From the IMG/VR virus record IMGVR_UViG_3300020457_000024, positions 1 through 39,780 of that record: a stretch of DNA of 39,780 nucleotides. One strand, given 5' to 3'. Positions 1 to 39,780 of the stretch are shown here, piece by piece. The position numbers and the translations under genes are program-made. The stretch's first letter is position 1. Each line of letters opens with the position of its first letter. This DNA is from a virus. Under the pieces are notes generated by a model. That model worked only from the letters and a program-made list of their open reading frames with translations, searched no databases and was not told where the DNA came from.

Positions 1-776
1 ATGAATTATTAAGAGACCAAAGAAAATTAACAGTGGTTGATTTAGTTAGGTTAGTAAACCAAGGTAAATATAGATTCCAAGGTCAACAAACTAAACAAGA
101 TTTCCTTAGATTATCAGAAAAAATAAATGAGACATTAAATGAGTCATGGGACAAAACCATCGGGCGATTTATTAGAGATTTAGAAATTAAGGATGATGCT
201 GGTGAAACAACAATACAAAGAGAATGGAGTTCTGCTAAAGTAGAAGATGAATTGGTTTCTGATTGGCAACGTATAAAAGATAATCCAGATGCGAATTTTG
301 AAAGTCTAAGGGGTAAAAAATATCTTAAAGAAATATATAAATTAGAAGAAGAATATGATAGGATTTTAAATTATTTCAAAGCAGCAAATGCTCTTAGTGC
401 AATGTTACAAGAAAAAACATTTATCTCTGATGACGTATCTTATGATATGACTGAGAAAGAAAAAGAATTTAAGGAACAATATAAAAATATTAAAGAAAGT
501 ATAAGTGATTATAATAAATATAGAAAAACAATGATTAAAGAAATTAAAGAAAAGCGTAAGAAACAAGAACAGTTGAGGCGCAGATTACAAAGAAAGAAGA
601 TGGATGATAGACCCGGTGCAAAACCAGAACAAGAAGATACTGCTGAAGTAGATGAATTTATGGAACAAGTAGCAGCAGAAAGAAAAAAGACAGAACCTAC
701 TAGAATAACACCGGGTATGAATATTGATGAACTAAGGGCTAAAGTAAAAGAATTAAATGAGAGGTATGGTAAATGA
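1..776 (+). CDS. C-terminal part of an unrecognised coiled-coil protein (5' truncated)
   Basis: The reading frame is open to the left edge: sense codons run from position 3 into the GTG at 33. The true start therefore probably lies outside the window, and GTG 33 is only a formal start. The visible part is highly charged, with long predicted helices; a Lys/Arg/Glu-rich coiled-coil stretch lies near codons 155-195 counted from GTG 33, followed by a Pro/Glu-rich linker and a short terminal helix. I recognise no family. It precedes the head genes, where portal or portal-adjacent proteins usually lie, so the missing N-terminal part could belong to a portal or minor head protein; that is position-based speculation. 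It overlaps the next gene by ATGA, which suggests translational coupling. Confidence 0.6.
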   Translation, partial: ELLRDQRKLTVVDLVRLVNQGKYRFQGQQTKQDFLRLSEKINETLNESWDKTIGRFIRDLEIKDDAGETTIQREWSSAKVEDELVSDWQRIKDNPDANFESLRGKKYLKEIYKLEEEYDRILNYFKAANALSAMLQEKTFISDDVSYDMTEKEKEFKEQYKNIKESISDYNKYRKTMIKEIKEKRKKQEQLRRRLQRKKMDDRPGAKPEQEDTAEVDEFMEQVAAERKKTEPTRITPGMNIDELRAKVKELNERYGK

Positions 777-1117
777 CATGGGAACGCATATTAAGAAAGG
801 CAAACAGCCCTATGCTAGATAAGGCAACGCCTAAACAAAAAAAGAAAATTAAAAAGGTATTACAGTCCGTACAACCTAGTGAATATATGGGTCAAGACTT
901 TACTAAACTAGGAGATTTACTAGATGAATTAAATACTCTAGATACTAATAAATCAAAATCAATGCAAAAGAAAATGAATTCCTTTGAAGAAAGAAATACT
1001 GATTTGGTTGCTAGGGCTGCTGAAATGAGAAAGGACTATGAGATTCTATATCGTCAATTACGAGGGATGGTATATCCAAAGAGTAAAGGCGATTTAGGAG
1101 ATGAGAAAGATGAGTGA
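773..1117 (+). CDS. Small charged protein of unknown function (114 aa)
   Basis: The ATG lies within the stop of the preceding gene (ATGA overlap), a coupling arrangement typical of compact virus operons and the reason for choosing this start. The product is lysine-rich at the N-terminus and mostly helical, with a heptad-like stretch in its second half. There are no membrane segments, cysteine clusters or recognisable motifs. It sits among small head-region genes upstream of the ligase and protease, so a head-morphogenesis or assembly-cofactor role is possible but not shown. The family is not recognised. Confidence 0.6.
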   Translation: MTWERILRKANSPMLDKATPKQKKKIKKVLQSVQPSEYMGQDFTKLGDLLDELNTLDTNKSKSMQKKMNSFEERNTDLVARAAEMRKDYEILYRQLRGMVYPKSKGDLGDEKDE

Positions 1118-1346
1118 CGAAAGTGAAATGTTAATGTTGTTAAAGACATTAGTTGACAAAGTAAATGAACTGGAAAGAGCAGTTTATGATAAAGACAACC
1201 TGTTAATGAAATCAGGTTATGTTGTTGTAGATACTCCTACTCCAGTTATGTCTGCTGGTGATACTGCCACAGATGTAGATGCTATTGCTAAGATGGATTG
1301 GGATGAAATCGGTGCAATGATGAGTAAATTGGAAGGTGGTTATTAA
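1110..1346 (+). CDS. Small acidic protein of unknown function (78 aa)
   Basis: Two in-frame ATGs exist, at 1101 and 1110. I prefer 1110 because a GGAGATGAG purine-rich ribosome-binding stretch ends a few bases before it. The product begins with a short leucine/methionine-rich amphipathic helix, is acidic towards the C-terminus, and ends in an Asp/Trp-containing helix. It overlaps the end of the preceding gene by 8 bases and the next gene by one base (TAATG). No family is recognised. It resembles the small helical accessory proteins often found beside portal and protease genes. Confidence 0.55.
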   Translation: MSDESEMLMLLKTLVDKVNELERAVYDKDNLLMKSGYVVVDTPTPVMSAGDTATDVDAIAKMDWDEIGAMMSKLEGGY

Positions 1347-1561
1347 TGCCAGAAAAAGTAACAAAAGAAGAAAAGATAGCAGAACTTCTGCTAAAGGCAA
1401 CTGAAAAGGCTGTTGAATTACTTGGTAACAAGGATGATTTCAACGAGGATGATTTAACTGGTGAGACCGTTAAGTTAAGCCGACCAAAGGCCACTAAGGT
1501 TCCTGATGCAAAGGGAAGCGATGAAGAGAAGACAAAGATAAGAGATGAAATAGAGGGGTAA
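1346..1561 (+). CDS. Small Lys/Glu-rich protein of unknown function (71 aa)
   Basis: It starts at an ATG sharing its A with the TAA stop of the previous gene. The protein is very rich in Lys, Glu and Asp, helical in its first third and apparently disordered afterwards. It has no cysteines and no membrane segment. It ends two bases before the ligase start, so it belongs to the same transcription unit. No family is recognised. Confidence 0.5.
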   Translation: MPEKVTKEEKIAELLLKATEKAVELLGNKDDFNEDDLTGETVKLSRPKATKVPDAKGSDEEKTKIRDEIEG

Positions 1562-1563
1562 AT

Positions 1564-4080
1564 ATGCCCCTATCTGGTGTCTTTGATAAGAAGAAACCTT
1601 CGTTAGCGAAGCGTGTCCTAAACTTCTATGAAGACGTTAGATATAATTATTTATCAGCAAGAGAAGACCCTAAAGGTTTTGCAAAGGATTGGCAAAAATC
1701 AATTAAAAGAATTAGAGAAGATTTTGATGGGCTAAATGATTTCTCAAGAGAAATGAAGAAGTATCTTGATGAAAAGATAGTTTTCCAAAAAGAAGTAATG
1801 AATCCAGAATCTCATCAGGCTAGAGATTTGTGGAAACAAATCAAAACTCTGCGCTTTAATTCTGATGAATTGAATGACCCGTTTGCTAAACAAATGGGGG
1901 ATAAAGTCATACAAAATTTAGTATCGAAGCCCTCTATATATGCTATATTCATACACTATGCCCTACGGTCACACGCGCATAGTATTGATGAAGAATCTTG
2001 GGAGAAAAATGGGCTTTCTCCCGATACCATCACAGAAGGTGCGGTGGGGCTAGACTTAGCATTGGATGACATTACTACATACATTATAGAACACTATGGT
2101 GATGACGTTGACACATCAAAGGTAAAACCAAAGTTTAGGCCAGCATTAGAATTATTAGAAAAGGTATATCTAGAGAGAAACACAGAAGAAAATTGGCAGA
2201 AACTAATTGCTATGGATTTAAAGAAAAGTGACGAAGAAAAAGCAGAAATAGATTTTATAGTTCCTAACAAACCAATGTATAGAATATTTGAAATAAATGA
2301 TATAAAAGAATTAAAAGGGTTTAGTGGAGAGTGGGTGGTTCAAGAGAAATACGATGGAATCAGAATACAAATACACAAGATGGATGAGAACATCAAAATC
2401 TATACCTATAATGAAAAAGACATAACAAAAAAATGTAAAGATGTTGTTGAAAGATTAAAGGCTAAACAATTTGGTGATTTAATATTAGATGCAGAGTTAA
2501 TTTTGTATGATAAAGATGAACCACTACATAGAGCAGATACTATCGCACATCTATTTAAGAATAAATATAAAGATGCTAAACTAAAGGCAAGAGTCTTTGA
2601 TATAATGCATCACGAAGATAAGAATATTGCTGATGACCCACTTAGAGAAAGAATAAACATTTTGTTCTATCAATTTTCTCAACAGTCATCAGATGAATTA
2701 AGTTTCCCAAATAAAAAGAATACTCGCATTGCTGATTCTTTGGCAGAGGTTAAAAAATATAGTGAAGATATTATGCAATCAAGAACCTCAGAAGGAGTTG
2801 TAATTAAAGATATAGAATCTACTTATTACATAGGTAATAAGAAAAACCCCAAGTGGATTAAATGGAAGAAGTTTGTTGATTTAGATGTTATTGTTTTGAA
2901 CAAAAAGAAAACTAAATCTAACTTGTATTCCTATACTGTTGGTGTTGGCCCGTTGAGTGGTGAAGAAACAAGAGAACATGGTGGTGAAGAAATAGATGGT
3001 AAAACATATCTACCTGTTGGTAAAGCATTAAACACTAAAGAAAATGTTGATGTAGGTGCAATCATTAGAGTAAAGGTAGATGAGGTAAAGCGTAAAGGAA
3101 CGGGCTATAGTTTATTCTCTGCTAAAGTTATTGAAATACCAGAAGTAGAAGCCCCAGAGAAATTAATCACATTAGAGTTATTAGCAAAGGATAGTAGAAA
3201 ATCACTAGCCTATGATGTTCAAGAAGCACTTGAGAAGTATATCATAACAGATGGTATTCATGGAGAAGCAGAAATAATACTAAAAGGTAATTATGAAGGA
3301 TTTACTATTTATGGTTTTGAAGGAGATGCATTAATGGAAAAGAATGCTCTAGCAGATATGGATTCTTGGAAAGACCAAATTACTGAAATAAATAAAACAA
3401 AATCTTCTGATGCTAGAAATGCAATTAAACAATTCTTAAAAGAAAAAGACCCTAATGAAGAAGGTGTACCAACAAAAGAAATTTTAGAATTTGTTAAGGA
3501 GCACCCAGACACAAAGGAAAACTCTATGGATTTATTTGACAATAGGGCTGAAACATTGAAAAATTGGATGAATGACCAAGATGAGTTTATACCTATGGCC
3601 GGTGAAAAATTTACATTTAATTCTAACCATATTTCTAAAAACACAGATGAAGAAGAAAGTAGAGTTGGAACCTTTAGGTTAATGACTACTGAAGACGATA
3701 ATATTACTTTAGTGTTTGAAGTCAATAAGACTAGACAGGCTTGGAATATTGACATTGAAGACACAGAAGATATATTCAATTTGTTTGGAAAGGCTGGTAA
3801 ATTTCCAGCAGAAATTGCTACTCGGATAAAGGGGAAGAAGTTACTAGATAAGGGGAAGATTGAACTAGGTGTTCAAAAGGACGGTTATCACGAATATAGA
3901 ATAGATGGAGACAAGTTTGACACTAGACTTCACTTTAGGGTTGTACCTGTCAATGAAGAAGATACATGGTTAGTTTGGACAGGATACAAGCAAGAGATGC
4001 TAGATATAAAAGAAGACAAGGGTAAGTGGGATTTATCTACGGATAGGTTTAAGAAATTAACCATGCAAATCCCCGAATAG
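1564..4080 (+). CDS. ATP-dependent DNA ligase with long C-terminal extension (838 aa)
   Basis: The enzyme seals nicks in duplex DNA by lysine adenylation, AMP transfer to the 5' phosphate, and phosphodiester formation. Visible nucleotidyltransferase motifs are motif I EKYDGIR (Lys262 as the adenylated residue), motif III DAEL (309-312), IIIa around residues 340-350 (ARVFDIM), motif IV EGVVIKD (410-416) and motif V KWIKWKK (430-436). An OB-fold-like region follows to about residue 545. Residues 1-250 fit the N-terminal DNA-binding domain of archaeal/eukaryotic ligases. Residues about 550-838 are extra compared with the usual length of about 560-600. The end of this extension (about 765-825: IELGV, YHEYRIDGDKF, RLHFRVVPV, TWLVWTG) vaguely recalls the LigD 3'-phosphoesterase layout, which is unproven. 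Its position between small head-region genes and the prohead protease is unusual for a replication or repair enzyme. Confidence 0.9.
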   Translation: MPLSGVFDKKKPSLAKRVLNFYEDVRYNYLSAREDPKGFAKDWQKSIKRIREDFDGLNDFSREMKKYLDEKIVFQKEVMNPESHQARDLWKQIKTLRFNSDELNDPFAKQMGDKVIQNLVSKPSIYAIFIHYALRSHAHSIDEESWEKNGLSPDTITEGAVGLDLALDDITTYIIEHYGDDVDTSKVKPKFRPALELLEKVYLERNTEENWQKLIAMDLKKSDEEKAEIDFIVPNKPMYRIFEINDIKELKGFSGEWVVQEKYDGIRIQIHKMDENIKIYTYNEKDITKKCKDVVERLKAKQFGDLILDAELILYDKDEPLHRADTIAHLFKNKYKDAKLKARVFDIMHHEDKNIADDPLRERINILFYQFSQQSSDELSFPNKKNTRIADSLAEVKKYSEDIMQSRTSEGVVIKDIESTYYIGNKKNPKWIKWKKFVDLDVIVLNKKKTKSNLYSYTVGVGPLSGEETREHGGEEIDGKTYLPVGKALNTKENVDVGAIIRVKVDEVKRKGTGYSLFSAKVIEIPEVEAPEKLITLELLAKDSRKSLAYDVQEALEKYIITDGIHGEAEIILKGNYEGFTIYGFEGDALMEKNALADMDSWKDQITEINKTKSSDARNAIKQFLKEKDPNEEGVPTKEILEFVKEHPDTKENSMDLFDNRAETLKNWMNDQDEFIPMAGEKFTFNSNHISKNTDEEESRVGTFRLMTTEDDNITLVFEVNKTRQAWNIDIEDTEDIFNLFGKAGKFPAEIATRIKGKKLLDKGKIELGVQKDGYHEYRIDGDKFDTRLHFRVVPVNEEDTWLVWTGYKQEMLDIKEDKGKWDLSTDRFKKLTMQIPE

Positions 4081-4116
4081 CGTGGACTTCATATAGTAAA
4101 TTGAGGAAGTGGTTTC

Positions 4117-5364
4117 ATGCCGGAAGCGGTTTTACTGAAATCTGATACAGATGGAGCATTTAACATATTAAAATCTGATGAATTAGTTATTGGTGGGTAT
4201 GCATCTATAGAAGTAGTAGACAAACAAAATGATTTAATAACATTATCCGCATTAGAAGAATCAGTAAAGAAATACATGGGAGAAAAGAAATACAGAAATG
4301 TAATGTCAAACCATTCAAATGTTCAGGTCGGGGAGGTAATAGAACAATATAGAGACAAACATGGTACTTTACACAAAACCCATGTTGATGATGTCGGCTT
4401 TTATGTTGTTATTAAACTCCGAGATGATATAGAAAAGGCAAAAGAAATTTCAAGAGGTATTAGAAAAGGTACTCTCCGTTCATTTAGTATAGGTGGACAA
4501 GCATTATCAAAAAGAAAAAAGTCTAGTAATGAATTAGGCGACTATAATGAGATAGATAAGTTAGAACTCCATGAAGTAACGATTTGTGAGAAAGGAATAA
4601 ACCCAGAAGCAAAGTTTGATATTTTAAAGGAGGAACGTGATACAATGAGTGATAAGTTGGAAAAGACGTTGGAAGAAATTAATGCGCTGATGAAGCAAGT
4701 TAATGAACTCCAAAAAGAAGAAGACCCTGATGCGGAAGCAGCCAAAGCATCTTCAATGGGTACTTCATACGAAAGTATGGATACTGATGAGGAAAAGGAA
4801 GCAGGCGACTATAAGAAGCCTGACAATGAAATGGCAATGGCCGATATGGGTAGTGATGAAGACGAATCGGAGGTTAGTATGTCTAACTACGATTCGGAGG
4901 CAAAAGGAAGGACTGGGCCAGAAGGCTTTGTTGAGGGAGGATTAGCAGGCGAGGAATCAGCAGGCAAGAAACTACCCCAAGCACCGCAAGTAGGCCCATT
5001 GTATAAGGAGTGGAATAATGAGGAATTCGCTACTTTAGACCTTTCTACTGCTAATGTAGAAAAGGCGTATGATGCTTTCAAGGCAGAACAACTTGAAAAG
5101 ATGGCATACGACTCGTTGAAGGAGCAATTTGAGGCTCGCTTCAAGCATGAAACAGAAGTACGAAAGGCTGATGTTTTAAAGAACGAATATGACGCAAAGA
5201 ATGAGGTTGAGGCATTAAGAGAGGAGTTCGCTACTCTCCGAAAGAGCCTAGAAACCACGAATGATGAGATTGTTAAGTCTCAAACCATTTCAGTCCCAGA
5301 TATTGACGTATCTGAGATGTCTTGGGGAGAAATACACAATCTAGTTGCGGAGTATGAGAGGTGA
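4117..5364 (+). CDS. XkdF-like prohead protease fused to scaffolding domain (415 aa)
   Basis: Residues 1 to about 165 fit a phage prohead serine protease of the XkdF/U35 type. Candidate catalytic residues are His66 (in SNHSN) and a serine in RSFSIGG (Ser124, or Ser122), followed by the family-like ELHEVTI...INPEA segment at 150-165. From about 175 to the end it is acidic, helical and coiled-coil rich, as expected for a scaffold that fills the procapsid and is then degraded. The gene lies directly before the major capsid gene, the standard order. ATG 4117 is preceded by a GAGGAAGTGG purine stretch. An in-frame internal start at 4645 with a strong ribosome-binding site is listed separately. Confidence 0.85.
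   Translation: MPEAVLLKSDTDGAFNILKSDELVIGGYASIEVVDKQNDLITLSALEESVKKYMGEKKYRNVMSNHSNVQVGEVIEQYRDKHGTLHKTHVDDVGFYVVIKLRDDIEKAKEISRGIRKGTLRSFSIGGQALSKRKKSSNELGDYNEIDKLELHEVTICEKGINPEAKFDILKEERDTMSDKLEKTLEEINALMKQVNELQKEEDPDAEAAKASSMGTSYESMDTDEEKEAGDYKKPDNEMAMADMGSDEDESEVSMSNYDSEAKGRTGPEGFVEGGLAGEESAGKKLPQAPQVGPLYKEWNNEEFATLDLSTANVEKAYDAFKAEQLEKMAYDSLKEQFEARFKHETEVRKADVLKNEYDAKNEVEALREEFATLRKSLETTNDEIVKSQTISVPDIDVSEMSWGEIHNLVAEYER
4626..4647 (+). promoter_or_regulatory. Strong internal Shine-Dalgarno and ATG inside the protease gene
   Basis: AAAGGAGG lies 11 bases upstream of an in-frame ATG. It is among the best anti-Shine-Dalgarno matches in the window, stronger than the site of the full-length gene. 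It would set the start of the nested scaffold. Confidence 0.5.
4645..5364 (+). CDS. Nested in-frame scaffold product from internal start (239 aa)
   Basis: Inside the protease-scaffold gene, AAAGGAGG at 4626-4633 lies 11 bases before an in-frame ATG at 4645 (codon 177 of the long form). It falls exactly at the boundary between the protease domain and the coiled-coil scaffold. Translation from here would give a free scaffold protein, as in lambda, where Nu3 is nested in C. The sequence shows the site; that it is used is inferred. The codons in this stretch (Lys-Glu-Glu) can produce AAGGAGG by chance, so confidence is moderate. Confidence 0.5.
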   Translation: MSDKLEKTLEEINALMKQVNELQKEEDPDAEAAKASSMGTSYESMDTDEEKEAGDYKKPDNEMAMADMGSDEDESEVSMSNYDSEAKGRTGPEGFVEGGLAGEESAGKKLPQAPQVGPLYKEWNNEEFATLDLSTANVEKAYDAFKAEQLEKMAYDSLKEQFEARFKHETEVRKADVLKNEYDAKNEVEALREEFATLRKSLETTNDEIVKSQTISVPDIDVSEMSWGEIHNLVAEYER

Positions 5365-5369
5365 AATGA

Positions 5370-6746
5370 ATGGCAACAAATTATGTTAAAACCATGAAAG
5401 ATTTAGAGGCCGCAACCTACGGTGGTAGGGGCGGTATGGGCGGTAATAGCCTGTTAAAGAGCGCAGGTATCGTTGCTGGTTTACATACCGGACACGGCGG
5501 TACTGAAACCCCACAAGGAACAGTAGCCAGTTTTGGCAACCTATACAACGTTGTATATGGAAAGAAAGTTTGGTCAATGCTTAACCAAGAGGTTAACGCA
5601 CTGGCTATGCTCTCAAAGAGACCCTATACTTCTAGTGGGTGGAGAATAATGACTGCTAGGCCAGAAGGTGGTTCTGGAAGCCAATTTGCAACAATTAACT
5701 CAGGTGCAGGTACTGGAACAGGTGCTCAAGGTGGAAGCGCACCACGAATTGATAAGATTGGTGGTGTAACAGAGAATGCAAGGTTAATAACCGATATTCC
5801 TGCAATTGCACCCACTTACACCACTCTCTTTACAAGCCCGAAAACTGTTGCTCACATGTTTGAGTTCACAGAACTGGCTTTAGAGATGGCTAAGATTGAT
5901 GATGGCGTTGGTGATTTAAGAGCCTTAATCCGTGAGGATATGGGTAAGCATCACGCTGAAGCACAGAACAAGATGCTATTAATGCCTCTTGAGAACTATG
6001 ACCAGACTGACGGTTCTTCTGTAATAGATGTAACTGCAAACTATACTTCTTTGTTTAAGATAGTGGCTTCTTCAAAGGAGATTGAGGCTATGGAGGATGC
6101 AAGCATGATAGACACCGGAGCATCAACAAGCGGTGGAATCATTAACCAATTAGTTACACTGTTTGGAAACACAGACAGACAAATTGGTGCTGACAATGCG
6201 TTCAATGAATCCTTTATGGACGCAGAAGTAGACTATGGTGACAGTTATGGTTCAAACGATGCAAGGCCTTTAACCCTAACCATCCTTAACGCTATGTTAA
6301 GGCGAATAAGGGAAAATGGAGGAAGCCCCAAGGTTATCCTAACTGGGTATGATACTATCCAGCATCTAGGTGACCTATTACAGAGCCAAGAGAGGTTTAT
6401 GGATAGAAAGGAAATTATCCCCACTCATGGCGGCGTTAGGGGAGTAAAGGGTTCTGAGGTAGGATTCAGAGTAGCGACATACTACGACATACCCTTGATT
6501 CCATGCAAGGACATGCCTAAGACCGGACAAGGTTCTAACAAGTTAAGCGACATGCTTATTCTAGATACAGACCATCTCTGGTTATCGGTTATGAAGCCAA
6601 CTGAATACTTTGAGGACGGAATTGACAACGGAAACCCATTCGGTGTTGGAACCCTTGGAAACCAAGCAATGTATAGAACCATTGCTGAAACCGGGTGTTC
6701 TTTCTTCAAGGGACAAGGTAAGATAACTAACATAACGAGTGCATGA
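5370..6746 (+). CDS. Major capsid protein, HK97 fold (458 aa)
   Basis: This protein builds the icosahedral shell. The length, the position immediately after the protease-scaffold gene, and the sequence style fit HK97-fold capsid proteins of archaeal and bacterial tailed viruses. There is a Gly-rich N-terminal arm (about 15-60), a central alpha/beta region with a long helix (around 165-205) and a C-terminal strand-rich domain ending at 458. A GAGGTGA ribosome-binding site lies just upstream of ATG 5370. Base composition is clearly higher in GC than in neighbouring genes (one hand-counted 60-base line at 6421 has 32 G+C), as expected for a very highly expressed gene with selected codons. The assignment is by architecture, not by a database match. 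Confidence 0.85.
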   Translation: MATNYVKTMKDLEAATYGGRGGMGGNSLLKSAGIVAGLHTGHGGTETPQGTVASFGNLYNVVYGKKVWSMLNQEVNALAMLSKRPYTSSGWRIMTARPEGGSGSQFATINSGAGTGTGAQGGSAPRIDKIGGVTENARLITDIPAIAPTYTTLFTSPKTVAHMFEFTELALEMAKIDDGVGDLRALIREDMGKHHAEAQNKMLLMPLENYDQTDGSSVIDVTANYTSLFKIVASSKEIEAMEDASMIDTGASTSGGIINQLVTLFGNTDRQIGADNAFNESFMDAEVDYGDSYGSNDARPLTLTILNAMLRRIRENGGSPKVILTGYDTIQHLGDLLQSQERFMDRKEIIPTHGGVRGVKGSEVGFRVATYYDIPLIPCKDMPKTGQGSNKLSDMLILDTDHLWLSVMKPTEYFEDGIDNGNPFGVGTLGNQAMYRTIAETGCSFFKGQGKITNITSA

Positions 6747-6757
6747 GGTGATTAAGC

Positions 6758-7105
6758 ATGGCACACACAGTAACGTTGTTGAAAGACCATAAAGGTATGA
6801 CCACACCAAGAGTACATGGTGATGAATACCTTGTTGATGCTGCTTTAGTAGTAACTGAGGCAACATCCGGTGGAGAAGTAGTAACTGCTGCTTCACTTGG
6901 ATTAAGCAGTATCAATGCAGTGTTAATAACGGGTAATCAAGCCCCAGCAACCTATGATGTGGACGTGGAAGTATCTGCCGCAGGTGCTTACGAAAGTGGT
7001 ACAAGTTTTGCTTTGCTGTTTACAGCAATGGATGGGACAAATGCAGCAGCAACCGGAAACATCACTGATACGACTGTTAGAGTTCGTGTTTATGGAATAC
7101 TCTAA
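6758..7105 (+). CDS. Small capsid decoration/head-stabilising-type protein (115 aa)
   Basis: A short, Ala/Thr/Val-rich, beta-strand-rich protein with no cysteines or membrane segments, encoded directly after the major capsid gene. That is the usual place for a decoration or head-stabilisation protein. A GAGGTGAT ribosome-binding site precedes ATG 6758. It is followed by a strong RNA hairpin at 7121-7154, consistent with an abundant mRNA ending or being processed here. The exact family is not recognised, so the role is inferred from size, composition and position. Confidence 0.6.
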   Translation: MAHTVTLLKDHKGMTTPRVHGDEYLVDAALVVTEATSGGEVVTAASLGLSSINAVLITGNQAPATYDVDVEVSAAGAYESGTSFALLFTAMDGTNAAATGNITDTTVRVRVYGIL

Positions 7106-7120
7106 ATAAGAGTAGTAATG

Positions 7121-7154
7121 TGGCCTTTGGCCCCCTTCGGGGGGTCATTGGTCA
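7121..7154 (+). terminator. Strong GC hairpin with UUCG loop after the capsid genes
   Basis: CCCCC (7131-7135), loop TTCG (7136-7139) and GGGGG (7140-7144) form a very stable tetraloop hairpin. The stem extends by G.T, G-C and T-A pairs, and an outer TGGCC/GGTCA arm (7121-7125 with 7150-7154) can also pair. No T-run follows, so it may act as an mRNA 3'-end stabiliser, processing site or partial terminator rather than a classic terminator. Confidence 0.6.
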
Positions 7155-7169
7155 CGACAAGGTGATTAT

Positions 7170-7613
7170 ATGGCTAAAATAAAATATATAGGAAATCAAC
7201 CTAAGATTTCAATGATTAAAGATATGTCTTGTAAGAGGGGAGAAACCATAGACATACATCCGATTCACGCTTTAACTTACATGGGCGCATCAGATTGGGA
7301 AATAAAATTAGATGCAGAAGATAAAGAGATTTTGAGTAAAGTGAACCGCAAGTTTCACATTAGACAGTTAAACAGGGAGTTTGGCGGGCAGGGGCTAGAC
7401 GAGGCTTTAGAAAAAGCATTCCCAAAAGCAGCATCCAGATTTGGTAGAAAGACTACACCAAAGAAGGCACCAGCAAAGAAAACACCAGCAAAGAAACCTG
7501 CTGCTAAAAAGGAACCTAAAAAAGAAGAGTTAAAACCTCCAATTGAAGAAAAGAAAGAACCTAAGAAAGAAGCACCAAAGGCTAAGAAGCCTACAAAGGA
7601 TTCCGAACTTTAA
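7170..7613 (+). CDS. Virion-region protein with histone-H1-like Lys/Ala/Pro tail (147 aa)
   Basis: Residues 1 to about 88 form a compact domain of unknown family. From about residue 92 to the end the protein is a low-complexity Lys/Ala/Pro/Glu tail, with repeated PAKK and PKKE units resembling the C-terminal domain of histone H1. The AGGTGAT ribosome-binding site lies just before ATG 7170. Its place between capsid-decoration genes suggests a structural protein. The basic tail could bind packaged DNA, or could act as a flexible spike. Function is not established. Confidence 0.55.
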   Translation: MAKIKYIGNQPKISMIKDMSCKRGETIDIHPIHALTYMGASDWEIKLDAEDKEILSKVNRKFHIRQLNREFGGQGLDEALEKAFPKAASRFGRKTTPKKAPAKKTPAKKPAAKKEPKKEELKPPIEEKKEPKKEAPKAKKPTKDSEL

Positions 7614-7657
7614 TAAGGGAACCGTGTTTAGAGTGAAACAGGAGGGGAGATTGTAAA

Positions 7658-8002
7658 ATGACTTTGGGTTCAGCAACAAGCAAAATGCACGTTTTTGGTT
7701 CGACAGATGGCACTATCAACAGTGTTGCAGGAAGACAGGCTAAACAACTATTAACTGGTAAGGCAAGAATTATGTCACTTAAAGTAAGCAATAATCAAAC
7801 AACAGCAATGACTGTTGATTTTATTGATGGTGCAGGTGCATCAGCCTTTAATGGAAAGTTAATTCAAAGAGTTAATGTTGGAGCAGTTAGAGAAAATCTA
7901 GACTTTGATATGCATGGGGCCATCGTAAATGATGGGTTATATGTTCTAGTTAGTGGGGCAGGAACTAAAGTTCAATTATCAGTTTCTGCTCAATATAACT
8001 AG
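7658..8002 (+). CDS. Small beta-rich putative virion protein (114 aa)
   Basis: It starts at an ATG preceded by an AGGAGGGGAG ribosome-binding stretch, one of the stronger sites in the window, which suggests high expression. The protein is Gly/Ala/Val-rich with alternating strands and no cysteines, membrane segments or catalytic motifs. Its size matches the decoration-type protein upstream, and it lies in the head block. I infer a minor capsid or decoration role; the family is not recognised. Confidence 0.55.
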   Translation: MTLGSATSKMHVFGSTDGTINSVAGRQAKQLLTGKARIMSLKVSNNQTTAMTVDFIDGAGASAFNGKLIQRVNVGAVRENLDFDMHGAIVNDGLYVLVSGAGTKVQLSVSAQYN

Positions 8003-8010
8003 GTGAAATA

Positions 8011-8412
8011 ATGCCAGCGTTAGAAAAAGATACAAAATTAGTAATGACTATACTGTTCGTTGGAGCAGTTAGTGGCGTAAACGTTTTCTTTTACGCAGAG
8101 TTTGGGAATCTCTTAGCATTTTCTCATTATGCACATGCAACTGTGTTTTCATTGATGACTATCGGTGGAATACTTGTAATGAAAGCAGTCTTTGACCTTG
8201 CTTTAAACGACTATATCGAAATGAGTTTATTAGATAGACGCATTTCAGCATACTGGACAAAAAGGGCGAGAGATGAACAGCAAAGAGAAAGGGTTAGGCA
8301 AAGTTTGCAACAGTATAACCAACAATGGGGATACACAGCACAACAACAGCCAACAGTGGCAGAAACGCCTAAAACAACAACACCATCTTTCTTAGCCGAA
8401 ATTGAACAGTAA
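8011..8412 (+). CDS. Small membrane protein with two predicted TM helices (133 aa)
   Basis: Hydrophobic segments at about residues 9-30 and 38-60 look like two transmembrane helices. They are followed by a charged region (about 80-105, many Arg/Glu) and a Gln/Thr-rich disordered C-terminal tail. An AGGTGAAATA ribosome-binding site lies before ATG 8011. It is the first gene of a run (membrane protein, membrane protein, small GTPase) inserted between head and connector genes. It could be an internal-membrane or host-envelope-targeted protein. No family is recognised. Confidence 0.6.
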   Translation: MPALEKDTKLVMTILFVGAVSGVNVFFYAEFGNLLAFSHYAHATVFSLMTIGGILVMKAVFDLALNDYIEMSLLDRRISAYWTKRARDEQQRERVRQSLQQYNQQWGYTAQQQPTVAETPKTTTPSFLAEIEQ

Positions 8413-8420
8413 GTGAAAAC

Positions 8421-8645
8421 ATGTTAGATGCTATAGCCTTTGGAATGGATGAAACCTCTTTGGCATATGATATGCAAAGAGCGCATTCCGCAGACGTTTG
8501 GTTCTTACGTGCTAGATTTTATTTTTGGGGAATTATAGGATGTATATCGAGTTTTGCATTAGGTCAAATATTGGCTATGATGGGTATCAATACTGTAACA
8601 ACAATGTGGGAGGGCTTTTGGGACTTTATTCATCATTTAGTATGA
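8421..8645 (+). CDS. Small single-TM membrane protein (74 aa)
   Basis: It has a polar N-terminal 25 residues, then one clear hydrophobic helix at about residues 29-50, then an amphipathic aromatic C-terminus (Trp/Phe/His). It starts 8 bases after the previous gene and ends just upstream of the GTPase gene, so the three are probably co-expressed. The family is unknown. A membrane partner or anchor for the GTPase is a reasonable but untested idea. Confidence 0.55.
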   Translation: MLDAIAFGMDETSLAYDMQRAHSADVWFLRARFYFWGIIGCISSFALGQILAMMGINTVTTMWEGFWDFIHHLV

Positions 8646-8655
8646 GGGATACATA

Positions 8656-9324
8656 ATGTCTGTAATGACGGGTTTTATAATTCTTGTTATTGAACAAGTA
8701 GGAATTTTATGGAAAAAGATAAATCCTCATGCTTTTGGAATATATGGTGCTACACAAGTAGGAAAAACAACATTACATCATCAATTAAGAACTAGAGGAG
8801 ATGTGCCAGAAATCAAACAACGAACAGTTGGAAGAGAAAGAGCATTAAGAAAAACAATTAAAATTGATGGAGATATTCATACAATTAAAACATCAGATAT
8901 TGGGGGAGAAAGTCTATATTGGGGTGAGTGGCTTCAAGATATGAAATCAAGAAAAGTAAAATATATTATATTTATGATAGACGATAGACATTTAGCAAAA
9001 CATATAGATATAGAACAACAATTATGTTGGAAGTTTTTAGTAGATTGTATTATTTCTTCTTATTGGGATATTGTTAACAAGAAAAATAAAAAGAAATCAA
9101 GTGAATATCCAATAGCAGTAGGAGTTTGGGCAAACAAATTTGACCTTTGGAAAGATAAATATCCTTATGATGATATAATGAATCACCCAATATTTGATAC
9201 GTTTCAAGATGGAATGCAAAGATTAAATGATAAAGGTATACCATGTCATAAATATATAGTAAGTGCAAAATCAGATTCAGAAATGGTATATAGAGGAATA
9301 ACAACAATGATAGAGGATTACTAA
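8656..9324 (+). CDS. Ras/Arf-like small GTPase with N-terminal hydrophobic segment (222 aa)
   Basis: All diagnostic GTP-binding motifs are visible. G1/P-loop is GATQVGKT (31-38), G3 is DIGG (81-84), G4 is NKFD (160-163) and G5 is SAK (203-205). A candidate G2 threonine lies in the 50s (RTVGRE). The catalytic Gln after DxxG is replaced by Glu85, so intrinsic hydrolysis may be altered. Residues 1-19 are hydrophobic/amphipathic and could anchor the protein to a membrane, which fits its two membrane-protein neighbours. The 3' half is very AT-rich (line 8941: 12 G+C in 60), unlike the capsid gene, which hints at separate acquisition. The superfamily call is firm; the role in a virus is unknown. 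Confidence 0.85.
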   Translation: MSVMTGFIILVIEQVGILWKKINPHAFGIYGATQVGKTTLHHQLRTRGDVPEIKQRTVGRERALRKTIKIDGDIHTIKTSDIGGESLYWGEWLQDMKSRKVKYIIFMIDDRHLAKHIDIEQQLCWKFLVDCIISSYWDIVNKKNKKKSSEYPIAVGVWANKFDLWKDKYPYDDIMNHPIFDTFQDGMQRLNDKGIPCHKYIVSAKSDSEMVYRGITTMIEDY

Positions 9325-9385
9325 TGAAATCAATAAATCATTCAAGCGGCGTTTATTATTATTTATTTATGGAGGAGAAAAAACA

Positions 9386-10069
9386 ATGAGTATGCAATAC
9401 CAACCACCAAGTTTAATTGGCGCACAAAACGCTGCTGTAGGCAATGCGTTTTTACCACCAATAAAGTATGCAAGAGCAGCCGGGGCTGTAATGCAATATG
9501 AGTATAAAAGCACAAAACCGAAGAAGCAATTAAAAGAGTTAGTAACTATTTTATGGCCAGAAAAGAAATCTTTCTTAAAGATACCTTATGGGTTTAAATT
9601 TAATACTAGGGATAGATGTGTTGTTTGTGGAACACATAAGGTATGGGAGGCGGGTGACCCAATGAGGCCAACAATCCCACTTCACAAAGTAAAGAAAGGT
9701 TATCCAATGCGCGGTACTTATTGTGAAAAACATGCCGCTTTACATAAACAGTATGAAATGTTAGAGCAACAAATGATAGCAGAAGAACATGGCCTATCCT
9801 TTAGTGCATATATTCCTACGCCTAAAGTGCCTAAAATTTTAGAATCTGCACCGCTAACTTCATTAAGGCAATCCGATATTGAGAGTTTGGCCGCTACTGG
9901 TTGGACAATCAAACCTCCGCAAATGGCAGTAGAAACAGCAGAAGACGAATTGTTTAGATTAACAATGGAAAGCCATGCAATAAACAATAGAGTAATTAAA
10001 CTAATGACTGAGGGTACAGCAGTACCTGAAATAAAAGCGGAAGAAGAAGAAATAGAAGAGGTAGAATAA
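9386..10069 (+). CDS. Putative zinc-binding protein of the GTPase/membrane block (227 aa)
   Basis: A probable zinc site is formed by C78-x2-C81 and C113-x2-H116 (RCVVCGTH ... YCEKH). The region before it is basic and the C-terminal 30 residues are strongly acidic (Glu-rich). ATG 9386 has a GGAGGAG ribosome-binding site. The preceding 60 bases are extremely AT-rich (TTTATTATTATTTATTTAT), which could carry a promoter, but no clear BRE/TATA pair can be fixed. Neighbours are the small GTPase and a Gln-rich protein. The family is not recognised. Confidence 0.6.
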   Translation: MSMQYQPPSLIGAQNAAVGNAFLPPIKYARAAGAVMQYEYKSTKPKKQLKELVTILWPEKKSFLKIPYGFKFNTRDRCVVCGTHKVWEAGDPMRPTIPLHKVKKGYPMRGTYCEKHAALHKQYEMLEQQMIAEEHGLSFSAYIPTPKVPKILESAPLTSLRQSDIESLAATGWTIKPPQMAVETAEDELFRLTMESHAINNRVIKLMTEGTAVPEIKAEEEEIEEVE

Positions 10070-10070
10070 T

Positions 10071-10799
10071 ATGGGATTATTAGGAACAAGTAACTCAACT
10101 CTTGCTTCACAAATAGAAGCACAAGGAGCGGCTCAATTTAAGGCCACTAACAATTTATTAACATTACAAACTAACCACGTTGAAGAATTCTTTGAGTATC
10201 ATGGTGAAGGATTTTTAATGGCATTGGATAAGTTAGTAGAAGATTCTGTAGAAAGAGTAGTAGCAAAAATGCTAAGTTCTTTAAAATTAACACAAGGTAC
10301 TAGCGGAGAAATGGTAGTTCATCCAGATTGTACCGCTACATTTAGTGCAATAACAGATGCTAATATACAATTAGATGTGCAGGCTGTATTAGCATCAGCA
10401 GTTAATACAGAAGTGGTTGCTCAAAGAAAGATGGCTAAACAACAGTATTTAGAAACACAAGGGTATGCACAAACACAAATGCAACAAACAACACCACAGC
10501 CAACACAACAAACATATACACCACAAGGCGCAAATATGCCTAATGCTGGAGGATTAAACCCTTCACAAATTAGTGGTGGTAATCCAATGGTTCAGGCTAA
10601 TAATGTTGCAATGCAACAACAACAAGCATTTAACAATCCATCAGGGTTTCCTGTAACACCTGCTGGTTATGATACTATGGGGAATGCATATTGGATAGAC
10701 CCGGCAACAGGACAGCCAACATACTCACCGCCGGGTAGTGGTTTAGGTTTAGCAAATGTTATTTCCAAGACGGCTGCATGGGCGGCTTGGTTAGCATGA
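10071..10799 (+). CDS. Gln/Thr/Pro-rich protein of unknown function (242 aa)
   Basis: Residues 1 to about 125 are helical and moderately charged. Residues about 130-190 are a low-complexity Gln/Thr/Pro/Asn linker, and the C-terminus ends in an Ala/Trp/Leu hydrophobic helix that could insert in a membrane or pack against a partner. It starts one base after the stop of the zinc protein, following a GAAGAGGTAG ribosome-binding stretch. No recognisable family. The order (helical domain, flexible linker, hydrophobic tip) would suit a linker between a virion component and a membrane, but this is speculation. Confidence 0.55.
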   Translation: MGLLGTSNSTLASQIEAQGAAQFKATNNLLTLQTNHVEEFFEYHGEGFLMALDKLVEDSVERVVAKMLSSLKLTQGTSGEMVVHPDCTATFSAITDANIQLDVQAVLASAVNTEVVAQRKMAKQQYLETQGYAQTQMQQTTPQPTQQTYTPQGANMPNAGGLNPSQISGGNPMVQANNVAMQQQQAFNNPSGFPVTPAGYDTMGNAYWIDPATGQPTYSPPGSGLGLANVISKTAAWAAWLA

Positions 10800-10808
10800 G
10801 TGATTTAA

Positions 10809-12587
10809 ATGGATATTACTATACCTACTGGAATAAGGTATAATAGTAGAGATTACTCTCTAACTGAAGTCATAGAACTAGATAGTTCTATGAGAGGGGA
10901 TAGTCCTGAAAATCACCCACTTTTTAAGATGATGCTTAGGTATCTAGCATCACCTTTTAGTGACAATGATTATGATGCTATAGAGGATAATCTATTGCAC
11001 ATTTTAAACCCCGCATTTATGAGACAATTATCAGAGAGAGATTCTGATATTGTATTAGATGAAGACGAATATAGAGAACACATAAATTATGCTTGGAAAA
11101 AACTACAAGAATTAACAACAGAAGAATTACTTCGACATCTTTTAAATTATGTAGGAGATACAAAACAACTGAAAACAGTATTATCACAAGGGCTTTTGGA
11201 ACAAGGAAAGAAAACTAAGGTCGGAGAAATAAATACTGAGTTAGGAACAGACCATGTATTATCTGCACATACAAAAGGCATAGAGAGTAAAAAGATATTC
11301 CAAGCGGGCGATAAAAAGATACCATATAAACCTGCTTTAGAATTGATTAATGAAATGTTAGAAGACGAAGTTAATCAAGGCGAATACGTTGAAGTAGAAA
11401 TAACAACTAAAAGGGTTAGACTTAGTTTACCCAACGGTAATAAAAAGGTAGACTTTACAGAATCTGTTTATAGTATAGATATTAATTTCAAAAAATTGTT
11501 CGGAAAGTTATTTGAAAACGAAGGGATAGCACCTATCAAAAAGTCTTATCCTATAACAAAGGCAGTTAGGAAATACACTCCGCCTTCAGGGTATCCATTA
11601 AGTGATGTTGATAGAGCAATTCTAGAGGATATTAATTTAAAACAAGAGTGGAATGATTTACATGATTCTGGTGAATTTGAATATGATGATGAAGAGGATG
11701 GTAAATTATCTATTAGTGATGTTAAAGACGAAATGGAACAAGGCAGAATGTTAGAGGTAAGACAAGTTGCTACTAAATTAAAAGAAGCAGGTCTAATGTC
11801 CGAAAAGAAACTAGATGATATTTTAAGCGAAGGAAAGATTTTTGCTAAATTGCCATATGATGAACAAGATTTAGAAATGGTTTCTAAAGTTGTAAATTGG
11901 AAAAGAGATAATAACGTTTCATTAGATGAGTTTGAAACTATGATTATGGAAAGAAAAGCAGATAAACTAATAACTACAGCATCAAAAGAAAGTAAAAGAA
12001 GAGTTAAGCCTATTGTTCATGGCCCTCTTGGTAGCCCACATGCTGAAAAAAGATTCTTTATAGATGATAGTTGGGCTAATCCAGAAAACATTACTATTGA
12101 TTTAGAAAATGCTGCTAGGAATTCTAGAGCAATAAATGAGAGTTTGTATAAAGATGCTTTAGTGCCTGATAAGGTGGGTATTTTAAACATTGAATTAACA
12201 TCAGTTATAGCCGATGAAAATGTCTTAGCAGAAAGGCAGGCATTGTTAGAAGATGATGAAGAAGATGTAAGAGAGAACTCTAAATACCTATTAGACCATG
12301 TTTACAACGTTTTTTACTTAGATAGTGTATCGTATAAAATATTAGAAGAATATGAATTTAGAGATTGGACTGAAAGAAGCCCAGAATCTAGATACGGTGA
12401 CAAACAGAAAAAATTTAAATTTGAAAGATATAAGCGAGGACAGTCAAAAGATGAAAGTGGTAAAGTTAATCCATTACTAGGAAGAGTAGATGCTGGTGGA
12501 CAACCTACTAATGTAAGTGTTAAATCAAATACTATTCTTTATTATATCAAAAGACAGATGAGTAATTTACAAAGGGTGTTAGGATGA
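10809..12587 (+). CDS. Large unknown protein between GTPase block and connectors (592 aa)
   Basis: A soluble, acidic, mostly helical protein with no cysteine cluster, no membrane segment and no nucleotide-binding loop. Several Asp/Glu-rich linkers, for example around residues 293-300, separate what look like three or four domains. It overlaps the downstream connector gene by ATGA, so it is tied to the connector/tail operon. Portal proteins can have similar size and position, but I see no portal-like signature, and the order relative to the capsid gene would be atypical. Function unknown. Confidence 0.6.
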   Translation: MDITIPTGIRYNSRDYSLTEVIELDSSMRGDSPENHPLFKMMLRYLASPFSDNDYDAIEDNLLHILNPAFMRQLSERDSDIVLDEDEYREHINYAWKKLQELTTEELLRHLLNYVGDTKQLKTVLSQGLLEQGKKTKVGEINTELGTDHVLSAHTKGIESKKIFQAGDKKIPYKPALELINEMLEDEVNQGEYVEVEITTKRVRLSLPNGNKKVDFTESVYSIDINFKKLFGKLFENEGIAPIKKSYPITKAVRKYTPPSGYPLSDVDRAILEDINLKQEWNDLHDSGEFEYDDEEDGKLSISDVKDEMEQGRMLEVRQVATKLKEAGLMSEKKLDDILSEGKIFAKLPYDEQDLEMVSKVVNWKRDNNVSLDEFETMIMERKADKLITTASKESKRRVKPIVHGPLGSPHAEKRFFIDDSWANPENITIDLENAARNSRAINESLYKDALVPDKVGILNIELTSVIADENVLAERQALLEDDEEDVRENSKYLLDHVYNVFYLDSVSYKILEEYEFRDWTERSPESRYGDKQKKFKFERYKRGQSKDESGKVNPLLGRVDAGGQPTNVSVKSNTILYYIKRQMSNLQRVLG

Positions 12588-13678
12588 GTAAAATAAGTAA
12601 AAGTGACTATGTAGTGGGCCAACAACAAGACTATGGAAACGGTATAGGTTTCTATACTAGGCATCAAGATGTTTCTGAACTTCTGCAAATTGGAGGATTT
12701 AACGATAACACTACTCCTACTCACGGAGAAGTAGGAAGAATAATCAAGAGGGTTGAAGGTAAAATTGATGATAAATTAAAGGTATCATTTAGACCTGAAA
12801 TTATAGAAAAAGAAGTGCATGACTTTGACCCACATCAACAGGGGGCTTATCCTGTTTTACCATACAAAGATTATGTTGGGTTTATTCAATTAAATAGTGA
12901 AAAAATTAGAAAGATATTAAGATTAGAACTATGGCAAGGAGATACATATGTAGATGTTGCTTCTGCTTCTTGTATGTATACACCACCAGCAACCGCACAA
13001 ACAGGCACATATACTCTAAGATTTGATATTGGTTCACCTGTGACTGTTTCTTTTACTTTAACAGAAAATACTACTAATGGTTTCTATGACCAGTTTGGGC
13101 AGAAAACAACTGTCTTAGAGATTTGCGCCGCAATAAACGAAGTGTTCCCATCTAAAACTGCTGATTTTACTCAACAATTGACAGCAAAAACTACTACCGC
13201 ATCAACAGGAAACGGAAATATCTCCGATTTCTTTTATGCCTGTCCATCAGAAGACGGTAAATCTGTTTACATTTCTTCTAAGTTACCATCGGATGCAGGT
13301 ACAATTTGCAGTTTAGTAGAGACACTCGGTTCAACCGCTACTACTTTTTCTTTTAATGACAATGAAACAGGAGGAAGAACAGAAGATTTTTGGACAGTAA
13401 GCAGCGAAGGTAAGATATTTTTCCGTAATGAATATCCGTTTAACACCAAGCATTCAATCCGAGCAACCTATATTAGAGGTAGTAGCCGTGTTCCTGCTGC
13501 TATTCACGAAGCCGCTACAAAACTTGTTGCTGCTGAAATACTGGTAACAGATGACAATACTATTCTAATTGCAGAAACTGGTTCTAATATTGACATAACT
13601 AAGAAGCACGAAATACTCACAACGGAAGCAAATGCTATCCTTGATGGTAAAAGAAACCTAGTTCACCTAATAGACTGA
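12584..13678 (+). CDS. Putative head-tail connector/adaptor protein (364 aa)
   Basis: The N-terminal part (about 25-110: VSELLQIGGF, GEVGRIIKRVEGKIDDKL) and the C-terminal helices (about 300-360: IHEAATKLVAAEIL, ILTTEANAILDG) match the helical layout of gp6/gp15-like head-tail adaptors. These form a ring below the portal. A beta-rich insert of about 150 residues (about 125-275) separates the two halves, making it longer than typical adaptors (about 100-200 aa). It is followed by a small helical protein and a tail-completion-like protein, the usual connector order. The assignment is by pattern and context. Confidence 0.55.
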   Translation: MSKISKSDYVVGQQQDYGNGIGFYTRHQDVSELLQIGGFNDNTTPTHGEVGRIIKRVEGKIDDKLKVSFRPEIIEKEVHDFDPHQQGAYPVLPYKDYVGFIQLNSEKIRKILRLELWQGDTYVDVASASCMYTPPATAQTGTYTLRFDIGSPVTVSFTLTENTTNGFYDQFGQKTTVLEICAAINEVFPSKTADFTQQLTAKTTTASTGNGNISDFFYACPSEDGKSVYISSKLPSDAGTICSLVETLGSTATTFSFNDNETGGRTEDFWTVSSEGKIFFRNEYPFNTKHSIRATYIRGSSRVPAAIHEAATKLVAAEILVTDDNTILIAETGSNIDITKKHEILTTEANAILDGKRNLVHLID

Positions 13679-13682
13679 TAAT

Positions 13683-13907
13683 ATGAAAAGAGAAGTAATC
13701 AAACAGGACTTTGTAAGAAAGATTGGTGAAATGAAATTACGTTTATTAGAACGAGAAAAATTAGAAAAGGAACTGGGTATTCCTACTTCAAGAAAAATAA
13801 CAGAACAATTAATAGAACAACAAACAGAAGTGCTTATGGAAGAATATGTCGCAAGTATGCTTGGAGAACGTTTAGAAAAAATGGCGGCTGAAATAAATGG
13901 TAGATGA
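13683..13907 (+). CDS. Small helical protein of the connector cluster (74 aa)
   Basis: Almost entirely charged helix with heptad-like Leu/Ile spacing, so it is probably a small coiled coil. It begins four bases after the adaptor stop and overlaps the next gene by 11 bases. No family is recognised. Its place between adaptor and tail-completion genes suggests a connector or assembly cofactor. Confidence 0.55.
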   Translation: MKREVIKQDFVRKIGEMKLRLLEREKLEKELGIPTSRKITEQLIEQQTEVLMEEYVASMLGERLEKMAAEINGR

Positions 13908-14403
13908 GGTTACCTTTGTTTTAAAACTGTTAGAAGATAACTGGGATACCTACAAGTCTAATGGTTTAAGCGGGCATATTATAACCGATGATGATGTTAA
14001 TTTTATAGATGTTAGGTCTATTGAACCCAATAAGGGCCGAAGAGTAGATGCCGACCAAAAGGCCGTTATTGTAGTATATGAAGAGAGTGCTAATCTAGAC
14101 CATCCTACTATTGATTGGGGAGTAAGAAATGAAGAGTATACCTTTACGGTACATTTGAGAGTATTGCACCAACCTTCATGGGGTGAGTTAACTTTTTCAA
14201 GAGACAGACTACAAAGTTTATATCAAATCGTGCGTAGCATCATAGAGAAGAAAGGGCTACGCCCAAAGGTTGTTGTAAATAATAATACTTACACAGCAGA
14301 TTTAATTGAGATTACTGGCAGAAATGAGGCTAATGATAGAGGTAAGCGTTTATTAGGATATAAGATGTCAGTTACCATGAAAAGGTTCGGGAGAACCACA
14401 TAG
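13897..14403 (+). CDS. Putative tail terminator / tail-completion protein (168 aa)
   Basis: The mixed alpha/beta layout, with a central beta region (EEYTFTVHLRVL at about 85-96), a helix (LQSLYQIVRSIIEKKG) and final strands (YKMSVTMKRFG), matches the fold order of phage tail-terminator or completion proteins of about 130-170 residues. These cap the tail tube and join it to the head. It lies directly upstream of the tail-tube gene, the canonical position. ATG 13897 overlaps the previous gene. The family is assigned by secondary-structure pattern and context only. Confidence 0.55.
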   Translation: MVDEVTFVLKLLEDNWDTYKSNGLSGHIITDDDVNFIDVRSIEPNKGRRVDADQKAVIVVYEESANLDHPTIDWGVRNEEYTFTVHLRVLHQPSWGELTFSRDRLQSLYQIVRSIIEKKGLRPKVVVNNNTYTADLIEITGRNEANDRGKRLLGYKMSVTMKRFGRTT

Positions 14404-14424
14404 TTTGTTTGTTTGGTGAAAAAA

Positions 14425-15978
14425 ATGGTATTAAATGAAGTATATACAGGAGCAGGGTTATCAGCAACGCTGATACCAGAAATAGATTTAGAGTTGTCGC
14501 AATTAGTTGGCACAACTGCTAATGGTGTAAAAACGATTGCAACAGGGTCAGGTCAATTGACTTTAGAATGGACAGCAGGTGCTAATACTACATTAGTAAC
14601 TGATTTGTATAAGGGTTGCATGGCAGAACTAGGAAGATATGCCACAGGTAGCGGTACATTACTCGACACTCAAACTTTAATGATTAAATCCAATACTGCA
14701 AATACTATTACTTTTAACCAAGCATTATCATCAACAGCAAGTGATTTGTTCACTTGTAAAATATTAGCATTTGGCGCACCATGCCCACACCCTAGAGCAG
14801 ACACAGCAAAGCCTACACTAAATGCTGATAATTGGCTAGGATTAGTTAATACGATTACAACCCCAAGTGTAGACCCAGAATTAAAACAATTAAACATGGC
14901 TCTTGGTGGAACACGTAATTTTAATTACCAATACAAGGGTACTGAAACTGTAGGAAATGCATCAATAGATGTATCTCTTAACAATGGTTCTTGGCTATAT
15001 TATGCATTAGGTGGAATGACATATTCCCATGCTGGTACTGAAATATTAACAAATGAAACCCTTGCTTTAAATTTAGACAATAAACAAGACCAAGCCTATG
15101 GTTTAGCATCTGCTGGTTCAACTATATACAAAGTAAATGGTGGTATAGCATGGCCTCCATTACCCTCATCTGAAACAGCAGCAAACTATAAAAGAATAAA
15201 AGGATTTACAAACTACACATTTAGTGAAAACGATTCAGGAGATTTACCTTCCTTTGCATTAGAAGTTACTGCTGAAAAACACAATGTAACGTATGGAACA
15301 CAAGACGCAACTGATGACAAGAGAAAACACTACAGTAAAATATATACTGGGATGCAAGTAAATACTCTTACATTAAACTTTGAAGAGGGACAAGAAGTAA
15401 AGGCAACTGTTGATGCTGTATGTAGAAAGGCACACGATGCAGAAGAAGCATATATTCCTAAAAGAAACATACAAAACCATGACAATCTTTTCAACAGAAA
15501 GGCATTAACCGGGCAGACTAAAACAGGTGATGACACAAAACCATTTATGTATTCAGACGGTTCAGTAAAGATGTTTGGACAAACTCTTGCTAGAGTAAAG
15601 AGTGGTTCAGTTACTATCAGTAATAACTTAACCCCACAACGTTACATTGGTAACTACGATAGAACAATTGCTTCTGCTCACGTTGCAGGACAAAGAACCT
15701 ACGAGATTCAACTATCAATGTTAATTGTAGATAATACAATGTGGGCTGAGTTAAGAAAACAAAACGAAACTGATAGTAGCATTGGAGATATTGAATTAGA
15801 ATTTGAGAAAGATGGAAATGCAAACGATAAGATAGTGCTAAAGTTAAAGGATTATGTTACTACTGCTGTTGATATTCCATTCCCAGATGACAAAGGCCCG
15901 CTTGAGGTTTCTCTTACTGCACAGGCTCGGACATTTGGGGAATGCACCTATACAGGAAAGTGGGTTATACAGGGGTAA
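14425..15978 (+). CDS. Major tail tube protein (517 aa)
   Basis: A beta-rich, Thr/Gly/Ala-rich protein with the order expected for the tail tube: after the terminator-like gene and before the frameshifted chaperone pair and tape measure. I place the start at ATG 14425, preceded by GGTGA at 14415-14419, rather than the TTG at 14413. At 517 residues it is larger than minimal tube proteins (about 150-250), suggesting extra surface domains. A GGGGT/ACCCC hairpin surrounds its stop codon. Function is inferred from composition and position. Confidence 0.65.
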   Translation: MVLNEVYTGAGLSATLIPEIDLELSQLVGTTANGVKTIATGSGQLTLEWTAGANTTLVTDLYKGCMAELGRYATGSGTLLDTQTLMIKSNTANTITFNQALSSTASDLFTCKILAFGAPCPHPRADTAKPTLNADNWLGLVNTITTPSVDPELKQLNMALGGTRNFNYQYKGTETVGNASIDVSLNNGSWLYYALGGMTYSHAGTEILTNETLALNLDNKQDQAYGLASAGSTIYKVNGGIAWPPLPSSETAANYKRIKGFTNYTFSENDSGDLPSFALEVTAEKHNVTYGTQDATDDKRKHYSKIYTGMQVNTLTLNFEEGQEVKATVDAVCRKAHDAEEAYIPKRNIQNHDNLFNRKALTGQTKTGDDTKPFMYSDGSVKMFGQTLARVKSGSVTISNNLTPQRYIGNYDRTIASAHVAGQRTYEIQLSMLIVDNTMWAELRKQNETDSSIGDIELEFEKDGNANDKIVLKLKDYVTTAVDIPFPDDKGPLEVSLTAQARTFGECTYTGKWVIQG

Positions 15979-15985
15979 ACACCCC
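15972..15985 (+). terminator. Hairpin spanning the tail-tube stop codon
   Basis: GGGGT (15972-15976), loop AAAC and ACCCC (15981-15985) form a perfect 5-bp stem with the TAA stop (15976-15978) inside the hairpin. A T5 run appears about 28 bases later (16013-16017). It may stabilise or end the tube mRNA. It parallels the hairpin after the capsid genes. Confidence 0.45.
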
Positions 15986-16000
15986 ATAAGACGTAAAGAT

Positions 16001-16105
16001 ATGATAATAAAACTTTTTCTGGACGGGTGGTGGCTAAAATTACAAGAACATTTCAACCGAGGCGGGTACATCCGCATTTCGGGGGTCGAGAATCGGCCAT
16101 TTTAA
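16001..16105 (+). CDS. Possible 34-aa microprotein in the tail intergenic gap
   Basis: This short open frame in the 209-base gap after the tube gene encodes a Trp/Phe/Arg-containing peptide (LFLDGWWLKLQ ... GGYIRISG). Its base composition is more GC-rich than the surroundings, and the peptide looks plausible as protein. However, it lacks a clear ribosome-binding site and could be a remnant of another gene or untranslated RNA. I keep it as a weak candidate only. Confidence 0.25.
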   Translation: MIIKLFLDGWWLKLQEHFNRGGYIRISGVENRPF

Positions 16106-16187
16106 GGGGGATAAAAAGGTAGATTGTTGCATTTAATATTCCACTAACAAGTAAGTTTGTTTGTTAGTATAAATTGTAGGTGGAAAA
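16106..16187 (+). promoter_or_regulatory. Leader with inverted repeat before the tail chaperone gene
   Basis: This AT-rich stretch contains an 8-bp inverted repeat, ACTAACAA (16143-16150) and TTGTTAGT (16161-16168), with a 10-base loop. It also has GTAGGTGG as the ribosome-binding site of the chaperone gene. It is one of the longer non-coding gaps on the plus strand, so it could hold a promoter (TTTAATATT at about 16133) or a regulatory hairpin. Function is not demonstrated. Confidence 0.35.
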
Positions 16188-16541
16188 ATGGAAAACATAG
16201 TAAGTGACAAGAACAGGCTGTTTGCAGCCGTAGAAACAAAGTGTCATCATCTGAAAGTTTCAGAAGACTCAGATGATGTATTGAAGGTGTGGGTAAAAGA
16301 ACCTACATGGCTTCAAGTAGAACAGGCGTTATCTAGTATAATGAAGATGGACGCACAGAATGGAATGGAGTTAGACCTAAACGCAATGTATAAGTTTATG
16401 GCTGAAAACTTCGTTGAAAAAACCGAACCCAGTCTTAGTGGTATGGAAATACTAAGGCTATCTCCGTATATCGGGGCGCAGTTAAAGGAAATACTGCCTA
16501 ACCCGTTTATGGATTTACTAGGGGATGATACGGGAAATTAG
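16188..16541 (+). CDS. Tail assembly chaperone, short form (gpG-like, 117 aa)
   Basis: It lies between the tube and tape-measure genes, where long-tailed viruses encode chaperones that coat the tape measure during tail assembly. The acidic/hydrophobic helical composition and length of about 120 residues fit. The GTAGGTGG ribosome-binding site precedes ATG 16188. The last codons contain a GGGAAAT slippery heptamer (16532-16538) just before the TAG stop, with an open -1 frame downstream. This gives the gpG/gpGT arrangement known from lambda and many other tailed phages. Confidence 0.75.
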   Translation: MENIVSDKNRLFAAVETKCHHLKVSEDSDDVLKVWVKEPTWLQVEQALSSIMKMDAQNGMELDLNAMYKFMAENFVEKTEPSLSGMEILRLSPYIGAQLKEILPNPFMDLLGDDTGN

Positions 16542-16741
16542 ATTATAGAAGGGCTTTGAAAGGAGGAGAAGTTAAACCAGATACGGCAATGAGAATAATG
16601 CTTTATACATATTGCCACACGTTTAAAATAAATCCAATGGAAGCATATGAAACACCAATAAGTATAGTTATAGATATGTTATCAATACACGGTGAATTTA
16701 AAAAGTTAGAATCAGAAGAACTAGAAAAGAAATTGAAGTGA
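16188..16741 (+). CDS. Frameshifted tail assembly chaperone, long form (gpGT-like, about 184 aa)
   Basis: This is the predicted product of -1 slippage at G GGA AAT (16532-16538): 117 residues in frame, then 67 residues read in the -1 frame to TGA 16739-16741. The -1 frame is closed by TGA at 16526-16528 and open afterwards, and the zero frame stops at TAG 16539-16541. The shift can therefore occur only in a window of about 10 bases, which contains the heptamer. The added part (DYRRALKGGEVKPD ...) is the T-like extension that contacts the tube protein in lambda. The tape-measure gene starts five bases later. Slippage itself is inferred. Confidence 0.7.
16532..16538 (+). promoter_or_regulatory. 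Programmed -1 ribosomal frameshift slippery site GGGAAAT
   Basis: It fits the X XXY YYZ rule in the zero frame (G GGA AAT to GGG AAA), closely matching lambda's GGGAAAG. A purine-rich GGGGATGAT element (16521-16529) lies just upstream and could act as a stimulatory Shine-Dalgarno-like signal. I see no strong hairpin directly downstream. Confidence 0.7.
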
Positions 16742-16745
16742 TATA

Positions 16746-18212
16746 ATGGCATCTGCATTAAGCCAATTAGAAAAGGACATGCAAAACCTTGACAGCGTTA
16801 TGTCGGGTGCGTTACAAAAATTTGGCGAATTAGGAAAGGCTGGAAATAAACAATGGACATTGTTTGCTAGAATAACGTCTGGTTCTTGGCTTTGGAGATT
16901 TCAAGCAAGACTAAGAGCACTAATGAATGCTGTTGAGTTGTATACTGATGCACAGAAAAAGCAAAACCAAGAAATGTTAGAGTCTCTTAAACTTGAAGGT
17001 CAACTTCTTAAATCTGGAAAACGATTAAAAAAAGGATTAGAATTTTTTAGAGAGGTACAAGCAGAAGATATGCTCTTTGGTATAAACCCAGAAAACCTAA
17101 AGAAATTAGAGAAGAATGATTTATATCAAAGTTTACTAGGAAGAAATAAAGGAAATGTAACTGCTGCTATAACACAAGGTGTTAAGATATATACTGATGA
17201 ATTACAAAAACATTCAACGGCTGTAGACATAGCCGAAAAGGGCATACTAAAGTTTTATGGGGAAAAAGCAGCAGGAGTAATGAACAACTTTAAAGATGCA
17301 ATAGAGCAAATGAAACCTCAGGACATTTTTAATAACTTTTTAGATGTAACTAAAAAAGTTAAAACTATGGGTGTTGAAGTTGTAAAAGATGTAGCAAAAG
17401 GCCCATTAAAATTATTTGGTGTGATAGGAGATAAATTTTCTAAAACACTTGAACCTAACAAAGCATCGCCCTTTGAAGGATTGGCAAACATACAAATGAA
17501 ATCTCCTCTTGGTAAATTACAAACAAAATTTATTAAAGGTGCTATGGCTATACCTGCGCTATTGAAAAGAGTTTTACCGTTGCTTGGAAAAATGCTTATG
17601 GGATTTGCGTTATATGGAATATTGTTTATTACAGTATTTATGTTATTGGTGGGCTTCTTTAGAAAAGCGTGGCCTGCTTTCTCTGAAATCATTTCAAAGT
17701 TTAAACCCATCTTTGAACTTGCATTTGACGGGTTAATGCAGATTTTAGGTGGAGTATTTGACTTAGTAGTAGCAATATGGGAAGGTAGATGGTGGGATGC
17801 TATGAGAGCATTCTTTATTGGTATTATTGGGGGTGCGCTTAAACTTTTAACTGGTCTAGCGTTAGGTATAATGGCTACATTAGTATCGGCGGCAGTTGCA
17901 ATGTCTCTAGCAATAATTAGAGGAATAGCAGGTATAATAAGGAAATTTATACCCGGAAAGAGCGCAGGTGGCGTAACTCAAGGCGGTTTAAATATCGTTG
18001 GTGAAAGAGGCCCGGAATTAGTTAAATTACCCGCAGGTTCAAGAGTTATGTCTAATGCTAACTCAAGAGGAATGGGCGGAAATACAATTAATGTTCATGT
18101 GAATGGGCGTGTGGGTGCTTCTGATGCTGAGATAAGAGACATAGCAAATAAGGTAGCAAGAGAGATTAACATTAGAATGAACAGACAAGGAACAACAACA
18201 ATGGGTGGCTAG
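16746..18212 (+). CDS. Tail tape measure protein (488 aa)
   Basis: It determines tail length and is ejected with the DNA. Features: long helical N-terminal two-thirds, strongly hydrophobic segments at about residues 283-305 and 340-400 (membrane-active region), and the characteristic C-terminal tape-measure motif GERGPELVKLPAGSRVMSN at about 418-436, then a short alpha/beta tail. It follows the chaperone pair. It is short for a tape measure; at roughly 1.5 angstrom per residue the tail would be only about 70 nm, while the adhesion genes downstream are huge. Confidence 0.88.
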   Translation: MASALSQLEKDMQNLDSVMSGALQKFGELGKAGNKQWTLFARITSGSWLWRFQARLRALMNAVELYTDAQKKQNQEMLESLKLEGQLLKSGKRLKKGLEFFREVQAEDMLFGINPENLKKLEKNDLYQSLLGRNKGNVTAAITQGVKIYTDELQKHSTAVDIAEKGILKFYGEKAAGVMNNFKDAIEQMKPQDIFNNFLDVTKKVKTMGVEVVKDVAKGPLKLFGVIGDKFSKTLEPNKASPFEGLANIQMKSPLGKLQTKFIKGAMAIPALLKRVLPLLGKMLMGFALYGILFITVFMLLVGFFRKAWPAFSEIISKFKPIFELAFDGLMQILGGVFDLVVAIWEGRWWDAMRAFFIGIIGGALKLLTGLALGIMATLVSAAVAMSLAIIRGIAGIIRKFIPGKSAGGVTQGGLNIVGERGPELVKLPAGSRVMSNANSRGMGGNTINVHVNGRVGASDAEIRDIANKVAREINIRMNRQGTTTMGG

Positions 18213-18947
18213 ATGTCAGTAAATTACGGTAACTTAACAAGCGGATACAAAAACCATGTTATGCTAGAATTAGCAAGACGCGCGGCAAATGGTTCTGAAA
18301 GCGGAGCCTTTGAACAGAATAGAATAGGATTGCTTTGTCAACAATTAGATATAAGTACAAATAAACAAACCCTGCCTGTACCTGTTCCGTTCTCTGGTGT
18401 TATATCTGGTGAAGCAACTACTATTGCTCTTGATGCTGGGATGGCCTCTAAGACAATTAGTTTAAGCGGTATTATATTAGACCAAGAAATAAAGAAGAAG
18501 AACGCACATAATTCAGAAGTTACTAAAACATTAACAGCATTTGAGATAGGACAACTTATACATTCCTATGTTGATTCTTCTTTCTTACACGAAGACCAGA
18601 ACTTATCTAAGTTAATCGTCTTGATGCCTAGCCGTGTAGATACAGACTTTGATTATTATAGTGGGGTTACTTCAGATACTCCTTTACAAGATTGTCCTCT
18701 GGTGCCTTTTACTTGGGCTAATCGTGATTATGATATACCACAAACAAAATCAGGTACAAAACTATCCTTTGGTGGAACGCCTTGGCCTGATGTTATAACT
18801 TCAACAGATGAAATACCCGGCATTACTGGTTTTATAAACGACTTCTCATGTTCATTTACTGGTGCAGAACTACCTGCTATTACCTTTAGTATGACATTCA
18901 CACAAGCATCAACAGCAATATCAGACTTTATTAATGCAGGATTTTAG
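18213..18947 (+). CDS. Putative distal tail / baseplate protein (244 aa)
   Basis: A beta-rich protein directly after the tape measure, where distal tail or baseplate-ring proteins are normally encoded. It has a central region with alternating strands (TISLSGIILDQEIKK at about 80-95) and a C-terminal beta section ending ITFSMTFTQAS. The LSGII-type strand after an N-terminal arm resembles the way baseplate ring proteins start. Followed by GGTGA and the next start. The family is inferred from context and fold pattern only. Confidence 0.5.
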   Translation: MSVNYGNLTSGYKNHVMLELARRAANGSESGAFEQNRIGLLCQQLDISTNKQTLPVPVPFSGVISGEATTIALDAGMASKTISLSGIILDQEIKKKNAHNSEVTKTLTAFEIGQLIHSYVDSSFLHEDQNLSKLIVLMPSRVDTDFDYYSGVTSDTPLQDCPLVPFTWANRDYDIPQTKSGTKLSFGGTPWPDVITSTDEIPGITGFINDFSCSFTGAELPAITFSMTFTQASTAISDFINAGF

Positions 18948-18955
18948 GTGACAAT

Positions 18956-21631
18956 ATGCCCGGAGTTTACGTGGGGGAAACAAAGGCATTAGTTTTTCCT
19001 ATGTTATGTGATGGTTATTTAAAGCAAACTTATGCTGATTATAACCTAGCAGCCTCAGAAGTGGACACTAGAGGTGGCCCTTGGGGTTTAGAATCGTTTA
19101 CTTTAGAAGCCATAATAACTCCCTATGATGTAAATGGTTATGGTAGTTGGACTACATCTGATAGAGGTAATTTAAATTCAGTAAGAACCCCACCAAGTTT
19201 AGGAGATAGCACATCTAATCCAGAAACATATCAGAGTTATGATTATTTTACTACTAATAGATTATCACATAAGATGATGATTTATTACAATGCTAAGTTT
19301 CAATTGTATCTAGAGAATCAAGCAGCGTCTAATTACAATAGGCCTGCGGAATATAGATTAGTTGCAGAATTTGCAGACGGTTCTGCCAACGTAACATCTG
19401 ATGTATTATTAACTGGTACTAATAGATTAAATAACTATTCAGATTCTACAAGTTATTATACTGGTTCATCTAGCACACTAAGACAGATTACAACAAATGC
19501 TCAGAATGCCTTACCACATAACACATTATCTATTGATAGTACAAGTTGGGGAAATCAATTAGATGTTTTAGCGGCAACTGCTACTGGTAGTGTTACCATT
19601 TCAGGTACACCACAAGCATATTACCCTGCTCAAAACGCTACTGCTTCAATTACTGCTTCTAACAATAATTTTAGTGTTGATACTTTAGCAGTAGCAGGTA
19701 CGGGTTCTATTAAATTTGGTGCTAATCCAGATTCAACTACAAGTTCAGATACAAATGAGTATATTCAAGTTGTAAGTGAAGATGGGAATACAACAACTAA
19801 ATGGTTTGCTATTACAGGTGCTAATAATGGTACGCCATTACAATCATCAGGTTATCCAGCAGGTTCAAGGGCTTATGATAGAAAAGGAACGGCTGAATTA
19901 ACATGCGCACAATTTGTTGCTGCTGTTAATCTAGTAAATGCTGGTTGGGGTGGAACAGTTACAGGAGGTACAGACCCAACAGATACATCAGTAGGCGCAC
20001 CTGCTATTGTTGCTAACTTTGTAGCAGATATAAATAATCCTACTGGTGGTAATCTTTCAAAGGGTTCTGCTATGCCTAGTGGTATTACAATAAATCAAAT
20101 GGCTAATGGGGTAGCAGCAAGTGTTGTAACACATAATTATTTTACTATTACAACTGGTGGTAGTGCTAAAAAATATCATCCTTATCCTAGTGGGCATGGC
20201 AATGCTACTGGAACTGCTATTAGTAGAAACGATGGTAATGAAACTATATCAGTATTTCCTTTTACTAAAGGAAACTCATTAGCAAATACTTATGTTAATC
20301 TAGCAAATGCAATTAATCATGCTAACGGAAATACTCAAATTACTGCTGCGGTTGGAAGTGGTTCTCCGTTACCGCTTAATTTAACTGTTGATGCCGCAGG
20401 TACAACGGGTAATAGTTATAATATAACTGCAACAAATATGAATCATGTAACTGTAAACAATTTTTCTGGAGGAGAGGCTGCTAATGAACCTTCAACTAAG
20501 GCTATTCAATTGGTTGATAGTGATGGAACAACTACTAAGTTTTTAGCGGCTCATGCAACTAAATCTACTAATGCCACTGGTTCTACTATTACTTTTGGAA
20601 ATCCATCTGTAACTTATGTTCTTTATCGCCTTCCTAGTGGTGGTGGTTCTAATAGGGCTAATTTTGCAGCAGCAGTTAATAGTGTAAGTGCTTTAGATAT
20701 AACAGCATCAGATGATGGTAGTAATCAAAATAAAGTAAATCTAACACAAGGCACATCTGGGGCTGCTGGAAATACTAATATTACAGAAAGTCTTGATGTC
20801 GTTACTGTAGAAAATTTTACAGGCGGTGTTACTGCTGCTACTCCTGATGAATATATACAAATAATTAGTGCTGATGGAGCAGTAACTGTTAAATTTAAAG
20901 CATCGAATTTACCATCTCAATCTACAGGTTCTACTGGTAGTGGATATACTTATTTTCAGATAGGTGCTAATACAACACAGTCTGCTTCTAATTTAATAAG
21001 TGCTATTAATGCAAGTGATTTGAATTCTAAACTAACTGCATCAAGCCCAAGTAATAATAACGTAGTAAAAATACAAATTGCTACTGCTGGTAATAGTCAA
21101 TCAACTACAGATACATATAGCAATGTTACTACAGACAATGTTTGGGACACCGATTCAAATCAAAAAATTATAACTGGTCTTACAACCACAAATCTAGGTG
21201 CAGGTGAAGAAATATACAATTCTTCTAATCAATTAGTAGGTACAGTTGCTACTAGAGATAGTGCTTCACAAATCACATTAACAGCAAATCCTGCTGCTAC
21301 AGTAGGTTCTACTTTATATGCTTCACAACCTAGAGAAGCCCTATATTTAGAAAATATATACAAGATTTCTTGTGTAGTTGTCGGTGACGGAACTATAAAG
21401 TTATTCATAAATAACCAATTAGTTAAAGAACAAAAGATAACATTTACTCCAAGATTTAAATTTGATACAACTGATTGTTTTATTGGTCAAAACGGGACTA
21501 ACAAAAATACACAATTTTTCGGAGAACTATATGAGATGGCTATGTATACAAGATTAGAACCTACACTTAACTATCATACTCTTAATCCGGGATTCTCTGA
21601 TATAATTTTTTACTATAGGTGGGATGAGTAA
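18956..21631 (+). CDS. LamG/concanavalin-type tail protein with large internal repeat insert (891 aa)
   Basis: The ends look like two halves of one LamG/concanavalin-like jelly roll. Residues about 35-150 contain SFTLEAIITPYD and MMIYYNAKFQLYLE. Residues about 795-885 contain YKISCVVVGDGTIKLFINN, DCFIGQN and FFGELYEMAMYTR. Between them lie about 640 residues of Thr/Ser/Asn/Gly-rich beta repeats, including at least two copies of a unit with VTVxNFxGG followed by a strand with DGTTTKF or DGAVTVKF. The protein probably binds host-surface polysaccharide. GGTGA precedes ATG 18956, and it overlaps the hub gene by TAATG. Confidence 0.6.
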   Translation: MPGVYVGETKALVFPMLCDGYLKQTYADYNLAASEVDTRGGPWGLESFTLEAIITPYDVNGYGSWTTSDRGNLNSVRTPPSLGDSTSNPETYQSYDYFTTNRLSHKMMIYYNAKFQLYLENQAASNYNRPAEYRLVAEFADGSANVTSDVLLTGTNRLNNYSDSTSYYTGSSSTLRQITTNAQNALPHNTLSIDSTSWGNQLDVLAATATGSVTISGTPQAYYPAQNATASITASNNNFSVDTLAVAGTGSIKFGANPDSTTSSDTNEYIQVVSEDGNTTTKWFAITGANNGTPLQSSGYPAGSRAYDRKGTAELTCAQFVAAVNLVNAGWGGTVTGGTDPTDTSVGAPAIVANFVADINNPTGGNLSKGSAMPSGITINQMANGVAASVVTHNYFTITTGGSAKKYHPYPSGHGNATGTAISRNDGNETISVFPFTKGNSLANTYVNLANAINHANGNTQITAAVGSGSPLPLNLTVDAAGTTGNSYNITATNMNHVTVNNFSGGEAANEPSTKAIQLVDSDGTTTKFLAAHATKSTNATGSTITFGNPSVTYVLYRLPSGGGSNRANFAAAVNSVSALDITASDDGSNQNKVNLTQGTSGAAGNTNITESLDVVTVENFTGGVTAATPDEYIQIISADGAVTVKFKASNLPSQSTGSTGSGYTYFQIGANTTQSASNLISAINASDLNSKLTASSPSNNNVVKIQIATAGNSQSTTDTYSNVTTDNVWDTDSNQKIITGLTTTNLGAGEEIYNSSNQLVGTVATRDSASQITLTANPAATVGSTLYASQPREALYLENIYKISCVVVGDGTIKLFINNQLVKEQKITFTPRFKFDTTDCFIGQNGTNKNTQFFGELYEMAMYTRLEPTLNYHTLNPGFSDIIFYYRWDE

Positions 21632-24600
21632 TGGCAGAAAATTATTATTATGTTTTAAACACAGGTAAAACTCAAAGTCAAGCATTAAACTATACATATG
21701 CTCAAAGAGGAGACCCATTTCCAACTATTGCTTTTTACGAAACACCAGTTAATCCTATTATAAAAAACCCAGGGATTCCTTCTAGTGGAAACTTTGCGGG
21801 TGTAAACAATGTATCTGCTAATTTCTTTGAGATTAGAAAGGCACCCTTTGATTTAAATTCTAGCGGAGTTGTTGTAAATAGTGAACCAATGATTTCAGGT
21901 AATTCGGATACAGGTTTGGTAAATAGAATACACCCAGCAGGATATTCTGATACTTCTACAGACCCTAATCATATAACCCAACACGCCTCTAATTTACAAG
22001 ACACTTCATCAAATAGAATCAGATTAAAGGATTCAGTTTCAGGTACATCTGCTGTTGGTAGTGCTGGGTTAGGGATGGATTTAGAAACCTATGATTATTT
22101 TATTTTAATTAATCCTGAGATAACTGGTAATGATGGAACAGTATCAATTAGACCTCACTTTGCAAAGGTAACTAAAATAATACAGTTTGATAATCATGGG
22201 GATGGTATAGAATTCTCACCAAGATATTCAGATTCAATACCTAAAGATACAAAGTTTGAACTTTATGTTGGGCCACATGTTAATAATACAAATGTTGTAG
22301 CAGTATCTTATGGGTTAAGAGGGAACTCCTCCTCATCCTCCTCGATTATATCTGATAAATATGATGTTAGCAATGTAGTAAGTAGACCAACATGGTACTT
22401 TTATGAAGATAGATTAGATGAAAAAGACCAGTTAAACTACAATACAAAATATCAATTGACGAGTTGTAGGTTTTACAAAAACTGGACTTCGTTTGGGGGT
22501 ACAGCCAGTCAAACATCAGATGGCATATATCATAGTACAAGTACAATTAACACCACAGTATTATCTAACACGTCATATCAGGGCCATACAATATGGGCAG
22601 AAGTAAGTGGTGTTAAAAGAAACTTAGGAAACCTAGTAACTGCCCATGCTAACTCACCAACATTAGATGATATTAAATTTGATATTCCTACTGCAACAGA
22701 AGTAACAGGAGGGGCTACTGCCCCAACATTATATTATGGCAGAGATGTAGTACAAAGCGTATTTTTAACTGAACCTGATTTTGGTACTATTATTACAGAT
22801 GTTGGGCCTAAGAATTTAGATGCTACATTAGTAGATAACATTAAGGAAAAGGACAGAACTAAGCATGACTATGATACTAATAGCACCTTTACTCCTGACC
22901 CTTCTGCATGGAGTATGATAGTTAGAAACGCTCAAAGAAACTCAAATGATAGAATGTCAACTCATAGTAGTTGGTCTAATAATACAAATTATACACATGT
23001 TCATGCTGATTTAAACGGGCCTGTTCGACACCTTCATTACAAAGACGCACATCTAAAAAATAACGTGTTAACTTCTGTTATAGATACTTCTGTGAATTAT
23101 CCTAGAAATAAGGCTACACAAGTAGCAAGAGTAAAAACGCTAGACCAATCAGGAGTTCAATTTTTAAAGATGAAAGAGAGAGATAAATTTAGAATAAGAA
23201 ACTCTATCTTTAGTGGGCAGTTAGGAGAATATAAACTACCTTACACTGTAACAAGTAATTCAGCATCAGGATATAAGATAATACTAAATCAGATACCAGA
23301 AGGATTTGATTGTAGAAATGATTCTATGATTAAAACAACTGATTCAATTAGAGTAGGGACTAATTACTATCTTATCTCATCAATCGCTGCACCAGACACA
23401 TCTGCTAGAACACAAACTCTTACTGTGAATAAGGTAAGAGGTGGAACTGATGCTACATATTCTAGTATGACTTCTATGGAATCATTTGATAAAGCAGATG
23501 CTTATTTATTTAGTTGGAATGGTGCGTTGGTTTCTAACACACCCATAGATACAGAAGTAGTATATGCATCGAATAACTTTAAAAGATTAACTATGAATGG
23601 TAATACAGTTAGTAAAGAAGCAACCACTATATTTAATAATAAGTTGGTTTTATTATCTGGTGAATTTATAGGTTTAGATATTCCAATTGATTATGGTGAT
23701 TCACAACATAAGTATTTAAAGTTACAAGATGCTAATAAAGAGTTTTACATACCCACAGGTACAGCAGCAGTAAATAAACCATCCTTTATGCATTATGTTT
23801 CTGGTGGATATGCAGTAGATGAAGAAATATTCTCAGGTCATGTAGAAGATAGTTTGTCTAAAAATGAAAGGGGGTTAGTCACTTATGAAATTACGGGCAG
23901 AGATAAGATGGCTAAATTGTTAAACAATACTGTGAATAGAAATCTAAACTATTCAAATGATATAATTTACTCTTCATTAAACCCAATGTTTAATTTATCA
24001 GAAACAATCAGTATTGCTGTTAGTGGTATTTTTCTTACTGGGGCTACAACCTTTACTAGCACAGATGCCTCTAATTTAGCAAAGTATGATTTAATTTTTA
24101 GAGTAGATATGACGTTTGTGGGAGAAGTAGATAGTGTTTCTGGTAATACAGTAACACTACGGGATAAAGCCTTAGCAGGTAATGGTTCATCTGGCACATC
24201 GGTTAAAGCAATTAGTTTAACTAATGCCACTTCTAACAAATTTACTCAAAGTCTAACTAAAGCACTAGCAGTTAACCCATTAGCAACTTCTAACGCTACA
24301 GATTTAGTCTCCGCAAGTGATAAGGGTCTTGTCTTTATTGATGGAGAAGAACTAACGTATGATGCCAGCAGAAACCAATCTACAGTCTCTTTGCCTTATA
24401 CTTCTGCAACAGGTAAATATAGAGAAGATACTTCATTGGGTTATCATATATCTGGAGTAAAAAGTTTAAAGAGTAAAGATTCTAAGTTTGCATTCAAACT
24501 AGGTAATGAAGATACACCAACGCCAACAGAATCCAGTAAACTTATACCTTCATCTCATAATTATTATTCTATTGTAAATAAAAATGAGAAAGAAGGAGAA

Positions 24601-27600
24601 GCCACTACCTTGACTTTGGCACCAACTATGCCAGTTGTACTAGCGAGTGTTGAAACAAATTCATCTGATACTAGATTTACAGATAGTAATTGCTATTTAT
24701 ATTTCTTAAATAATAATATACCAAAGGCAGGGTTCTTACATAGGTTGAGAAGTAAACATGAAGGATACAATTATACATCTTCTGCTATTTTTAAATATCA
24801 AGATTTACAAACCTTTACACCCGGAAGTTTAACACAAACTTCTGCTGGTTCTATCTATAATGATTTAAGTAATATTAGCGTATCTGGTGCCGCACCGTCT
24901 TATAATATTAGGCCTGATGGAGCATCATTAGCACCTACATTAACAAATAATACAAACCCTATAGAGGGTAGTAATATAGTTGATTCAGATTATAATGCAC
25001 ATTATCAATCTGTTATCGGAAACTATCTGTATAAACTTTCAGATAATACTGCTTTAGTACCGCCAAAGAGTCAAGTAAAGGGTCTAGTATTAGAAGAGAC
25101 AGTTAACTATGGAAACGTACAAATTAATACTTGGGGTACTGCTGGTGGTACTGGGGCTATAACCTTTGATTCAGTTAGTAATTTACAAAACAAAGATATT
25201 AGAGTTAAGAACTATGAGTTGATGGCCTTAGGAGATATATATCCAGAATCTAAATTAAGACATAATCATTTAGGGTTCTCCAGTAAAAGCATGTCTACCT
25301 ATGGAATGTTATTAGAATCACCCGCACAAGAAGGTGATGCAGTAAACCACGCTAATTATGTAGGCTCAAGTGGTGAGTTATTGATGAAAGAAAGTAATTA
25401 TCAAACAGGGCAGATTTCATCAAGTTCTATTGATACTGATGGGATAAAAAGGTGGGGTGTAATGCGATTAGTAGAAGCAACATATGATTGGCACTTTAAT
25501 CCTGTTGATGCTGAAAATATGCCAGCCACCAGTCAAATACCAGAAATTCCAAATTTTGATTATCAAAGATTTAAAACACCAACAGAACCCGATACAAGTA
25601 ACGTTACTTTCTGTGATGTAGATTATGATGAAGGAACAATACAGTTTAAAACCTCAACAGCCGCAAGTGGTAACAATAAAAGCATTACTGTTCAACCTAA
25701 TGATATGTTATACAGCGCAGCATCGGGACATCTTTTGGCCGTTTACAAAGGCACATCAGCAGTTACATTACATGGTTCTTCGGATAGTAGTAATTGGACA
25801 AGTGGTAACTGGTTATTACTAAATACGGGTACTAACGCTAAAGTGTATATTTTAAGACAAGAATTTAAAGTTTCTACTTCTGCGCCAACAACCACTCTTC
25901 ATCAACTACCGGGTCTTATGCCATTTAATTTATATGCCACAACAAATGATGGCTTTGATAATCTTGCAGAAAACCCAATCAAGTTTACAAATGTAATACT
26001 AGCAAGAGAACCAATTGATAAAGGTTACTTTGATTATAGTATTTTAGAGGGTGATAACAATAATATCCTAGACCCACAAAATGTTTTCATACCACTTGTT
26101 TCTGGTGTTAAAAGAAACCATGATGATACAGATAAAAAATATTATGCTATTTCTGCATTCCACGATACAGAACAATGGGAAAATCTAAGAGCAAATTGGA
26201 ATAGTTTTACACCTCCCAATTATCATCACACCTCTAGAGTCTTAAGCGCGTTGTGTTTAGAAACATTTGATAGTGGAGCAGATGAAACTAATCAGGCAAA
26301 CAAGGTTCAAAATTTCCTAATGGGTACTGGTCATTTATATGATAACTGTACTGCGGTGTTTAAGGATATTAAGAACAGTTTCTCTGGGCAAAACTATGAT
26401 TTATCTGTTGTTAGTGCTCCATTAGATTGTCCTACTAATACCGAATATAATGCTTATGATGACCATCCAGCAAACTCAGAAGTTGACCAGCATGGCCCTA
26501 ACATTATGATAAAGAGAAAAGGAAAGAACGCAGCGTTTGTTGGTACAAGAACTAAACAAAGAATTTTAGTAGATGAAGAAGGTAGAGAAGCCCCAAGTAG
26601 GGCTTCACATCACCAAGCAAATCAAGCAGATTCTGGAGAAATGTTTAGTGCTCAAATGTTTGTTAAGCCGGGTTTCAACTTAACAGGATTATCTACAAAC
26701 ACATTAGGAACATTAGGAGTACAACGTAACTCTACTTCAGACCAATTAACTTTTCAAATGAATGATGCATCTACACACAATTGGTTATCATTTGCAAATA
26801 ATCTAGAAGGGTATTATATTGTAAGTAATAAAACAGAGAACGGACAATTACCAAATGGTATAGAGACAACGCTTAATGAAGGGTCTCTTACTGCTTCTGA
26901 TACTACTATTACATTATCTTCTACTGCTCATCTACCAAGTTCAGGAACTATTAAAATGTTAGGTAGTTTTACATATAGTAGTAGCACTAAAACAAATGAG
27001 TGGGAAATTATAACATATACTGGTATTAATGGTAATGATTTAACAGGATGTACTAGAAATGCTGATGATAGGACACAAGACCAAGGTAATGGAACCTTTA
27101 ATATTACTTGGACTCATCCAAACGGAAGTGCAGTTGTTCTAATATCTGGTACTGATAAAACAGGTGCTCCCACATATATTGGTAGAATTACAAGTCATGC
27201 TGTAAGTGCTGGAACTGATGCTGGTTCTGGTAGTGATTCAAGGTCACAGCACATCTTAACTTTAGATAATGCAATCAATATAACTACTCACGGAACAAGT
27301 TATAGACTTATGAGAATAGCAGAAAAAACCTTTGATGAGACTCCAGACTATATTGATTTGAATACTATGTTTGATACTGGACTACAATATGATGTTGAAA
27401 CCTCTAATCTATTAACTGGTGACACAGGTATTGCAAACGCATACAGTGAAAATATATACTCAATGTATATTCCTCTTGATATAGATACTGCTGATTCTGG
27501 TAATTCAAATAAGGCATTTAATTATATAGATAGAAGAGACATTGACAACACTATATCATTATTCACAAGTGGACAAACCTATGATTGTTATGTGACAGAT

Positions 27601-28899
27601 GGTAATACTACGACTCACGTTCCCATAACTGCTAGTATAACAAACACTGGGGATAAAAGAGTTAGATTAAAATACAGTGGAAAACTAACAGGTAACGGCG
27701 TAGTATCCTTTGGAGAAACATTCACAATAGAAACTAACACACCAGTAAAGGGAAACCCACATAGGTTGTATTTAGGGACGACTGTATCTTTGGGAACAGA
27801 TGCAAGTGTCGCTATAGATGATTTATTAACTGAAAACTCACTGGAATTAGATGAAGCAGTCAAAAACTTAAACTATACAGGAAACATAGTAGCAAGTGTT
27901 AGCAACGCAACAATTACACTATCTGCTAATGCTGTCGGACTATCACCTAATGATTATATCTATAATCAAGATGGAAAATTTATAGGACAAATAGCGTCAA
28001 TAAATAATGCAAATGTAGTTGTAAATAGTATGGATGGAGATGGTACTTATGACATGTTCTTTGTGCCTGCTGCTGAAGATGAAATAGTTACTTATTCTAG
28101 GAAACCATTCATATTAAATACAAACTTTACAGAAAGCACGGTATTTGATGCTCTTAATTTCTTAGCACATAAATCGGGTTTAGAATTTACATTAGTAAAT
28201 GAAAAGATAATACTACAAGATATTAATAATTACGACAGTAAAAGAAGATTTGTTCTGGGCTATAGTGAAGGAAACAATCTAATAGAAGTAGAAAGCAATG
28301 AAAGCCTATTCGATGCTGCTAATAGAGTAGTAGTGATAGGTGATAATGTGAAGGCAACTGTAGATATTTCTGACCAAGAAGACCCTATTGTTTTAACATA
28401 TGTTGATGGAAATATTAAACATGCTACAGAAGCAAAAGTTAAAGCAGAGCAATTGTTAGAAATACACAATCAACCCGCTAGAAAAATAGTTTTAAAAATG
28501 CAAATGAAAGGATTTGAATTAATGAAGCCGGGTGATTTAATAACTCTAAATTTGAAATCTCATAATATACCTGCTAATGAATACATTGTTTATGAAATAG
28601 GAAACGCTATGGCAGGAATAACAGAGGTAACAGTAGGCACATATAATAAAACTATAGCAGAAAGACTCACAGAGATACATTCAAACCAAAAGAGAGAAAG
28701 CATCAATGTTTTGACATCTAATACTGTTGTAGAATTAACAACAAAGGTAGCAAGAGACTTTGCAAACATAAAAGAACAATCACTTTCATATACTATAACC
28801 ACCCCTGCTGGTTCAGTCATAGGCTACTCCACAAATATAAATTACACAAATACATTAGGTGGGGATGAAACAGTGGAAACAACGGAGTTAGAAGTATGA
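21631..28899 (+). CDS. Giant tail hub/baseplate protein with receptor-type insertions (2422 aa)
   Basis: Two stretches resemble the split hub fold of gp27/gp44-type tail proteins. One lies at about 730-770 (FSGHVEDS ... ITGRDKMAKLL). The other lies at about 2171-2390 (VFDALNFLAHKSGLEF, SLFDAANRVVVIGDN, MKPGDLITLNL). The intervening 1400 residues are beta-rich and include a unit seen in many viral adhesins at about 1750-1840 (SGTIKM ... WEIITYTGI ... LTGCTRN). The hub probably carries host-recognition modules on its loops. It overlaps the downstream collar gene by ATGA. The hub identification is by pattern and order. Confidence 0.6.
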   Translation: MAENYYYVLNTGKTQSQALNYTYAQRGDPFPTIAFYETPVNPIIKNPGIPSSGNFAGVNNVSANFFEIRKAPFDLNSSGVVVNSEPMISGNSDTGLVNRIHPAGYSDTSTDPNHITQHASNLQDTSSNRIRLKDSVSGTSAVGSAGLGMDLETYDYFILINPEITGNDGTVSIRPHFAKVTKIIQFDNHGDGIEFSPRYSDSIPKDTKFELYVGPHVNNTNVVAVSYGLRGNSSSSSSIISDKYDVSNVVSRPTWYFYEDRLDEKDQLNYNTKYQLTSCRFYKNWTSFGGTASQTSDGIYHSTSTINTTVLSNTSYQGHTIWAEVSGVKRNLGNLVTAHANSPTLDDIKFDIPTATEVTGGATAPTLYYGRDVVQSVFLTEPDFGTIITDVGPKNLDATLVDNIKEKDRTKHDYDTNSTFTPDPSAWSMIVRNAQRNSNDRMSTHSSWSNNTNYTHVHADLNGPVRHLHYKDAHLKNNVLTSVIDTSVNYPRNKATQVARVKTLDQSGVQFLKMKERDKFRIRNSIFSGQLGEYKLPYTVTSNSASGYKIILNQIPEGFDCRNDSMIKTTDSIRVGTNYYLISSIAAPDTSARTQTLTVNKVRGGTDATYSSMTSMESFDKADAYLFSWNGALVSNTPIDTEVVYASNNFKRLTMNGNTVSKEATTIFNNKLVLLSGEFIGLDIPIDYGDSQHKYLKLQDANKEFYIPTGTAAVNKPSFMHYVSGGYAVDEEIFSGHVEDSLSKNERGLVTYEITGRDKMAKLLNNTVNRNLNYSNDIIYSSLNPMFNLSETISIAVSGIFLTGATTFTSTDASNLAKYDLIFRVDMTFVGEVDSVSGNTVTLRDKALAGNGSSGTSVKAISLTNATSNKFTQSLTKALAVNPLATSNATDLVSASDKGLVFIDGEELTYDASRNQSTVSLPYTSATGKYREDTSLGYHISGVKSLKSKDSKFAFKLGNEDTPTPTESSKLIPSSHNYYSIVNKNEKEGEATTLTLAPTMPVVLASVETNSSDTRFTDSNCYLYFLNNNIPKAGFLHRLRSKHEGYNYTSSAIFKYQDLQTFTPGSLTQTSAGSIYNDLSNISVSGAAPSYNIRPDGASLAPTLTNNTNPIEGSNIVDSDYNAHYQSVIGNYLYKLSDNTALVPPKSQVKGLVLEETVNYGNVQINTWGTAGGTGAITFDSVSNLQNKDIRVKNYELMALGDIYPESKLRHNHLGFSSKSMSTYGMLLESPAQEGDAVNHANYVGSSGELLMKESNYQTGQISSSSIDTDGIKRWGVMRLVEATYDWHFNPVDAENMPATSQIPEIPNFDYQRFKTPTEPDTSNVTFCDVDYDEGTIQFKTSTAASGNNKSITVQPNDMLYSAASGHLLAVYKGTSAVTLHGSSDSSNWTSGNWLLLNTGTNAKVYILRQEFKVSTSAPTTTLHQLPGLMPFNLYATTNDGFDNLAENPIKFTNVILAREPIDKGYFDYSILEGDNNNILDPQNVFIPLVSGVKRNHDDTDKKYYAISAFHDTEQWENLRANWNSFTPPNYHHTSRVLSALCLETFDSGADETNQANKVQNFLMGTGHLYDNCTAVFKDIKNSFSGQNYDLSVVSAPLDCPTNTEYNAYDDHPANSEVDQHGPNIMIKRKGKNAAFVGTRTKQRILVDEEGREAPSRASHHQANQADSGEMFSAQMFVKPGFNLTGLSTNTLGTLGVQRNSTSDQLTFQMNDASTHNWLSFANNLEGYYIVSNKTENGQLPNGIETTLNEGSLTASDTTITLSSTAHLPSSGTIKMLGSFTYSSSTKTNEWEIITYTGINGNDLTGCTRNADDRTQDQGNGTFNITWTHPNGSAVVLISGTDKTGAPTYIGRITSHAVSAGTDAGSGSDSRSQHILTLDNAINITTHGTSYRLMRIAEKTFDETPDYIDLNTMFDTGLQYDVETSNLLTGDTGIANAYSENIYSMYIPLDIDTADSGNSNKAFNYIDRRDIDNTISLFTSGQTYDCYVTDGNTTTHVPITASITNTGDKRVRLKYSGKLTGNGVVSFGETFTIETNTPVKGNPHRLYLGTTVSLGTDASVAIDDLLTENSLELDEAVKNLNYTGNIVASVSNATITLSANAVGLSPNDYIYNQDGKFIGQIASINNANVVVNSMDGDGTYDMFFVPAAEDEIVTYSRKPFILNTNFTESTVFDALNFLAHKSGLEFTLVNEKIILQDINNYDSKRRFVLGYSEGNNLIEVESNESLFDAANRVVVIGDNVKATVDISDQEDPIVLTYVDGNIKHATEAKVKAEQLLEIHNQPARKIVLKMQMKGFELMKPGDLITLNLKSHNIPANEYIVYEIGNAMAGITEVTVGTYNKTIAERLTEIHSNQKRESINVLTSNTVVELTTKVARDFANIKEQSLSYTITTPAGSVIGYSTNINYTNTLGGDETVETTELEV

Positions 28900-29273
28900 T
28901 AGTAGATAGTGGCAAAAAGGCAGTATTAGATTTAGCGATAGCGGCTAACCAGTTTAGATATTTAGATTTTGGAGATGGGCAGGATGATACATCTACCTCA
29001 GAAACCGTATTAAATAGAAGTATTCTCACTGCTTCCGGCTCAACCACAATCGCAGATGGTAGTTACAAAAGGCTCATATCCCCCACAAGAGTAGGTAATA
29101 CCCTAATATATGAAATCACACTATCTGGTTCTGAACTGGCTTCTAATGTCATAACCGAAATAGGAGTCTTTAATAACGCAGGTACTATGTTATCCCGCGT
29201 GAACTTTAAACCCATTGGCCCCCTCGCCTCTAATGAAACAATTAGTTTCACCTTTCGATTGGAGATGGCATAA
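28896..29273 (+). CDS. Tail-collar/fibre-connector protein (125 aa)
   Basis: The motif order (VITEIGVFNNAGTMLSRVNF, then a hydrophobic final strand) matches the phage tail-collar fibre N-terminal domain (DUF3751-type: EIGLFD...GxLLAR), which docks fibres to the baseplate. It sits between the hub and the giant fibre gene and overlaps both (ATGA and TAATG). In many phages this domain is the N-terminus of the fibre itself; here it is a separate small protein, suggesting a split fibre-attachment unit. Confidence 0.65.
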   Translation: MIVDSGKKAVLDLAIAANQFRYLDFGDGQDDTSTSETVLNRSILTASGSTTIADGSYKRLISPTRVGNTLIYEITLSGSELASNVITEIGVFNNAGTMLSRVNFKPIGPLASNETISFTFRLEMA

Positions 29274-32200
29274 TGCCTCTTAATAACCCTAATTTCATCA
29301 GTTCGCTGGCTACCTCTATTACAGGTAGTGATGCTACAAATGATAATGATAGACTAAAAGATGGAACAGACACGTTAAATGCAAATTTAATTAATGCTCT
29401 AAATATAGCCACATCAGGTTCGTTTGTTGCTAGTGGTGGAAACATCACAATGTCTGCTGGTAGTAGTAATACTATATATGCCATCTCTGAAATCAAATAT
29501 TTCCGTGATGGTAAACTATTAACAATGTCTGCATTAAGTAGTAATAATGAACCTACATGGAACGTTAATGCAAACTTCGATTGGTTTGGTTTAATTGTTA
29601 TTGCAGATGGTACTGAAACAGGTGAAGGTGGTTCTGATGTCATTAAGTTTAGAGGTAGTAGTACATTAGGTGATACATTTGTTGATGGTGCTACGCCTAA
29701 AAATGGAGACATTCCAATAGCAGCAGTTCACATTTCTAAAGCATCTACTAATACTGCTACTAACAGAAAAATTCAATTCTTAGGTATGGGTAAATTAAAC
29801 TCAGAGTTTTCTGCTGTCAATAACGGTACTGAAACACTTAGGATAAATAAAGACGGAACTATAACAAAGGGCGGTCAAACTATAACTTTACCTTCTACTA
29901 CAGGAAATGTTGTAACAACAGGAGATACAGGAACAATAACTGCTGCAATGTTAGGTGCTAATTCAGTTGATTCTTCTGAGTTAGTTGACGGTTCTATTGA
30001 TACTTCACATATCGCAGATGACCAAGTTACTTATGCTAAGATTCAAAACGTTTCAGCAACAAATAGAATACTTGGAAGAGATTCATCTGGCGCAGGTATA
30101 ATAGAAGAAATTACCCCTGCTAACCTAAGAACCATGATTAACGTAGAAGATGGTTCACAGGCTACAAGTACGGCACATGTTAAGTCTGCACTAAACGCCG
30201 ACTTAGGTGGGTCTATGACAATAGGTGATGCTAACGATACAGTCACAGTTGCTGGTGATTTAGTAGTTACAGGAACAACAACAACTGAATCAGTAGAAAC
30301 TGTATCTACTTCTAATGGTGTAGTGTTTGAAGGTTCAGTTGCAAATAATCATGAAATAACATTAAAGGCTGGAACCGTCACAACAGATAGAACAATAACA
30401 TTACCAAACGCAACTGGAACTGTAGCACTTACTTCTAGTGATATAACTGGTAACGCTGCTACTGCTACACAATTACAAACGGGTAGAACAATCAACGGTG
30501 TTACTTTTGATGGTACTTCTAATATAACTGTTACAGCAGCAGCCGGAACATTAACTGGTAATACGTTAAAGAGCAGTGTAACTGCTTCTTCATTAACAAG
30601 CGTTGGCACAATAGGTACAGGAACATGGCAAGGCACACCAATTGCAGATGCTTACATTTCTTCTGCTGCTACTTGGAATGCTAAACTTCCAACGATTGAT
30701 AGCCATGATTTAGAAACCAACATAAATATTAACAATGATTTATTGTTGATGCATGATGATTCGGCTAGTGGTACTAAGGAACACAAGATTAGTATTGCAA
30801 CTATGTTGGGTAAAATTACTGCATCTCAGTTAGCAGGTTCTGGTAAGGTTTATGCTACTTTACCTGAAAGCGGTGCAGAAGTTAATCAGAATGCATTTAC
30901 TACAATTGCTGTTTCAGGACAAACAGATGTTGTAGCCGACCAAAAAACAGATACATTAACATTAGCAGGTGGTGGTGCCACTACAATCACTACTGCCGCA
31001 GGTAGCGATACAATTACTGTTTCTTCTACAAACACCACTTATTCAGCAGGAAATGGTATTGCTTTATCTGGGACTACATTTAGCGTTGCTGCTGGTGAAG
31101 CACTTACTCAAACATCAACAGGTTTAGAATTAGCAGACCCAGCAACTTTAGCCGAATTAACAGAAGATACAGATAATGGCTCAGATAAAATATTACTTTG
31201 GGATGAAAGTGCTAGTGCTTGGAAACATATGACTATAACAAACTTAGAAGATTCTGTTGGAACATATACTGCTGGTACTGGTTTAAGTATATCAAGTAAT
31301 GAATTTAGCCATGATTCACATACAGGAGAAGTTACTGGTTCTACTGCCTTAACTATTGCTAACAATGTAGTAGATGAAGCAAACCTAAAAGTCTCTAATA
31401 GCCCCGTAGACGGATATTTCTTATCTGCTCAATCAGGAAACACAGGTGGTTTAACTTGGGCTGTTCCTGCAAACACTCAATTATCAAATGAACAAGTGCA
31501 GGACATAGTGGGTGCTATGTTTACAGGAAACACAGAAACAAGAATAAGTGCCACATATCAAGATGGTGACGGCACAATTGATTTAGTTGTAGATGATTTA
31601 AACACCGATACACAATTAACTACAGAACAAGTTCAAGACATTGTAGGAGCAATGTTTACATCTAACACAGAAACAAGAATAGCAGCAACCTATGAAGATG
31701 GAGATGGAACCATTGACTTAGTTGTTGATGACATGACAGCAGACACTAATACCCAATTATCGAATGAGCAAGTTCAAGATATTGTAGGTGCTATGTTTAG
31801 TGGCAATACAGAAACAAACATTACTGCAACATATCAAGATGCTGATGGTACAATAGACCTTGTTGCTTCAAGTGGTGATGTTGTTGATGATACTTCACCA
31901 CAACTAGGCGGAGATTTAGATGTTCAAACACATGAAATTAAAACTACTAGCGGTAATAGAGACATTGTTTTAAGACCAGATGGAACAGGTGCAGTTATAG
32001 TTTCAGATGAAGGTGAAAGTTTCCCATCTTCTCCTACTCCAAACAAAGGAAAATTAACTGTATTACATGATGGTGGAACGGGGCCAACACTATTACTTTC
32101 TGATACAGACGGTGACCAACATGGTGGCCCTAATTTAAACATATACAGAGGTTCAGCCAGTCCTGCTGATGATGACGTTATTGGGCAAATAACTTTTCAA

Positions 32201-35200
32201 GGAGTTAACGATAATGATGAACTTTTAGGATATGGTAGAGTTAAAGCAGCAATAGAAGATAATACAGATGGTACAGAAGATGGTAAATTACATTTAAGCG
32301 TATTAAAGAATGGTACACATTCTGACATGTTAACTATTAGTGGTGAAAACAATTTAGTTAAAGTTCACGGTAATTTTGAAGTTACAGGAACACAAACAGT
32401 TGTTGATACTGTAACTATGAATGCAGCAAATGCAATTGTGTTTGAAGGAGCAACTGCTGATGCAAATGAAACCACATTAACTATTACAGACCCAACTGCT
32501 GATAGAACAATTACATTACCAGATTCTTCTGGTACTGTTGCTTTAACCAGTCAATTAACTGGTGCTGGATTAAGCACAGAAGAAGTTCAAGATATAGTAG
32601 GTGCTATGTTTACTTCTAATACAGAAACAAACACTGCTGTAACTTATCAAGATAGTGATGGAACAATTGATGTTGTTACAACTCTTGACGGTGCGCCACT
32701 TACAACAGAAGCAGTTCAAGACATAGTAGGAGCAATGTTTTCAGGAAATACCGAGACTAATATTACTGCTACCTATCAAGATTCAGACGGTACAATAGAC
32801 TTAGTTTCTACTGATACAGATACTACTTATTCGGCTGGAACTGGTCTTGATTTAAGCGGTACTACATTTAGTGTAGATGTATCTGATTTTATGACTAATG
32901 GCCTCAACAATAGAATTGTTACTGCTACTGGGTCGGATGGAATGAATGCAGAACAGTATTTATCATTTAATGGAACATTATTTACTCAAACAAACGCAAC
33001 GGGTGCTGGAACTAGCGCAGGTGATTCAGTAGAATTTAGAAGACATAAAATGTCTGGTGGCACAGGAAATCAAATATATAAATTAGAATATCAAGTTAGG
33101 AATAACGGTACTAATACAGATTGGGTTGGTGCAAGCACTAGATGGGGATATACAATTGATAACACTTCTCCTACAGTTGGCTATACTGGTGCTACTAGCA
33201 GTTTAAGAAATTGGCAAGAAATAGACCACCATGATGCCGCACACCACTTTGGTCATTTAAACGATACTATATTGACAATTGATGGTGGAACAGATAAGGT
33301 TGGAATAGGAGTTACAAGTCCAGAAGCACTGTTACATCTAAGGTCTGACACAGCAGACGTAACACTCAAGATTGAAGCAGATGAAAGTAATGACAATGAA
33401 GACCACAACCCTATGATTTGGATGTGTCAAGATGGAGAGTTGGTTAGTTTCAAATTAGGATTGCTGAATGCTGGAAATCATGCTTACATGGATTGGGGCA
33501 ATGCAACCGACCAAGACCTAATTCTAAAGAACAATGGAACAGAAAAGTTTAGATTTACAGGTGATGGTAAACTCGGAATAGGCACTAATAACCCAAGCCA
33601 TGCTTTAGATGTTATAGGTAATACTCAACTACAAAATGCTGAAGTAACCGGGGAACTTGATTTAATTGGTAGATTACATATTGATAAAAACGTAGATTCT
33701 GCTACTGATGGAACTACTTCTGCGGGTATATTCATTGATTATGATACAACAGGAACAAATGTTCCCGGTCAAGATAATGAGCATTATGCAATTTGGATTG
33801 ACCAAGATAACTCATCAACTGCTGGTGATGCTGCTAATGCTGAAATAGAAATGGCAGGTGTTTACATTGACCAAAGACAAAGCGGTGATGCTAATAGAAT
33901 GTATGCTTTCCAAACATATCAGGAATATGAACCTTCAACAGCACAAACTATTCATTCAATGGCAGGTGTGAGAACTTCTGTTAATTCTCATATGACTCAT
34001 GCTAGTGCTACTTTAAGCAGCCTATTTGGTCATTATAGCGATGTAAGAATAGCAAAGGGTGGAGTTAACACCAATTCATATTCTGAATATAACTACATTG
34101 AAATTAATAATGACAGGGAAAGCAATGTAGGAAACGTATATGGTAGTTATAACGAAGTAGATGTTGAAGGTAGCAATAGCAATTCAATAACAACAGGAGA
34201 CTTAGTAGGTGGCAGATACAGAATAGACCACAATGATGATTCAGTTAGCACAACAAATGGTTACCTAATGTATCTAGATTATGATGGTGCTGCGAATATA
34301 ACTCACCCTTGGGGTATATATGTTAATAATGAAACTAAGAACTATTTCTCTGGTAATGTTGGAATAGGAACCACAAGCCCTGATTATGCATTAGACGTAG
34401 CAGGTAATATCGGTGTAGACAATATAATTTATCATAATGGAGATGGTAATACTTACCTAAATTTCCAAGACGATGATTTCAGAATTGTTGTAGGAAACGA
34501 CTTAGCATTCCATTATGATGAATCGGGTTCCTCTATTATGCACTTATCATATAACGGGGAAGCAGACGTAAACATTGGTAATGGTCATTTCTTCTTCGGA
34601 GGCTCACAAGGTTCTTATGATGCTAAAATGGGAGTAGGCACTACGACTCCTAGAGCGTTATTAGATGTAACTGCTACCAATAATCCTGCTATACTTCTTA
34701 ACAGTAGAGATGCAGCCCATTCTGCTGGTGATAAGATTGGTAGTTTATTGTTCTATAACAACGAAGATAGTACGGGTGGTACTGGAAGTAGAATAGGTGC
34801 AGGGCTAAGATTTGTTGCTACCGATGCTTTCGGGCGTGGTAATCTAGAATTAACTTCAGGTACTACTAATGCAATGACTTCTTATAATGATACTGAAAAT
34901 TATACTGATGACACCATTGCTAGATTAAAGATTAGTTCTGATACTGGTAACATCTTCTTACCTACAGATGGTCAAAAACTATACTTTGGTGCAGATAATG
35001 ATATGTTCATTACTCACGATGGTAGCGCAGCAACAATACAAAATGATACAGGACTATTGAATATAGATGGTCAAACAGGAAATTACTTTGATGTAAATGG
35101 CTCTAACATCTTTAGAATAATGTCTGACCATGTTTTGACTTTCCGTGACTTAAGAATGATGGAACAAAGAGAAGTAAGATTCTATGATGAGAATAACAAC

Positions 35201-37015
35201 CATTACGTTGGCTTCGAGTCTCCTGATGATTCTACTTATTCATCAAATGTAATCTGGAAATTACCTCCTGCTGATGGTTCTAATGGGCAGTTCTTAAAGA
35301 CAGATGGTTCTGGTAATTTATCATTCGCTTCTGCTTCTGGCGGTTCATCTTATGATGGTGATATTACTACATTAGATATTGACGGTGGTACAGACATAGG
35401 TGAATCAATAGCAAATACAGACTTAATTATTGTAGATAACGGAGCAGGAGGAACAAACCGTAAAGCAACATTTAGCCGAGTTTCTAGTTGGATTACGGGT
35501 AATGTTTCAGAAGTAAGAATTAGAGATGCTAGAGCAGATGGTGATATAACTCCAGATGACCATACTGATAGGGCTGCTTCATTCCATTTCACAGATGATA
35601 TTACAGGTAGCGTTAACTCTTGGGATGGAGTATTAACGATGAAAGGATGGGGTGACAGTTATACTGCTTGGCAATTAATATCTTCAAACTCCTCTTCAAA
35701 CGTACAAGTAAATCAACCCCTTTACTTTAGAACAGGAGAAGATACAACTTGGAGTAACTTAAGAAAGGTAATAACAGAAGATAACAATGGCCGTGTTGGT
35801 ATTGGTAATAATAATTCAAACACAGGTGGTTTAGAAGCCGCTAACACACTAGAAATAAATCATTCTGGTGCTAATGGTGACAACGGAATAATGATTGTTA
35901 GAGATAGTGCTGAAATATCAGCAAACGATATTCTTGGTGGTATTGGTTTTGATTCTCACGATGGTAATGTCCCAAGCAGTGTTTTAGAAGCATCTGCTGG
36001 TATTGCTGCTTATGCTGCTGAAGACCAAGGTACAGGAGATAAAGGTGGAGACTTAGTATTCTTTACATCTGCTATTGATGACGATGATGATACCGTTTCA
36101 CATGAAAGAGTAAGAATATCATCAGCAGGTAATGTAGGTATCAATAAGAATGACCCTAGCGTAGAAATAGACGTTGTTGGCTTAGGTGGTGGAAACGCTG
36201 ATATAAATCTTGCTAGAACTAGCGGGGCTACTCTCAATTTACAAGCACAAGCGAGCGCAGGAATCATTGGAACTTCAAACAATCACAACTTGCAACTGAA
36301 GACTAATGGTTCTGCAAGGGCTACAATTACTACTGCGGGCTTAGTTGGTATTGGTGATACAACACCTAATGCTATGCTAAAAGTCGAATCAACAGATGGT
36401 AGTGTCCCTACAATTTACGCTTATCGTAATGATTCAAGCACATCAAACCCATTAGTATCTTTGGTTGAGGATAGCGTCTATGCTGATAATGCAACATTGT
36501 ATGTTAGGACAGACAGAGATGATGGAGCCATACCTTCTATTCAAGTAGAAGGTGGAGCCGTTACAGCAAGTGGGCCTAACGGTTGGGGAACATGGGAACA
36601 CAAGCATTTCTATGCTAGGAACTATGGAACATCAACAGGTCAGGGTTCAGGATTACATCACATAACAGATGGAGATGAAGGTAACATCAACGCCTTTTCC
36701 CTACCATACGATGCTAAACTAAGAGCAGTTCAAATTACTATAAACACATCAACAAGCCAATCAAGTAACACAGCAGACCAAACATGGAGATTGTTCCATA
36801 GTGGAAATGCCGCAAACGTCATTACAGATATTACAGCAGATTTAAGTAATGATTTCTCAAATCCAAATGGTAATCAATATATTTATTTAGCAACTGGCTT
36901 AGATGTAAATATGCCTAAAAATAAAGGATACTCAATGAGAAGAGAATCAGGAAACCTAGACATATTCATCGTGAAGATAGACCTTTACTTTACAAGAGCA
37001 TTAACAAACTTCTGA
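29273..37015 (+). CDS. Giant repetitive tail fibre (2580 aa)
   Basis: Composed almost entirely of Thr/Ser/Gly/Asn/Asp-rich beta repeats. Five copies of a QVQDIVGAMF..NTET....YxDxDGTIDLV unit lie between about 31478 and 32810. At least two TTYSAGxGxxLSGTTFSV units also occur, plus a series of VGIGTxxPxxALDV-type trimeric fibre repeats at about 33297, 33570, 34358, 34630, 35796, 36130 and 36342. The last 120 residues form a distinct beta domain, the likely receptor-binding tip. It lacks a visible S74 intramolecular chaperone and is followed by a tail-fibre assembly chaperone. It recognises the host surface. Confidence 0.85.
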   Translation: MPLNNPNFISSLATSITGSDATNDNDRLKDGTDTLNANLINALNIATSGSFVASGGNITMSAGSSNTIYAISEIKYFRDGKLLTMSALSSNNEPTWNVNANFDWFGLIVIADGTETGEGGSDVIKFRGSSTLGDTFVDGATPKNGDIPIAAVHISKASTNTATNRKIQFLGMGKLNSEFSAVNNGTETLRINKDGTITKGGQTITLPSTTGNVVTTGDTGTITAAMLGANSVDSSELVDGSIDTSHIADDQVTYAKIQNVSATNRILGRDSSGAGIIEEITPANLRTMINVEDGSQATSTAHVKSALNADLGGSMTIGDANDTVTVAGDLVVTGTTTTESVETVSTSNGVVFEGSVANNHEITLKAGTVTTDRTITLPNATGTVALTSSDITGNAATATQLQTGRTINGVTFDGTSNITVTAAAGTLTGNTLKSSVTASSLTSVGTIGTGTWQGTPIADAYISSAATWNAKLPTIDSHDLETNININNDLLLMHDDSASGTKEHKISIATMLGKITASQLAGSGKVYATLPESGAEVNQNAFTTIAVSGQTDVVADQKTDTLTLAGGGATTITTAAGSDTITVSSTNTTYSAGNGIALSGTTFSVAAGEALTQTSTGLELADPATLAELTEDTDNGSDKILLWDESASAWKHMTITNLEDSVGTYTAGTGLSISSNEFSHDSHTGEVTGSTALTIANNVVDEANLKVSNSPVDGYFLSAQSGNTGGLTWAVPANTQLSNEQVQDIVGAMFTGNTETRISATYQDGDGTIDLVVDDLNTDTQLTTEQVQDIVGAMFTSNTETRIAATYEDGDGTIDLVVDDMTADTNTQLSNEQVQDIVGAMFSGNTETNITATYQDADGTIDLVASSGDVVDDTSPQLGGDLDVQTHEIKTTSGNRDIVLRPDGTGAVIVSDEGESFPSSPTPNKGKLTVLHDGGTGPTLLLSDTDGDQHGGPNLNIYRGSASPADDDVIGQITFQGVNDNDELLGYGRVKAAIEDNTDGTEDGKLHLSVLKNGTHSDMLTISGENNLVKVHGNFEVTGTQTVVDTVTMNAANAIVFEGATADANETTLTITDPTADRTITLPDSSGTVALTSQLTGAGLSTEEVQDIVGAMFTSNTETNTAVTYQDSDGTIDVVTTLDGAPLTTEAVQDIVGAMFSGNTETNITATYQDSDGTIDLVSTDTDTTYSAGTGLDLSGTTFSVDVSDFMTNGLNNRIVTATGSDGMNAEQYLSFNGTLFTQTNATGAGTSAGDSVEFRRHKMSGGTGNQIYKLEYQVRNNGTNTDWVGASTRWGYTIDNTSPTVGYTGATSSLRNWQEIDHHDAAHHFGHLNDTILTIDGGTDKVGIGVTSPEALLHLRSDTADVTLKIEADESNDNEDHNPMIWMCQDGELVSFKLGLLNAGNHAYMDWGNATDQDLILKNNGTEKFRFTGDGKLGIGTNNPSHALDVIGNTQLQNAEVTGELDLIGRLHIDKNVDSATDGTTSAGIFIDYDTTGTNVPGQDNEHYAIWIDQDNSSTAGDAANAEIEMAGVYIDQRQSGDANRMYAFQTYQEYEPSTAQTIHSMAGVRTSVNSHMTHASATLSSLFGHYSDVRIAKGGVNTNSYSEYNYIEINNDRESNVGNVYGSYNEVDVEGSNSNSITTGDLVGGRYRIDHNDDSVSTTNGYLMYLDYDGAANITHPWGIYVNNETKNYFSGNVGIGTTSPDYALDVAGNIGVDNIIYHNGDGNTYLNFQDDDFRIVVGNDLAFHYDESGSSIMHLSYNGEADVNIGNGHFFFGGSQGSYDAKMGVGTTTPRALLDVTATNNPAILLNSRDAAHSAGDKIGSLLFYNNEDSTGGTGSRIGAGLRFVATDAFGRGNLELTSGTTNAMTSYNDTENYTDDTIARLKISSDTGNIFLPTDGQKLYFGADNDMFITHDGSAATIQNDTGLLNIDGQTGNYFDVNGSNIFRIMSDHVLTFRDLRMMEQREVRFYDENNNHYVGFESPDDSTYSSNVIWKLPPADGSNGQFLKTDGSGNLSFASASGGSSYDGDITTLDIDGGTDIGESIANTDLIIVDNGAGGTNRKATFSRVSSWITGNVSEVRIRDARADGDITPDDHTDRAASFHFTDDITGSVNSWDGVLTMKGWGDSYTAWQLISSNSSSNVQVNQPLYFRTGEDTTWSNLRKVITEDNNGRVGIGNNNSNTGGLEAANTLEINHSGANGDNGIMIVRDSAEISANDILGGIGFDSHDGNVPSSVLEASAGIAAYAAEDQGTGDKGGDLVFFTSAIDDDDDTVSHERVRISSAGNVGINKNDPSVEIDVVGLGGGNADINLARTSGATLNLQAQASAGIIGTSNNHNLQLKTNGSARATITTAGLVGIGDTTPNAMLKVESTDGSVPTIYAYRNDSSTSNPLVSLVEDSVYADNATLYVRTDRDDGAIPSIQVEGGAVTASGPNGWGTWEHKHFYARNYGTSTGQGSGLHHITDGDEGNINAFSLPYDAKLRAVQITINTSTSQSSNTADQTWRLFHSGNAANVITDITADLSNDFSNPNGNQYIYLATGLDVNMPKNKGYSMRRESGNLDIFIVKIDLYFTRALTNF
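31478..32810 (+). repeat. Five-copy QDIVGAMF fibre repeat
   Basis: About 38-40-codon units at roughly 31478-31603, 31611-31733, 31753-31870, 32568-32680 and 32695-32810. The protein is conserved but codon usage varies, so this is old amino-acid-level repetition, not a recent DNA duplication. Similar units are common in marine phage fibres. Confidence 0.8.
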
Positions 37016-37024
37016 GGAAATAAC

Positions 37025-37372
37025 ATGGAACATCGAGGAGAAAGAATAGAAACAGTCGTAACAGACGAAGACGGTAATGAAAAAATAGAGATAACATGGG
37101 CGCAACCATCATCAATAAGTGGCCCGTTTATTGATACTTCTATATCAGTAGAAGACGAATTATTAGCAGATGCATGGGATGAAATTAGAGCAATGAGAGA
37201 TACATATCTAAAAAGAGTTGACATACATCAGGGAGTATTAAGATACAACACCTTGACTGAAACTCAACAAGCAGAACTAGCCACATATAGACAGGCTTTA
37301 CTAGACATTACAGATGAAGACACCCCTGATGACGCTATAGCCAATATGCCTGTTAAACCAGAGTGGGTCTAA
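37025..37372 (+). CDS. Tail fibre assembly chaperone (Phage_tail_APC-like, 115 aa)
   Basis: The C-terminal half has the family layout: AWDEIRAMRDTYLKR, then LTETQQAELATYRQALLDI, ending in a Pro-rich MPVKPEWV tail, as in phage tail assembly chaperones encoded right after fibre genes. Its role is to fold or trimerise the upstream fibre. It begins 9 bases after the fibre stop with GAGGAAATAAC before ATG 37025. It is the last plus-strand gene; the operon then meets the minus-strand early genes. Confidence 0.8.
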   Translation: MEHRGERIETVVTDEDGNEKIEITWAQPSSISGPFIDTSISVEDELLADAWDEIRAMRDTYLKRVDIHQGVLRYNTLTETQQAELATYRQALLDITDEDTPDDAIANMPVKPEWV

Positions 37373-37563
37373 GATATTACCCAACAAGAACGCCATAGAG
37401 CGTGTTTGTGAGTCGGTGCTAAACTAACCGGAATCTGGTTTTTTGTGGCCTCTAATAGCCATTCAAGGCCCATCCAAGTAGGATTTTTCAGGCGAATCAC
37501 GGTGATATTTTGGGGGTCACAGGCGACCTCTATCAGCGCGAACAAGAATGAGAAAACCGACAT
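37369..37563 (-). CDS. Doubtful 64-aa ORF in the convergent region
   Basis: This ORF occupies most of the convergent gap on the minus strand. Its codons are visibly more GC-rich (GCG, CTG, GTC, GCC, CGC) than the AT-rich viral genes nearby. The translation looks protein-like (VIRLKNPTWMGLEWLLEATKN). It lacks a ribosome-binding site, lies beyond the oligo-T tract ending the upstream minus-strand operon, and contains the plus-strand terminator hairpin. It may be a transferred or degraded gene piece or a structured RNA. Confidence 0.25.
   Translation of the reverse strand: MSVFSFLFALIEVACDPQNITVIRLKNPTWMGLEWLLEATKNQIPVSLAPTHKHALWRSCWVIS
37426..37444 (+). terminator. Terminator-like hairpin and T-run after the late operon
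   Basis: AACCGG and CTGGTT (37426-37431 and 37435-37440, one G.T pair, 3-base loop) run into T6 (37439-37444). This is the usual stem plus T-run layout on the plus strand, about 50 bases after the last late gene. In archaea the T-run alone would suffice. Confidence 0.5.
37496..37506. repeat. 11-bp palindrome in the convergent region
   Basis: ATCAC-G-GTGAT is a perfect inverted repeat, and a GGTC/GACC inverted pair lies about 10 bases further on (37515-37528). It could be a protein-binding site or part of a structured RNA. No match to a known operator can be made. Confidence 0.3.
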
Positions 37564-37676
37564 TATTTAACATCGAATCTAAAATAGGCTATTCTCAAAA
37601 GTTGATTTTCCTAGAGCCTTATTTTGACGTTTTCTTAAAAAGCCGTTTTTGGGGGTTTTGAAAAACCAAAAAAAAT
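37564..37676. terminator. Convergent oligo-T/oligo-A terminator zone
   Basis: On the minus strand, an eight-T tract (plus-strand A-run 37668-37675) directly follows the zinc-ribbon stop. It is followed by GGTTTTTCAAAACC, which can form a small hairpin, and more T-runs (for example opposite plus-strand A4 at 37637-37640). Plus-strand T-runs are present too (37646-37650). Oligo-T tracts are the known intrinsic terminators of archaea. There is no gene in this 113-base stretch. Confidence 0.55.
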
Positions 37677-37838
37677 TTAGTGGGCCTCCGCTAAGGGTAA
37701 GATTTTTTCAGACCAGAGAGCATTACACTCCCTGCATTCCCAAATCTTAACCCTTTGCGGAGAACCCACATAGAAACCTAGAATTCTTCTAGGAATCGTT
37801 TCCTCGCCACAATTGGCACATTGTTCCCTAAGTGCCAC
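37677..37838 (-). CDS. 53-aa zinc-ribbon protein
   Basis: Two CxxC pairs, QCANCGEE near residues 7-10 and WECRECNALW near 35-38, make a compact zinc ribbon typical of small viral nucleic-acid-binding or transcription regulators. I choose GTG at 37838 because GTGAGG lies about 9 bases upstream; another GTG at 37853 would add five residues. It overlaps the end of the membrane-protein gene by 11 bases. It is the last gene of the minus-strand operon, just before oligo-T terminators. Confidence 0.7.
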   Translation of the reverse strand: MALREQCANCGEETIPRRILGFYVGSPQRVKIWECRECNALWSEKILPLAEAH

Positions 37839-37983
37839 GTTGTTGTTCCTCACTAATTAGTTGTTCCATATATTCTTCTATGGTTTCATTTGTAACCTTT
37901 GCAGACCCAAATGCCGCGAAGAATAGTAAACTAATAGCAAGTACAAATACAATCCATAGCACTATCTCTAATGTTGTTGCCAT
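37828..37983 (-). CDS. 51-aa single-TM membrane protein
   Basis: The ATG at 37983 overlaps the exonuclease stop (TAATG), a clear coupling signal. Residues about 5-27 form one strong transmembrane helix (IVLWIVFVLAISLLFFAAF). The C-terminal 24 residues are acidic and helical, probably cytoplasmic. The small size and early-operon position are typical of virus-encoded membrane effectors such as host-takeover or superinfection-exclusion proteins, but no family is recognised and the function is unknown. Confidence 0.7.
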   Translation of the reverse strand: MATTLEIVLWIVFVLAISLLFFAAFGSAKVTNETIEEYMEQLISEEQQRGT

Positions 37984-38579
37984 TACCAATCTACCTCCAA
38001 TGTTCTTTCTTCTTCGTCATCAATTGAATAACCCTTTACAAATCCCTCATCTTTGCCGTGTTTCCACAAGTCATAAACTAATTGACAATCTTTTAAACAA
38101 TACTCAGCAACCTCTGAGTATTTACCTTCTTTCCAAATAACAGGTGCGTCTGCACTATCCATTGTTTTTGCATCACCTAATGTGTGCTTTACTAAATTAC
38201 TTAAACTAAAACGCTGTCCTGTTATGGTACTTACTTCCCTACTTGTATCAATGTAGGCTTTCTTATTAAAGTATTTATTGATACAAAATATATCCATAGA
38301 GTCACGTAATACTGGTAGGTCAAAGGCTGCTAAGTTATGTCCTAGTAATATACCACCCTTTTGTATATGGTCGTCTAGGTCAAACTTTAACTGTCTTAAT
38401 GATTTAACAACAGTACCTCCCTTCGTTAAATCATCTACAGCCTTATCAATATAAACAGTACCCACATCACCATCCCATGTGCAAACTACAGATGGAAGAA
38501 ACATATGGGTATTGCCCCACCCACCAATTTCGTGAGCAAAGTTTTTTGTTTCAATATCTAATGCTAATACATTACCCAA
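37983..38579 (-). CDS. Stand-alone DEDDy 3'-5' exonuclease (198 aa)
   Basis: An RNase H-like DEDDy exonuclease of the PolB-proofreading type. ExoI is ALDIETK (Asp8, Glu10), ExoII is GHNLAAFDLP (Asp87) and ExoIII is YCLKD (Tyr160, Asp164). It would remove 3' nucleotides during replication, recombination or repair, using two metal ions. The only upstream start left by the frame is TTG 38579, placed after a GGGGATGAG purine stretch and overlapping the previous small gene. The length of about 200 residues means exonuclease only, with no polymerase domain. Confidence 0.85.
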   Translation of the reverse strand: MGNVLALDIETKNFAHEIGGWGNTHMFLPSVVCTWDGDVGTVYIDKAVDDLTKGGTVVKSLRQLKFDLDDHIQKGGILLGHNLAAFDLPVLRDSMDIFCINKYFNKKAYIDTSREVSTITGQRFSLSNLVKHTLGDAKTMDSADAPVIWKEGKYSEVAEYCLKDCQLVYDLWKHGKDEGFVKGYSIDDEEERTLEVDW

Positions 38580-38649
38580 ATATACTCATCCCCAATATTG
38601 CTGCAACAATCGTTACTACTGGTTTAACTATTCCTGTGGCTTTACTCAT
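38572..38649 (-). CDS. 25-aa hydrophobic membrane peptide
   Basis: ATG 38649 lies inside the end of the upstream gene and is preceded by GGTGGTGGAG, a strong ribosome-binding site. The stop overlaps the exonuclease start region. The product is a short Lys-containing N-terminus followed by one hydrophobic helix (VVTIVAAILGMSIFG). Good start signal, exact fit into the overlapping gene chain and lack of other coding use of the gap support it as real. The function is unknown. Confidence 0.6.
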   Translation of the reverse strand: MSKATGIVKPVVTIVAAILGMSIFG

Positions 38650-38890
38650 CTCCACCACCCCATAAACTCTTCAATGTCTTTTCTCTTTCTGCCTTTGGTT
38701 CAATAACCTTTGGCGCACTAACTTGCCTGCGTAGGAAAGTTACTATTCTCTCTTCACCTATAGATAGATTATCATATGCTTCCCAACCATCTTTGCCTTC
38801 TGCATTTAGATTATCTATCATATTCTTAGGCCCATTCAATATACTGAATACAAGAAACTTATATTCATATTTTGCTCCTTCATAACTCAT
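38642..38890 (-). CDS. DUF4177-like small protein (82 aa)
   Basis: The pattern YEYKFLVFSI, then a LNAEGKDGWEAY turn, then a strand ending TFLRRQ, matches the small DUF4177 fold found in bacteria, archaea and phages. The C-terminal 25 residues are a charged tail ending in Gly/Asp/Glu. Its start overlaps the stop of the upstream gene (ATGA-type, 38887-38890). Biochemical function is not known for the family. Confidence 0.6.
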   Translation of the reverse strand: MSYEGAKYEYKFLVFSILNGPKNMIDNLNAEGKDGWEAYDNLSIGEERIVTFLRRQVSAPKVIEPKAEREKTLKSLWGGGDE

Positions 38891-39780
38891 GTCATATCCT
38901 CCTTTAATTTAACGTAAACGCTTTTATTTATTCTGTTTTCTTCAAAGTATTCCCCAATAGATTTCTTCCACCAATTGTAAATAGTTTGTTGTCCCTTCTG
39001 AGTTTTCTTTCTAACCTCTTGAAGTAATAATGTTTTATGCACCCATCCATCGTTACTGTCCATATCACGATATATTGCTTTAAACACTCCTAAATTTGCT
39101 GTTTGTGCCACTGCTACCTTCTCAACCCGAAGTGCCTCATCTAGCCAAGATACGAGACTCTTATAACATTGTCGAACAATCGAGGCCGCTTGTTGCACAT
39201 TTTTCTGTGTAACAATAAATCTTTTGCTTTTATCCTTTATACTTGGGGCTTCCGCTACTGCACACAATACTGCCAGTTTTTGGATATGTTTCAATATCCT
39301 GTTAATAAAAGTTTCAACTGCTTGAAACACTTCTGGTCTACTATGGCTAATATATTCCTCCATTAGAATACATTCACGCAATAAAGCATCTCTCGCATCA
39401 GGTGCTATCTTTATCACCTTAAGTGGGTCTTGCCCTACTTCATCATAACGTTCCTTTACAGCATCATAAATCGTAGCAATACTTTTTGAGTATTTAATCT
39501 TCGGTGCTTCTTTTTGTTGCACAGTACCATAATCAGAAATTAACTTTCTTCTCATTTTCTTCTGCACATCTTGTGGCACTTCCCATATAAATATCAAGAG
39601 TCTTTGCAGAACACCCTTTTCTGTAATAACACTTGTTAGTGTCTTTGGGATATATGATGTACCATAAACTGAACGCTTGCATATACATTCTATAGGTTCA
39701 TCACCCTGCTTCAACTTCTTAGAGATAACGAAAGTTTCTCCCCACATGGTATTCATAAATGTATTCAAATACACAATCGC
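38887..39780 (-). CDS. C-terminal part of a primase/helicase-like protein (5' truncated)
   Basis: The frame stays open to the right edge, so the GTG at 39774 is probably internal and the N-terminal part lies outside the window. The visible part resembles the C-terminal region of DUF3987-type and related primase-helicases: a KGVLQRLLIFIWEVP segment (the 'bottom of the ATPase' pattern), a helical stretch, then LAVLCAVAEAP followed by ITQKNVQQAASIVRQ-like helices, and a final winged-helix-like region (QTIYNWWKKSIGEYF). No Walker motifs are inside the window. It heads the minus-strand early operon. Confidence 0.5.
   Translation of the reverse strand, partial: AIVYLNTFMNTMWGETFVISKKLKQGDEPIECICKRSVYGTSYIPKTLTSVITEKGVLQRLLIFIWEVPQDVQKKMRRKLISDYGTVQQKEAPKIKYSKSIATIYDAVKERYDEVGQDPLKVIKIAPDARDALLRECILMEEYISHSRPEVFQAVETFINRILKHIQKLAVLCAVAEAPSIKDKSKRFIVTQKNVQQAASIVRQCYKSLVSWLDEALRVEKVAVAQTANLGVFKAIYRDMDSNDGWVHKTLLLQEVRKKTQKGQQTIYNWWKKSIGEYFEENRINKSVYVKLKEDMT

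Follow-up and report, generated by a model that had tools for sequence, protein, structure and literature searches.

A five-gene block with a predicted Ras-like small GTPase belongs to the core of one magrovirus clade

Our study reports on a block of five genes, centred on a predicted small GTPase, in a 39.8-kb virus record (the window, by which we mean the whole stretch of DNA analysed). The block encodes, in order, a two-TM protein (M1), a one-TM protein (M2), the GTPase, a Cys/His protein and a helical protein; it is a real inherited unit and a core feature of one magrovirus clade. We propose, with a probability of roughly 0.45, that it forms a GTP-switched module which acts late at the host membrane and would remodel or open it for virion maturation or exit. 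What is new is the module and its setting, while the fold itself is known. Elsewhere, Ras/Arf-like GTPases are known chiefly from cells and from giant viruses; by our analysis, small GTPases now include a core gene of prokaryotic tailed viruses. To the extent that this could be checked, the module has not been described before in these viruses; the part of the magrovirus literature that was covered makes no mention of it or of the GTPase, and an earlier annotation is possible.

The block and its setting in the window

Magroviruses are tailed viruses that infect marine group II archaea (PMC10768690, PMC10160649), and they have been reported to rank among the most abundant surface-ocean viruses (PMC10160649). 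Their archaeal hosts are uncultured. The window virus fits this group in its major capsid protein, DNA ligase, protease and tailed virion genes, in its kinship with HVTV-1 and HCTV, haloarchaeal tailed viruses to whose capsid proteins its own is related, and in the size of its relatives, which are contigs of up to 84-98 kb. The features that define membership of Magrovirales, namely a magrovirus-type capsid protein, a DNA ligase, tailed virion genes and a relation to Druskaviridae, were all found; the assignment to a named family is one that we infer. The match to an ATP-dependent DNA ligase domain is limited to about residues 249-435 of an 838-aa protein, whose gene adjoins that of the prohead protease on the upstream side, within the virion gene run.

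Three small genes separate the major capsid protein gene from M1. On the right, the block is followed by a slot that holds a 592-aa protein in the window and is strongly variable among relatives (22-98% identity or no match), and then by the 364-aa neck-region gene, a right-hand anchor common to the window's clade and to sister viruses that have no block; tail tube, tail assembly chaperone and tape measure genes lie further downstream on the + strand. The first-pass annotation had placed the GTPase between capsid and connector genes. Its position downstream of the protease and capsid genes and upstream of the neck-region gene agrees with the first half of this statement, while a connector at that place is plausible only.

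Table 1. Coordinates of the block and of neighbouring features in the window.
Feature	Position	Strand	Remarks
DNA ligase	1564-4080	+	domain match
Prohead protease	4117-5364	+	
Major capsid protein	5370-6746	+	flank, outside the block; SU10_MCP 6e-8, phrog_24667 7e-19
114-aa protein	7658-8002	+	final gene ahead of the block; weakly matched by a gene at this position in sister viruses without the block
M1	8011-8412	+	133 aa, two-TM hairpin; hydropathy peaks, alignment, 171/171 loci
M2	8421-8645	+	74 aa, single TM; hydropathy, alignment, 171/171 loci
Ras/Arf-class small GTPase (predicted)	8656-9324	+	222 aa; profiles, predicted model, G motifs
Cys/His protein	9386-10069	+	227 aa, CxxCG ... CxxH; 145/145 loci
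Fifth block gene	10071-10799	+	242 aa, soluble, probably helical; 145/145 loci
592-aa gene	10809-12587		right of the block
Neck-region protein, conserved	12584-13678	+	364 aa; phrog_17057; sister-clade matches ~1e-99 to 1e-104

Conservation of gene order was surveyed from 182 distinct GTPase genes, with all counts given over testable loci. M1 and M2, the two small membrane proteins that had been noticed directly upstream of the GTPase, occupy this position in 171/171 distinct loci, and the 227-aa and 242-aa genes follow the GTPase in all 145 that could be tested. The proposed membrane-anchored module of a GTPase and two membrane proteins is thus a real unit, and its GTPase is probably anchored, but it has five genes and not three. 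The GTPase is single-copy in 23/23 long records (84-98 kb) of the window's magrovirus clade, and IMG/VR contains at least 349 matching stretches that code for a relative. Hydropathy analysis places the hydrophobic segments of M1 at residues 10-28 and 43-61 and that of M2 at about 38-56; M1 ends in a charged, Gln-rich tail with a conserved F[LF] motif, and M2 has a conserved N-terminal part (Y..QRAHSAD..F..R). In 145/145 distinct loci the 227-aa protein has preserved its CxxCG ... CxxH motif, and it probably binds a metal (zinc).

The genes of the block are tightly packed, with median gaps of 10 bp (M1-M2), 5 bp (M2-GTPase), 27 bp (GTPase to the 227-aa gene) and 2 bp (227-aa to 242-aa gene), and only 8 bp separate M1 from the gene that precedes it. 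This spacing suggests that the block is probably read on one transcript with the capsid genes, and it would be expressed late, with the virion genes. Some members, for example L302, carry extra DNA between the GTPase and the 227-aa gene.

The GTPase gene has a G+C content of 29.0%, and its 3' half, noted in the first pass as AT-rich relative to the capsid gene, indeed stands at 27.2% vs 44.1%. The GTPase gene lies below the capsid gene in G+C in 148/148 distinct loci; low G+C is therefore a stable trait with no sign of recent import, and for this reason we rejected a recent acquisition read from AT-richness.

Motifs, predicted fold and relatives of the GTPase

The window GTPase carries all of the G motifs that the first-pass annotation had ascribed to it: G1 GATQVGKT(T), switch-I T57-V-G59, G3 D81-I-G-G-E85, G4 N160-K-F-D163 and G5 S203-A-K205, for which the family patterns are GAxxxGKT, T-V-G, DxGG, ANKxD and SAK. 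The key residues, including the guanine-specific NKxD, are invariant across 135 distinct homologues, position 85 excepted. Glu in place of Gln after DxxG had been singled out as unusual; it is present, but it is no anomaly, since 128/135 homologues have Glu at position 85 and seven have Gln, which makes Glu the family norm. In the second lineage described below, D or H are also found here, and because of this variation the rate of GTP hydrolysis cannot be predicted.

All 55 diverse members scanned match Pfam MMR_HSR1 and NCBIfam small_GTP (best ~1e-5, window copy 1e-3), and most also match SRbeta, Roc and Ras, and some Arf. The window copy does not reach the curated cut-offs (19.6 bits vs 21.9 for PF01926, 18.9 vs 42.5 for TIGR00231), which indicates a divergent member of the superfamily, a cut-off of this kind being a naming rule and no property of Ras-like proteins. 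A search of the PDB with the single sequence gave no match. An AlphaFold model built with 78 more diverse sequences (pLDDT 79.5, pTM 0.79) has an N-terminal helix at residues 3-22 followed by a G domain with the Ras-type order of strands and helices. Its top Foldseek matches are M-Ras, Rab3, Rab33 and Rab1 (E 4e-8 to 1e-7), the best being M-Ras (3kko; E 3.9e-8, TM 0.61 by target length). On the strength of these profiles and this model, the protein is assigned to the Ras-like small GTPase superfamily, and GTP binding and hydrolysis are predicted.

A degraded or unrelated P-loop protein, the outcome against which the first-pass annotation had weighed its own reading, is very improbable. Single-sequence matches are weak and below the Pfam and NCBIfam cut-offs, and a first, shallower model, built from 30 close sequences, was of low quality (pLDDT 58.7, no Foldseek match below 1e-3); against this stand the invariance of the motifs in the 135 sequences, the GTPase fold of the second model with its 1331 matching PDB chains below 1e-3, and a dN/dS of ~0.1-0.2 vs near relatives, which places the gene under purifying selection.

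The hydrophobic N-terminus reported in the first pass was found at residues 1-19, with a low helical moment, and the GTPase is probably membrane-anchored through it. Insertion in the manner of Arf is not indicated, because the helix is hydrophobic and not amphipathic; Ser2 is invariant in the family and there is no Gly2 for myristoylation. Arf family proteins have TxG in switch I and DxGG[Q/E] in G3, while SRbeta has a membrane segment ahead of its G domain. The viral GTPase resembles Arf in the former and SRbeta in the latter, and has the predicted fold and G1-G5 in common with the whole Arf/Arl/SRbeta/Ras branch (PF01926, PF09439, PF00071, PF00025; TIGR00231). It is unlike these families in its sub-cut-off scores, in Ser2 in place of Gly2 and in its fixed set of viral partners. 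The Arf profile PF00025 matches 8/55 members at E up to 0.1 (best 0.0011) and nothing within the window record; as neither this profile nor a Gly2 amphipathic helix places the protein there, membership of the Arf family was rejected.

The statement that Ras/Arf-like GTPases are rare in head-tailed viruses stood up to our searches. At the sensitivity used, PHROGs, INPHARED and the highest-ranking tailed-virus entries in BFVD yielded no such GTPase, and a search of annotated phages with the GTPase gave no real homologue. The top viral structural matches in BFVD are giant-virus Ras/Rab-type proteins only (Pithovirus LCPAC302, Klosneuvirus; best E 6e-8). These are likewise virus-encoded proteins with a Ras-like fold, but the giant viruses infect eukaryotes, their genes are named Rab or Ras, and no such syntenic module of theirs is seen in tailed viruses. 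Two GTPase-bearing viral contigs (L125, L126; NZMJ01000101, NZMJ01000024) are binned in a 'Maricaulis' MAG, evidently by contamination.

The possibility that the GTPase serves host takeover, mimicking a host membrane GTPase of vesiculation, division or trafficking and titrating or redirecting it, appears improbable to us. In its favour, the joint profile of both lineages, whose best solved matches are 8oun ('GTP-binding protein', E 7e-5) and Arl8/Arl10, leans towards Arf, and archaea do employ a small GTPase for vesicles (PMC10927574). On the other hand, a scan of 84,980 prokaryote genomes gave no close cellular relative at its sensitivity, the misbinned contigs being the only hits, four dedicated partners argue for a self-contained machine, and the gene sits in the virion gene run.

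A sister clade without the block and a second lineage

The first-pass annotation had suggested a search for the cassette in related viruses. It is intact in all tested loci of the window's clade, absent from a sister clade, and relocated in a second, deeper lineage. The sister clade was found by a capsid-anchored scan and is supported at 99/97 in a capsid tree with long branches near its root. It retains the protease, the capsid protein, a 115-aa gene, the 364-aa neck-region gene and the tail tube, and more weakly a counterpart of the 114-aa gene, while none of the five block genes is recognisable at loci with conserved flanks; the 592-aa slot holds a protein of 790-951 aa without detectable similarity. 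The GTPase was not found anywhere in an 88-kb sister-clade record searched with two profiles, and neither block nor GTPase was found in HVTV-1, HCTV-1 and a Methanofastidiosa virus. Since the sister clade has homologous capsid genes without the block, the block is not generally needed for the assembly or exit of such viruses.

Whole-record searches revealed a homologous GTPase (E ~1e-31) in the deeper lineage (lineage 2, the window's clade being lineage 1), about 20 kb upstream of the capsid gene. Here the block lies upstream of the terminase gene, as the first part of a + strand run in which terminase, portal, protease and capsid genes follow. Its order is conserved in 22/22 contigs of a dedicated scan and in the six loci read first, with a two-TM protein of ~143-165 aa, a one-TM protein of ~74 aa, a CxxC/CxxH protein of ~300-345 aa and a fifth protein of 197-224 aa, and there is an additional sixth protein, again with two TM segments. 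This sixth protein (~81 aa; L390:13287-13532) follows the block and is itself followed by a small protein (L390:13544-13771) that combines an EF-hand-like motif, DQDGDGDFD, with a Cys/His tail.

When profiles of the two lineages were compared, the GTPases matched at E 5.8e-34 (~30% identity), the Cys/His proteins at 1.9e-5 and the fifth proteins at 8.1e-6 (HHalign for the latter two), where the best mismatched pair reached 0.0043. Two of the four GTPase partners are thus recognisably homologous. The profile matches of M1 and M2 were the best in their rows and not significant (E 0.053 and 0.022), and these proteins agree solely in position, size and topology. The capsid proteins of the two lineages are 34% identical and the GTPases 29%, similar values that would be compatible with common descent plus relocation and loss, or with transfer. 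In the capsid tree the GTPase label is explained by a single change, with lineage 2 scored as negative on the locus around the capsid gene only; our first reading of this tree was a gain in the window's clade, but given the relocated block of lineage 2, an ancestor that already had the block and a loss from the sister clade, or a transfer, are just as possible.

The Cpn60/TCP1 profile scores lineage 2 chaperonins at 1e-133 to 1e-172, vs 1e-38 to 1e-48 for those of lineage 1 and the sister clade where present, a contrast that we read as thermosome vs GroEL type. Such a chaperonin split has been described among MGII virus clades (Nishimura et al., PMC5332604), and since ours matches it, lineage 2 is probably magrovirus group A; the window's clade would then be group B or near to it.

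A separate observation concerns a short N-terminal tag that is common to proteins encoded in runs and unrelated in other respects; in lineage 2 it reads MTAFDTAWxLLK, in the sister clade MSWxxILK (L390:51-6370, L400:96-3102, L266:15136-19028, L277:12827-14664). The tag is not seen in the window; it occurs in 10/65 ORFs of L390 and 6/57 of L266 and in none of the shuffled controls. It has the look of a signal that targets internal proteins, some perhaps injected, to the capsid. In two of the tagged L390 proteins the tag is followed by an HGT motif known from ADP-ribosyltransferases.

A proposed role at the host membrane

Our proposal is that the GTPase would sit on the cytosolic face of the host membrane, held by its N-terminal helix, and would bind M1 and M2 through their cytosolic parts. 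This complex would be switched by GTP binding and hydrolysis late in infection, with virion proteins made from the same operon, and the Cys/His protein may control the GTPase in the way that zinc proteins control Arf GTPases. The most likely outcome would be a host membrane that is locally remodelled or opened, leading to virion maturation or exit. The fold and motifs, three adjacent genes with membrane features, the gene spacing, the conservation, and the behaviour of the block as a unit in both lineages point in this direction and bring the proposal to somewhat short of even odds.

The same genes could instead form an assembly platform, an alternative that we consider possible but doubtful, in which the membrane pair and the GTPase recruit and license a capsid assembly step at the host membrane (portal or prohead nucleation, or head-neck joining, with GTP hydrolysis as the checkpoint) and do no damage to the membrane. 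In lineage 1 the block does have head and neck genes on its two sides, in lineage 2 it starts the packaging and head run, and it likely shares a transcript with the capsid gene; yet the sister clade has homologous protease, capsid, neck and tail-tube proteins without any of the five genes, and HVTV-1 and HCTV-1 are without the block. While both readings fit, membrane remodelling for exit is slightly favoured over a membrane-bound checkpoint of assembly. The reasons are that viruses of the sister clade, which have no block, make homologous particles and that a recognised egress gene is missing from most archaeal viruses (PMC4456609). Egress is unexplained for most of them (PMC4456609), the profile of a related family names no lysis gene (PMC10768690), and the viruses studied here have no recognised gene for the membrane opening or exit step that the block would serve. 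A conserved Ras/Arf-like GTPase with dedicated membrane partners is therefore a concrete candidate for magrovirus exit or host manipulation. In its strongest form, the exit reading would make the block a GTP-driven five-gene machine, carried and relocated as one unit by head-tailed viruses, that remodels the membrane of a marine archaeon to release or assemble virions, an exit unlike holin-endolysin or pyramid lysis; this form is speculative, and we would sooner expect it to fail than to hold.

The nearest functional precedent, by analogy, is ArvA/ArvC, an archaeal small GTPase and the zinc-ribbon protein that shares its operon, which act in vesicle formation and membrane budding (PMC10927574). 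The viral block resembles the ArvA-ArvB-ArvC system in joining a small GTPase to a protein of zinc-ribbon type in one operon and in its proposed membrane-directed role, and differs in M1, M2 and the fifth protein, which have no counterpart there; the comparison is one of partner genes. The neighbours of the GTPase gave no Pfam match to ArvB (DUF2073) or ArvC (DUF2072) in either lineage and include instead a Cys/His protein without a family match, so the block was not assigned to the ArvA system. The find also bears on where membrane-acting small GTPases have circulated among archaea. Phage holin/spanin lysis cassettes are likewise runs of small membrane proteins expressed late, but the viral block has a central GTPase, no endolysin seen adjacent and no family match to them. 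A defence-system reading was also rejected, as PADLOC gave no credible match.

The location of the block within the virion genes would also suit packaged proteins with a role in entry, placed for instance where the tail or neck contacts a membrane. We regard such a virion component as quite improbable: three of the five proteins have TM or strongly hydrophobic segments, which is unusual for a membrane-less tailed virion.
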